From: Antedon mediterranea
Lineage: Eukaryota; Echinodermata; Crinoidea; Comatulida; Antedonidae
Assembly (NCBI RefSeq): GCF_964355755.1
Contig: NC_092674.1
Location: 16,001,001-16,065,000, forward strand
DNA: 64,000 nt
Direction of reading: 5' to 3'
Part shown: piece by piece, positions 1-64,000 of the stretch
How the letters are laid out: each line of letters begins with the position of its first letter
Numbering within the stretch: the stretch's first letter is position 1
Translations under genes and position numbers: made by a program
Notes under the pieces: model-generated
Database searches by the model: none
Told to the model about the DNA's origin: nothing
The model's input: only the letters and a program-made list of their open reading frames with translations

Positions 1-77
1 AATCAAATGACAGGAATATATGGTGTTACAGTATATAAAAAACATTATAAACATCAATCAATAATAATGATTATATC

Positions 78-83
78 TTTATT
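78..83 (-). terminator. Possible MIPEP polyadenylation signal
   Basis: AATAAA on the minus strand, about 145 bases past the MIPEP stop. It is the first perfect hexamer I see downstream; usage is inferred. Confidence 0.45.
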
Positions 84-225
84 TTGTTCTCTAATGCAAT
101 AACTGTGTTATGCTTTTAAAAGGAATCACCCAACTGTAACACTTTGCTTCTGTGGAACCAACAGCACATTAGAAAAATCTCACTCGGTTATTTTTGTACT
201 CGCCTAGGGCTAATTCTGAAATATA

Positions 226-290
226 CTACTGTAATCCAGCTATCAGTGATTCAACTAACTCTTCATTGGTGGGTTCATGTCCAATCATAT
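226..290 (-). CDS. MIPEP: MIPEP terminal exon with stop
   Basis: Two bases plus 20 codons, [20 protein letters not shown], then TAG at 228-226. It corresponds to the C-terminal helix region of the human enzyme. Acceptor tttcag at 291-292. Confidence 0.88.
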
Positions 291-3200
291 CTGAAATAGC
301 AACACAAAACAAAACTACTTTGTTGATGTGAATTATTCTAAGAAATAAGATAAAAATGCAAAACTGCTCATAAATACTGAAGAAACAATTAAAATATATC
401 TTTTAAAAACTAAAACATTCATTAATTGAGATTAAGGAGCTTTGGATTTCAAACGACATCATATTAATTTATTTTGTCTGTGAATTTTGTTAAAGTCTGT
501 TGTTGTCTGACCCAGATGATGACCTTGGATTCTGTATTAGTCCAGCAGCCGAATGGTTATTTTTTCCATAACCTTGCAATGTTTTCTATAGTTTTTTTTT
601 ATGGATTTTGATTCTCGATACCATCTGAATGAATTATTTTTTAATTAGCATAAACAAAATGCCCGCTATTTTCATAAAACATGCTATATCTCTGGAAATA
701 CTTTGTCTACACCCAGTACGATTAAACACAAAGGATGTACCGAGTTGATGAGTATCATCGTTCATAATTGCAATTCTTTTCTGTTCCATTTGATTATCAT
801 ACATTTGCATAACACTAGGCAGATTATTATCTCCATTTATGCATTTCTTAGCTCTTTTAACTATGCGTTCAAATTGCTTATTATTGTATTCATACGTGTT
901 ACCATAGTAACAAGTTAAGTTAAACATTAGAACACTTTGTATAAACGGCTTTGTAGAGAAGTACAAGTATTTCTTCATTTACCCTAAAGTTTTTGAGTTT
1001 CCTAAGGAAATACAAACATTGAGAACAGTTACTGCAGCCTGGTCTGTCCAGGTAAGTTTCTCATCAATCATGGTTCCTAAATATTTATATTTGTCAACTT
1101 GTTCAACAACTGCTCCATCGAGTACAAGTGGTTCAATTTGAGGTTTTTTAATTCTGAAATCAATAATTAATTCTTTAGTTTTCTCAATATTGAGCTCTAA
1201 GTAATTATCGCCACACCATTTTGCAAATCTATTTACTTCATTCAAGTAACCGATAGGTTTGTCTGACATGAAACCTGTTATTACAGTATCTGTCATTTGC
1301 ATACTTGATTATGGAGCACTTAGGGTCTTCACATACTGTACATAGTCACTCGTATAGAGTGTAAATAAAATGGGGGATAATACACAGCTTTGTGGGGCGC
1401 CTGTGCTGACTTTTCATACTTTAGATTGCGCATCTCCGATCTTAACATACTGTGGTCTTTCCCTAATCCATAACAACATTTTAGTGTTGACATTTAATTA
1501 ATACAATTTATCGATAAGTAAGTGAGACTGGATACAATTGAAAGCACTAGAAAAGAAAAAAATGGGTCTTTCAGTGACTTTTTGAAAAAATGTTGCATTA
1601 TGGCAAGTATAAACATATACATTGTAAACAATTTGACACCAAAATTATCTCACTACGACAAATATCAATTAATTTATGTTATTATATTATAGAATAACCT
1701 TATTAAATTATGTCAAAGGTAACCACACTTCCGGTCATTTTCAAGCAATACCATCTGTTAAACTGAATATAAATGTATATCTTGGGAACAATTTGCTCCC
1801 AATTTTAATTCTCTCCGACCTGCCGTTACTTATATATAGCAAAAAGAGGTCAAAGGTCAAAATTGCTAAAATGGGGTTTCCAGTCAATTTTACAACAAAT
1901 TTCTGTTAGAGATAATAATAAACATCTACATTGTGAACAATTTGACACCAAAATTATCTATAGCATGTTTTATGAAAAGAGCAGCCATTTTGTTTATGCT
2001 AATTATGCAAATTGCTCCAAAAAAAAAAAATTCTTCATTCTGATGGTATCGAGAATCTATCTAAAAAAAATTATAGAAAACATTGCAAGGTTAAACCCCT
2101 TGGCTGCCAGAATACTGTATATCACAAACATTCACATTTCAACCTACAGTAGTTTGGGTGCACGGTCTTCGCAAACTAAAATTGAAAATTATTTTAGTGT
2201 ATGACTTGGTGATGCATAATCTATATAAGTCCTAGATTGTCGCAGAGTTCCATATTAAAACTGACGCGGATTTTATACTGTAGGCCTACTATTAAACTAC
2301 TATGATTGGACGACAATTTTTCAATTTATGTGTTTATGTGATTTGTGAGTGTATACACACCCACACATACATTTCTTTTTGTTTAAGTTTAATTAAATGG
2401 CATTTTCTTACTCTTAACTAGTGTTACTGGATCTTTACTTCCTCCACTTGCTAACATCTCCCTTCTAAATTTTTCACCAGTAGACCTCGACAAAGGATCG
2501 TCAGCAAAACACTGTCTCCATATCTTAGTAGCAACTGCCTTTGACAGTACATATGAGTAATACTTTGCACCATAGCCAACAAGGTGTCCAAAACGAAGCT
2601 GCCAGGCCTACGTAAAACAAACTTTGTTAAAAAAGTGAAAACTATTTTAAAAACTACTGTATATTTTTATATTTTGGCATAAGCAACATTAACATACTGA
2701 ATACATGCTTTATGCAGTGGTGCCATACGCAGCAAAAGTGTCATGCAAAAATACAAGTGAAAATTTTAAAACGTACTGTGTAATTGTTAAAATACAAATG
2801 AACTTTAAAATATTATGTCTGATTTCTTAAAACGTACTGTGTAATTTTTAAAATACAGGTTCGATTTTCGCCTCAAACGTACGGTCTAAATGCAATGTTT
2901 AAAATGCGATTCGTCATGCTCAGTTAGACATCTCTAACTAAGCGTGACGGGTCATTCCATTTTTTGTTGGGGAGGCAATAGGTAAATTAAGCATACGTCA
3001 CAAACGCACATGTGGTAGTGGTGTATGGTACGTGGATTATTACCAAGTGCGCGAGTGTAGTGGATGAGATGCGGAATCGGATGATCCGCGTTGTGGATGC
3101 ATAGTTTACTACAACTTAGAGTGGCACATGTTTTTGGGTAGGTTTATTCTAATTAATTAATTACAATAAAATGATTATGAATAATTTATTTATACTTATT

Positions 3201-6200
3201 TTACAGTTCACTACTAGTCCTAGATTTAGGTATGGAACGCCGTTTACGCAAGTTTAGGCGATGTTAAAATTGCATCAATGTAATTAAAATTACGTTTGCG
3301 ATTATTATTCTAAGTGATATTTTATTGGGAAGTGTTCTGCATTTATTCAAATAATTACAATCCTAATTGGTATAATTAATACATTATTTACATCTTTTGA
3401 AACTAACTTCCGCAAAAAAGTGGGCCGTTTCGGCCTAAGAAGGAAGACGTTTTAGACAGCTTGCAACATGGGTAGAAGTATATGAGGGTCCTAACGGGAT
3501 ACAGATAGCCCACAGTTACTCAATAACTCGGCTATCAGGGTTTCACTCGATTTAAAACAAAAGGTCTTTTCAGTTCTCCCTATGTAATTTTATATACTAT
3601 TCCCAACAATATATTCTGATTCTTTATGGCGTATATTTAATTTGATCTTTATTAATTTGCAGTATAATTTTTGCTACTGCACCTTCACACGCTCGATCCG
3701 AAACTTAGTTGAAACCTGGAAGTTGCAAGGTGAACCTGTGGACTCACCGTGAACCCGGAAATTAATTCTACAGTGCACAGTTGAAAATCTACTGATGAAA
3801 TCAGAAATTTTGTTTCAAAACCCTTCATAATATATTCCGAAGATAGAAATATGGAACAATATCGTAATAGTGAAAACTAATGTTATCAAATCTACGTTTC
3901 GTGGTACATCTGACATAGATCAGGTAGGTATCCAAGGCGGAGATTTGTTACAAAGTTTTTCCATTGTGCTCGCCTATGTCAGAATTAACCATAATTTATA
4001 TATAGATATATCTGATCATTAGTTTTTTGGACCACTTTTTGCCAAAGACACACAGTATATTAAGCAATTATTTTACAACAAAAATGAATCTGAATTTTTA
4101 ATAACTCACTGTTCCTGAAACGTGTGGCAAGCATGAGTAATTGTTCTGAACATCAGCTAAGATCTCTGTTGTACTCTGTGAACAAGTTCATGACAATAAT
4201 TACAAATAAAGAAAACAGTGAATAAATTAAACAAACATTGATTGATACACAGTGGAATACCCAATTTGACTATTTTTTGCTTTAAATTACAGATTTTTTC
4301 AGGTAAATAAACTTTTTTTTTAATCCAATTTTTTGATAACTAATATGTGACATTAAAATGGCATATTCAACAAAAAATGTTAAGAATTACAATACATCTT
4401 TAAGTAATCCTTCAAATACACCACCCTCTGTTATCATTAGAATTAGTACCTTAAAATGTAAATACAATAAAAGGGAATAAAATTAGAGACCCAATAAATA
4501 ACAACACCTTATTTAGAGGATGATGAGCATGATAAACCTGGTCCAAGATTGAGTAAAATACTTGTGTTTGCATTTCATAAGCTGAAAACATCTTCTTTGA
4601 GGAACATAAGTTAGAAATCATTTCTTCTGGTAAAGTCTAAAATAAAAAATGTCAGTCTGTTCATTTGATTTATTCACTTTAATCCAAAACACCTATAACA
4701 CCTATATAAGTGTATCAGAAAAAAAATATTGTGGAAGGTTTTTTTTTTATTTACATTATTTCAATATGCTGTTGGACATTATTTGTAGACCAGCCTCTAA
4801 GTCCCAGTCTTTTTTTAGGAATCATATGGTGTACTTTATAGTTTTTCTTCTCCATGCAAATCATTAAATAATATACAGTAGCAACTAATATCAACAATTG
4901 AAGGAATTTATGAAAAAAAAACCTATTTACTTCATGTGTTTTATAATGTTTAGCAAATTTCTTGAGTATACGATAATCATTGGCAAAGAACTCCATTAAT
5001 ATTGAAGGCACTTCTGCGAAATCTGTAGCACATCGAGTACCTGTTACATGCTGAAACTTGGTTCTGGCTAGCATGGCTGAAATAAATATTTTTAAAAATA
5101 TTTCATATGGAATATACAACCGGTTGTAATTATGTGAACTTAATAACCAAGACAATATTTATATGGGGCTATAGTAAAAACCTACTGTATTGGACATTAA
5201 CATTTTGTAAACACTTTGAGATTGTGTGTGACAAAATTGCTCTACTCCACTACCAAAATCTGAGAACAGTATATTATAAACTGTTATATATATATTTGGG
5301 CGAATTTTTCTCATTCTCACAGATTTCCTCATCTTTATCGTTTCAAATTAATTAATTAAATTTCAGTATATCACCGGGCGGTTTAGAATTAATGTTCAAT
5401 GAGGAAAATCTGTGAGAATGAGAAAAAGTTGTCCCAACCGAGACTCGAACTCGGACCGCCTGCTATATATATATTCCATTGATAAAGGGCTAGCGTTGCC
5501 CAAATACTCTGCTAACTTTTCTGGCTGTTTTACTTTATCGTTTTGATTTAGCTTTTTGCTTTTTTTTTGTATCTCCATTGAGTCCAGCCACTGATACTCA
5601 TAGCATTGTCATTTTTTCAGTATCTTGCCTTTGGATTTATATATTAAATATAATTTATAGGTCCATGGTTTAATATTGAGGAACAAAATGTTGCTTTGTA
5701 CAGCAAGCCATGAAGTGTGTATTATTATTATGTAGTAAGTTTATTTTCACTTTGTGCTCAATGGAAAGGATCTAAGAGATCAGAATGAGTCTGATTTCAT
5801 CAAAATATTCTTTATTTCTGTAGAAAAAATAATAAAGTATAAAATACTACATTTACAATGAATAGCATGGCCAAACTCATGGAATAGGTTTTCCAACATC
5901 TGAAAGAAAAACAATTGTAACTTATAAAATAATAGTTTTATCGTTTCACTATAAATTGCTAAATTAAACGATTTATAACCGTATTCTCAACATATATTAT
6001 ATGTGTGAACATATGAGGCACTCAAACTTACAATCTAGAAGCGACGAAAACAATAATTGTTGATATTTATTTTTATAAACAGCATTTAATAAGTTTTAAC
6101 ATGAGGGTTGTTTATTAAAATTGTTATATTTTGTTCCCAGTTATTAATAAAAACATATGAATTGCATATAGCTCAAGAAATCTTTATTTTTAGGAATTCA

Positions 6201-9200
6201 ATAGTTAGGCTTAGTGTAACCGACTGACGAAAACTATAACACTCACAATTTTCTTTTCAATAAGTTGAAAAAATATCATTGTGGTACATGATATTATATT
6301 TATATTATTTCAACAAATAGACAAAAATATAACAAAAAGTTGAAATATTCAACAAACTACGATGGAAGCTATGCTGTTTCATTGTAAACGAAAGTGTCAT
6401 CCAACCAGAGAGTATATTTTAATTTTATAGCAAATCACAGTCAAGGATTCACAAACACCTTAAAAAAAAATTTCAATTGACTAGATTTTTTACAATTCCT
6501 TGGGTTGTTAAAGATTATAGGAGCTGATATATTTTCGAACAGATAGGTACCAAAAATGACATGATTTGGGTCAGCAATTTGATTAAATTATGTCAACTTT
6601 CGAGTAAACAAAAATAAAATGTCCTCAATATATTTCAATGGAAATGACTTAAATAATTGAAAAATGCTGCTTTATTTACATTGTGAACTTCAAGACTCGA
6701 TAGTTGGGATTGCACCACTTTTGAGATGGACTGCTTCATTTAACCATGGACCTATGGTCTATGATATAACAATATACAATTTATAAAACTTTGTTTCATT
6801 TTCTGTCAGCAAGTGGTTATGCTTTGTTTGATTATTGACAAATTTGCTCCAATTTGATTAGATAATTTATATATTTGAAAGTCAGTTAAGGCAGGGTTGC
6901 CGGTCCAGTGTAAGTCAGTTAAGGCAGGGTTGCCGGTCCAGTGTAAGTCAGTTAAGGCAGGGTTGCCGGTCCAGTGTAAGTCAGTTAAGGCAGGGTTGCC
7001 GGTCCAGTGTAAGTCAGTTAAGGCAGGGTTGCCGGTCCAGTGTACACAGTTATATTTATTAATAATAACTGCCTTATATTCCATAAAATTTTCAATTTTA
7101 AGCTCAAGGTTAAAGTAAAACTTTGTACTAGAAGCAGCCATTATACATATCGATAAATGCTTTTTTTTCATATTAAATAAGATTATTTAAAAAATCTGGG
7201 CACTCCAATATAAAAAATATCAATCTTTTACAAAACTGATAATATTCTGTAAAGTTGGAGATACATTTTGGATATGTACAAAATGTATGTATATTATCTA
7301 TATTATAAATATAACCTTTTTTTTGTATCATTAGAAATACTGTAATAAAAAATAAGGTGTCAGTGCATGAATTTGATGTTATTTTATGGACTTTAATTAC
7401 TTACTCCATGTGTTAGTAGCGCTGGTGCTCCAGAATGAGCTGGTCTGAAATAACAACAAATAAGTCAATGATTAATGATAACGCAATTATGACCTTTAGT
7501 ATAGACTAGAATATAACAAAATTATTTTTTAAATACTTACATACAAGTACAGACTAACACAACACGTGGCAGTTGATAAGAACCATCTTCCAAAACGCGT
7601 CCTCCACGTATCGTAAAATGACAATCATGAGGAGGTTTACTTGGACGATCATAGAAGTCACAATATATGTATCCTAATAAACCCTCAGTTTCATGCATAA
7701 CTCCCTATAGGAAAGTAATAAAACCAATATTTCAATAATCAACCATTTCACAATAAAACCTCTACACAACATAAGCCACAGAACTGTGTGCCGGATTAAA
7801 CAGGGAATACTATTACCATGCCAGTTTGGTTTCTGTCAAAATGGGTCAATACAATGACTTAATTTAATTGCCAATATTGTATCAAATGCAATTGTTAGAA
7901 TTTAATTCATCACCATTTATAATAGAAAATAAGGGCGCCCTCAATAATACTATTTGATTAGATATATCTCGACCTTTCTCAATGAAAGTTGGTAAATACT
8001 GGTTATAGACGCGAATAGTTATAAACCAATAAGAACGATGTAGAGTTTTGACAGCACATCTGTGAGAAAGCACCTATAGAATTATTCATGTATTCCATGC
8101 ACTAGCATGGCATAATGCGGATGTACTGTACAATGTAGGAAAAAATCAACAAATTAGTTTTTAAAAATGCCTATAAATTACAGCCTAAATGGTAAATTAT
8201 GCACTATTGGGATGTTTTTTATATCCAAAACAATCAAGAGAAATAGTGGAAGGCAGTACATTTGAAATATTGGAAAACTTTGCACTGTCGAGACATCTAC
8301 TCCCCAAGGACATCTAATTAGTGAATTGAATCAGACTGGTTTCAATATAGTAAAAAAAACTAACCAATTTTTTTACATCCGGAGCCCACGTTTCACCATA
8401 ATGCGGTTCCACACTGGCTAGGCTAATACCATAGAGGCAATTGAATATCATATTTAGTCCATCCATGCATGATCCAAGGGAAAAATACTGTGATAAATCT
8501 ACACTGTCAACATCATACCTAGGTATATGTACAAAAAAATGTTTATCCAACAATTGTTTTAGATTTTTAAATTAGATTTTATTACAGTAAATGATCATGT
8601 TTGATAATAAATGAAACAAACATAAATCATAAAAAAAAAATACCATCTTACTGTTATACTAGTCAGTAATTATTTTGCTTCAATTGAGTTTCTGAATATA
8701 CAACACAAAGAAAACCTTGGATTTTTTCTGAATTTGGAAGTAAAGCCAGCATAGTGAATTTGGGGGGATTTCTGGAAGTTCATTGGTCAGGAGAGGGAGA
8801 AGGGAAGACGATGTAGAAGGCTGCAGAAAGTAGGGAGTAGGATAGCAGGAGCAGTAGAGAGCAGACGTGTGTAGCCAGACGAGAAATAATATGGTTGAGT
8901 ACTTGATTCACTAGTGGTTACAGAGTTAGCCGGTGGTTGCACCTTGACTTATGAGTACTTGATTCACTGGTGGTTTACAGACTTAGCCGGTGGTTGCACC
9001 TTGACTGAGGAGTACTTGATTCACTAGTGGTTACAGAGTTAGCCAGTGGTTGCACCTTGACTGAGGAGTACTTGATTCACTGGAGGTTACAGAGTTAGCC
9101 GGTGGTTGCACCTTGACTTATGAGTACTTGATTCACTAGTGGTTACAGAGTTAGCCGGCACCTCATGAGTACTTGATTCACTGGTGGTTTACAGAGTTAG

Positions 9201-12200
9201 CCGGTGGTTGCACCTTGACTGAGGAGTACTTGATCCACTAGTGGTTACAGAGTTAGCGAGTTAGCCGGCACCTCATGAGTACTCGATTCACTGGTGGTTT
9301 ACAGAGTTAGCCGGTGGTTGCACCTTGACTGAGGAGTACTTGATTCACTAGTGGTTACAGAGTTAGCCAGTGGTTGAACCTCGACTGAGGAGTACTTGAT
9401 TCACTGGTGGTTTACAGAGTTAGCCAGTGGTTGCACCTTGACTGAGGAGTACTTGATTCACTAGTGGTTACAGAGTTAGCCAGTGGTTGAACCTCGACTG
9501 AGGAGTACTTGATTCACTGGTGGTTTACAGAGTTATCCAGTGGTTATGCTTCAACTCAGGGTTACTTATTCACTAATGGTTACGTTAGTTAGCCAGTGGT
9601 TGGACCTTGACAAGAGTTCTCCGGCAGTTTTATTATTTAATTATCGTAGGAGGAGATAGGAAAATGCGAAGCCTCCTCGTATTATTGTGTGCGGGTATTT
9701 TTCAAGATGGACATCCATTAGACAGTGTATACCCCGATCGGAAAACACCCCTATTTGGGGCAAATCGTTGAACCTAAATTCGTTTTAATCATCAATAACT
9801 AATTATCTAACTCAATTTAATTAGTAAACAGGGTTACATCAGGTGGTTAAAATCAGTATCGAAAGTACGAACCAACTTTATATACCATCGAGTAAACATT
9901 CTAGAAGTAAGGCGCGATTTACCGAATTTTGCCCTTACGTAAATTTATATATAGATATAATATATAACAATCTGACTCACATTTGTTTTTTTGTTGTACT
10001 CATATAATACGAGCAATCCCATGGCTTGAGTTCCTGTAATAATACAAATACTGCATTATAGATCACATACATTAACAAGAAATAAAATTTTAATATTTTT
10101 CTTTTGAAGCGAAAAGTATATCAGCATGTCTTCAATATCCAAAATATCTGTATTGAAAATTGATTTACATGTCAACATTAATTTTGTATTGGGATATAAC
10201 ATTTTTTTTAAATGGTCAATAAAAATTGTATTTGTGTTTTATACGTACATTGCTATTAGTACTGTATTTGTTGTTAGCTTTTTTGACATTATTTAGTGGC
10301 TGAATTTCCTCCTTAGCCATAGGGTGTAGACGAGCAGCCAAGTGCTTAAGAAATTCCATGACATTTTTAGGATTCTGAGCCATCGTACCGCGTAGAGCTC
10401 GATGTGCGAATGTTGGAAATCCCACAAGATTTGCTAATCTATGTCTTGATTCAAGAAGTTTGTCCAAACAGGAAATTTGGGTTTGGTTTGGATACAAATA
10501 TACCTTATATGCAGTCTCTCTAACCTATAAATAACAATACAAAAATAACAACAAATTCATCAGCTAATCAAAAACAGTCACCTACTTTGTAATTAGAAAA
10601 GAATCCTGGTCAAAACTTGGAATAATTCACAAATTTATGTGGTCATCCCTCAAATGAGAAATACAGTATAATAGAGTGTGGTTTGCCAAATCAATTTAAT
10701 ATAAAACTAACTCCAAACTAGAATTTAATTCGTCACTTTGACGAATTATAGGTGATCATTTTTATCCTTTTAATGAAATTAACATTTTTTAAACATGCAC
10801 GTACGTTAACATACGATCGTAAAAAGCTGATGTACGCCATCCTATGACATGATGCATATACACTTATAGTGCTGAGTTGTACCTATTATGTGTCATATAC
10901 AATATGTACAGTACAGTATATACTGTATATCTATATACAGTGTAGCATAGGTGAAATTACGGGATCCACATCATGATCAAATTTTTTGGTATGATGGAAT
11001 TATCAAAATAAACTCGAAGATGACAATTTCGAAAAATAATGAATTGAGCAAATAAATATAAGGATTGGAAGAGAATTTGACACGTAGAAGCGCAATGCGC
11101 GCTCTTTGAAATTTGTATAACTTCGACTAAAGAAATTTAAAAACAACGTTTTAACTTCAACTGGCCATATGATAACATCACAACATCCAATAGGCTTAAT
11201 TTTTATATGAATTCAAATCTACATTTCATCAGCTTTCATAATAAGTTATAATCTTCAAGGTCACCTTTAATTCTGAAGAGCTATAAGATATTCAAATGTA
11301 TGGTGTAGCTGAAATTACACGACCTAGGTTATTCAAGTTTTTACGCGTGATGACGTCATCAAAATAAAAATGTTGACAACTCATTAGAAGAATAATTAAT
11401 TGAGCAAGCATATACTAAAAGTTGTGCGAAAATCGGGCTCAAATAACGGAGATGCGCTCTATTGAATGTGATAACCCACACAAAAAGATAAAAATTCCTA
11501 ATTTTTAAATTCAAGTGGCCAGTTAATGACGTCATACCATTTTGTACGTCTAATGTGTATATACATTTGTATCTACAACTTATTGGCTTCCATAATAAGT
11601 TAAAAAAATTGGGGGTCACCTGCCATTCTGAAGAGTTATATTCATTTTAAGAAGGCCTTATTTTTCACCATTTTCATCACTTTGATGAAATTAATTTGCG
11701 CATTTTGTCATTTTTAACTTGCTCGTATAGCGTTATTTTAAGTCGGAACTGACTCAAATTTGGTGAATGTACTAAGAATGGTGAGTAGAATGAGATTTGT
11801 AAAAATCATATTTTTTACGCTTTTTAAGTATCGCGCGCGCAAAATTTTTTTTTGCGCAGTAATTTTTTGAAACACGCAAATGGCCTAATTCATGCTCTAA
11901 ATTGATCAAAACTTAATTTTGAGCGTTTTAAATTTTTAACGCGCGATTTCACGCGCATGACCCTACGTGCACGTGCGTTTTTATTTGCTAATATTTTTAC
12001 CCTTGACCTGAAGTTTACGTGTAGTGAATTTCATTAATATGTCATAATGAATTATGGAGATATGATTGATAATGTGATTTTGCAAAATGGCGTATAAATG
12101 ACGTCACGGATGAGTGATCCCGCTGGAAAGCTTATTAGGATTAAGTTATATTATTTGAAAGATTTTCTGAAATTTTGGTAATAATTGACATTAAACTTTT

Positions 12201-15200
12201 TGAGATAATTGTTACACAAAATAGTGTACAGAAACAATAAAAAGACTAGACATGTAACTCGTAACTTTGACGAGTTTGGTTATCCGCCGCGCAAGTGGTG
12301 CAACATTAACATTAAGGGGATAGGTTGAGGACAAAAGGAAGTGTTCACGTTGGCATTATGAACTGAACTGAAGAATATGATCTGTTGTTATTGCTGAATT
12401 TTATTATTTAAATTCATATATAGTATACACAGTATAATCTGTATCCATATCACATACAGTGTAGAATAGGTGAAATTACGGGACCCGCTATTTATTACAA
12501 TTTTTAACATGTTGACGGTTTTAAAATGAAACGCGAAGTTAGCAATTCCGAAAGGAAATTATCTCAGCAACAACGTATTAGCGTGTAGAAGAAATTTGAA
12601 TACGTGAAATATTGATGCGCGCTCTTTTAAATGTAATGAATTATGACGCAAAAGATGAAAATACGACCTTTTTTATTTAACTGGCCATATGATGACGTCA
12701 CAACATCCGATTGGCAACATTTTTACATAATTTCGTATCTACAATCCAATAGCTTCCAGAAAAAGTTTTAATCGTGATTATCAAGTTTTATTCTTACGAG
12801 CTATAACAGATTAAAATTTACTGTAAAGATGAAATTGATGCCACACGTGATTAAAATTTTTAGGCATGATGACGTCAAAAAAATTAAAATATTTTTAACT
12901 CATGCGAAAGATACTTGATTGACCTAGACAAAATCAAAATCGGGGTGAAAATGGAAACGGATAAGTGGAGATGCGCTCTATTCAATGTGATGAGCTATGA
13001 CGAAAGATACAAAAATCCTAAATTTTATATTCGCGTGGCCATACGATGACGTCACAATGTCCGGTTAGCCATATTAATACCTGATCCGATATCTACAACT
13101 CATCTACTTCCAGAATATGCCATCCACAAAAAGTTGACGGTCTAGTTTAGAAATTACGACTGTTTAAAAAAAGGCATATTTTAAACGAATTTTTTAACCT
13201 TTTCATAAAAAACGCGCGCAAATTGTCCAATTCGACGTGCTCGTATGACGTATCTTTAAGTCGAAATTGTTTAAAATTTGGTAAAATTACTAGAAAAGGC
13301 TGGAAAAATATAAATCACGTGAAAAAAGTACGTTTTCAATACTACGTGCGCACCGCACACGTAAAAATGTGCGCACGCGTGGGAATTTTTGACATGCTTA
13401 AAACGACATGAAACGCGTAGAAAGTTGATTATAAATTAATTTTGCGCATTTTGAAATTTTAAATGCGCGTGCGCGCGTAACTTTGTGTAAAACACGCAAT
13501 TTTTTTTCAACAGAAAGTTAGCGCATGATATAAATTAAACTTTTGCAAAGTTTCAAGTTGAAATGTTATTTGGTTGTCGAGCTATGTTAAATACGACAAA
13601 ATCATTAAATCGCGCGTAAGTCACGTTGCGCAATTGTAAACGTCATGAAAAGCTTCGCTTGACGACGTTACGTAAATGTCAATATGTTAAGATAGTTACC
13701 GAAATGTTATGTTTGCGAGTTTTAGAGAAAAGCGTTACACAAAAATCATACAGGTTGATTTCGTACAATCACAAGAGGTTATCCTGCAACTTCGTTGCGG
13801 ATAACCAAAAACTAGACATGAAACTCGTCACTTTGACGAGTTAGTTATCCGCACGACAAATGCCACGTGCACGTCATACTTTGGAATATTGCACACAGAA
13901 AAAGATTATGACATTATGACCTGAACTGAAGAATATCATATCTTGTTAGTGCTGAATTCTGTCTATTTTGTGTCATATAGTATATACAGTATAATCTGTA
14001 TACATATTACATACAGTGTAGAATAGGTGAAATTACGGGACCCACCGTTTATTCCAATTTTTAACATGGTGACGGTATTAAAATTAAACACTAAGATAGC
14101 AATTTCGGAAGGACATTATCTCACCAACAACATATTAACGTGTAGAAGAAATTTGAATACGTAGAATATGGATGCGTGCTCGTTTAAATGTGATGAACTA
14201 TGCCGCATAATATCAAAATACGACTTTTTTTATTCAACTGGCCATATGATAACTTCACAACATCCGATTGGCAAAATGTTCACATTAATTCGTATCTACA
14301 GTCCAATAGCTTCCAGAAAATGTTTTAATCATAATTATAGCTTTTTATTCTTACAAGCTATAACAGATTAAAATTTACTGTAAAGATGAAATTAATGACC
14401 CTGTTAATTATACTTTTTAGGCATGATGACGTCATAAAAATTAAAATATTTTTAACTCATGCGTAAGATAGTTGATTGACCTAGAAAATATTAAAGTCTT
14501 GGAAAAAAGGGAATACAGATAGGCGTGATGCGCTCCATTGAATATGATGAGCAATAACGAAAGAGACAAAAATCCTATATTTTACATTCGTGTGGCCATA
14601 CGATGACGTCACAATGTCCGGTTAGCCATATCGATTCATGATCCGATATCTACAACTCTTCAACTTCCAGAATATGTAATTAAAAAAAAGTTCACCTCGT
14701 TGTTTAGAATCTATGACTGTTTAAAAAAAGGCATAATTTTGACCAATTTTTAAACTTTTTCATCAAAAACGCACGTAAATTATCCAATTCAACGTGCCCG
14801 TATGACGTAGTTTTAAGTCGAAATTGTTTAAAAGTTGGTAAAAGTACTAGAAAAGGCTGAAAAAACTGAAATCACAAAAAAAAATTGTTTTCAACGCTAC
14901 GTTCGCACCATGCGCGTAAAAAAATGCGCGCGCGTGGGAATTTTTTACATGCTTAAAATTACATGAAACGCGTAGAAAGTTGATTAGAAATTGATTTTTC
15001 GCATTTTCAAATTTTAAACGCGCGTGCGCGCGTAACTTCGTGTAAAACATGCCATTTTTTCCCTATAGTCAGTTAGCGCAAGATATAACTTAAACTTTTT
15101 GTCAAGTTTCATATTAAATTGTTATATGGTTTTCGATCTATGTTAAATACGCGAAATTCGTAAAAACGCGCGTAAGTCATGTTGCGCAACTCTGACGTCA

Positions 15201-18200
15201 TTCAAAATAGGAGGTGCACAATTTCACATAAATGCCCACATGTTGACAAAGTTATGAAATGTTATGTTTACACGTTTTTGAATTACGCGTGACACAAAAA
15301 TGACAGAAAGAAAGAAGAATACAGAAAAAAAAGATGATGAAACAGGACAGTTACAAGGAGTTATCCGCTGAATGCGGATAACTAAAAAATAAAGATTTCA
15401 TACAATAACAATAGGTGATCATTTAGATTCCAAATGATCACCTAATAACAAGAGGCAAGTCATGATTCAACGTTTCGATCTTTATCTGATCATCATCAGG
15501 AAGAAACAATAATTCCAAAGGCAGACAATTATAACTACAGTCTATTCATAATTATGTAAATGAGATATAAACAATTAGCCATGCAGTGTGTTAGAAAGAA
15601 AATTTGTTAGGAGTAGTGTCTATATGTTAGTGAAGGAAGACATATTAAAATTGAAATTGTATTTAACTAATAAATGCATTAAAAGTAGACAATTTCCAAC
15701 ACATTTTTAGCTCTCTATTATAGTTTCTCTTTTGCTGCTCCATAGAAACACAGAAATTATTATTCTTTCACTTCAACATTCATTATGCGAACAGGGTGCA
15801 AGAAACATGTCATGTAAAAGCATCAATTTAAAGGATTTATTTGTTAATTTTTTATGCGATTGAACTTCATAAATGTACTTATGAGACCTAATTCAGAGGT
15901 GTGCTATTCATGATTACAAGTTAGTTAACGAATTTGGAGCTGAAATTTAGCGCAAGAATTGATATGTTTATAAAAGGAATCTGGAATCAATATTGTTGAA
16001 GAAACACTTACAAGTTCACTGTGATGATCTGAATGTAATGAACTAATCATAACATTATTACCATCAACTGTGAAACCGTTGCGGATATGTTCTGGAAGCT
16101 GATTTTTGTGTAAAGCTGTTGGCATCTGGGTCCCTTGCATGAATTGACTACCAAGAAGTAGAATATCTTCATTCAGTTTTACAGCTTCTAATCTCTATTT
16201 ATGATAAATTTATTTTATAAAAAATTGTTTATAACAAAAAGATATGTGATATAGATAATTTAAACAAAATTTCACTGGCAAGAAATTGTTGGAAGTATGC
16301 ATTGATTACCAATTATCAGAAAAAGTTATAGTAGAAACACAGCTTACGTCACGGTATTTGTACTCTAGATATATCCAGGTAGCAGTATTTGTTTGTAGTG
16401 TGCAGTAGGTATGCAAGATTACTTAGGTTTGTAATGAATATCATACAGCATGAATGAGTATACAGTGCAAATGAGGGGGATGTATAATATACAGAAAAAC
16501 ATTACCATGGATTGAAATAGACATACTGTAGATTATACAAGATGATGCTTTAATAAAAAAACCTTTTATAGTTCATTAGTTAGTTTCAATAATGATTCAC
16601 CTTTGTTTCATCTAAGTGTATTCCACTTTGCTCAAAATCAAACAGGAACAACTGAGCAACTTTTCTTGATTCTTCATCCATTGAGTCCATGGCGTCTTTG
16701 CAATCTAACAACCTTTTAATTGACTGGTGTAATTCAACATTTGTATTTAACCTTGATAAGATTATAAATAAACTTGTTTTATTTCTCATTGCACCATTTC
16801 ATGCCGAATAACAGTATTTGAATATATATTCTGTTAGAGCTAATATTTACATTGTGAACAATTTAACACCAAAATGAACTCAATATGTCCAGTAAATCCA
16901 GAGATATAGCATGTTTGTATGAAAAAAGCGGCCATTTTGTTTACACAAATTGCTTTGCAAACAAATTCTGATGATATCGAGAATCAAAATCCATAAAAGA
17001 AAAACTATAGAAAACATTGCAAGGTTAAACTCCTTGGCTGCTGGACTAATTATATTATTATTATTATCACTAGGAGCATTTTCAAAATGACACTAGGGAC
17101 TTTTCGATTTGAGTGAACATGCACAAAGCTCTTGTCCACAGGTTGTAGACTGGTTTACAGATATATATGGTGCGCCAAGCTGTCATTTATTCAAGCAATA
17201 GAGATATCTTAGTTTTTAATAGAGATATCTTAGTTTTAAATAAAGATATCTTAGTTTTAAATAGACATATCTTAGTTTAAATAGAGATATCTCTGTTAAA
17301 AAATAAGATATCTCTAATTAAAACTAAGATATCTTAGTTTTTAATAGAGATATCTCTGTTAATAGAGATATCTCTAATAATACAGATATCTTAGTTTTGT
17401 TTCCTGTTGCAAAGTATGAAGGGAAGGGTATATTTGTGAACATGGTGGGAAGTGTGCCATATAGAATGGAAGATTGTCCCATTAGGGACATCCCAAGGTG
17501 TTTATAGTTGTTGGTTTCTAGATCAGACAGGTATAAGCTACACTGCTACAACTAGTATTGTTAGTATATTATAAAACGGAAAATAAAATTGTTGCGGAGA
17601 GAACCGATATTGTACTGTATTAATTTTGTGGAGTTTCAAATTGTAATGATACATTTAAAACATGCATCATTAAAAGGCAGATCCCGGCACAGATCCAAGG
17701 GATGTGGGCTCTTATACCGAGCATTTGGAAAGTTGAAAAATCTAGTAAAAAGAAGTGAAAAGGGACACCCATCGACATCACAAACGAACAAATCTCAAAC
17801 TAGTCTTTTTTCAAGAATGAAGAGATTTATACATATCGGTCGAAAACAAAAAATAAGGTTTAATACTGTTCTACGACACTCACAATAAAATCGAATTTCT
17901 GTAATATTTTTGGAGAAACCATTCTCCGTCCTCAGCGGAAGTTGACTGTCTGACGACTGATTGACCCCCTACTTCTAGACGCAGATGGCGTCCTACTAGG
18001 TGTTTCTAGTAGAGAGTCATAGACTTTTGAATCAGTGCTCACTAAAGGCTTGAACTATGCTATTTCACCGCGATCTATTCCGGTAGAGGATTTTGTTGTT
18101 TCAACGGAAGTGGTGACCGCCTTCATCAGCAGGAGAAAGAGGAATTACGACCTAAGGTAATCAATATTCTCAGGCATGCCATTCCTCCAAGTAGCAGTAT

Positions 18201-21200
18201 TACTCGTAATGAAAAACACGCATTAAATGTTTTAAAAAAGGACAATAACATAGTTGTTCTGCCAGCTGACAAAGGGAAAATAACTGTTGTTTAGACTCTG
18301 ACAAATATGAGGAAAAAGTCAATGCTTTGCTAAGTGACAGCAACACCTATTCTAAGCTGAGCAAAGACCCTACCAACACTTATAGGAATCGTTTGCTTAA
18401 GCTTCTCAAGGAACTGAAAGAGAAAGGATCCATCAATCAATATTTGTATGATAAACTAAGACCAATTGCTTACGTGGTCCCGTGTATATATAGGTTACCG
18501 AAAGTTTATAAAAACTATATTCCACTTAGACCCATAGTGTCGAGTATTGGTTCTGTTTCTTACAACTTAGCTTGGTTTGTTGCGGACATTTTATCAACTC
18601 CTGTCGGCAAATCCACCCAACATATTTTAAACTCGCAGGACTTTGTTTCCAAGTTGAAAGACATTTGATTATCGGAAACTGACGTACAAACATCATACGA
18701 CGTTACTGCCTTGTTTAAAAGTGTACCTGTAGCAGTAGTTAAAGATCTTTTGGAAGAAGAGGACATATTTAAACACGGAAGAAGTTGTGAGATTACTTGA
18801 ATTTTTTTTAATCACCACATATTTTAAATTTAGAGACCAATTATACCAAAAAGATTATGGTTGCGCTATGGGATCTCCTGTTAGTCCAATCATCGCGAAC
18901 ATGTATATGGAAGCTCTAAAATCTCAAAAAGTGGTTCGAAAGTGTGGTTTTGGTACGTGGATGATACTCAAGTGATTATCGACAAATCCAAAGTTCAAGA
19001 ATTTACTTATCATATTAAAAGCCAGAATTCACACATAAAGTTCACCAACGATCCTGAAAAAGACGGACAGCTGCCTTTTCTGGATACGCTTGTGAAAAGA
19101 AAATCAGATGGGAGGTTAGACGTCAGTGTGTATAGAAAACCAACCCACACTGACCATCTGGCTTTTGACTCCATCACCCACTAGAGCACAAACTTAGTGT
19201 GATTAGGACACTTTTTCATCGAGCTGATACTGTTGTCACACAACAAGTTGATAAAGACAATGAAATTAAACATGTTAAATCGGCATTAAAACGCTGTGGA
19301 TACGCAGATTGGAGTTTTAAATGTGCCACGGTAAAGAAACATCAGACACCTCGGAATTCAAATCCAGATCTACATCTAGTACTAGAAAAATCCTGGTGGT
19401 GATTCCTTTTGTTAAAGGTATATCCGAGCAACTTAAACGGGTTTGTGGACAATACGGCAGACACTTTGTCAAATGCTTGTTGCTCCTAAGGACAAAGTAT
19501 CCATTGAGGACAAATCAGGAGTAGTTTATCGTCTTCCTTGTAAAAGCTGTAACAAAGTGTAAGTAGGCGAAACAAAGAGAACTTTGAGGAAACGCATCAA
19601 AGAACATACTGCAATAACCCCCTCCAATCATTGCTGAACACATTAAAACCACAGGCCATGAACTTGATTTTAACGTCAAGGTGTTTATGCCGAGAGGACA
19701 AATTAATTCCCAGGAAAATACGGGAGGCTATTTATATTAAGAGAGAATCCAGTCCAACACCCGCTGAGGACAAAGAATGGTTTCTCCGAAAATATTACGG
19801 AGATTAGATTTTATTGTGAGTGTCGTAGAACAGTATTAAACCTTATTTTAATAGTCTTTTTTCCCCTTTCCGATTTAATAGTAAAATTAATGTACAAAAT
19901 ATAGACGGTCCAATATAATATATAATCGGTTTCATTGCAATGAGCATCGATGTGTTCATATTTAAATTTATTTTCGTATTACAAACTTCGAGATAACAAT
20001 TATTATCATTTACATCTTCCACTCCTCCCTACTGACTGCACCTGCATTAACACATGGCTTATAAACAATTTTCTATTACTGCGGACCATTGAAATTGAAC
20101 TTCAAGTTTGTTTTACCAAGATCGGCATTATCCGGCAAGCTATTTCACAAAAACGTATTCAAAATTATACATAGAAACTGCTTTCATCCATAATACGGTA
20201 GTGATCAAATACTGCACCATGGGTTTTTTTTCTCTTGTTTCAGTTAGAATGCATGGAAACATGTTTATGTGCTCATTATAATATGTGCTCATTATAATAT
20301 GTGCTCATTATAATATGTGCTCATTATAATATGTGCTCATTATAATATGTGCTCATTATAATATGTGCTCATTATAATATGTGCTCATTATAATATGTGC
20401 TCATTATAAGCCTCATCACTTTTTTCTCAAACATCCTGTTTCTGCCTCTGTTCCCTTTTGTTTCATTATAACCTCTTATATTACAACTGGAACAGTGATA
20501 GATATTGCATTACAATATGTGAATTTGACCATACTTCCCTACTTTGGTCAGTTTGCACCTACTTTGGCCAGTTTGCACCTACTTTGGCCATCTTGCCCTA
20601 CTTTGGTCAGTTTGCACCTACTTTGGCCATCTTGCCCTACTTTGGTCAGTTTGCACCTACTTTGGCCATCTTGCCCTACTTTGGTCAGCAGATGGAAAAT
20701 CGTATTACCCATAAAACACTAAACTGGAAACAAAACTAAGATATCTCTATTAATAGAGATATCTTTATTAATAGAGATATCTTAGTTTTTAATAGAGATA
20801 TCTTAGTTTTTAATAGAGATATCTTAGTTTTAAATAGATATATCTATATCAATAGAGATATCTCAATTAAAAATTAAGATATCTTAGTTTTTAATAGAGA
20901 TATCTTAGTTTTAAGTAGAGATATCTCTATTAATAGAGATAACTTTAAAACTAAGATATCTTTATTTCTGAATAAATGACAGCTTGGCGCGCCATATATA
21001 TGAATGTTTCAGTGAACTTATGACGTAATGACCTTACGTCCACTCCTACTCAAGCAAAAGGCATAATACAACTGAGTAAGTTCTCAAATTTGGCAGTTGA
21101 CGTGCCAGTCGACACACACTATGTCATATAGTATCAGTCGTCGACATGGTGGACATGCAAATCAAAAAGTCCCTAATATTTGTCTACCTTTCTACCAGTG

Positions 21201-22024
21201 CACTTATTGACATACAGGTATCTTCAGCTGCTTGAGCAAACTTAGTATTAGGATGAGCCAGTCGAATAAAATCTGCCTTAAAAATCCAAATATAAAATAA
21301 ATTTTTTGTTAAAAAATGAATAATATACACTTTTAATCTATTATATATGACTTGCACTGAGGAAGGGCTAGTGTTACCGAAAGCTCTGTAAATTCCGGCC
21401 GTTACTTTAACATTTAGATTTTGCTCTTTGCTTATTTTATTTGTTTCCATTGATATCCAGCAACTGCAATGTCATTTTTAAAGTTTGCCTTTTGATTTAT
21501 ATTTTAATAATATATAATGTATGTTTCTGTTTGGGCTTGCTGTATGCTTATTACATGCTCCTGGAAACTTTTGAATGTTTACCGAATATTATTATTAATG
21601 CATGAATGATGTTTATAGTTTTGTGATAAAACAACAAGATTGTACTAAATATTATATGCCAATATAATGTGTAAGTTTTTTAGGAGTGAGCGTGATATAA
21701 AGTTTTTATAGATAAGATGATGACCAGCTTTAATTAACAATTGAAAAATAACAAGGTTGTAGCTGAATTTCTAAAGTTTCAATTTAACTTGGGGTAAATA
21801 CTACCCTGTTTTTGGTACAGTGTATGTATACATTGGTACTTTCAACTTACCAAATCAGCTACACAGCACAGGGTATCAGATAACTTGTCAAATATAGACA
21901 CAATGTGGGGAGTTGTTGGAGCATTTATAGCTTCTAGTACAAGTTCCTCAGCCTTCATAATACATTTTTGCTGTGCGTTTTGGAATCCTGATGGTGAAGA
22001 AAGTTCTGGCATTTCAAATAATCC
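226..22024 (-). CDS. MIPEP: Mitochondrial intermediate peptidase, 15 exons, 5' end missing
   Basis: M3-family zinc metallopeptidase that trims an octapeptide from imported precursor proteins in the mitochondrial matrix (family knowledge). Exons, minus order: 22024-21851, 21276-21188, 16751-16601, 16194-16012, 10524-10249, 10033-9981, 8518-8365, 7704-7541, 7444-7405, 5899-5857, 5076-4931, 4636-4508, 4175-4110, 2607-2412, 290-226. All junctions have AG acceptors and GT donors, phases agree, and the total is 1,929 bases, an exact multiple of three. Recognisable landmarks are [75 protein letters not shown] and [22 protein letters not shown] is the zinc/catalytic motif; the glutamate in the following AEVPSILME segment is the expected third ligand. 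About 640 residues are seen against roughly 700 in vertebrates, so the N-terminal presequence exon(s) lie upstream and were not recognised. Confidence 0.95.
538..705 (-). repeat. Dispersed repeat, copy 1 (inverted relative to copy 2)
   Basis: Carries CTTGCAATGTTTTCTATAG, a stretch about tatcgagaatc, and gccattttgtttatgc-like sequence, in reverse orientation to the copies at 1925-2115 and 16845-17055. With copy 2 it forms an inverted pair around the LINE fragment. Confidence 0.6.
634..1510 (-). mobile_element. CR1/Rex1-like LINE fragment (reverse transcriptase, C-terminal part)
   Basis: Reading on the minus strand from about 1500, a broken frame gives [20 protein letters not shown] (RT motif B region), then TDTVITG after the lost YADD box, then [15 protein letters not shown] and [12 protein letters not shown], and finally [16 protein letters not shown] and RIVKRAKK. 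This is the order of RT palm, thumb and C-terminal region in CR1/Rex1-type elements. Frame changes near 1310 and 978 and no 5' portion: a dead 5'-truncated copy beyond the MIPEP last exon and within its intron. The 3' part is cut by a member of the 538-705 repeat family. Confidence 0.75.
1925..2115 (+). repeat. Dispersed repeat, copy 2
   Basis: Begins near acaatttgacaccaaaatta, continues with agcatgttttatgaaaa, gccattttgttta and tatagaaaacattgcaagg, and ends near cttggctgccag. The opening motif also occurs alone at 1626-1650. Confidence 0.6.
2412..2607 (-). CDS. MIPEP: MIPEP exon
   Basis: Encodes [19 protein letters not shown] onwards to SKDPVTLVK plus one base. The histidine and tyrosines of [12 protein letters not shown] belong to the substrate site of the family. 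Two donors are possible; AAGA|GTAAGA fits the phase of the last exon. Confidence 0.94.
2608..4109. other. MIPEP intron, little recognisable
   Basis: Contains two imperfect copies, about 60 bases apart, of aaaacgtactgtgtaatt (2769 and 2829), and at 3231-3250 a lone TATGGAACGCCGTTTACGCA, identical to the end of the palindromic element at 46229-46901. Nothing else identified. Confidence 0.5.
3231..3250. repeat. Solo terminus of the TATGGAACGCC palindromic element
   Basis: Twenty bases identical to both ends of the element at 46229-46901, without its satellite arms. Could be a solo end or a sharply deleted copy. Confidence 0.55.
4110..4175 (-). CDS. MIPEP: MIPEP exon
   Basis: 22 codons, [19 protein letters not shown] through SGT, matching the conserved helix before the substrate-binding region. 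Acceptor cacag, donor GTGAGT. Confidence 0.93.
4508..4636 (-). CDS. MIPEP: MIPEP exon
   Basis: 43 codons, [17 protein letters not shown] through YHAHHPLNK. Acceptor ttttag, donor GTGTTG. Confidence 0.93.
4931..5076 (-). CDS. MIPEP: MIPEP exon with third zinc ligand
   Basis: Encodes [15 protein letters not shown], then [18 protein letters not shown], ending KTHE. The glutamate of this segment is the third zinc ligand in M3 peptidases. Acceptor tttcag, donor GTAAATAG. Confidence 0.95.
5425..5640 (-). repeat. Penelope-type terminal repeat copy with adjacent tRNA-like fragment
   Basis: At 5478-5510 the degenerate string gataaagggctagcgttgcc is a copy of the hammerhead-like motif at 42943-42983, followed by the same ctgctaacttttctggctg and tttatcgttttgatttagc context. 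At 5430-5455 the minus strand reads GTTCGAGTCTCGGTTGGGA, resembling the T-arm/B box of a tRNA-derived SINE. Confidence 0.5.
5857..5899 (-). CDS. MIPEP: MIPEP exon with the zinc-binding HEFGH motif
   Basis: 43 bases coding [14 protein letters not shown] plus one base. HEFGH is the HExxH active site: two histidine zinc ligands and the catalytic glutamate. The split codon T|CC gives serine across the junction. Acceptor tttcag, donor GTAAATG. Confidence 0.95.
5900..6880. other. MIPEP intron, no feature recognised
   Basis: AT-rich; no coding signal, hairpin or repeat family could be supported. Confidence 0.5.
6881..7045. repeat. 33-base tandem repeat, five copies
   Basis: Five nearly perfect copies of a 33-base unit containing gtcagttaaggcagggttgc and cggtccagtgtaa. 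Because 33 is a multiple of three and the unit lacks stops in two frames, it looks like an 11-residue peptide repeat ([11 protein letters not shown] on minus), but it lies inside a MIPEP intron. Confidence 0.95.
7405..7444 (-). CDS. MIPEP: MIPEP 40-base microexon
   Basis: One leading base plus 13 codons, [13 protein letters not shown], just upstream of the zinc motif. Acceptor tttcag, donor GTAAGTAA. Confidence 0.9.
7541..7704 (-). CDS. MIPEP: MIPEP exon
   Basis: Encodes [20 protein letters not shown] and then [19 protein letters not shown], both strongly conserved. Acceptor ctatag, donor GTAAGTAT; ends with two bases of an isoleucine codon. Confidence 0.94.
8365..8518 (-). CDS. MIPEP: MIPEP exon
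   Basis: Encodes [20 protein letters not shown] through APDVKKL, including the family motif [15 protein letters not shown]. Acceptor cctag, donor GTTAGT. Confidence 0.93.
8897..9612. repeat. 56-base minisatellite in MIPEP intron
   Basis: About a dozen copies of a unit starting gagtacttgattcactagtg and continuing gttacagagttagccggtgg and ttgcaccttgactgag. Two subtypes alternate (actagtggttac and actggtggtttac), and some copies are shortened to gccggcacctcat, giving a higher-order pattern. Copies after 9530 are more diverged. Confidence 0.92.
9981..10033 (-). CDS. MIPEP: MIPEP small exon
   Basis: 53 bases coding [17 protein letters not shown] plus two bases. The PWD..YY motif is diagnostic of the M3 family. 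Acceptor attacag, donor GTGAGTCA. Confidence 0.92.
10249..10524 (-). CDS. MIPEP: MIPEP exon (largest)
   Basis: 92 codons. [16 protein letters not shown], then the conserved [20 protein letters not shown]. Donor GTACGTAT. The end (NNKYSTNSN) is less conserved, as expected for this linker. Confidence 0.94.
12245..13806 (+). mobile_element. Hairpin-ended repeat E2, nested
   Basis: Starts ACTAGACATG, near-perfect hairpin aactcgta/gacgagtt at 12257-12277, arm GGTTATCCGCC. Ends in the hairpin 13777-13806, ggttatcc...ggataacc, made of the same arm. Preceded at the 3' side by tttcgtacaatcacaa. About 1.56 kb, noncoding. Confidence 0.65.
13811..15383 (+). mobile_element. Hairpin-ended repeat E3, head-to-tail with E2
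   Basis: Starts ACTAGACATG, hairpin aactcgtc-acttt-gacgagtt at 13822-13842, arm AGTTATCCGC. Ends in a perfect 10-base hairpin of the same arm, agttatccgc-tgaat-gcggataact (15359-15383), then AAAA. About 1.57 kb and clearly homologous to E2 along its length, including the blocks gtgaaattacggga, ggccatatgat and cttccagaatatg. Confidence 0.68.
15444..16011. other. MIPEP intron, no feature recognised
   Basis: Ordinary AT-rich intron between the Helitron-like array and the next exon; nothing supported. Confidence 0.5.
16012..16194 (-). CDS. MIPEP: MIPEP exon
   Basis: 61 codons, [15 protein letters not shown] to HSDHHSEL, with the conserved LPEHIRNGF. Acceptor aaatag, donor GTAAGTGT; phase 0 at both ends. 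Confidence 0.93.
16601..16751 (-). CDS. MIPEP: MIPEP exon
   Basis: Encodes [15 protein letters not shown] through SGIHLDETK. One leading base completes the split arginine codon from the previous exon; donor GTGAATC. Confidence 0.93.
16845..17055 (+). repeat. Dispersed repeat, copy 3
   Basis: Same order of motifs as 1925-2115 (acaatttaacaccaaaat, agcatgtttgtatgaaaa, gatatcgagaatc, tagaaaacattgcaagg, cttggctgctgg). It abuts the foldback element that starts at 17094. Confidence 0.6.
17195..17400. repeat. Left palindromic GATATC array of the foldback element
   Basis: Roughly 20-base units alternating AATAGAGATATCT and TAGTTTTTA, themselves palindromic around gatatc. Mirror of 20735-20970. Confidence 0.85.
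17852..17938. repeat. Left inverted repeat of the Penelope-like element
   Basis: Inverse complement of 19761-19847: both carry ctacgacactcacaataaaa / ttttattgtgagtgtcgtag and agaaaccattctccgtcct-type sequence. It corresponds to the C-terminal coding end, so it is a truncated inverted copy. Confidence 0.85.
19761..19847. repeat. Right inverted repeat of the Penelope-like element
   Basis: Pairs with 17852-17938 and contains the last codons and stop of the Penelope reading frame. Confidence 0.85.
20268..20409. repeat. 16-base tandem repeat, about nine copies
   Basis: Perfect reiteration of tgtgctcattataata inside the foldback element. Confidence 0.96.
20539..20692. repeat. 39-base tandem repeat
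   Basis: Unit ctactttggtcagtttgcac followed by ctactttggccatcttgcc; each unit is itself a diverged double of about 19-20 bases. Four copies. Confidence 0.93.
20735..20970. repeat. Right palindromic GATATC array of the foldback element
   Basis: Same units as 17195-17400 in inverse order, followed by the inner terminal inverted repeat at 20970-21002. Confidence 0.85.
21188..21276 (-). CDS. MIPEP: MIPEP exon
   Basis: Encodes [20 protein letters not shown] onwards to LVE plus two bases of the next codon (AG, completed to AGG). Donor GTAGACA is directly followed, 12 bases on, by the end of the foldback element at 21175. Confidence 0.93.
21345..21500 (+). repeat. Penelope-type terminal repeat, copy 3
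   Basis: gcactgaggaagggctagtg, taccgaaagctctg, then the diverged tail ttactttaacatttagattt: a copy of the family at 5475-5640 and 42935-43085. Inside a MIPEP intron. Confidence 0.55.
21851..22024 (-). CDS. MIPEP: MIPEP exon (first one found)
   Basis: 58 codons starting [14 protein letters not shown] and ending CCVADL, matching the conserved N-terminal part of the mature enzyme. Acceptor ttaag before GGA at 22024; donor GTAAGTTG after 21851. Phase 0 at both ends. Confidence 0.93.
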
Positions 22025-22151
22025 CTTAAATTAATGAAAAAAAGTGTAATGAATGTTAAACTGGTAATATTGAAAGTACTGTAATTTTCTATTCCAGCCT
22101 GCAATCAAGGAATGTTATTTGTATGGGGGAGGGGAATATGTACATTTTGCG

Positions 22152-22268
22152 GGGGTAGCCAGGAACAACAATAGGCTGGACACACCAAACACACTCACCC
22201 CTAGATATGGGGGTAGCCAGGAACAACAATAGGCTGGACACATCAAACACACTCACCCCTAGATATGG
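22152..22268. repeat. 58-base tandem duplication
   Basis: Two near-identical copies containing gggggtagccaggaacaaca and caaacacactcacccctaga. Confidence 0.92.
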
Positions 22269-23408
22269 GCCTGCTATTAAATGGATTTCTTTCTCTATAA
22301 ACAGTGAACAAAATATGAAGTTTGTTTCATACCACTTTTGACTTTCCCAAGTTAATTTTCCATTTTGTTTTCAAATTAAAAGCTGATGCAAGAGGTGACC
22401 ACGTAACCACACTTTTTCTAGTACATCTTCCTACTAAATACGCGTGCCAAATATGTTTTTCAAAGCATCTTAGACTGGGAAAAAATAGTCTATTTGATGA
22501 CATCATAATTTGATCAAGTTTCTTCTATACCTGGAATAAAAGTAAAAGATTCTCAAAATTACAAACAAACAGGAGTTATCTATGTAGCTAGCAATAAATG
22601 TTGTAATTTGTTACTATCCTTTCATTTCAGGGGCAGATTTAGGAGGGGGTGCCGCACCGGCCACGCCTTGTAATATATATATTATATATTATGCACCCAT
22701 TTACATACGATTTTATCAACGATTTTACAGGAAAAGGGGGTACAAATCTACATTAAAAATCGTTGAAATCTTCAATTTCTTTTTTTAAGTTGAACCGAGT
22801 TCAATTTCAACGTTACGATCGGTAAAACTGACTGACCAATCAAATAGTTCATAAATTACGTCATCACAGTTTTTGAAAAAATACGTACGCATTGACAATT
22901 CTTGATTTTTTACAATGCGACAATGTTTTTTGTACTCTGATTGTAGTCTGATATCTAAAAATAACAGGTGTAAGTAAAACTAAATTTTAATATAAAAAAA
23001 ATTTAATTTAATGTTTGTCTTTTAGTATAAAGCCTAGATTAAGATATCACCGAAAACATGTCCTAGGCCGGCTGGGTTGAAGCATCAAAACCTTAAAATG
23101 TTTCAATTTTCAAACGGGCCCGGCTGCGCGTGACCGGCCTTGGGTTTGCAAAACTTAACGTCAATGTGTCCCAGCAACGTCGAAAGAACCAAGAAACCAT
23201 TAATGATCGCGTAAAAAATGTGTAAAAATTTGCGATGGGAAAACAAGATTTAGGCTATTGGCGCAAAAAAAAAACAGTTCCGTATTAAATTAAATTTTGT
23301 TTGTTTTTGTTACATGGCAAAATTAAATTTTGCCAAGTATAGTATTTACTTTGTTTGTATATATGTACAGTATGTATATGTGTATGTTATGTAAGTACCG
23401 TACTGACA

Positions 23409-23476
23409 CGGGTATAAGCCCACCCTTCTTGAACATGAATTCACATCAAGTTTAGTGGGGGGGAGCTTATACCCGA
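23409..23476. repeat. Imperfect hairpin, possible small MITE
   Basis: gggtataagcccaccc and its near-complement gtgggggggagcttataccc separated by about 35 bases. Confidence 0.5.
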
Positions 23477-23635
23477 GAATCCAAAAATGCAGATCGTCAA
23501 AAACATCTCCTTTGGCCATCTCCCTTGCAGCGGAGCAGGGTCAGTAGGTGGGGCCTAGGTACTTTAGTTTACAGTGGATTGATATCGCAATTGCAGATGT
23601 CTTTTGTGACTGTGTTGTTGAATTTACCATCGAGT

Positions 23636-23900
23636 CAAATATCTGAGCGGTTAAGGCATGGGCGCCGTTCACCTAAGGAGCCAATGGTATCGGCATGAGT
23701 TTGAGGCCGACTCGCTCCTAGTTCCGGTGGTGGAATGGAACAAGTCCTCTTGAGTTTGAGGCCGACTCGCTCCTAGTTCCGGTGGTGGAATGGAAGTCCT
23801 CTTAGATAAAGACTATAAAGCGTATGTTCACTGTACATAATTTACCTGTTTGCACTTGAAAGAAGTCCTATGTACACAGTTTATCTGTGTGCATTTTAAA
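23636..23900 (+). mobile_element. tRNA-derived SINE
   Basis: A-box-like tctgagcggttaaggcatgg and B-box-like gagtttgaggccgactcg, followed by a tail with tagataaagactataaagcg and gtgcattttaaagaaccc. The tail resembles that of the minus-strand SINE at 40725-41020. A 54-base segment containing the B box is duplicated (23699 and 23753). Confidence 0.65.
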
Positions 23901-24712
23901 GAACCCAGTTTATTTTTGTTTTATTCATTTTCGACAGTATATACAAACATATAAAAAACAGAGACATTTTTTCATATAACTAAAAAATACGGAACTTTCG
24001 CCAATGAGCTATACTCAACACGATTATGAGATCATGAATATAAAAATATATGAATATATAATACATAAATATACCATGCCTGAGAGAGACAAAGCAATAT
24101 TAAAAAGCTGTCACAGGTAAATATCTGATTAATTTGCCATTGGTAATCCTTGGCCACATGTGCCTAAATACACAAAATAAAAACAATCTCTGTATAAATA
24201 ATGAAGGATGAAGTTTTAAGATTTCTATGGCTAATCCTGCTTTTAGTTGGATTGTCCGAATGTGGAAGAAAAAGAAAGTTATCGGCAATGGACGACGATA
24301 CTTAAAAAATCATAGTGAAACTCATCAAAGGGTCATTCCACGTACCATGCGCAAACAGAACCGTTACAAAAAGATCCGCAATAACACGATATACAGTAAC
24401 AGGTATAAAGAAAGATTAACTCTACAGGGTGAACCTCCAGAAATATATCTAGATGGAGAAAAGGTAGTGAAGAAATCACAGGTACAAGATATTGTTATGG
24501 ACGAATATTTAAAAGCGAAGGGATCAGGAGAAAGGCGTATATCATAGACTTAAGAAAAAGTTTTCCAGTACTGTATTTCAGAATTAGCCGTTCACAACAT
24601 ATTAACAAAATGCACAATACATCGGCGCATGAATGTAAACAAACAAAGTAACATATATACCTATTACAGCTAAACACGTAATAGAAAGAATTCAGATACA
24701 GATCTTCTCAAA

Positions 24713-25279
24713 ATGAGAACCGCAGCTACGTACAAGAAAAAATCTTTCAGATGCATATTAACTGTAATTGATGTCTTTAGCCGGTATACATGGGTACGTC
24801 GTATTGAAACAAAATCAAGTCGAAATGTGGCACACCACTTGTCATCAATATTTGACGTATTTGGTACTCCACTATATGTACAGCATCAAGGGACTGAATT
24901 TAAAGGAAAAGTAAGAGACCTGTTAAATTATAGGAGAATTAAAGATATAATGAGTGCCCCATACCACCCTGAATCCCAGGGAAAGGTAGAGAAATCTCAT
25001 CGAACTCTGCAATGAAAGATGTTATTTGACGTTATTTCTAAAAAATATGGTGCAAATTGGATAGGTAAACTTCCCGAATATGCAAAGGTAATATTGACGA
25101 ACCTAAAGAAGTATATCAAGTATGTTTTCTTTGGTCGATGCTCGGATGATGCATGCAGTAAAAAAAACAGTAAAACAAGAAATATACAGGAATGGCGTAG
25201 ACAAGTGGCACTCATCAGAAAACAGGCTTCCGCCGTAACAAAACGGGCAAATAAAAGACTAAAGCGTGGTTCCCACTAG
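24713..25279 (+). pseudogene. Integrase catalytic core (rve-type), broken
   Basis: VIDVFSRYTWVRR holds the first Asp; QHQGTEFKG has His where the second catalytic Asp is expected; PESQGKVEKSHRTLQ holds the Glu, then a TGA stop. The following stretch (LLFDVISKKYGANWIGKLPE, then ANKRLK) continues the family alignment after the stop until MITE 25267-25437 cuts it. Confidence 0.82.
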
Positions 25280-25437
25280 CGACGCGACGCAAGGACGTAA
25301 CGCAACGCAAGTGAATTGACCAATCACAAGCGATGGCTTATTCGCTTGTGATTGCTAACTGTCTATAACTTCGCTTGTCATTGGTTAAAACGCTTGCGTT
25401 GCGTTTACGTCCTTGCGTTACGTTCTAGTGGGAACCA
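25267..25437. mobile_element. MITE inserted in the integrase pseudogene
   Basis: Terminal inverted repeats TGGTTCCCACTAG.. and ..CTAGTGGGAACCA, about 40 bases each (gcaaggacgtaacgcaacgc on the left, its complement on the right). 171 bases, noncoding. The integrase frame resumes just beyond it with FRVRQQRILRIPRYHVG. Confidence 0.85.
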
Positions 25438-25625
25438 AGCTTTCGAGTGCGCCAGCAAAGGATTCTTAGGATACCAAGATATCATGTCGGGGACAAGGTT
25501 CTTATTTGATTAGCAAGTAAGAGATCAAGAGTGACAAACAGAATGACAATATTGCCTGGCAGAATTACTCAAAGAAAATTAAGTATACACAAATATCGAG
25601 TTGCCTCTAAACATCCCCGAATGAA

Positions 25626-25909
25626 TAAAGCCTGGTTTCCATTAAAATTGCTACATTGTTTCCATTAAAATTGCTACACGCGCAGATGTCGCCGACGCAA
25701 TCGGGAAGGCTCCCCGATTCATCGCAGTCAAATCGGCAAAGTTCAACCATGTTCAACTTTGCCGATTTTGTCGGAGATGAATCGTATAGGCGTACCAAAG
25801 AATATTTAGCGCTCGCGCACTAGATCCCCGATAAATTCTAGCATTTCCATAGAATCGCTACGCTCTGTCGTGTAGCAATTTTATGGAAACCAGGCTTTAG
25901 AAAACGGAA
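25626..25909. mobile_element. Second MITE in the integrase pseudogene
   Basis: Ends TAAAGCCTGGTTTCCAT and ATGGAAACCAGGCTTTA with ttaaaattgctaca continuing the inverted repeat; possible TA duplication. Inside is a 14-base-stem hairpin, aaatcggcaaagtt / aactttgccgattt (about 25731-25770). The left terminal 23 bases are tandemly doubled. Confidence 0.8.
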
Positions 25910-26048
25910 AAGTGGTTTAATGTGGTGAACATAACTGCAGATACTTTGTCTAATCAAAACAAACGTGAACAAGTTTCTTTTTTAAAAAGTAAACACCATA
26001 ACAAATATTATATAATTTCAACGCACTTTTTACGGACTTTCCGTACGC

Positions 26049-26596
26049 CTTAATCCGACGGGAGATGGTAATTGCCAGTTTAGTGCTGTATCTGATCAAT
26101 TGATAACAATGGGAATCTATCGATACCATATTACTCTAAGACAGGAAGTTGTTCATTACCTAGAAAACAACTCACACTTTGCGAACGAGAGGGAATGGTC
26201 GGCATTTATTACAGAAATGCCAGAAGATTGTCTTAACCGCATTTCAAGAAATGGAACTTATGGTGACCAAATAACCCTACAGGCAATTGCCAATATATTT
26301 AACATTTAGATATTGGTCATAAGTTCTTTAAGTGGAGGAAAACGTTGATTTCACCGGATGATGCCAACATTTTCACGTTCAATTTGCCATACCGGTATAT
26401 TGTGCTAGGACATCTACCAGAAGGCAACGGTGAGCACTACCTGTCGCTTACAAACAATAATGAGGAAATACTTAATGTCATTTATAACAGTTCCCAGATT
26501 GTTTTTGAAGGAGACATGGATCATAGGCCTATTGTCGTAGATGAGACATCAGATCGAACAGAATTTCTATGTTTTTTTTCTATGTTTTTTTCTTAA
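26049..26596 (+). pseudogene. OTU cysteine-protease domain, one frameshift
   Basis: GDGNCQFSAVSDQLI carries the Asp and catalytic Cys of OTU deubiquitinases; ANIFNI is followed by a stop and frameshift (26307-26340), and GHLPEGNGEHYLSL carries the expected His. OTU enzymes cleave ubiquitin chains; here the domain follows a transposon integrase. Confidence 0.78.
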
Positions 26597-26792
26597 AACA
26601 AATAACAATAAATGATACTTGACTTGATATTGTATACAGACGAAAGCATAATAGATAAAGATACAGACGAAGTAAACAATGAAGAAACTGAAAGAGCAAC
26701 CGATAAAGATAATACTCATCAAGGAATAATCAAAATACATTGATCGAGAAGTAAACGATGACAGCACTGGAGAATGTCTAAACGATGTAAAT

Positions 26793-27053
26793 ATGCCTAC
26801 AGACAACGAAGTAAATGAGGAAGATGTAGAAAACATATCTCTATTTGACAGACTACCCAACGAAATTCTCATCATGATTCTTACATTTGCAATGACCAAT
26901 GATGTTGCAAGTAGACAGTTTCTGCCATGTGTGAACAGAAGGTTCAAGGCTGCAGCAGATAAAGCCATGCGTTACCTTGATGAGCTGCTTGTCTACGTCA
27001 ACCCAGGCGTAGAACAATATCTAATATTACCAACCCAGGGAAGCTGTTGCTGA
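26793..27053 (+). pseudogene. F-box domain fragment
   Basis: FDRLPNEILIMILTFAMTND then RQFLPCVNRRFKAAAD fit an F-box, which recruits substrates to SCF ubiquitin ligases. Acidic segment DNEVNEEDVENIS precedes it. Frame ends at 27053. Confidence 0.62.
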
Positions 27054-28650
27054 TAAAGACCGCTGGAAAGCACAGTGGACTTGAAATTAACATTTGATCA
27101 CTAATTAGTGTCTCAATTTGGTATTTTGCTATGGTGATATTACTATTGAAAGGGAGAAAGTCTACCAGAATGGTATACTATTGAACCTATCTTTTGGAGG
27201 AAAGGAAGAAAAAATACTATATAGAAAAAGCTAAATTAAAAAAAAAACTAAAAAAACCGTTATATAATTATGTTCAGTTTACATTAACCATCAGAAGTAT
27301 ATCAAAAGATATCCTTCGATGACCCTAATTTATTTTAACCGCATAAGAAAAAGTAACTTTATCATGAAATATAACTTGTATGAAGTGTTTTTTTTTATAT
27401 CTTCTAAATGAAATAATATTTTTATTTGTTTTATATTATAATAAGATGACATCGGGTATGAAGCGTCTCACATACAAACAAAGCCAAAATAATATCTTGG
27501 ACTTGCACAGTGTATGGACTCTAACCTTACGGTTTTCATTAAATATATCATTCCACGCTATCATCCTAATTATCTAATTTTCTAACTTTTGCATTCCTCT
27601 TTTTTCATCTTATCCATTTTGGTCTTGGTGAAAAGGGAGGACATTTTATATTCCTCCTCTGAGTCTATAGCGTCTCTACCCGAACACAGACACGATTTAA
27701 TAAGTACGATTTTAATGACTGTTTACTGTCTTCTATTACCATGTTTTATATATATATTTTAATTAACGTCTTCTTGTAAATGAAAGCAAATATGGTTTTA
27801 TATTGAAATCAATCATCTTTTTATGTAAATATAGTATTTTAACTACTTTTAACACTGTAAGAATCGTAGTAATATAGGCCTACAATAGAAAGGGAAAATA
27901 TGCTTAAAAATATTTAATTCAAAAATGTAGGCCTACATTTGTGACAATTAAATTATATAGGCCTACTGTACTGTATATAAAACAGAGAATAAAAGTGGGA
28001 CGAACCAACACAAAACAAAAAAGAGAAGGTAAATTTACCTTAACCATCCATTTAAAGTAAACATTACAGTTGCTTTGTTTGTTATAAAATGTTAGTTTAT
28101 ATAATTCTTTTAGTTGTGTTTTTGGATTGTGAATGAGTTTTTAATAAATAAAATTAAATAACTGATTTTGTATTCTTACTTTCATCATAAGCAATTACAT
28201 AACTATATAAATTATAATTTGAGTAGACGGTACCGATTAAAACATTCATATATAGATTTAATTTTTTTTTTAACAGAAAAAAGAAGGAAGCCTGAAAAGA
28301 TTCAAACTAGAAACAGTGCAAACAACGATGGGCAAAAACTAATCGGTCAACTCGGCCACAATAAAGTATGGAACGCAAAAAGTGTTTTGTCTATTATTAT
28401 TTAATATTATTTTATTGTGGCTGTGCCTATTCAGGCTTTAAAAATGAAGAAATAAAAAATACTGATCTCATTGCCGATATGAATATGAAATGCTATATGA
28501 TTAGCATCCCGACTGTACATTATGTTTTCCTGTGCCCTATTTTAATAATGCTGAAAAGGATAGCCACACATTCGGGCAAGTACCTGACATGCTTCATAAT
28601 AGCATGTGTACTGTCTATGCAGTTTGAATGAAAGAAAAATAAGACATTCT
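27054..28650. other. No gene recognised
   Basis: AT-rich flank of the integrase element; several open stretches but none with a recognisable domain. Three clustered taggcct words at 27880-27965. Confidence 0.45.
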
Positions 28651-28654
28651 AAAG

Positions 28655-28757
28655 CTCTGTGTACACTATCAAACTTTATGTGACAAAAAATGTGATGTGC
28701 CCATATATGGACATGTCAATGCCAATTATCACTACCATTGGGCACATCACGTAAATG
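28655..28757. repeat. Half of a hairpin element
   Basis: Starts agctctgtgtacactatcaa and contains gtgatgtgcccatatatgg, matched inverted by ccattgggcacatcac at 28735-28750. The expected opposite end is absent. Confidence 0.5.
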
Positions 28758-28869
28758 GTGAAATCATCCTTATTTTTGGTGCTAAACGTATTATTGACTA
28801 AATATCAATATTTGTTAAAAAGTCTTATTCTTAAGTAAAAAATGTGAAAACATTTTATTTTCACTTTTT

Positions 28870-30000
28870 CCGTTGCATACTTTAACGTGGCCGAGTTGAC
28901 TTGGGGCCAACTTTACTTGGGGCCGACGTGACTTTAGCCACTTTGGGGACAACTTTGATCGAAATCATCAATAAAATACAACAGTATAACTAGTTATAAT
29001 ATTGAACATTTTAGATTTATTAGACTCCTTTTCCTATTGTTATTTCTACTCTGAAAGATCCAGTATGAACCAAAAATATAAAATGGAGTAGGAGTTTGGC
29101 TAAAGAAATGATTTGCACATTTGTAGAATACCTTTTGTACATTTAACGTCAAAACTGATCGTTTTTACATTTAACGGTTTGATGTTTGCACATTAGTGGG
29201 TTATGAATTTTGACAGATTAGCACATTTGAGGGTGCCATGTTTGCACAAATGTGGTTGTTTGCACAAATGTGACTTTTTGCACATTTTACGGCTCAACAG
29301 ACCTCCCTCTGTGGTAATTAATGGCGTACCATACTAGGGCCATACCGGGTGAAAATTGGCATGACAGGCATGGACCATGGAGATACTGTATAAGGAGAGA
29401 GCTTGAATGTATTGTAGCGCGTTAGCAGGATGTCGCCATGGTATTTTCACAGGCATATTTTCAAGGAGTTTGTTAATGGATGGGGGAGGTATTTGATTAC
29501 GAAACCGTGACTAGGCCTACAGTTTTAGGCTATGGCCGGAATTGTCCTAGCATACAGTAGTTATTATAATCTAGGCTATTTTTTATAATAATCCTTGCTG
29601 TAAGCAACTATCTCCTCTGCCTGAAGAGTAAACAAGCATGTGACATCACATCGTCAACATCAAGAGAGGCATGCGCAACCACGTGGAGGTACACTGAGCG
29701 TAAGATGAGATTAACATTGTGTAACATGTTGTGCTATATGGTGAGGCGGCGGACTACGTAATTACAAAGGCTTTTCTTTGGAGCTCTCTCCTTCTATAAA
29801 ATTTATACCGCTGTGGTTAGGATTCCGACACCGGAACTCAACTGCCCATTGTAACAGATTCCGCTAGAAACTAACACTGAGAACTAAACCTAAGCCTAAA
29901 ACATCCCTCTAGGCAATTGTGGGTAAAGACAAAGATGGATAAAGACGATGGTGAATAATAAAAGACAATTTTTTGAAATTTCAAAAAATTGATCAAGAAT
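28870..30000. other. Short internal repeats, no gene
   Basis: Around 28885-28950 cttggggcc is repeated; 29100-29300 has multiple variants of ttgcacaaatgtg and tacatttaacg. Nothing coding recognised. Confidence 0.5.
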
Positions 30001-30002
30001 TG

Positions 30003-30068
30003 AACCTACAGTACAAAACCACTAGACCCCTAGCCGCAGTACCACACCACTAAGCCAGCCAACCAGTC
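30003..30068 (-). repeat. tRNA-like head of a SINE
   Basis: Minus strand: A-box-like TGGCTTAGTGGTGTGGTA and B-box-like GTAGGTTCAATTC, about 40 bases apart. Not a functional tRNA: stems do not close cleanly. Confidence 0.5.
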
Positions 30069-30115
30069 GGAAAAATTAGTGTTAAACTTTGTATATGAGG
30101 TTATAAAAATCAGAC

Positions 30116-31216
30116 ACTGATAAAATTTAAGTTTAAAGTTACATTTCCTGCCGTCGTATTCCTGAACCGAATGTGTTTGATAAACATTATAGCAACGAAT
30201 CAAACGCATTCATCCATGTCTCTTGTGTATTGTATTCAACGGTCAACTATGAGGCACTACCGATGAATTTATTTGGTCAAATAAAATCAGAAATTCGTTT
30301 CTGTACACTATAGGGAGAAAAAGCGTGACGTCACGTTTCCTGGCCACCGACTGCGCTGGGTGTACAAACAAAAAAAATCGGTCGGCCATGTTGTCCTATT
30401 CTAACGCATTGATTTAACACCGCTTTTTCATACATCCTGATAAATTTTGTTTTTACATAATTTAGAGTTGATCATCTTGCTTTATTTTACTACGTTACTA
30501 CTGTTGAATATTTTGCTGATAATATATCTTAAGTTCACTTTCAGTTTATAATCGCAATGTTCGAAAAATAGCATTTTAAATTTCATGTTACATCACGACA
30601 TCAGAGGTACAGTAGCCGTGTGCGGTCATTCTTTGCCGCCAATAGCAGCGACATTTTGCCGATCAATATGACCCATATCTGGCCTAGCTTATGCTTTAAA
30701 ATTAGTAAAATTCAACATTTTACCCATGATATTAAAAACTCAAACTTTAATAAGAAATACATTATAAATAAATAATAGCAAACTGAAAGTTAGAAATGTA
30801 TATTGATTCGCACATTTCCACAAACAAATGCATAAATACTCGTCGCCAAAGAAAGAGGCCTAAAAAGTGCTTGACACAAAATTTAAAATGCTACTTTTTT
30901 AACATTGAGACGCAGCACAGTCGGAATGTGACGTCATGACTTTTTCTCCCTATATAACATTTAAAAATAAATAAAACTTAATGCAAACTACCTTTGTCAG
31001 TTATGTTTGTTACTGATTTTGACATACGAAACATGCATTGATAAAAACATACCATACCGTAATGACAAATGAAAGACTAATCGCGCAATCGATTGGTGTA
31101 TTTTATGTGACTGACACGGATGAATGCGTTCGTTTTGTTGGTATAATGTTTATCAAACGCATTCGGTTCTGGAATACGATGGTGAGAAATTCAATTTAAA
31201 CTTCAATTTTATCAGT
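30116..31216. mobile_element. Inverted-repeat element with a second one nested inside
   Basis: Long imperfect inverted ends (about 100 bases): actgataaaatttaagttta, cgtattcctgaaccgaatg, gtttgataaacattatagca and gcattcatcc on the left, their complements between 31100 and 31216. Noncoding interior. Confidence 0.75.
30309..30954. mobile_element. Nested MITE with TATAGGGAGAAAAAG ends
   Basis: TATAGGGAGAAAAAG at the left and CTTTTTCTCCCTATA at the right, each followed inward by a TGACGTCA-type site and a diverged inverted continuation (gactgcgctggg / cgcagcacagtc). Likely TA target duplication. Confidence 0.78.
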
Positions 31217-31340
31217 TTGTGAAAGAATTAAACTTTGAAATTTGCAATATACCGTCAATAATCAATTCCAAAAAGGTGGCTGCTCTCTGGTGGTAAGATT
31301 TATTGATCTAGGCTACTAGTAGGTATCTGGTGCTATCTGA

Positions 31341-31930
31341 GGTCACAGTGCATTTCGGCCGCCAATCATTTCGGCCGCCGGTTATGGAACGACCAAATTC
31401 ATGAAACTCCAAAAAGGACAAAATATGGCATGATCATTTCGGCCGCCAGGTATGGCGCGCCAAATTGAAATATCCAGAAATAACTGTACAGTATTACAGT
31501 GAAAAAAAAGTAACTTTATCAAGTCTATGGAACGCCACAGAGAACTATGGTCATTTAAACTAGAGATCAGTTGTGCAATGGGCTAAATACATTTTGTTTT
31601 TGCCGTAGATTTAAAGTTGTATTAGTTACCGTATTTTACCGTCTGAATATTTTGGTCAATGTTTATTTTTGCGTTTAATGTTTAATGTGCATGCTATACT
31701 GTAAATATCGCTGCTGTTTCTGGAATTGAAGACCGCCGATTCGGCTTAATACAGTATTTAGTAAAATATCAACATTTTAACACACATGGCGTGTCATACA
31801 TATTCAAGAATAATTACAATTCTGGCGGCCGAAATTAACAATACATATTTTGTCCTTTTTGGCGTTTAATGAATTTGGCAATTTCATAACCGGCGGCCGA
31901 AATGACTGGCGGCCGAAATGATCAGACACC
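31341..31930. mobile_element. hAT-like MITE with 8-base target duplication
   Basis: Flanked by the perfect direct repeat CTATCTGA (31333-31340 and 31931-31938). Inverted ends of about 100 bases include two spaced copies of catttcggccgcc on each side and aaaaaggacaaaatatg. Noncoding. Eight-base duplications fit the hAT superfamily. Confidence 0.8.
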
Positions 31931-31959
31931 CTATCTGATGGTGTTTAGTAGTAGGAGGG

Positions 31960-32240
31960 CCGCTCCATCTCCATCCATGCAATGCATAGCCTACTATGCA
32001 TGGACCGGTCCGGACCTGGCCTTGCTTGCTGGTTCATCACATTAACAAACACGATCATGCATCGTGTGACATGGAGGTACTACTGTAATTCTACTACTGT
32101 AGGCCCTAGCCTAGCTCTATTAATTAGTATAGGCCTAGGCCAGCTGGCCCTACTAGCTAGCTAGATGGCCTACTCTACTGCTAGGCCTAGCTAGCTAGCC
32201 TAGCTAGTGGTGGCGCTAGAAGGCTAGGCCTAGTTCCGTT
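31960..32240. repeat. CTAG-rich patch
   Basis: Dense runs of ctagcctagctag and taggcctaggcc; strongly self-complementary simple sequence. Confidence 0.7.
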
Positions 32241-32727
32241 TCGCACCTGTCTTTTATTTCCACTCCAAATGTGTTAAGAAACTTTATCCTGAATACCACA
32301 CCTTAGAAGTAGACCTCATAAGGAATTCTACGATGGAGAATCACAGAAAAAGTAACAAATAAATCCTTTAAATTGATGAATTTACATAAGTGTTTCTCGC
32401 TCACGGTTTGTGAATTTCGCATGCTGCTCCATGTTCAATATTGACGTTTCTATGGAGCGCGAAAAGAGCAACTATAATAGTCAGTGGAATATAAAAAGTC
32501 AGTGGAATGCGTATAATAATAGCATGCATCAATCAGGTACAGTATATAAAACCATGGAGATTTCCTCCATGATAAAACCAGGGAGTTTTATTGTACAACT
32601 CCTTGATAAAACATACCAAATTGACTATTGAGAATTCTCGACTATTATTCTGATTGTTAATAAAGGAAATGTACTGGAATCCTATTGGATGGTAAGGTGG
32701 TAGTAGGACCATGTCCATCCCATTGCA

Positions 32728-33950
32728 GTTTATTCATTTATTTGGAATTACACCTTTAGATCGGTGGCACAATTAGCACAAAGGTGCATTCTTCACAATA
32801 ACAATAAAATATAACAATTCAGGAATTACATACAGAAAAATATAAAGGCAAAAACAATTATCAACCCTATCCCCTCCCCCCCCCCCCAACAATTTACATC
32901 GATACATACAGTAGATCATTACTTTACACAAATTAATACAAAACAAAATATAGTAAGTGTATTAAATAAAATCAACTGATAAACACAGCTTATACGAAAA
33001 CCCACCAACCCATTCCCCCCTTTCAATTTACTTAATTTTAACCATGTAGCAATGTAGATAACATAGTTATTCAGTCATGGAATTCAGTGAAATCATTCGA
33101 AATTTTCACGCTCTTTTTATGTATCTTTTACAAAAACTATCCAAAATATTTTCACACTCTTCATCAATTAAATTATATGAGTATCCCAAAATATATTTAA
33201 GTTTGTCATTTTCATGAGAAGTATAAAAAGTATCAAACATATCTTTGTTGCCATTTCTATACATATCCACATATAAATTAAATAATTCCTGATTACGTAT
33301 ATTATTTAAAGCTGGACAATTAAGGATTTGTACCGCATAATTTACATTTTTTATTATTATCAATATTCCAATTTGCAGTTCTATCATTCAAAGGTAGAGT
33401 ATTTGAACGAACTTTAAATTGTAATGCAGCACCTTTAAAATTAGTTTTATCAATTAAATAGTTTCAAGTCCAGGTTTTGATTTTAATGTTTCATAGATGT
33501 GGAGACTTGATTTTTTGTGTAATTCAATTCTCCATTCATCTATCATTATAGAGTTAAGTTTTCTTAAGATTTCAGAAATTGGAAAATAGACTTGTTGTAG
33601 GCCTAGCATTCCAATAAACATAATTTTTGGCCATCGATAGTTTTCCATCTTTATAATTCTATGGAAGTATTTCATACGAAGAGCGTTATGGATATAGTTA
33701 ATTGGAGACCAACCAAGCTCTCCGTATAAGGCGGCACAAGGTGTATTTCGAGGTGCTTTTAAGATATAGGCCTAACGCGCCATTTGGAGCTGGAGACGCT
33801 CTAGTTTATCTATATCTATTCTACTTAAAGAGTACCATACTGAACAACCATAGTTGATAGATGGGAGAACTATCGATCTCCACAGAGTATCCTCATAATA
33901 TACTCTACATAATATACTCAGTTATAAATACAGTTGAGCCACCTGCGACC
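32728..33950 (-). mobile_element. LINE 3' fragment (RT C-terminal domain and zinc knuckle)
   Basis: Minus strand, in order from 33930: EDTLWRSIVLPSINYGCSVW and KLERLQLQMA, then PCAALYGELGWSPINYI, LRMKYFHRIIKMENYRWPKI, a frame break, then NCPALNNIRNQELFNLYVDM. These are the post-RT region and C-terminal zinc-knuckle context of a non-LTR element. The 3' end reads ccaaataaatgaataaac at about 32728-32750. Poly-C at 32875-32888 lies in its tail region. Several frame breaks. Confidence 0.7.
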
Positions 33951-34069
33951 ATTAGAATGTCCTACCATGGTAATGTAAGAGTGGGGAAATGTTGTGCTTA
34001 CTAGTACTACTGTTTCTTTTAATAACTTATAGCAATTAATAAGAATCAAAAATACACGCAACAATATAC

Positions 34070-34230
34070 AACAAATAACATTAATGTATGATCCAGTTTA
34101 ACACTGTTCTCAACTATAGTCATTTTGGTATACACTTGAGCACAGTGATAAAGAACAGGATAAACTTAACAATATACAACAAATAACATTAATGTACGAT
34201 CCAGTTTAACACTGTTCTAAACTATAAACA
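34070..34230. repeat. Satellite-like repeat, two units
   Basis: Two copies of a roughly 110-base unit with gatccagtttaacactgttc, ttgagcacagtgataa and aatatacaacaaataacatt. Same family at 42105-42240 and, inverted, 45655-46085. Confidence 0.85.
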
Positions 34231-34231
34231 G

Positions 34232-34429
34232 CAATGGCAACATTCCAGAGAAGCTGCAAGAGCCTCTAATATCACACCTGATTACAATGAACGATACTCC
34301 CCGGTCTTTGAAACATCTCTCTAGGTTTTTTATTCGCGACTATTTTGGCCGAAATGACTTAACAAAGTTGAGTACGCTCCACTACCAAAGCAAATCATTC
34401 GCTATCTTATATGTACGAATAATGCCTAG
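34232..34429 (+). pseudogene. SOCS-box C-terminal exon remnant
   Basis: After an AG acceptor, LQEPLISHLITMNDTPRSLK leads into HLSRFFIRDYFGRNDLTKLS, a good SOCS-box BC helix (PRSLKHL..IR). After LSTL the frame shifts by one base; in the new frame PLPKQIIRYLICTNNA and a TAG at 34427 complete the box in the usual LPLP..I..YL form. SOCS boxes recruit elongin B/C for ubiquitin ligases, commonly in ankyrin (ASB) proteins. No ankyrin exons were seen upstream, so it is an orphan or pseudo-exon; an assembly error could also explain the shift. Confidence 0.55.
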
Positions 34430-34474
34430 TGTGAGACAATTCAAAAGAGACAGGGAATACCCTGCTTAATTTAG

Positions 34475-34500
34475 AATGAACAGTGTGGCTGTTCATTTTT
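34475..34500. other. 9-base-stem hairpin after the SOCS-box remnant
   Basis: aatgaacag-tgtgg-ctgttcatt followed by tttt. Role unknown. Confidence 0.5.
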
Positions 34501-35905
34501 AAAGGACCACCTTTTCCGGTTTATTTTTGCCGGTTGCAATCAGCAACAACTTTTGTTTTAGTTTTTTCGCGTCGCGGCTCTAGCCAGCTATGTCCCTAGA
34601 GGACATAATCAATAAAAAGACGTTTCATCGCGGTAGCTATAGTTCTAAGGCTGACGGAAATGCGACTTTGTAAACTCGACTATAATTTATAGATTCCAGC
34701 TGCTTCACCCAAAAAACTTCTGGGAAGAGTCTATGAGGTCTCACAGTTGACCCATTTTGGATTCTCGCCCTTTGATTGGTTTGCAGTTTATCACCGCCCA
34801 TTTTTAGAGATCATCTAAAAGTATGATGCTTTTTGATTGGAGTTCCGTGACAACCTGAGGTGATTGACAATTAGATTGATTTCCGAAGTGAAATTACGAT
34901 GTCTAGAACAGAATTGGTGAACTTTCAAAAATTGTCTTCGTTTTTTTCGGTAGGTTGATGCAATATTTTAAATCAAAGACACAAATAATATGAAAATATA
35001 ATGTTTGAAGTACCTATTGTTGAAATATTAAAATGATTGGTTGAGAATTGATGAACGGAAAAAGAAAATAGTAGGCATATTTCGATTTTCAATCAAGCCA
35101 TAGTCCATTTAGGTCTAGTTCCATTGTCTCAGGCTAACTTAGGACTGCCTGCAGACGACTGTCAGTAGAATTTTAGCTTAACGGAGGTTAAATCTTATAT
35201 ATATATATTACATTTTAACCAACATTGATTATAATTACAGGTCCACTTATTTTCAAGGGATATTCTGTGGTTATTAATTGAGGATTACGTTTTTTAATAA
35301 AGTATGAAAGGAATCATATTTTGTAGGTTTTTAGTTTTAATTGAATAATTTAAAAATTGTTATACTGCTATAAAAATCTATGTTTGCATTTGCTTCAGTT
35401 AACATTTATTTGTTTAAATTACAGATTATTTTTTAAGTGAATTTATTTTAATTAATTAAATTATTATTTATCAACAGGTATTTAATCTCTACAGTCATGG
35501 AAGAAAATATGAAAGAAAATTATCAGAATCAAATTCTTCAATGAACACATGATGTAATTTCGACAGTTAAAAAAAAAATGGGCATAATGTGATTTTTAAT
35601 TTAATAATTATGTTAGATTTTGTGTATTTTTGCGATTAACCAACACATTTTATTTTGTTACACGTTTCCATGGTAACAAAAACATATTTTCCATAAATTA
35701 TTAAAAATTGTGTATTTATAGTATACAATTAACTAGTGAAAAAATGGGCATGTAATTCATAATTAAAGAACTATCTTTGATTTGTATGTATTTTTGCGAT
35801 TAAATGACATCTTTTTAACAATTAATCATATATATATCTGAAGAAAGAACAATGATTAATTTTAAAATGTCGAGCGGCGTTTTTTGTAAAAAATATTTCT
35901 TGTTT
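34501..35905. other. No gene recognised
   Basis: AT-rich. 35565-35870 has two diverged copies of a block with tgtgtatttttgcgattaa. Confidence 0.45.
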
Positions 35906-35908
35906 ACA

Positions 35909-38900
35909 GATACAGATACAGATAACTTTTATTGTCCAAATGAACTGGAAATTGCATTTGCTCACTTATCACATAAAAATATCGTATAAAAATATCATAT
36001 AAAAATAAAGTATAAAATTTAGAATAACAATATAAAAATACACAATGATTAAGATAGTAGGCCTACATCATAAAATTACAGTTCATAAATATTTAAGTTA
36101 AAAATAAAGATCATTACAAAATGGTTTAAAAATTGTCTTATATTTCATTATTAATTATATATTATATTATTAGTATTATTATTGTTATTATAGTTACCTC
36201 TTAAAGTCATCGTTAAATTTGTTTAATCCCAGCTGGGAGAAACGAATTTGAGTATCGACCCGTCCGCGCCACCACCGGCCTCAGTCTACCACTTCTACCA
36301 ATGTGGTAGCGAAGAAGATCCGAATGGCTTTCCTCCTCCATGATCGCCTGTAAACCATTTTTCAATCGTTCTCCGTAGTGACAATCGTAGACTGAGTCCG
36401 CCGTTAGCGCCGACGAGCCAATCACTCCCAATGCCCTTTCTAACACCTTACATATGCGGCCCTTATCTCCCTTGTTTATATTCCCACCCCAGCCTGATGA
36501 ATAAAACATAGTAAGTATCTCTTCCCTAACCCTAAAAACTTTCATTTTCCTCAAACAGTACAGTCTAGTATTTAATTTTTTAATTAGTTGATCTACATGC
36601 TCTCCCCATGATAAATTATTGTCATATACGTTACCCCAGATACTTATATGTTTTAACGATTTCTACCTCATGTCCTTTAATCTACTGGACAGGCTCAAGT
36701 TTTTGCTACATTAAGTTCCAGGAAATTTTCATCACAGTATTTCGTAAACCTAACTATTTAAGATTTGAAATTTGTATCGTCATCCTCTTTTATTCAACCT
36801 ATCATTGCAGAATCGTCTGCAAATTTAATTACTGGACAGTCCGGGAATCTAAGTTGGAAATCCGACGTATACAATGTGAACAGAAACGGTGCAAGTACAG
36901 TACCTTGTGGTGCTCCCGTATTTGTCCGAATAATGTCCGATCTGACATTTTGATTTAGCCTAACAAACTGGAGACGTCCAACGAGGAAGTTAAAAACGAA
37001 CGAAATTAGTAAATTGGGGATATTCATGCCGAACAACTTATTAATTAAAATGTGTGGTTGGATGGTATTAAAAGCTGAACTAAAGTCAAAGTACATAATC
37101 CAAACAGACGGGGATGTTCTCCAATTGTTAAGATGGGCATACATTTTTTCATTTTTTTGTATATTAATGCGTCTTCAGTGTTCCTGTTTCTCCGATAACC
37201 GAACTGATGTGGGTCCAAAAAATTGCAACTAATGGTTTCAGGCTTTTTAGAACAATCTTTTTACAAACTTTCATTGGGACGGATGTTAGCGCAACAGGTC
37301 TAAGATCGTTATAACACTGTATATTTTGTCGTTTAGGGATTGGGATGATGCATGACGTTTTCCAAGATTCCGGCAAGGTTTGTGTTTCAAAAATCAAGTT
37401 AAAAATATATACAAAAATATCTGCCAATTGGGTTGCACATAATTTAAGAACTTTGGGTAGAATTTGGTCTGATCCAGTTGATTTGGATGCTTTCAGACCT
37501 TTAAAGTGGCTGGTAACTTCATCCGAATTTGTCTTAAGGTCAAAACCACTTTCATCTGGTAAGGCCAACCTACTTTTGATTAAGATCTGTTCATCAGAAA
37601 AATTATAGTGATCAAACCTATTAAAGAAAGTATTTAATTCATTAGCATATTGCTTAGTCAAATTAGACACAATTCCACTTCCTTGTGGCGATTTTGCATA
37701 TCCGCTCATTTTCCTCATTCCCCTCCAAACCTTACTCATATCATTACCTACACAATTATTTTCTATTTCACGTTTGTACTTTAGTTTACTTTTACGTATT
37801 ACTCGTTTAAGTTCCTTTTGGATTTGATTTAGTTCATTTACGTCACCTCGGTCGAAGGCCTGTCTCTTTTTCTTAATAACATCTGTAACCTCCCCATTTA
37901 TCCATGGTTTACGGTTTCCGTAGATTTTAACTTTCCTTTTTGGTATTACATTTTCAGTACAAAAGTTAATATATGCACTAACCGCTTCCGTTACCTCGTC
38001 TGACCCGTTTGAATTTTCCGTAAAAACACTCCAGTCCGTAGTTTCAAATTCGCATTTCAGCTGTTCTATTGCATCTTGAGTCCACTTCTTAACAGTAATT
38101 ACCCTGGGTTTCTGCCGTTGTACTAATGGATGATACTTGGGTTGTAGTATAATTAAATTATGGTCAGATTTACCAAGTTTCGGCAATTTTGTTGATAAAC
38201 ATGCGTGTTTTACGTTTGAATAACATACGTCAAGGGTAACAGATTCCCACGTGCTGCACTTCATATGTTAGTAATAGTAAACGCTACTCTTTTTTAGGGT
38301 ACAATGATTAAAGTCTCCATTTATTACAATATATGCGTCAGGGGAAGCCGTTTCAATTTCCGCTATAACTACGGTTAGTTCTCTTTGTACTTCCTTGGCC
38401 AGATTTTTGTTTGGTATGTATACAACCACTAAAACAACATGTGAAAATTCCCTAGGGATGTAGAACGGACGTATAGAGTACCATTATTTCAACGTTAGGC
38501 GAGCACCTGTTTTTCTTTAGATGCACATTGCTTGGGTGACAATACCTTTCGCTTATATATGCCATAACACCGCCTCCTCTATTTTTTCCGGATTCGACAG
38601 TTCTATCACCTCTGAATAATGTAAACCCATCAATCCTAAAATGTTCGTCACTTTTCTCTTTACTTAACCATGTTTCCGTAAAGGCCATCACACTAACAGA
38701 TCTATATTCATGCAAATGCATAGGCCTATTTGCATTTAATCCATCCATTTTATTTACAATTGAGCGTGCGTTTCCCATAATGATTGTAGGCAAATATGGT
38801 CTACATTTCCTAGCGCGGAACCGTTTTCTAACTCCACTGGCCCTACCTCTTTTTCGCCTTCGAATATCGAAAGGTATGTCAGGCCATTTTCCAGCACCTG

Positions 38901-38930
38901 TTATTTTCGCAATAATGTTAACATAAAACT
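35909..38930 (-). mobile_element. CR1/Rex1-like LINE, nearly complete ORF2, broken
   Basis: Minus strand. Endonuclease start at 38793-38452 (NARSIVNKMDGL, FTETWL, GDRTVESGKNRGGGVMAYIS); a frame break; then 38264-37164 with SDHNLI (EN end), a long linker, RT motifs LKASKSTGSDQILPKVL and YNDLRPVALTSVPMK; another break; 37144-36794 with MYFDFSSAFNTIQPHIL, NTGAPQGTVLAPFLFTLYTS and FADDSAMIG (catalytic box FADD); 36554-36213 with the C-terminal SGRLRPVVARTGRYSNSFLP. The 3' end is ggacaataaaagttatctgt followed by ctgtat repeats, ending near 35909: the short 3' microsatellite tail typical of this group. No ORF1. At least three frameshifts, so inactive. Confidence 0.85.
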
Positions 38931-39430
38931 ATCTTATTAATTTAATTTAAATAGCTTACATATATTATCAACTTCGACAAACAATTGTTTCATACATTAT
39001 TAAACAAAAGTGCAACCAACAAGTTCCTTGCTATAATTTATAGTTTATATAGTGTAGGGGTATCGCGTTCGTTTAAGGGAGTTTAAGGGTGGGGAGTAGG
39101 GTCGAATAAATAATTGGTATACGATGTTCATGTACCAGAACCTCGATCCCCGCATAAAACAAGACATTGCGAGGTTCTTTGGAGTCACTGGATACAAAAT
39201 TACAGTAGACTGTTGTGTAAAAATGGGTGTTTGTTTACGTTGAGGAAAGAGTGTATTTTTTGGTATGGGGGTATGATGTTATATACCATGCTATTATAGG
39301 AGTTTTTTTAAACAGAAATGTTAAGCCTTTGATTTTGGAATTATTTCCAGCTTCAATAAAACTTAAAACTCGTTTTTTTAATGAAATCTTGTTGAATTCA
39401 CATTTTGAAATACAAACATCATGAAAGTAA
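38931..39430. other. No gene recognised
   Basis: AT-rich flank between the LINE 5' limit and the 84-base repeat region. Confidence 0.45.
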
Positions 39431-39437
39431 AAAAACA

Positions 39438-40190
39438 CTATTGGTTGTCTGCTGCAGCATCTGGAATAGTTCTGCTGTTTCGCCGCCGATGCTTGCGTGC
39501 CCATCGCCAGATCCGTCGAAGCCACGGCACACGAATTCGCCAACGGCGGCGGCGAGGTTGGGCAGTAGTACCTTCCTGCTGATTACTGCCTACTGTTGCG
39601 TTATCACCATCGATGGCTGGCGTCGTGGTCTCGTCACAATGTGCCATTACATCTCCTTGGTGTTGATTACTGCCTGCTGTTGCGTTATCATCATCAATGG
39701 TTGGCGGCGTGGTCTCGTCACAATGTGCCATTACAGCTCCTTGGTTTTGATTACTGCCTACTGTTGCGTTATCACCATCGATGGCTGGCGTCGTGGTCTC
39801 GTCACAATGTGCCATTACATCTCCTTGGTTTTGATTACTGCCTACTGTTGCGTTATCACCATCGATAGCTGGCGTCGTGGTCTCGTCACAATGTGCCATT
39901 ACATCTCCTTGGTGTTGATTACTGCCTACTGTTGCGTTATCACCATCGATGGCTGGCGTCGTGGTCTCGTCACAATGTGCCATTACATCTCCTTGGTGTT
40001 GGTTGGTTGCTCCATCACCAGCACTATGATCCATTACTCTATTCCTATCTTCGCTTCCAACTAACTGTCGTCTAGTCAGCAACGCCTGTGACTCCTCATT
40101 TTGGCGAGAATACCCTACTTCTTGAACATCGTCTATACTATTAGCACGATTAAATTTACGTTGCCTGATTTCAACTATATGTATTCGCAT
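39438..40190 (-). CDS. Unrecognised open frame with five 28-residue repeats
   Basis: 250 codons on the minus strand. Starts MRIHIVEIRQRKF, then five copies of a 28-residue unit (DGDNATVGSNQHQGDVMAHC plus DETTTPAI), and an arginine/tryptophan-rich end (RRRRWRIRVPWLRRIWRWAR). Not a family I recognise. It begins eight bases past the stop of the frame at 40667-40198 in another frame, so it could be the broken second half of that gene, a separate gene, or a chance result of an 84-base repeat whose length is a multiple of three; the opposite strand is also open for about 220 codons. No signal peptide. Confidence 0.35.
   Translation of the reverse strand: MRIHIVEIRQRKFNRANSIDDVQEVGYSRQNEESQALLTRRQLVGSEDRNRVMDHSAGDGATNQHQGDVMAHCDETTTPAIDGDNATVGSNQHQGDVMAHCDETTTPAIDGDNATVGSNQNQGDVMAHCDETTTPAIDGDNATVGSNQNQGAVMAHCDETTPPTIDDDNATAGSNQHQGDVMAHCDETTTPAIDGDNATVGSNQQEGTTAQPRRRRWRIRVPWLRRIWRWARKHRRRNSRTIPDAAADNQ
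39580..39999. repeat. 84-base tandem repeat, five copies
   Basis: Units contain gattactgcctactgttgcg, gctggcgtcgtggtctcgtc and acaatgtgccattacatctc; the fourth from the right is the most diverged. GC content is well above the surroundings. Confidence 0.95.
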
Positions 40191-40197
40191 AGCTGTG

Positions 40198-41097
40198 CTA
40201 ATTCTTCCTCCGCGCTTCGTGTTTCATTTTCATCCTTATTTCTTTTCTCAGAAAATATCTCTTTCTAATAAAACCGTCATCTGGGAAAATCTGTAAATTC
40301 TTCGCATTTTCATCTCGTTTTCTTGATTTCAAACTCATTTCGTATGCGTGTGCACACATCCGACGTCTGTTTTCATAATATTGTATTTTTTCATCTATCG
40401 TTCCTCCGGGGAAAGCAGCAGCCGGTGGTTCTTGTATATTTGTAACTCGTCTATCGGCTAAGTCCACGTAATCGGACATCAGATCAGTAAACCGTTGAAT
40501 CTCAGAACGGGTACTTGCTAGCAAGTTTCTGATTGTTCCAGCATCACAATCATTTGTTGAATTTACTGAAACTTGTTTAGGTCTTCTGAACGATGGCTGT
40601 AATTCGAGAGAGTGCTCTCGGTTGTTCGGTTCATGTCTACGGCGGGTCCCAGACTTATGCACAGGACCTTAATAAAAAAGAAATGAAGATGATTTATTGA
40701 ATTGAAATATATATTTATACTGGGTAACCTCTTCAGTCAAAGACTGGTCTCCCAGAGGGCCCAGTTAGTGATCAGTGGCTGTGATGTACTAATACACCGG
40801 GGTAACCCCCTCTCGTCTCGAAAGATGTACTAGGTTCTTTAAAGTGCACACGAGCTAGATGTGTACACTGGACCTACGATTTATAGTCCTTATCCGAGAA
40901 GACTCGTTCTACCACCAGAACCATGGAGTGAGTGAGCCTCGAACCCCTGCCGATGTTATGGCTACGTTATTACGGTTCCACTGTCTTAACTGCTCGGCCA
41001 CTCACTCACTCACTAAATCAATTTAGGTAAAATCAATGCAATTACAGTATTATATAATAAAAATATTACATAAGTCAATTATCATACCATTTGGCAT
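40198..41097 (-). CDS. Hypothetical two-exon gene, no family recognised
   Basis: Proposed exon 1 is only 10 bases (41097-41088, ATGCCAAATG) before a GTATGAT donor; exon 2 runs 40667-40198 after a pyrimidine-rich AAG acceptor. The join gives MPNGPVHKSGTRRRHEPNNR and 159 codons ending EARRKN. The protein is very basic and charged, with TRSEIQRFTDLMSDYVDLAD and a C-terminal cluster of Lys/Arg that could be helical. A CpG-rich patch (41220-41350, cgcgcgcg) lies upstream and might be its promoter. The intron would hold the SINE at 40725-41020. Without homology the model is tentative. Confidence 0.3.
40725..41022 (-). mobile_element. tRNA-derived SINE
   Basis: Minus strand: A box in GTGGCCGAGCAGTTAAGAC, B box in GGGGTTCGAGGCTCACTC, then a tail with taaggactataaatcgtag, gtgcactttaaagaacct and ggccctctgggagacc. 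The gagtgagtgagtgg head has extra tandem gtga. Head and variable region resemble a Leu/Ser-type tRNA. Confidence 0.8.
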
Positions 41098-41399
41098 ATC
41101 TATTTATTAATTCTCTTAGATTTTTATTTAATAATAGCAGATGTGGTCAGTATAAAACGATCTTCTTCGTTTCAGCTGTTCAATTGATGTTTATTATTGC
41201 CGTTTCCATAGTACAATTTGACCCGCATTCACTTGTAAAACGCGCGCGCGTACCAACACAGATCGGAAACGATGTGCGCGCGTGTCACAGTGCGTTGTGC
41301 AATTCGGAAATGGTTCGAATATGGAGCGAACCCAAATGCGCAGACAGAAAGTGGGGAAACACCGATGCAACAATACGTCTTGCTGAAATTGCAAAGCTT

Positions 41400-42100
41400 G
41401 AATGAACGATACATATGAAACCTATAGGTCGTTGAGTTGTCCATAATTATTGCATTTTTCCGGAGATTCTTCATCATTTAAGTATTTCCGTATTTATCTT
41501 CATCTTATGTCCTAATATTGGGAACAATTTTCGTTGAAATTACGAACGTTCCAAACTTTAAAATAAAAGTGTTTATTTGCTTCTTTTTGCAAATTTCGAT
41601 CATAGTTTATTTCTAAAGTGCAGTTTAAGCAACACTGATGAGTTTTGAAAATTGTGGTTTTACTGACTTATTGATCAAAATAATACAATCGAACGTTTTG
41701 CTTAATAGGCCTATATTTATATAGCAGCAGCTTCATATCTTTTGTTTAAGTTTTTAAAATTAATAATTGATAATAATCATTAATTTGTATTTATTGATTA
41801 TAATTGCCAGAATTCATTAGCTTACCGGAAGTACATTCGTTTGGGACCTCCTCTGAAGTTAAAAATAATGTCGCGTGTGTTTTACCGGCGGAAAAATTAG
41901 GCGGCATACGAAGGTATTGCTGTTTGGTAGCCCGATATAGAGTGTCATTTCCGACGAACTATAGGTGCGATTTATCGTGAATTTTACGTGCGAGATTACC
42001 ATTTCCGGCTCTCTAGGGGTGTCATCCTGTGGCTAAAAAAATCGTTATCTACAGTTCTGGACTCTTGGGCAACCCCTTTAAAATAGTTCTGCGACCGCCC
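41400..42100. other. No gene recognised
   Basis: AT-rich; near 42086 ccgcccctggatcc resembles the end of a dispersed element and abuts the satellite at 42105. Confidence 0.45.
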
Positions 42101-42104
42101 CTGG

Positions 42105-42240
42105 ATCCAGTTTAACACTGTTCTAAACTATAGTCATTTTCGATACTTGAGCACAGGGATAAAAAATAGGATAAACTTGACAATATACAACAAAAATGTA
42201 CGATGTTCTCAGCTATAGTCATTTTCATATACTTGAGCAG
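42105..42240. repeat. Satellite-like repeat (family of 34070-34230)
   Basis: About one and a half units with gatccagtttaacactgttc and caatatacaacaaa. Confidence 0.85.
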
Positions 42241-42244
42241 TGAT

Positions 42245-42930
42245 ATGAATATGACGCGGACACGTACATATGTTGATGAGTATATTGATAATATAAATTG
42301 ACTTTTAAAAGTGAAATAACACTAATGATCGTATATGAATATGACGTGGACACGTACATTTATTGAGGAGTATATTGATATAAAAATCGACCTTTAAAAG
42401 CGAAATAACACTAATATTTGTAGATGAATATGACGTGGACACGTATACAATGTTGATGATTATATTGATATAAATTAACTTTTAAAAGTGAAATAACAAT
42501 AATGATTGTAGATAAATATGACGTGGACACGTATACATATGTTGATTGATGATGATCATATATGAATATGACGTGAATTGCACGTACATATGTTGATGAG
42601 TAGGCCTATATTGATATCATTGACTTTGAAAGTGAAATAACACTATATATTGTAGATGAATAAGACGTGTGAATTGCACATACGTTGATGAGTAGGCCTA
42701 TATTGATATAATTGACTTTGAAAAGTGAAAAAACACTAATATTTGTAGATGAATAATACGTGTGAATTGCACGTACATATGTTGATGAGTAGGCCTATAT
42801 TGATGATTGACTTCGAAAAGTGAAAAAACACTAATATTTGTAGATGAAAATGACGTGGATACGTATACATGATGAGTATATTGATATAAATCGACTTTTA
42901 AAAGTGAAATAACACTATCTTGTCCAAGTA
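42245..42930. repeat. About 85-base tandem array
   Basis: Eight or so diverged units built from atgaatatgacgtggacacg, tacatatgttgatgagtata and gaaataacactaatatttgt. Further pieces at 43140-43260 and 44595-44690 show the array was split by later insertions. Confidence 0.88.
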
Positions 42931-42934
42931 CCTT

Positions 42935-43085
42935 CACTTGCACTGATGAAGGGCTAGTGTTGCCCGAAAGCTCTGCTAACTTTTCTGGCTGTTTTACTTT
43001 ATCGTTTTGATTTAGCTTTTCGCTTTTTTTTTTGTATCTCCATTTACAGCATTGTCATTATATATTTCACTATTTTGCCTTTGGA
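42935..43085 (+). repeat. Penelope-type terminal repeat, best-preserved copy
   Basis: Contains cactgatgaagggctagtg, ttgcccgaaagctctgctaa, then cttttctggctgttttac and tttatcgttttgatttagc. It interrupts the 85-base array. Family copies at 5475-5640 and 21345-21500. Confidence 0.6.
42943..42979 (+). ncRNA. Hammerhead-ribozyme-like core
   Basis: CTGATGA (42943-42949), stem GGGC/GCCC (42951-42954 with 42962-42965), GAAA (42966-42969), then GC-TCT-GC and TA, which would give a three-pair stem III and cleavage base A. Penelope-like elements are known to carry hammerhead motifs. Stem I pairing is not evident, so activity is doubtful. Confidence 0.35.
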
Positions 43086-43619
43086 TTTACAAATATTAAA
43101 AGTTGATTAAAAGATGATATGACATTTATGTTAATGTATATATTTTTGTATATATAATATGCACGCATACATATGTTGATTGGTATTGATATAAATAGAC
43201 TTTTGAAAATGAGACTTTATTTGTAGATGAATATGTCATGGACACGTTGCAAAAAATACTATCGTTATATCGTATATACATGTTTTTTTTTTCTCTTTTG
43301 TGAGGTTCACTCACCTTTATTTCATTTCAAAACATAATCATTTTGATAAATAAACTATTTTTTTTTTATGTTTGTGTATTATCTTTTTTAAATATATAAA
43401 TATTTTCATTTATAAATATTAAGTTTCCCCTTACATCTTAAAAAAAACTCTGTAAGAGATCATTTATACATTTACATTACATATAAATTGAAACAATATC
43501 AATGAATATAGAGAATCAAAAGCAACTCAATAACTAGTTTCTTATAATAGTATAGCATTTTCCGTGCTTCTTGTCTACTCTCCTTTTTATTTTTTTTTCT
43601 CTTTTCTGTTTTATTTAAA

Positions 43620-44590
43620 CTATTTAGCCTACATTTTTGTACAAATTACTTTATTTACAGTAACCTTCAAAATAAAAAAATTAATAAAATACATTCATGG
43701 AATGCTCTTGTGTAAGTATATTTTTAAACATGATCCATGAGGTTTTACAGATTGACCTATTTAATTTTGACAATATTTTTATTTTATATATGGAATATAG
43801 AGCAATTGAGTATAACTTATTCTTTATATTGCATTCAGACCCAAAAACTAGTTTTTCAAAAGAACAGTTAATATTATTATATCTAAATTTTTTAATATTT
43901 CATTGATTTTTTTCCATAATAAGACATTGTTTTACATTTGAAAAACATGTGGTTTTCATCCTCAGTTACATCACATAACTCACATTTGTTTGTGTTTTTA
44001 ATTTTCCATTTATATAATTGTAAATTTGTTGGTAAAATTCTAAAAAGCAATTTGTAATTAAGTTGTGCATATTTTTTGTTTTTCTCATTTTTTACTTTTC
44101 TTGACCAAATATCAAACCAGTTTGTAATTTCAATACCAATTTCTTTTTTCTTATTTGTGAATGGTAAATAGGAGCAACAAACATACCTTCTATAAAACTT
44201 GAATATATCTGTTTTGTTTACATCTTAAATATCTTATTTATGTTATAATCATCTGAATTTAATTTAAAACTATTTTCGTTATAATTTTTTATTAAATCCA
44301 GCCAACATTTAGGAATAGCTTGCATAAGTGTAGCGTATTCACTAAGCCATTTTCTTTTGACATTTAATTTTATAAGATTTCATGTGTGGTGGTTCATTAG
44401 TCTATTGATTTTTACTAAATCATTGATATGGTTGAAACCTACATTACTCCACGTTTTATAAAACAAGGTAGTGTTTTTACAAACAAATTCCTTTTTACCC
44501 CAAAGGTTTTCTTGTATAACATAATTATAAGATGTTACCTTATTGTTTATATTTGTATTAAATTCTGCACAACTTTTTATTACATTTGAT
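43620..44590 (-). mobile_element. Tx1/L1-like LINE 3' fragment
   Basis: Minus-strand order from 44570: IQENLWGKKEFVCKNTTLFY, FNHINDLVKINRLM, KWLSEYATLMQAIPKCWLDL, a break, then ILPTNLQLYKWKIKNTNKCE and LCDVTEDENHMFFKCKTM, a C-x2-C...H...C zinc knuckle that ends L1/Tx1-type ORF2 proteins. Frame breaks near 44225 and 44380. It lies within remnants of the 85-base array. Confidence 0.75.
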
Positions 44591-44989
44591 CATATCGTAT
44601 TGTTGATGAGTATTGGTTTAAATCGACTTTTTAAAGTGGAATAACACTAAAATGTATAGATGGATATGGCCTCAACAAGTATTGTATTTTGGGGTACTGT
44701 ATGTATATTGATAGACTTACAACCTATAGGCCTAATGCTAATGAAATCTGGCAACAAGAATTATGTTTGACCCTAATAGTATTCTACTAATAATCTTGGT
44801 TTGTGAAGGAGGCATGCAAAATCCAAACGCGTAGCAAAGGGGGAGGGGTTGGATTGGCGTGCAAACGCGACTCTACAGCTTGGTCGGTCGGTAGGTAAAA
44901 ACTAACTCAAATTTGAGCACGCGACTGCAGCCATGTATAATATGACCTTGTTAAACTAGAAATCATCAGTGAAAGTATAATATGTAAAC

Positions 44990-45595
44990 TAGAGGGTACT
45001 CCGAGAGTACAAACCTCCGCCTACTGTAAAATTCCCCTACATAAAATGCCCCCTGAATATTTTTTTTTTTACATTTTTTTTTATTAGTTCTAAGTCTAAA
45101 TATGTTAACTGCACACTACAAAGTTGTGGATGACAGTGTGGTGTAATGGTTATGTGGCCAGCCTCTCACAGTTGAGATCGCTGGTTCAAGTCCCACTGAG
45201 GGTTTTTTTTTTTTATTATTTTTTTATTTATTTTTTTTTTTGTTGTGGACCTTGATCTTTGACCCTGACCCTTCAAAATTTAACCACAATTATATGATGT
45301 GTCATTGATCATTGTGGCTAAGTTTGGTGAGAATCGGATCAAAACTGTGGTCTCTAGGCAGTAAAATAGTTTTTTGTTAGTTATGACCTTGACCTATGAC
45401 TTTTCCCCCTCAAATTCGAACTCGTCTGAGCTTTTTGGGCATAGATCATTGTGTCCAAATTTGGTTAGAATCGGATACAAACTGTGGCCTCCAGGCTGTT
45501 CACAGACACACACACACACACACACACACCCCCAAACACACACACAAACATACAGGGGTGAAAACATAACCTCTTTGGCGGAGGTAATAAGTATG
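44990..45595 (+). mobile_element. CCTCCGCC-type repeat, copy 1, with tRNA-like insert
   Basis: Starts actccgagagtacaaacctc and ccgcctactgtaaaattc; ends ctctttggcggaggtaataa. Inside, 45137-45205 has tggtgtaatggttatgtgg and ctggttcaagtcccactgag, tRNA A- and B-box-like, then a (CA)n tract at 45503-45550. Confidence 0.65.
45503..45550. repeat. (CA)n microsatellite
   Basis: Interrupted cacacaca run. Confidence 0.95.
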
Positions 45596-45654
45596 CGTTA
45601 ATGGAATTAATTTTAAAAATTTTATTTAATAAATAGTATTAAAATTCATTTTAT

Positions 45655-46085
45655 TCTTTATCTGTGCTTAATTATACACAAAAATGACTATAGTTAAAAA
45701 CAGTATTAAACGGCATCGTACATTAATGTTATTTGCTGTTTATTCGAAGGTAATCCTATTCTTTACACTGTGCTCAAGTATACCAACATGACTATAGTTG
45801 AGAACAGTGGTAAACTGGATCGTACATTAATGTTATTTGTTGTATTTTGTTAAGTTTATTCTATTCTTTATCACCATGTTCAAGTATACCAAAATGATCG
45901 TATATTAATGTTATCTGTTGTATATTGTTAAATTTACCCGAGTCTTTATCACTCTGTGCTCAAGTATTCAAGTATACCAAAATAACTATAGTTAACAGTA
46001 TTAAACGGAACATTGTTTAACGGGATCGTACATTAATGTTATTTGTTGTATTGAGTTTATCCTTTGCTTTACTGTGCTTTGATTT
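45655..46085. repeat. Satellite-like repeat, inverted, about four units
   Basis: Reverse orientation of the 34070-34230 family: actatagttaaaaacagtat, gatcgtacattaatgttatt and gctcaagtataccaaaat recur every 100 to 115 bases. Confidence 0.88.
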
Positions 46086-46228
46086 GCTAAGCAAGTTTGG
46101 TTTCCCCGCCCCCATATTCTGTCTACTAAATTAGGATTCCCTGGCTTCTTTTCTATAAAAATTGAAGTACCCACAATCCGCGTTATGCGGAAGTCATATT
46201 CTTGTGAAATACAGAGACAACACCATAA

Positions 46229-46901
46229 TATGGAACGCCGTTTACGCAACATTTTGATGATATGAATTTTATGACGCGATATGTGAATGAAATGCATCGA
46301 TATGAATTGAATGGCGCGATATATGAATGAAATGTTTTGAATTGAATGTTTTGAATTGAATGTTTTGAATGAAATGTTTTGAATGAAATGTTTTGAATGA
46401 AATGTTTTGAATTGAATGTTTTGAATAAAATGTTTTGAATGAAATGTTTTGAACGAAATGTTTTGAATGAAATGTTTTGAATGAAAATGTTTGAAGGATC
46501 CATATTGATGACAGCGTGGAAAGGAGATGAGGGTACCCACGCTTAGGCCTAAGAGGTTGAGAACAAAATCGCGAGAGGGAATGACATACGCCACCAATAG
46601 TTTGACTTTTCAATTCAATTCAAACATTTCATTCAAAACATTTCATTTAAAACATTTAATTCAAAACATTTAATTCAAAAAATTTCATTCAAAACATTTC
46701 ATTCAAAACATTGCATTCAAAACAATTTATTTAAAACATTTCATTCAAAACATTTCATTCAAAACATTTCATTCAAAACATTCAATTCAAAGCATTCAAT
46801 TCAAAACATTTCATTCATATATCGCGCCATTCAATTCATATCTTCACGTATCGCGTCATAAAATTCATATCATTGAAATGTTGCGTAAACGGCGTTCCAT
46901 A
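46229..46901. mobile_element. Palindromic DNA element with satellite arms
   Basis: Ends TATGGAACGCCGTTTACGCA and its exact complement; next inward catttt/gatatgaattttatgacg pairs with the right side; then about ten copies of gaatgaaatgtttt (46325-46500) face about fourteen complementary copies aaacatttcattc (46610-46815). Only 100 bases separate the arms. Likely TA target. No protein. Confidence 0.85.
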
Positions 46902-47361
46902 CTTTTATATTATTATTATATCTAGTGTCTTAAAAAGGAAGGATCCCTACTCCTCCTCTCCAATCCGATCCACAGGAGTTCTTCTACGACGCATGTGTAG
47001 ATATCTTCTACGTCACTTAAAAAAAACTGTAAATAAAATGAGCGAGTAGTGTATGCAATCGTTCATATGGTTCATAAATGTCACTATCACTACTGTTTAG
47101 TACTGTATTAATACAATTTGGATTAGAACATTTACCAGAAAGGTAGAAAAAACATCAAACCTTTGAGAATTCTCAACCAGAATTAGCAGCCGGAAATGTC
47201 TTTCTCATTTTTGGAGCAGCTATAATAATACAACAGCGCAAAACGTCACAAACAAGCTGGGCGAATCGACCTGGCTGGCGGCTAGTACTAACTAGGCCTA
47301 GCCTAGGCGTTTTTTTTTTTCGTATACAGTATTTCTAAGTACACGAGGAAAAGATTAGGAG
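46902..47361. promoter_or_regulatory. Upstream region of the class C receptor gene
   Basis: Between the palindromic element and the receptor ATG. No clear TATA box; contains gcctagcctaggcg and a poly-T run at 47311. Promoter role is by position only. Confidence 0.3.
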
Positions 47362-47997
47362 ATGTTTTTGTTAAATGTGTTCTTGCTCCCTGTGTTACTA
47401 CACAGTTGTGTTGTTTTTGTTATAGGAATTGATTTTATTAGGCAAAACAATGACACTCTTCTTACTAGTAGGCCTAGCCTTATTAATTTGAGGGCTTCAC
47501 CTTCGCCGCCCCTACCTATTATTAGCATTACTAATATTAAAAAGTATACTAAACAGAGAGACCACAATTTAGGCCTACATGCAATTGACAAGAAGAAGGA
47601 TCCAGCAGTGGGCCTAGATGAGGGCGTAATTTCTGGTAATGTTTCATTTTCTTCAAAATATCACACCAAAGTGATTCATGAACACTTCAAAACTAAAAGG
47701 AGTCCCATAATACTAGGTAAAAATAAAAGTAAACAAATAAAGGGAATGGAGGATAGAACTAGTAGTAGTAGTAGGGCATATGCTACAGGAGATGTGATTA
47801 TTGGAGGACTTTTTCCGGTGCATCTAACTGATGATGATGAAATTCAATGTGGGAAGATTCAAATACGTTCTGGCTTGTGGACAGAAAGTATGATTTATGC
47901 AATAAAAGTTGTTAATAACAATGATAGTGTGTTGCCAAGTACTACTCTTGGGTATGACATTCGTGATGATTGTTCAGATACAAGCCGAGCATTACAG
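47362..47997 (+). CDS. Class C GPCR exon 1: signal peptide and start of ligand domain
   Basis: 212 codons. MFLLNVFLLPVLLHSCVVFV is a signal peptide. Residues 25-140 are low-complexity and basic, with KTKR|S at 110-113, a furin-type site. The Venus-flytrap domain starts at GDVIIGGLFPVHL. Donor GTGAGTAG. First ATG in an otherwise open frame. Confidence 0.9.
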
Positions 47998-50900
47998 GTG
48001 AGTAGCCGTAGCTAGCTGCCAGCATGTACACAAATGTTATATGGAGGAGATTATTTGCAAAAAAGTACTATTTAGTATAATATGATGTTAAATAGTATGT
48101 ACTAATGCATGTGACCTATTCAATTCTACCCCGCCTTCATTTTACTGTACCTTTGTTTCAACAAACTGTCACTTTCCTCTTTTCCAATGACCATAATTTC
48201 CGTCTTTTTATGACGTACCAAATCCAAGGTGGGTGAATCACAGAAGAAAAACGAATTTATAAATAAATGGGATTTATAGCAGGCCACAATTAATACTAGA
48301 ATTAGAAAATGTCAACCAATTTGGTTACTCAAATCCAGTGTCAAAACATGTACTGTTATTCTTCTAGCAACTGCTCTAGCTCTTCTAGCCATCATCGTGT
48401 GTGTGACTACTGTACTGTATAAAAAAATCAAATAAACTTTTCTCTGTCAGACAATCGGGATCAGAAAATAAGGTCCCGATCATCTTAAGTGTTTGGCCTG
48501 AGTATCGTCTGATGTGTTCAAAATCATATTGATCCCGATTGTGCCATTTAAACAATCCATGTATACCTGGTAAATTCCACCACTACCCTACTCTGTGGAG
48601 GGCATGTTATGCCACTGGTTTTTGCGTTTAATACTTGTGTATACTGTAAGTGTTTCAAAAAGAAAATAATAATATTACAGGTCAGGGGCTCTTCTCTGTA
48701 TCATTGATAATGATTTTGCATAATGTCAAAACATATTTTCTCTCAATTTAGCAAACACTAGATTTTATAGATGCAAATTCTGATAAAGGTTCTGAAACAT
48801 GTTCAAATGAAGTAAAAACTGTGGGAGTTGTTGGAACAGGCAAGAGTTCTACATCAAAAGTGGTTTCTGATCTGCTCAGTAAGTTAATAGATTATAAGGG
48901 CTTCAGATACGAGTCATATAAAAAAAAATTATGTTTTAAACTAATCTTTTATGTAAAATATGATAGGTACACAAGTTTAGTTTATTTTCAGCTGGCTAAA
49001 AATAAACTATGAAATAGTCACTATGACGAATTATAGGTTATATGCATTGATTTAAATAAAGATAATAGATTTTTAAAAGATATATTGATTGATTGATTTT
49101 CTCAGAATCTTTAATTATTTATAATATATGATAGGATCTTGCTAACACAAATACAATAGCCGGTATCACAATCCGATCACAGATCCCTATGCGATGTCAT
49201 AAACCACATTTGTTACATAATAATAAAGACATAAGTTACTTTTTATCTAGATTTCATTATAAATCATGTGTATAATCTATACACTAAGAAATAAATTGAA
49301 CAAACAATACGGATAATAAAAAAAATCTTATTTCGTTTCCCAAGGGGAGACTCGATCTCGGTACCTTGAATGCCATAGACACGAGCACAGACCACCGAGC
49401 CATACACAACTCACTACTACAAGTTGTAGAAGAATTCCTCCGTGTATTTACTATGCAGTAACCACTTTGGTGGAGATAGATTATTATTACATATCACAAT
49501 GAATTATAATTTTTTACTATGATAACATCTTTAATATATGAACATTTTAAGAAAGAAAGTTAATGTTAAGTTTGTTATTTTGGCCTAAGAAAATGCCCTA
49601 ATTTGTTTGATTGTCGGAATATAATTTTTTTAATTTAATATGCAATAAATGATGACTTAATTAACTTTTGTTCTCTTAATTTCATAATAAATCATACATA
49701 TGATACATTTACTTCAAGAAAATGAAATGAAAAATAGGTGTTCCCGAGCATTCTGATGATCTATATTAATTTTAAAATTTAATAATAATAATTGACGGAC
49801 AAAACAGTGCTATGGAAAGAATAAATAAATAAAGATCCTGACAGAATCAATATCAATAGGTTATATGCATGATAATGCATATACGGTAACCTAATAAAGA
49901 TTCTGACAGAATCAATAGGTTATACTGTATGCATGATAATGCATATAACCTAATATTTACCTTCACCAAGGATGTATATGTAAATCGATCACGTGTGTTT
50001 GTATGTTTGTTTGTTAGCAGGATTACTCAAAAAGTAATTACAAGATCATTCCCAAAATGAAAATACAGATACAGTAGATATGTGGTTAAGGACCATTCCA
50101 TTACCTTTTAGGGAATCCAGACCATGGTCCCAATTCTGGACCACTTTTTAAAATTATTTTCAGACTTGCTACAGTAGTGTTAAAAGATAGGACAGAAATT
50201 TCAAAAGCTGGTGAGCAGTAACAAGTAAACTAAAATTGCATTTTCTCGAGAACTACTTCTCCAAAAAACTTTATTTTTGTACAACAGGCAAGAGTTATAA
50301 TTTGTAATTTTAAAACATAATTTGATTCAATATGCACGTTTTTTGATGCGAGTAGTTTAAAACCCTATTTCTTTTCAAATTCACTCGTTTGATTTTCGCG
50401 TTGCTGTTCTATTGTTAGTCAACTAAAGCTATTGTTAATTGAAATGCTTGTTACATAACCATTATACCAAACTCGCATACACATGCTTGTAGTAAAATTA
50501 GCCTAAACCACACACAGCATTAAGACACACACTTTCTGGTGACTAAATCTGATGTAGAAGAATTTTACAGTAGGCGGAAGTATGCACTCTCGGAGTGGCT
50601 TTCTAGTTAAAAAGGGTATCAGTATGGTTTTAAAAATCATTTTGCGTTTCTTTTATTTAACAATAACATTATTTTTGGGCGAAAGGTATATACAGCACCC
50701 TCCGCTATTCCTATATAGAATGCAACCAGGCCCATCATTTCTTAACTTTAGTGATCTGACGAGAACCAGTGTTTCAACACAGTATGGCCATATGTGGGAA
50801 TGTTTAATTTCCCACAATTTTTGTTTGATCATGTACAATACAATATAATCAGAGAGTAACAGTAACACCTTACATTCTATTACATTTACTACTAATGTAC

Positions 50901-53900
50901 GTACAGTACTTGATATGACAGTTGAAGTTGAGTTTGTTATCAAGGACAAGAACAACACCGAGCGAGGTCTTTGTGGTTCCATCAAGAGTGTGATTATTAA
51001 TATGATATTGGAAAATAATAATTTTACATTTCTTAACACTAATAAGCATACCCCAAGTTTTACACCACTTGCAGAACGCATCAAGATCTGTCCAAAGTCG
51101 ATGTGAATCTTCAATACTGGTAATCTGCCGAATGAGTTTCATGATGGGCTGTAAAGCAAGCATTGTGAAATAAGATTAAGTGGAAAATCATTATAAGTTA
51201 AAATACAATGCATAAATGTCCTCACATATTTCCACGGATTCTAAGTACTCCTGCACTACTATTATTGAACTAACAATAATATCTTGTTTGTTATTTCAGC
51301 TTTGTTTAAAATTCCTCAAATAAGTTATTCAGCTACAGCCGCAGAATTCAGCAAAAAATCACGATTTCCTTATTTCTTTCGAACTGTCCCTTCTGACAAG
51401 CACCAAGCCCATGTTATGTGTGAAATAGCCAAGAAGTACAAATGGAATCTTGTTGATATAATTTACTCCAATGATAATTATGGTATTGAAGGTCGAGAAG
51501 AATTAGAAAAGAATTTCCGAAAGGCTGATATATGTGTTGGTCAGAGTCTGATTATAAAGGATAAGCAAAATGCAGAACAAGAAATAGTAACAAAGTTAAA
51601 GGAAAGCAAATCTGAGGTAGGGTTACAATTTTTATGATAAATAAATTTCAAGCCATTATATATCGGGTGAGAGAGTTTATTCATGTGAAAAGCCACAAAA
51701 GGATTGATGGGCTGATTATGTAGATGGATTATAAAAAATCGATTTAATCACAGAAAAAAGTTGTTGGACATGGTCCCCATATGTGTATACAATGTTAAAA
51801 CAACAATGACCGCAACTTTATCCTTGCCCAAGTTGCCCGAAAAAGTGACCACTTTCATATCAAGAGCCACACAGCTAATTCATTTTTCATTGTAACTGTT
51901 GCACATTGGGATGCACAAAAATAGGGTAATATTTACAATGCAAAAGGAATTAGACTTTAATGGCTCTTCGAGTCTTGTAGGGAACAGAGTCAGAATGTTT
52001 GGGCTATTGCCTTGGCAGGATAAATTTTCTGTCAATTGTATTTTGTGCATCCCAATGTGTATACAGTTACAATGCAAAAGGAATTAGCCGTGTGGCTCTT
52101 GACATGATTATCATTATTTTTGAGTGGTCACTTGGGTCTACTGTCTCAGGCAACTTACAGGATAAAGTTGCTGTCATTGTTGTTTTAAACATTGTATACA
52201 CATATGGGAACTAGAAAGCCACTCCGAGAGTGCATACCTCCGCCTACTGTAAAATTCTCCTACATAAGATTTCTCCGGTAAAAAAACATTAAATCAAATT
52301 ATGTTTTAAAATTACAAATCACAAATTATAACTCTTGTACAAAAATGAAGTTTTTTGGACAAGTATTTCTCGAGAAATTCAATTTCAGTTTACTTGTTAC
52401 TTTAGGACTGCTCGCCGGCTTTGAAAAATTCTGTCCTATCTTTTAACACTAGCAGGTCTGAAAAGTATACTCAAAAAGTGGTCCAGAATTGGGACCATGG
52501 TCCCAAATTTAATGGAATGGTCCTTGACAACATATTTATCTGTATATTTATTTTGGTAAAGATCTTGTACCGGTAATTACTTTTTGAGTAATCCTGCTAA
52601 CAAACAAACACACACATGCTACTGATTACATATACCTCTATGGCGGAGGTAAACAATGTCCAACAACTTTTATCTGTGTGGCTTTTCACATGATTAAATC
52701 CATTTTTTACCCCAGTTGTCCCCAGAATAAATTTACAGGATACTAGGACCCGGCAGCAATATTGATTATTGAATCTTGGTCATATATCTACATAATCGGC
52801 CCATCAAACCTTTTGTGGCTTTTCACATTGAATAAACTCTCTGGGCGCCCGTTCTATTACTGTATTTCCAGATAAATAAAGTTTGTTCTGATTAATTTCA
52901 TTAATTAAAAAAATGTTAAATACTGTAGTACTTCTTACTATTTTAGGTCATCTTCACATTTTGTGAAAAATATTACATTTCTAAAATTCTTAAAGAAGCG
53001 GATAAACGAAACATGATGAATAAAACATGGATTGCTTGTGATTCCTGGGCTAATAGTAATCAAGTGATTAAAAATTATGAACATGTTGTACATGGAATGC
53101 TGGGAGTTATTCCTATGTCTGGTGTAGATCAAGAATTCAATGAGTAAGTACTTTTAACTAACGCTGTTGGGAGGGGGGGGGGGGTTGATATGACAAATAA
53201 ATTGCAAATTTGTCTTGAATTTATATTAAATAACTTTTAAATATAATTATCAAAATCAAAGCATGTCATTCTTATGCATGTTTCTTATTTTGTAGATACT
53301 TGTTAAAAATGAATCCATATACAAATACAAACCCTTTCTACAAACAAACATTAGAAAAACTGCACAATTGCTCATTATCGAATTATGTTGAAAAACGACG
53401 ATGTACAAGTAACGATACCTTCAAGGATATCATTGATATTGATATTTGGTCTGCATTTGTTATGGACTCTGTGTACGCATTTGCATATGCATTGGATGAC
53501 TTGTATAGAAACCATGGTAAGTACATTTATTATGTCTGATATCAAATGTCATAATTTGTAAATAATACTTATCAATTACATTTTAAACTATGCAATATAA
53601 CTTTGCCTGTAGGACCTAAGTTTATATAGTTTGAGATTGTCTCACAATGACCTTTTGCTAGTCATACAGTGCCACAAAATAAGTAATTTAGAATATATTA
53701 ATTATTAGGGCGAGTTTCGAATGAATCAATCTTTTGTTGTTATTTTTTTTACTCTTCGACAATGATGCAATGGGACAGGAATCATAAAAATCCTCATGTT
53801 TTCATATGCCTAGAAGCATAATCATTCAATTTTAATTAAACCTTCTCACTTTTTGATCCTCCCACTTAATGTTGGTTGTTTTGTTCAATGTGAAAAAGTA

Positions 53901-56900
53901 GCATCTATTTCTAATGGTTATTATTATGGTGAAAAGTTTATAAATATTTTAATGGAAACATAATGGCTAAACGAGCATACCTCTTCCTGATGCCTGCCAC
54001 CACTATATCCGGATACTATAATATGAAAAATATCCACCTTAAATATGTTACTATACAATGAGTATACTGTTTTGAAATATGATTAATATTACGATTATTA
54101 CCTTTTTTTAGGAGACTACAACAATTATGCAGATTACATTAAGAATGTGTCATTTAAAGGTGTGACCAAGGAAAGGTTTGGTTTTGACAATAATGGTGAT
54201 CCTTATGCTAGATACAAAATATTCAACTTACAGGTAAAATGTACATTGCCTTTTATAAAAGCCCTATCAAACCACCACCTCTCTATTCCAATATAAAATA
54301 AATATTCTGTCCAATTTTAATTATTTTATTTTTAATGTAAACAGAAATCTAACAAGTTTGAAAAGGTAATGGAATGGGATCCAGATGAAGGTTTTACTGT
54401 TCAAAATACCCAGACTCAATGGAAAAATGGAATGAATCCACCTATAGGAAGATGCTCTGAATCGTGTCCATCTGGAACATACCAGCAGGCGGGAAAACTT
54501 GCCTGCTGTTGGTTTTGTGAACCTTGCGAAGGTGATCACTTTTTTTCTGTTTATAAACCAATTACAACTATGAATGAATGAAAAGGAAGTCATGATTTAA
54601 TATGTTGGTAGTTATTTTATATATTAAAATCAACTAAAATATTGACTTGATTATAAATATTCAAAAAATCTTATTTTATGCTATATCATCTACATTATAT
54701 ATTCTATCTTTAATTCTACATATTGTTGAAGGCCAGGTGCGAGTAAAAAATGTCTATCGATCATACATTCCAATAATTATCGATCTATAGTTTCCCCTAA
54801 GTTTCATAATTTTGGGACTTTATTTGTGTTACACAAGCTTGTTGAAAATAAGCAGTTTGTTATCAGGGGGGGAGGCGGAATAAGTTCAAATTAAACAGTA
54901 AAATCTCAATTCTTTTGTACACAAATGTTGTAATAGAGAGGCATTTTTAAAAACTATGAAAAATAAATGGTGTGGTAAAAAATGATTTCTCTTACAAATA
55001 TTTGATTTATGTACAATTAACAAGATATTATATATAAAATGTATGCCTGTACCTGAGCTTAAAAAATCTATTGTATGGCCAACAACTGTTTTTAATTTTT
55101 TTTTTCTTCATAAGCAGATAGATGGTACACTACTACAAGTGATGAAAAGGCATGTCTATTGTGCGAGAAAGGATTTAGTGTTAATCCTGAACAAACGGAC
55201 TGCTTGCAAAATGATATTGTTTACCTTGAATGGTCTTCATCGGCTACAATTTTACTAATTGTGTTTGTGATACTAGGAATGATATTAGCCATAGGTTGTC
55301 TAATAGTATATATCAGGTATCGTAATACACCCACAATCAAAGCTACCAGTACTGAGCTAAGCTATGTCCTTGGTATTGGAGTTATTGTCAGCTTCTTGTG
55401 CACATTCATGTTCATGGGAAAGCCAACAGATTTTATCTGCAATGCACGTTTAGTAATGATGGGTGTAAGCTTCTCCATTTATGTTGGTGCTTTGCTTATG
55501 AAGACCAATCGAATCTCTAGAATATTTAATCGAAAATTATCTGATGGCAGCCCGTCCATTTACTTGAACATCAAGGTAAGATGCATTCAAATATAAAGTA
55601 ATTTGTGACTAGAAAATTCAATATTAAAATATATGATTTTTTAGTCTCGCATCAATTTAATTTTACGTTATGCAAAAATTGACCATATTATTTGTGTGCT
55701 CGGGACACCCCCACAAACAAACAAATATAAAAATTGAAAAACAAAAATGAAGAATACTTATTCTTGCAGCATTGATTATTACATTTTAATACTTGCTACT
55801 GCATATTATAATAAGGTTTTTTTTATAGATTGTTATAATATTATATGTAAACTTTTATTACATGATTTTACTGTGAAAAAATTCAGTTGAGATACAAACT
55901 TAACATAACAAATTCATGGACTATATTTCTTATTCTTAATTTATCTCACCAACTCATTTTTGTTGTGAGTTTTAAATGTTCCTTGTTTGTTGCAGTACCA
56001 GCTGCTGTTTATATTTGTAATTGTGATGATACTTGTAGTTGTACAAGGTATGCTTATCTACTCCTCTCCTTCAATACAAGAGTATTATTTGTCAACGACT
56101 ACCACCTACATTCAATGCAAGCACAGTTCTTTGGCTGAACCAGTTGCAGTTATAGGTAAACACTATGCAGTTTTAGTAACTATCAATTTTACCACTTGAA
56201 GACTTGACTTCTGTAATGAATTATTTTTTGGCTCAAAGAAATCAAACGTTTTCAACTTTTACAAAGGGAAGCTGCTAGGCTGGTGTACCCCTTAGGAAAT
56301 ATGAACATGTCTCTTACAAAATGTCAGTGTTATATTCTTGTATGCGATATTTATTTGCTATTGTATTTCAACTTTAGAGAGGGTTTGTGTGTTAGCAGGG
56401 CCACGTCAAAATTATACTTTATATAGTAAATATTTAAAGTCTTTAATAATAATATTAATTTATTTGAAACTTTACTTTTACAACAATGGTACACTTTGAT
56501 GATAAAATAAATGCAAAAAAAAAAATTTTGTGTGAAATACAGCATACAAAAGTAAATCAAACTAGACTTGAACTCATCACTTTGACGAGTTAGTTATCCG
56601 CATCACAAACGCCACGCGCATACATTAAGCCTGGTTTAAGTAAAATGCGCACAGAAAAAAGATTTATATGCTATTATGATCTGAATATCACGGACATTGA
56701 ACTTGTCAGTGCTCTCTATTTTGTGTTCAAGTATATAGGCCTACAGTATACTACATACAGTTTAGCTTAGGTGAAAATATGGGACCCGCCTTTAATTAAT
56801 TTTTAACATGATGACGTCTTCAAAATGAAAGACGAAAATAGCACTTTTGGATAAAAATTGTCTGAGCAACAACATATTAACGTGTAAAAGAAATGTGAAT

Positions 56901-59900
56901 ATGTAGAATATTGATGCGCGTTCTTTTAAATTCGGTGAACTATGACTCAAAATATGAAAATACAACTCTTATAATTCAACTGGCTATATGTTGACGTCAC
57001 AACATCCGATGCGCAAAATTTGTACATGAATTTGTATCTACAATTCAACAGCTTCCAGAAACGTTTTAATCATGAGTATCACTTTTCATTCATACTGAAA
57101 TTTACTTTTGAACACGCTTTTGTTTGACACAATGTCCGGTTAGCCATATTGATGCATGATCTGATATCTACAACTCATCAACTTCCAGAATATTTAATAA
57201 AAATAAACTTCACCGTTTTGTTTAGAAACTATGACTGTTTAAATAAAGGAATAATTTTGTTGAATTTTTGAACTTTTTCATCAAAAACGCGTTTGAATTG
57301 TCCAATTCGATGTGCTCATATGACGTGATTTTAAGTCTTAATTGTTTAAAAGTTGGAAAAATTACTAGAAAAGGCTGGAAAAACATAATTAACGGCAAAA
57401 AAAAATGTTCTTAATGTTACGTGCACACCAGGTGCGTAAAAAATTGCAAATTTTTACATGCTTAAAATGACATAGAACTTTATTTTTCCTTTCATCAAAT
57501 TTTGTGCGTGCGCGTAACTTTCAACATGAAACAAGACATTTTTTTTCGACAGAAAGTTAGCACAAGATTTAAATTACAGTTTCGCTAAGTTTCAATTTAA
57601 ATTGTTATATGGTTTTCAATCTTATTAAATATGCGAAATTCATAAAATCATGTGTAAGTCCTGTTGCGCAACTCTGACATCATTCAAAAGTAGGAAGTGC
57701 ACAACTTAACGTAAATGGCCATATGTTGACAAATTTTATAAAATGTTATGTTTACACGTTTTAGAGATACGCGAGACACAAAATTGACAGAAAGAAAGAA
57801 TAATACAGAAAAAAAAACATGATTTCATACAATAACAAGGAGTTATCCGCCGAGTGAATGAATCAAAATCATAATTAATAGAATGTAGTGTGAAATACAA
57901 AACATAAATACACGAAATAAATAAAAAAAATGAATCAAAATTAATAAAGTGTGTTGCGTTTAGATACACACAAAAGGCATTTAGAAATAAATTAATTTCA
58001 TGGTATGAATTAAAATAAAGAATATAATGTGTTGGGTGTAATACACAACACTAAGGCATAAAATTAAACAAGATACTTAAAAACTTGTCGACATTAACTA
58101 AACAGAAATCAAAATTACACACAAAAGTGAAGAATAAAATCTTACATTTTTACTCTGGTTCATGGACACAGCTTAAGCATGAGTGAGTCCATGTAACTTG
58201 GAAATATTATGCCCTCCTCTCTTTTCATACAGTAGTATTACCATGTTTTCTTATTTTAATGGACTATTTTATTTGTCTGTCTCTACATGAAGATTCCATG
58301 GCCAAAATTGATTTATACTATACTACTAAGGAGTTTTGCGCAGTTTTATTCATGCTTATTTTTTATGATACAGTATATTATGTTATTATATCAAGATTTT
58401 GATTATGATCACTTTCAGTGTACAACTTGGCGTTGGCTTTGCTGTGTGGATACCAAGCTTTTCGTATCCGCAAATTACCAGGCCAGTTCAATGATTCCAG
58501 ATCAATATCGTTCACGATCCTCACATGTTGTCTGATATGGTTCATCTTCTTAGCATCAATGTTTACCAAGAATGGCTACAATAAGACAATCATTAGCTGT
58601 ATTGGTTTTATTGCAAATGGACTGTCTGCACTTTTCTGTATGTTCTTTCCTAAAGTATGGATAATCTACATGCACCCAGAAATGAATGTTCGACAATCCA
58701 CAATTAATATGAAAAATGCAAGTCATATAGCAATCTCAACTGTAAGTGGTTCTTTATTTGTACTGTATGTCATTCTGTCTGCATCTGTATTATTGTCAAT
58801 TAAAAATGAAATGAACAATTAATTTGTTTTTTTTATAAAACTATATGATTTTTATACTTATTCTATGTTCCGAAAAATATTTTATAAAATATATTTCATT
58901 AAAATATTTTGCTGGTATTAAATTGATGGAAAAATATCACATTGAAAAAATACTGGTTAGAGGCCACTGCATTACAAAGTGATTTATGACCATCATTGTG
59001 AATGGGGGTAATTATGATCATATACTAATGAACCTAATTTTACCAACCTTTTGTATCCACCAACCATATTCTGAACTATCCCAACTCAATTGTATTTATA
59101 TTGGTATTACAACCATTACCAGCCAATTCTGAAATAGATTACACCATGTACACTCCTGATGAAAATTTTTATGATTATTATATTTTTTCACTATCCAGAC
59201 ATTGCAAGTCACACATTTTGGGGTTTTTATTATAGAAAAAGTATCCCTACATTTTTTCAATCTAATTTAAGGTCACAAATTGAACTACACATATCAGTAA
59301 TAAATGTATTAATCCCTCATGGAGCAATAAACAAAAGAATGAGATGAGACTATTATGGCCCTAATGGCCGCCCATATACATCAGCTTACAACGTTTTGGT
59401 TTTCATTATGATTTTATCTCCTGGTTTCGTAGTTATCTTAATGGTAGGTTCCAGAGAGTGGTCATTGAGGGTATATCCTCTGAATGGCTTCCTATTCAGT
59501 CCGGTGTCCCTCAGGGATCGATTCTTGGTCCTCTCCTTTTCAATCTTTTTGTCAATGATATCCCAAAACTCTTCACCCACTCCAGATGTCTTATGTTTGC
59601 TGATGATGTTAAGCTATACAAAATTATTGGTAGTGTTGAGGATGCTGACAGGCTTCAGGTGGACTTGGACAAGCTATGTTCTTGGGCAGCTTTATGGGGT
59701 ATGTCCCTCAATCCAGTAAAGTGCAATATTTTAACTATTACTTTGAAAAAGAACATTTTATTTTATAATTATTTAATTAATGACAATCCCATTAATAGGG
59801 TGCAATCGCAAAAAGATCTTAGTGTTTTTATTGATAGTTCCCTTTGTTTTTCTTTTCATATTGATTATCTTGTTGGCAAGTGCAATAGACTGCTTGGGCT

Positions 59901-62900
59901 GATGTGGCGTAATTGTAAACATTTTGACAGGCAAACCAAAATCCACCTTTATTATTCAATTATCCATCCCATTCTCAACTTCAGTTCTGTTATTTTTAAT
60001 TCTATTTCGAAAACTCAGTCTACGCGCATTCAGCGTCTGCATAACCGTTTTTTACGCTACATCAGCCACAACCAGAATCCTGACTTTCATTTCCATGTCC
60101 GATCTCCTGAGTCTCGTAGAACCTTTTTTGATCTTGTTTTTTTGTATAAATGTATTAATTCTTTATTTGACTGTAATTTAGTTAGTAATTTTTATCTTAG
60201 AGTCCCTAGTCGTCGTCTTAGAAGAAATACTACTTTTCATATTCCTTTTAGTAGAGTAAATGTTTTAAAAAATGGTTTTATTAGTAGATTAAGTCAAACT
60301 TATAATTCTTTTACTTTAAGAAACCCTGAGTTAGATATCTTTAGTAATAATTTCCGTAAGTTTCGTAACATTGTTAGTAGTTTAGTTTAATGTTTGTTAT
60401 TGTATATGTTCGTGTTTGTCTGTGTTCCCTCCTGTAAGTGGTGAACCATGAGCTCACTGTTGGTTGGGAAATGAATAAATAAATAAAATAAATAAATAAA
60501 TCTATAAAAAGTACGTATTTCAACATCAACCTACCTCATTCCATTCAGCAAATAGAAAACAAATTAAATTTTAAGAAAAACGTTAAATCACATTTCTGTT
60601 CAACAAAATAACTATAAGTCAATCATAGTCTTTTAATTTAACTTGTTTTATTATATTATTGTTTTTGTTATATTTACATGTTTAATGCAATACTTTGTAA
60701 TTTTTTATTTTAGATTGTAAAAGGATCCCAATGGAAATAAGCTGATAAGCTTTTTGGGCTATCCTGAAAAATCATTTATAAATGTATAATTTGTAATGTC
60801 CGTAATTTATGTTATCACTTTGTATATATATTTTTTATGATGATTTTCCAAATAAATTCAAATCAAATCAAACTATAGAATTATAAAATGTTAAGATAAT
60901 AAAAAGTTAAAATTTCTAAATTGTATTAAATATGGGCCTATTGCAGTCATTTAATTGTATTAAATATGGGCCTATTGCGGTCATTTAATTGTATTAAATA
61001 TGGGCCTATTGCGGTCATTTAATTGTATTAAATATGGGCCTATTGCGGTCATTTATTTCCTCTTTCAACAGTTAAAAATGTGAAAAATAAGTTGATTCTA
61101 ATCGTAATAAATACCAGCATGTATCAGATTATTTTTGTTCTGTGATACACCCTGCACTCTTGAATGAAGGGAAAAAATGAAAGAACCTTCACACTTTGTA
61201 TTAATAATAGATTCTAGCTTGGGTTCTGTTATACATTATATTGATTTATGCATTGTTTCAGAAGAATTGTACTAGTGAAAACACATCTGCTAATATTAAA
61301 CAATCAAAATCAACTGCTCCTTACCTGGAAGATTCTTCTACTAGATTAACAAGTGATGGCATGTCAGATAACTTTGTGGAATTCCTTGCCAGAAAGGAGA
61401 AAGAATTTTCTTTGATTGAAAATGAGCGGGATAAAGCTGTAGAACAAGCCAATGATCTATACAAAGAACTGAAGGAGATGTATATTAGGTTTAGTACAGT
61501 ATGATAATAAATTTGAATATTGATATTAATATAAGTTAACAAATCACACATACAGTACCATTTTAGTTTAATACTTAGTATTTCACATAGGGTTGTTTGT
61601 TTTTAAATAATTTCAGCTATGATGATCACATGACCTCTTTAGTGAAAATGTATCAAGTAGAGCACCAAGCTCTTGAGGATCTCGTTGAGAGTGTTGATCT
61701 TGACGAAACCAACATTAAGTGGTTGCTGGAAAGGTCAGCTTATGTAAGTAGTATCTGACTAGAAATGTATTGTATAGTATTCAGTATAGTAGATATGTTG
61801 TTGTTACAAAACTAATACATAATGTTTTGTAACAAACATAAAGTATATCCTCAAAATTGTATTGGTTGATTTGATATTACATGACATTTGTAATTTTGTT
61901 GTCCAGCTGCGATTTTTGAAAATTGTTCTAATTTTTAAAAAAAAACATTTTTCTTAAAAAAACAAACGTTTGAAACAAAAAATGTTAATAAACCAAGTAC
62001 AACAGGTTTTTATATAGCATAGTTTATTATAATATAATACCCATTATAAATAATGGAACTATCCAACATTTAATAGTAAACGTAATTAATCAGTAGTTCC
62101 ATTCAATGGCAAGCTTTTCTCAAAAGTATTTTTATCCCATGCTATCTCCATAGATATGTGACACCATCCTGTAAAATGTGCCATCTCTAAATTGCTCTTC
62201 CCAATAGTAAAAGTCATGTTTTAGCTTTTGAAATACATTTTAAAAAGAATCAGCAGTCTTTGTGTTGATAAAGAGAACTAACATAAAAGAATAACTATGG
62301 TACATATATTATTTAGGAGACACAGGCTGAGCATATTTGTGTTGCTGTAAGACATATTTAATGTTTTGTAATAATCGTATTCATAATTGAATTATTGCAC
62401 ATCATATTTCTTCATCATTTGTTAAATCATCTGACAAGCATACATTTAATACTAGACATGCAGATGATTATGTAATTGTAACCAAAGCTTTCACAATAAA
62501 CCTTAAATGTAATTCTGTTTTATATACTGGTCCCAAACTTTGGAATTCTCTCTCATTTGAACTAAAAAACAAACCATCCATTGCTAATTTTAAATATAAC
62601 CTCAAGAAATCTCTGGTCTGTACATAGGGTAAGTAATTGCCTGACATGCACCATCTCATTTGTTTAGCCTATGTATTTTATAAATAATGTATCGACTACA
62701 TTTTCATTATATTGTTATTGTTATAATAATATGTGCCATGATTTTACATATTTCCATATGCATATTTGCTTTTTATCCCATAGGCCTATCCGAATACTAC
62801 TCTGTTTATATATTTATTAATTATTTTTTTTTAACTTGTGTTTTTTTCTATTTCTTTTTATCACATATTTATAATTATAATAATAATAATAATAATGTAT

Positions 62901-63697
62901 GTATAATAATGTTTGAAATGGGGTTCTTAACTTATTTGACCTCCATCTACACACATGTTTCTTTTAATCTAATTTATAATTAATCTATGTTTTATTAGAA
63001 TGAACAACTGTATTATTTGTTGTGTGTGGAAAATGTAATAAACAAACAATAATCATGGAATGGAAGTATATTTTCATGAGCTAAAAGGTTCAACAAGTAT
63101 ACCATGGAAAAATAGTTAACTCATATCTTCATGGTATACTGAAGCTAGCCTTCCATTCTGACCCAGCTAGGGGATTTTTTTTTTCAAATACTGTGCTATC
63201 AGATAAATGAGAATTAGTTTTATTCCACTCACTCTGTAATAATTTGAGATATGACATTTTTTACATTAATTTTAATTTTAACTATTAACTATTTCCAAAG
63301 GCAACAGATACACTTGAACCCATATTAAAGATGTTAAAACAAAGTGACAAGGACCATCAGCTAATACAAGTCCTCTCACAAGAAAGAAAACTACTCAAAT
63401 GTGCAATGTATGTAATGTTTTTGTTTTCTATACAATTGTAATAAGACTGAATGTAGTTTAGACCTGGTTTAGAAGTCATTGGAATTTATTGTATCATCAT
63501 ACAGTAGCCCCCAATATATCTATGTTGTATATTTGCAAGAACTTTCCAAGTACTGTATTTGTTAAATTTATCAACCAAATTTTAGAGACAATAAGTATAA
63601 TCTTATAAAATACACATGAAATATGTATTTACTGTAATTTTTTTTTCACAGGGCTCAACAGTCTCATGATATACGGAATGATGAACACTTAATTTAA
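47362..63697 (+). CDS. Class C GPCR (metabotropic-glutamate-like) with coiled-coil tail, 14 exons
   Basis: Exons: 47362-47997, 48752-48878, 51300-51616, 52947-53143, 53296-53516, 54112-54233, 54345-54531, 55118-55575, 55996-56155, 58419-58741, 61262-61488, 61617-61743, 63301-63407, 63652-63697. Every junction is GT-AG, phases match, total 3,255 bases. Residues 1-22 look like a signal peptide; 145-540 a Venus-flytrap domain (LFKIPQISYSATA, YSNDNYGIEG, WIACDSWA); 541-640 a cysteine-rich linker (CSESCPSGTYQQ, CCWFCEPCEG); 643-885 seven membrane segments, with FFPKVWII in TM7; about 930-1084 charged, heptad-like tail. It should sense a small ligand outside the cell and activate G proteins. Closest in layout to metabotropic glutamate receptors, but the Arg that binds the glutamate side chain (GIQR in mGluRs) is replaced by GLWT, so the ligand is probably not glutamate. 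Confidence 0.92.
47998..48751. other. Receptor intron 1, no feature recognised
   Basis: Contains at 48440-48550 an imperfect inverted pair, gacaatcgggatcag and tgatcccgattgtg, possibly a small MITE. Confidence 0.45.
48752..48878 (+). CDS. Class C GPCR exon 2
   Basis: QTLDFIDANSDKGSETCSNE then TVGVVGTGKSSTSKVVSDLL; the GTGKSS loop is where the ligand-binding Ser of mGluRs lies. Acceptor tttag, donor GTAAGTT. Confidence 0.9.
49006..49953 (+). mobile_element. Hairpin-ended Helitron-like repeat E5
   Basis: 5' part gtcactatgacgaattatag then arm GGTTATATGCAT (49017-49045), homologous to the start of E1. The 3' end is a hairpin of the same arm, tatgcat-gata-atgcata...aacct, then CTAA, present twice in tandem (49858-49893 and 49915-49953). 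A minus-strand tRNA-like segment (49330-49425) sits inside. Confidence 0.58.
49325..49425 (-). repeat. tRNA-like SINE head inside E5
   Basis: Minus strand: TGGCTCGGTGGTCTGTGCTC and GAGATCGAGTCTCCCC, A- and B-box-like, about 40 bases apart. Confidence 0.5.
49962..50606 (-). mobile_element. CCTCCGCC-type repeat, copy 2 (inverted)
   Basis: Reads tttaccttcaccaaggatg, tactcaaaaagtaattac, ttttacagtaggcggaagta and cactctcggagtggctttc: the reverse of the copy at 52212-52652. Confidence 0.75.
50850..51170 (-). mobile_element. LINE reverse-transcriptase fragment
   Basis: Minus strand IEDSHRLWTDLDAFCKWCKT, WGMLISVKKCKII, LGVVLVLDNKLNFNCHI: the segment after the YADD box of a Jockey/CR1-like RT. It lies in receptor intron 2, 130 bases before exon 3. 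Confidence 0.7.
51300..51616 (+). CDS. Class C GPCR exon 3: core of Venus-flytrap domain
   Basis: LFKIPQISYSATAAEF, RFPYFFRTVPSDKHQA, then VDIIYSNDNYGIEGREEL; the Tyr of DNYG matches the amino-acid-binding Tyr of the family. Acceptor tttcag, donor GTAGGG. Confidence 0.93.
51664..52850. mobile_element. Foldback/MITE element in receptor intron 3
   Basis: Ends gagagagtttattcatgtga and aaagccacaaaagg at the left, complementary to 52786-52850. Further inverted blocks: gttgttggacat at 51758 with 52657; atgtgtatacaatgtt at 51780 with 52190; attgggatgcacaaaa at 51905 with 52045. The CCTCCGCC repeat at 52212-52652 was inserted later. Confidence 0.75.
52212..52652 (+). mobile_element. CCTCCGCC-type repeat, copy 3
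   Basis: Starts ctagaaagccactccgagag, tgcatacctccgcctactgt; ends ctctatggcggaggtaaac. The start holds the small hairpin cactc-cga-gagtg. Same family as 44990-45595 and 49962-50606. Confidence 0.78.
52947..53143 (+). CDS. Class C GPCR exon 4
   Basis: VIFTFCEKYYISKILKEADK, TWIACDSWANSNQVIK (Asp of ACDSW matches the conserved ligand-binding Asp), HGMLGVIPMSG. Acceptor tttag, donor GTAAGTA. Confidence 0.93.
53296..53516 (+). CDS. Class C GPCR exon 5
   Basis: YLLKMNPYTNTNPFYKQTLE, CSLSN..RRCTSNDTF, then WSAFVMDSVYAFAYALDDLY, the conserved helix V.DAVYA.A.AL of the lobe. Donor GTAAGTA. Confidence 0.93.
54112..54233 (+). CDS. Class C GPCR exon 6
   Basis: DYNNYADYIKNVSFKGVTKE, FGFDNNGDPYARYKIFNLQ: the F...GD...Y.I.N.Q strand of the ligand domain. 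Acceptor tttag, donor GTAAAAT. Confidence 0.93.
54345..54531 (+). CDS. Class C GPCR exon 7: cysteine-rich domain
   Basis: W..GMNPPIGRCSESCPSGTY, then KLACCWFCEPCEG, the nine-cysteine linker (NCD3G) found between ligand and membrane domains. Donor GTGATC is weak but fits the phase. Confidence 0.9.
55118..55575 (+). CDS. Class C GPCR exon 8: end of Cys-rich domain, TM1-TM3
   Basis: CLLCEKGFSVNPEQTDC, then TM1 (ILLIVFVILGMILAIGCLIV), RNTPTIKATSTELSYVLGIG (class C loop 1/TM2), CNARLVMMGVSFSIYVGALL (TM3) and KTNRISRIF (loop 2). Acceptor agcag, donor GTAAGAT. Confidence 0.94.
55996..56155 (+). CDS. Class C GPCR exon 9: TM4
   Basis: YQLLFIFVIVMILVVVQGML is TM4; IQCKHSSLAEPVAVIG holds the extracellular loop 2 Cys that pairs with TM3. 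Acceptor tgcag, donor GTAAACA. Confidence 0.92.
56200..56560. other. Receptor intron 9, no feature before the repeat
   Basis: AT-rich; immediately before E4 there is tgtgaaatacagcataca, similar to 57890-57905, suggesting E4 entered a local repeat. Confidence 0.45.
56561..57850 (+). mobile_element. Hairpin-ended Helitron-like repeat E4, 3' arm lost
   Basis: Starts ACTAGACTTG, hairpin aactcatc/gacgagtt, arm AGTTATCCGC (56571-56601). Body homologous to E2/E3 (gtgaaaatatgggacccg, gttgacgtcacaacatccga, cttccagaatattt). Ends tttcatacaataacaagg then agttatccgcc, but the complementary half of the 3' hairpin is missing. Confidence 0.65.
57851..58418. other. Rest of receptor intron 9
   Basis: Several diverged copies of tgtgaaatacaaaacata / gtgtaatacacaacacta every 60 to 70 bases between 57890 and 58060. 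Nothing else. Confidence 0.5.
58419..58741 (+). CDS. Class C GPCR exon 10: TM5-TM7
   Basis: VYNLALALLCGYQAFRIRKL (TM5, loop 3), FNDSRSISFTILTCCLIWFI (TM6), ISCIGFIANGLSALFCMFFP then KVWIIYMHPEMNVRQS (TM7 with the FxPK motif). Donor ACT|GTAAGTGG. If this intron were retained the frame would run to a stop at 58820, giving an alternative short tail. Confidence 0.92.
59345..60512 (+). mobile_element. 5'-truncated Jockey/CR1-like LINE with intact C-terminal RT frame
   Basis: Frame open from about 59393 (FGFHYDFISWFRSYLNGRFQ) to a stop at 60388-60390. RT motifs VPQGSILGPLLFNLFVNDIP, FADDVKLYK (catalytic FADD), WAALWGMSLNPVKCNIL, LSVFIDSSLCFSFHI, then KIHLYYSIIHPILNFSSVIF and the C-terminal YKCINSLFDCNLV..RRLRRNTTFHIPFSR. 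Followed by a short 3' UTR and the tail aataaataaataaaataaat. About 330 codons without a stop, so a young insertion; it lacks the endonuclease and first RT motifs. In receptor intron 10. Confidence 0.88.
60513..60880 (+). mobile_element. 3' end of a second LINE
   Basis: LPHSIQQIENKLNFKKNVKS then stop, followed by a 3' UTR with ggatcccaatggaaataagc and a tail aaattcaaatcaaatcaaa. A different family from 59345-60512, adjacent to it. Confidence 0.7.
60919..61054. repeat. 34-base tandem repeat, four copies
   Basis: aattgtattaaatatgggcc plus tattgcggtcattt, repeated four times with one difference (gcagtc in the first). Confidence 0.96.
61262..61488 (+). CDS. Class C GPCR exon 11: cytoplasmic tail
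   Basis: KNCTSENTSANIKQSKST, then VEFLARKEKEFSLIENERDK and AVEQANDLYKELKEMYI, a probable coiled coil. Phase 0 start fits exon 10; acceptor tttcag, donor GTTTAG. Confidence 0.75.
61617..61743 (+). CDS. Class C GPCR exon 12: cytoplasmic tail
   Basis: YDDHMTSLVKMYQVEHQALE, DLVESVDLDETNIKWLLER, continuing the helical tail. Acceptor tttcag, donor GTAAGTAG. Confidence 0.75.
61744..62380. other. Receptor intron 12, no feature recognised
   Basis: AT-rich; nothing supported before the LINE tail. Confidence 0.45.
62390..63057 (+). mobile_element. LINE 3' fragment
   Basis: TRHADDYVIVTKAFTINLKC, GPKLWNSLSFELKNKPSIAN, FKYNLKKSLVCT, stop: the LWNSL...FK C-terminus of CR1/Jockey-like RTs, then an AT-rich 3' UTR ending aataaacaaacaataatcatgg. 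Confidence 0.75.
63301..63407 (+). CDS. Class C GPCR exon 13: cytoplasmic tail
   Basis: ATDTLEPILKMLKQSDKDHQ, LIQVLSQERKLLKCA. Acceptor caaag, donor GTATGTA. Confidence 0.74.
63652..63697 (+). CDS. Class C GPCR exon 14: last codons and stop
   Basis: AQQSHDIRNDEHLI then TAA at 63695-63697. Acceptor tcacag. Confidence 0.72.
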
Positions 63698-63722
63698 TAA
63701 AGATGAAGAAGTGATAAATAAA
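63696..63722 (+). terminator. Receptor polyadenylation signals
   Basis: AATAAA at 63696-63701, overlapping the stop codon (TAATAAA), and again at 63717-63722. The second is the more likely signal. Confidence 0.55.
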
Positions 63723-63759
63723 GAAAGCATCAATTATTTTTAAATTTTCCAATCAAAGC

Positions 63760-64000
63760 AAAAGCTAATATTAGTTAATTATACACAATAGTTCTCTACA
63801 ACTTGATCTTGCTGTTGACATAATTGAGGCTACTGTTAAAGATCTTGTCCCTGTTTTCAAACCAAGAGAAAACTCCCACCCTGTTTGATAATGAACTTTA
63901 TGTTGCACTGAAATCTAAAGAATCATATTTTAGAGAAAATAGGTTAAATAGTGAAAATGTTTGATTTGCTAGGTCAAACGACTTTGTAGATTTAAGTATC
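63760..64000 (+). mobile_element. LINE fragment running off the window
   Basis: DIIEATVKDLVPVFKPREN, then in a shifted frame LFDNELYVALKSKESYFREN and FARSNDFVDLSI: the linker between endonuclease and RT of a non-LTR element. Contains a TGA; beyond the window unknown. Confidence 0.55.

Follow-up and report, generated by a model that had tools for sequence, protein, structure and literature searches.

Introduction

Helitron2 transposons carry asymmetric terminal inverted repeats (ATIRs) with compensatory changes (Bao & Jurka 2013, PMC3627910), different types of DINE-1 have different repeats (Yang & Barbash 2008, PMC2374699), and Helentrons are classified by these terminal repeats (Thomas 2014, PMC4067079), as described in the accessible text of the three papers. 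An earlier note on the DNA analysed here, a stretch of 64,000 nucleotides from the crinoid Antedon mediterranea (the window), had reported a repeat family in which a short arm at one end changes together with the hairpin at the other, and had taken this arm-swapping grammar for one not yet described. The rule of matched ends is already known from flies and other species, being published in the accessible parts of these same papers, and the elements of the window therefore belong to a known kind: they are further Helentron-type families. The repeats are very probably minus-strand, non-autonomous (HINE-like) Helitron2/Helentron elements with matched ends, the pairing of which would mark the joining of the ends.

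Results

The repeats reported at 10717-15443 are present; E1, which holds E2 and E3, runs to 15445, and further copies lie elsewhere in the window (Table 1). Uninterrupted relatives of E1 were found at loci L016, L018, L024, L026, L028 and L033. The arms differ by copy: TAGGTGATCATTT in E1, TTGGTTATCCGC in E2, TTAGTTATCCGCA in E3 and in the copy at 56.6 kb, which has lost the distal arm of its terminal hairpin, and TAGGTTATATGCATT in E5.

Table 1. Elements and terminal features in the window.
Feature	Position	Strand	Remarks
E1, non-autonomous Helentron-type element	10717..15445	(-), probable true orientation	Interrupted by E2 and E3
E1 true 3' terminus	10717..10725	(-)	ACTAGAATT on +; ...CTAGT on element strand
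E1 true 3' hairpin (5' hairpin of the earlier note)	10726..10748	(-)	9-bp stem
E1 3' ATIR (arm of the earlier note)	10749..10761	(-)	TAGGTGATCATTT on +; 13-base complementarity to 15432-15444
E1 true 5' terminal hairpin	15412..15444	(-)	5' ATIR at 15432-15444
E2, complete non-autonomous element	12245..13808	(-)	Within A-rich linker of E1
E2 3' ATIR	12276..12287	(-)	TTGGTTATCCGC on +
E2 true 5' terminal hairpin	13777..13808	(-)	Near arm with T bulge; 5' ATIR at 13797-13808, GCGGATAACCAA
E3, complete non-autonomous element	13811..15385	(-)	Inside E1, adjoins E2
E3 3' ATIR	13841..13853	(-)	TTAGTTATCCGCA on +
E3 true 5' terminal hairpin and AA	15359..15385	(-)	5' ATIR at 15373-15385
E5-type element	49006..49953	(-)	Distinct body and ATIR; ATIR TAGGTTATATGCATT on +, 49034-49048; two tandem 5' termini, 49857-49893 and 49916-49952
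Fifth copy	56561..57850	(-)	E3-type ATIR TTAGTTATCCGCA at 56590-56602; true 5' hairpin broken after 57850

The hairpin GTCACTTTGAC, which the earlier note had described as shared, occurs in all five copies, exactly in two of them and with one mismatch in three; with up to one mismatch its core had five matches in the window against at most three across 100 shuffles. The string TTTCATACAATAACAA, claimed to be conserved before the 3' hairpin, stood up less well. Two ends have it exactly and a third with two mismatches, while other strings replace it at the ends of E3 and E5; its six matches with up to three mismatches are not above chance (shuffled mean 4.9).

The elements had been read backwards. 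Reverse complementing them gives the published Helitron2 layout, and by analogy with this layout they probably lie on the minus strand: a 5' hairpin with the 5' ATIR, the body, the 3' ATIR immediately before the 3' hairpin, and then, after 8-12 bases, CTAGT. The near-constant CTAG terminus is the ACTAGA of the former 5' end; 61 of 64 true 3' ends read ACTAGA on the strand first used, or (T)CTAGT on the element strand. The stem of the true 3' hairpin measured 8-9 bp in 60 of 63 cases, and the spacing from this hairpin to the terminus was 8-12 bases in all 63. Helentrons insert between T and T and do not duplicate the target. In the present elements, a T followed the CTAGT end on the element strand in 55 of 63 cases, many of these ends sitting in tandem arrays; likewise T preceded the 5' ATIR hairpin in 61 of 66, where it may be the element's own and many ends again lie in arrays. 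CTAA after the hairpin, formerly likened to a Helitron-type end, was rejected as the terminus because some ends have CCAA instead, unlike the near-constant CTAG at the opposite extremity; in E2, E3 and family C this string pairs with the other end.

At least four different tags occur in the genome; for three of these, exact or near-exact terminal hairpins numbered 274 to 638. The terminal hairpin is not in every copy built exactly from the copy's own arm: the near arm of E2 has an extra T and that of the outer E5 hairpin is interrupted, and in these two it is the distal arm alone that is a perfect match to the other end. The interrupted E5 arm is a single copy at up to two mismatches and may therefore be later damage. 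For E1, exact copies numbered 550 for near arm plus loop and 598 for distal arm plus loop, a small gap that includes loop variants such as that of L018 and supports no conclusion.

The match itself was not the pairing inside the hairpin, as had been proposed: the longest match joins the two ends as asymmetric terminal inverted repeats. When the first 70 bases of E1, E2, E3 and E5 were compared with the last 120, the longest complementarity, of 13, 12, 13 and 15 bases respectively, paired the arm with the terminal hairpin's distal arm. An arm of 11-15 bases beside one hairpin is thus complementary to the distal arm of the opposite one, and this was kept across differently armed families. The 5' ATIR, which lies 0-2 bases from the end of the element, folds into the terminal hairpin. 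End-to-end complementarity amounted to 11-15 bases in six of six families, exceeding the hairpin stem in five and equalling it in one, which suggests that the pairing of the two ends is the main constraint. Loop-loop pairing between the hairpins, inspected by eye, was not consistent across families.

The earlier note was right that arm and opposite terminal hairpin change together. Among arm-blind pairs from the window and 35 of 45 loci (all except L001-L009 and L011), which are copies of a few families and not independent events, 23 of 27 were complementary over at least 9 bases, compared with a mean of 11.6 and a maximum of 18 in shuffles. The four failures were the inner end of E5 in the window, L014, L017 and L030; in L014 and L017 an E2-type end without an E2 start comes first, and L030 is decayed. 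Starts and ends were also typed, for 91 of 100 listed E1 starts and 94 of 100 listed E5 starts (all except two rows with an E1 hairpin and four beyond C2:12.4 Mb), against 71 of 100 and 29 of 100 listed end rows and ignoring the strand of palindromic ends. Among the matches listed, a typed end lay no more than 2 kb away for 51 of the 185 starts, and in all 51 it was of the start's own type; the nearest downstream end had the same type for 33 of 33 E1 and 18 of 18 E5 starts with an end within that distance.

Nested copies close in the correct order, like matched brackets. Unmatched starts exist as well: L043 and L044 together hold six E1 starts and four E1 ends, and L045 has two E1 starts and one C start. 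L014, L017 and L019 were considered as evidence for the skipping of foreign ends. In these loci an E2-type end precedes the E1-type end and sequence is shared well beyond it; this shared flank or duplication makes them unusable for that purpose.

The bodies of E1, E2 and E3 are 83-84% identical over 1.0-1.4 kb despite their differing arms. The matched ends could be due to common descent only, both ends having been fixed in the founder of each family with no continuing need for pairing. The few independent ATIR changes, with four arm sequences in the window, would fit, as would the 79% identity of E1 and E5 over their first 80 bases; beyond this stretch, the E5 body shows no relationship at the threshold applied, which makes exchange of modules rather than stepwise change possible. 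The founder itself, however, would have had to gain matching changes at ends at least 1 kilobase apart, and the rule was found in six of six families and, in the accessible text of PMC2374699 and PMC3627910, in other species. We consider descent alone very improbable.

Assignment to a Helentron-like transposon group, already suspected in the earlier note, was strengthened by the end layout and by Rep-helicase units with the same plan. In a unit on C8, a single open frame read in two stretches encodes Herpes_teg_N, OTU, DUF6570, Helitron_like_N, PIF1 and Exo_endo_phos domains. The last one (E 2.1e-09, in the C8 unit only) follows PIF1 and fits a C-terminal AP-type endonuclease fused to RepHel, the Helitron Rep with PIF1 helicase. 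The terminus that follows the domain-bearing frame and the one that precedes the next frame are built on the same plan, and the domains encoded by relatives with ends of this kind are tegument-like protease, OTU, Rep, Pif1 and endonuclease. A point against the assignment is that the frame orientation is opposite to that of Helitron2, a minority arrangement among published elements. Rep gave 87 matches; of 19 Rep places on C1, 14 were tried with 49 of 100 listed end rows, mid-array rows excluded. Among the end matches listed, nine of these 14 loci had an element-type end within 20 kb on the same strand, six being flanked on both sides (ends at 9.4-13.4 and 7.0-8.3 kb); five had no end of the searched type within 20 kb. 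The short inverted repeats at both ends and the tandem arrays might also recall MITE-like or foldback DNA transposons, which are not rolling-circle elements. Such a reading has next to no chance: the repeats are asymmetric, at 0-2 bases from one end but about 30 from the other, CTAG forms the terminus, and it is contradicted by the autonomous RepHel-endonuclease units that carry such ends.

The autonomous Rep-helicase partner that the earlier note had asked for was found in part, as units with the same end plan; among the Rep units whose ends were examined, none had an E1 or E5 ATIR. RepHel is encoded in autonomous copies with the tag GGTTATCCGC, which is common to E2 and to families B and C. 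The DNA lying downstream of Rep in lineage D is related to E2. Lineage G has a tandem hairpin TACTTGGCCAA... downstream, and a start with this TACTTGGCCAA arm gave no matches under one pattern; lineages E and F had no recognisable end in 6 kb each.

These data bear on a further explanation, namely that the ATIR at each end is an inverted double-stranded binding site for Rep, with Rep specificity differing by family and pairing as a by-product of the two identical sites. The sharing of GGTTATCCGC by B and C, whose ends lie near Rep loci, and by the lineage D-related E2 speaks for it, and a Rep specific to E1 and another to E5 may exist among the lineages whose ends went unfound. The near hairpin arm would then be a third site, yet it is bulged in 18 of 18 listed E2-type ends, and the exact bulged form of the hairpin occurs 555 times in the genome. 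The body of E1, moreover, is 82-85% identical to D-linked DNA and to B over the best-aligned stretches, but its ATIR is another. Recognition by sequence is possible but rather doubtful.

Discussion

We therefore favor matched Helentron-type ends whose pairing acts at end-joining. The elements consist of a 5' terminal hairpin with the 5' ATIR, a body, the 3' ATIR, the 3' hairpin and CTAG(T), mostly with T beside the ends, and are presumably moved, E1 and E5 included, by the RepHel-endonuclease proteins of the autonomous relatives in the genome. Pairing of the two ATIRs may open the 5' hairpin, bring the first base of the element next to the 3' hairpin's foot and mark the point at which Rep terminates the replicated strand and links the two ends. 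Such pairing is probably needed and would act at end-joining or termination. No experimental demonstration of how Helentrons recognise or join their ends was found in the accessible literature.

A more far-reaching and unlikely proposal is that the ATIR is a sequence-arbitrary address: pairing would be what counts, one RepHel could work for several families whose tags exclude each other, and an element would be kept by its tag from ending at a foreign terminus in nested arrays. If so, E1 would be a case of a tag rewritten at both ends: its body and box are E2-like and its true 3' end is E5-like, but the matched tag is its own.

The element family is ordinary in itself. Of use is that a single genome has several such families, which nest in bracket fashion and whose ends mostly pair over more bases than the hairpin stem. 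At least four tags and the typed nested insertions make up a natural data set for asking whether pairing, hairpin or sequence counts.

Canonical Helitrons (Helitron1) share only the CTAG 3' end with the elements described here; their 5' TC, lack of a 5' hairpin and lack of terminal inverted repeats were not found. In IS200/IS605 elements, a single-strand guide beside a hairpin base-pairs with the cleavage region, and its sequence is free as long as the pair is kept. Their protein belongs to another family, without RepHel, and the likeness is an analogy of mechanism only.

FoHeli of Fusarium (PMC5148889), in the accessible text, likewise has ATIRs inside hairpins, reversed open frames and multiple 5' termini, there attributed to self-insertion; it differs by other terminal strings and by a single nested case, with duplications below 200 bp. 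With Helitron2 our elements share hairpins at both ends and a 5' hairpin involving the 5' ATIR, and the ATIR feature was checked in six of six families compared. They differ from Helitron2 as described in the accessible text (PMC3627910) in that a nearly perfect hairpin has the 5' ATIR as its outer arm, the element terminates 3' in CTAG(T), and several families with different tags live side by side and are nested in each other. Helentrons, HINEs and DINE-1 (PMC4067079, PMC2374699), as far as the accessible text describes them, have the same RepHel with C-terminal endonuclease and OTU, palindromic subTIRs of 12-15 bp that define families when identical, and a T-rich TT target; DINE-1 types with different subTIRs also occur in one genome, that of D. 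willistoni (PMC2374699). What sets the present elements apart from those described there is the CTAG(T) 3' end, which the accessible text of Thomas 2014 (PMC4067079) gives for a proto-Helentron of Phytophthora, together with their very long tandem arrays.

Results

The window repeats are very probably non-autonomous Helentron-type elements, whose probable true orientation is on the minus strand, in a 354-Mb genome of 18 contigs (window at C5:16001001-16065000). Reverse-complemented, they consist of a 5' ATIR folding as a hairpin, the body, the 3' ATIR, a 3' hairpin, 8-12 bases and CTAGT, and a T mostly flanks both ends. Here, start denotes the true 3' end, whose hairpin adjoins a short arm (the 3' ATIR), and end the true 5' end, a terminal hairpin whose distal arm is the 5' ATIR. 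Families are named after window copies E1, E2, E3 and E5; B and C are further families with ends near Rep loci. What the earlier note had reported on the window repeats was mostly upheld, with some corrections. E2 and E3 adjoin each other, both inserted into the A-rich linker of E1; in six unsplit E1 copies (L016, L018, L024, L026, L028, L033) this linker is present without insertion and varies in length.

Location of elements, termini, arrays and Rep loci (L, loci read elsewhere in the genome)
Feature	Location	Remark
E1	window 10717-15445	single element filling the segment, split by E2 and E3; E1( E2( )E2 E3( )E3 )E1
Further window copy	window 49006-49953	
Further window copy	window 56561-57850	
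Bracket arrays	C1:29218501-29238500	E1( E2( )E2 )E1 and E1( E2( )E2 E2( )E2 )E1
Bracket array	C1:12321300-12352500	readable as E1( C( )C E3( )E3 E3( )E3 )E1, ~26 kb, provided an 8.7-kb unread part holds nothing else
Tandem true 5' termini	L013 5944-6314	six in a row
Tandem true 5' termini	L010 6653-7023	six in a row
Tandem true 5' termini	L036 4679-5036	two types interleaved
Head-to-tail arrays	C1:3.08-3.17, 5.69-5.82, 13.55-13.57, 22.98-23.06 Mb	long, non-autonomous copies
Second Rep group	C7:8918426; C1:19630172; C5:12374108; C1:29681497	frames of 1,132-1,452 residues
Two tandem hairpins	L042 1157-1252	stem TACTTGGCCAA

The bodies of E1, E2 and E3 share 83-84% identity across 1.0-1.4 kb; compared with a non-autonomous copy of the type on contig C8, their identity is 78-85% across 0.6-1.0 kb, with another stretch at 69-71%. 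E5 and E1 have only the first 80 bases in common (79%, at the threshold used). Since the E1 family (e.g. window 10717-10797) combines an E2-like body (83%) with a true 3' end 79% identical to that of E5, E1 looks chimeric from these alignments.

The earlier note held that arm and terminal hairpin change together. Under arm-blind rules, in which a start was recognised by its hairpin core and an end by the pre-hairpin string and the terminal hairpin itself (search strings picked after such ends had been seen), the window together with 35 of the 45 loci yielded 63 starts and 67 ends. An end was the next feature within 2 kb for 27 starts; 16 had another next feature or a more distant one, and 20 were last in their stretch. 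In 23 of the 27 pairs, arm and reverse-complemented distal hairpin arm matched over at least 9 bases, against an average of 11.6 and at most 18 such pairs in 1,000 shuffles. This bears out the co-change as a count of copies from few families (L014 and L017 are near-duplicates), not of independent changes. The four non-matching pairs were the damaged inner end of window E5, L014, L017 and the decayed L030; in L014 and L017 an E2-type end lies ahead of the E1-type end. Place lists from C1 and part of C2 were also searched for exact E1- or E5-type terminal hairpins within 2 kb. Such a hairpin accompanied 33 of 91 E1-type and 18 of 94 E5-type starts and, among the matches listed, was of the start's own type in 33/33 and 18/18 cases, the E1 start pattern containing no arm letters and the E5 pattern part of the arm.

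When the first 70 bases of each of nine elements were compared with its last 120, the arm and the distal hairpin arm formed the longest complementary stretch in all nine. This end-to-end match stops 0-2 bases short of the terminus in six families (one example each).

Complementarity in bases, one example per family
Family	End to end	Terminal hairpin's own stem
E1	13	13
E2	12	8
E3	13	10
E5	15	12
B	11	10
C	13	10

In E2-type ends the near arm holds an additional T that breaks the hairpin and leaves the end-to-end match intact; this T occurred in 18/18 of the E2-type ends listed, and the exact bulged form is found 555 times in the genome. Because the end-to-end match exceeds the stem in five families and equals it in one, and because the E2-type T breaks the hairpin only, these comparisons suggest that the main constraint lies in the end-to-end match, of which the hairpin is a consequence. 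For E1, exact copies numbered 550 for near arm plus loop versus 598 for distal arm plus loop, a small gap with loop variants included.

The earlier note had proposed to look for a Rep-helicase partner with the same ends. Units with ends of the same plan are present on C8, and 9 of 14 C1 Rep loci tried have such ends on at least one side; none was found with the E1 or E5 tag. The Helitron Rep domain has 87 matches in the genome, fragments among them. Units on C8, spaced at ~22-23 kb, carry a long single frame with Herpes_teg_N, OTU, DUF6570, Helitron_like_N, PIF1 and Exo_endo_phos; six tandem termini past the frame and a start ahead of the next frame follow the same plan with tag GGTTATCCGC. 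At the C1 loci, same-strand ends lay within 20 kb on both sides in six, only upstream in one and only downstream in two, and five had no such end within 20 kb among the ends listed, which cover C1 up to C1:23101407. Typed ends flank the Rep loci of lineage C, where the intervening DNA was read in part. E2 shares 95-98% identity across 0.8-1.4 kb with DNA 3' of Rep lineage D, which suggests that lineage D may be the partner of E2.

The second Rep group (table) perhaps represents canonical Helitrons. The TACTTGGCCAA hairpins in L042, downstream of another Rep lineage, are possibly the terminus of that lineage; one pattern tried found no matching start.

Nesting was read by treating ends as typed brackets, and no closing pair of unlike type was seen among the arrays read. 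Clean nesting is countered by the C1 29.2-Mb array (six E1 starts versus four E1 ends), by L045 (two further E1 starts and one C start that are not closed in the part read), by L036 (ends whose starts fall outside the stretch read) and by the E2-type end without E2 start in L014 and L017. In the E1-type copies L014, L017 and L019, an E2-type terminus lies just inside the E1-type terminus, past which common sequence continues except for one ~140-base stretch; read-through or duplication is possible. Head-to-tail arrays on C1 have a spacing of mostly 1.15-1.7 kb, and several adjoin Rep loci.

Discussion

The matched-end structure is real, well supported and of a kind already understood. The earlier note went further, claiming that pairing is required: the matching ends are there in the anatomy, and a need for pairing, like the step at which it acts, is what we infer from them. 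Most likely, both ATIRs would pair as single strands once the ends meet; this pairing would open the 5' hairpin and bring the element's first base up to the foot of the 3' hairpin, and there Rep could end or join the strand. The value of these repeats is mainly that of a natural experiment.

The reverse-complemented elements have the published layout of Helitron2, for which pairing of the ATIRs was proposed by Bao and Jurka to abolish the 5' hairpin and thereby set the replication endpoint (PMC3627910). The same paper describes compensatory ATIR changes, and DINE-1 subTIRs are reported to differ among species, with three types in one species and the structure kept despite sequence change (PMC2374699), so the arm-swapping rule, which the earlier note had not known as described, is already in print. 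SubTIR identity has already been used for classification (PMC4067079). Helentrons with tegument-like (VTD) and OTU domains are already known (PMC9741609). Relative to the orientation in Helitron2 the C8 frame is inverted, a minority arrangement already on record (PMC3627910, PMC4067079, PMC5148889). With their tandem 5' termini, L013 and L010 are reminiscent of Fusarium elements, whose multiple 5' termini have been explained by self-insertion (PMC5148889).
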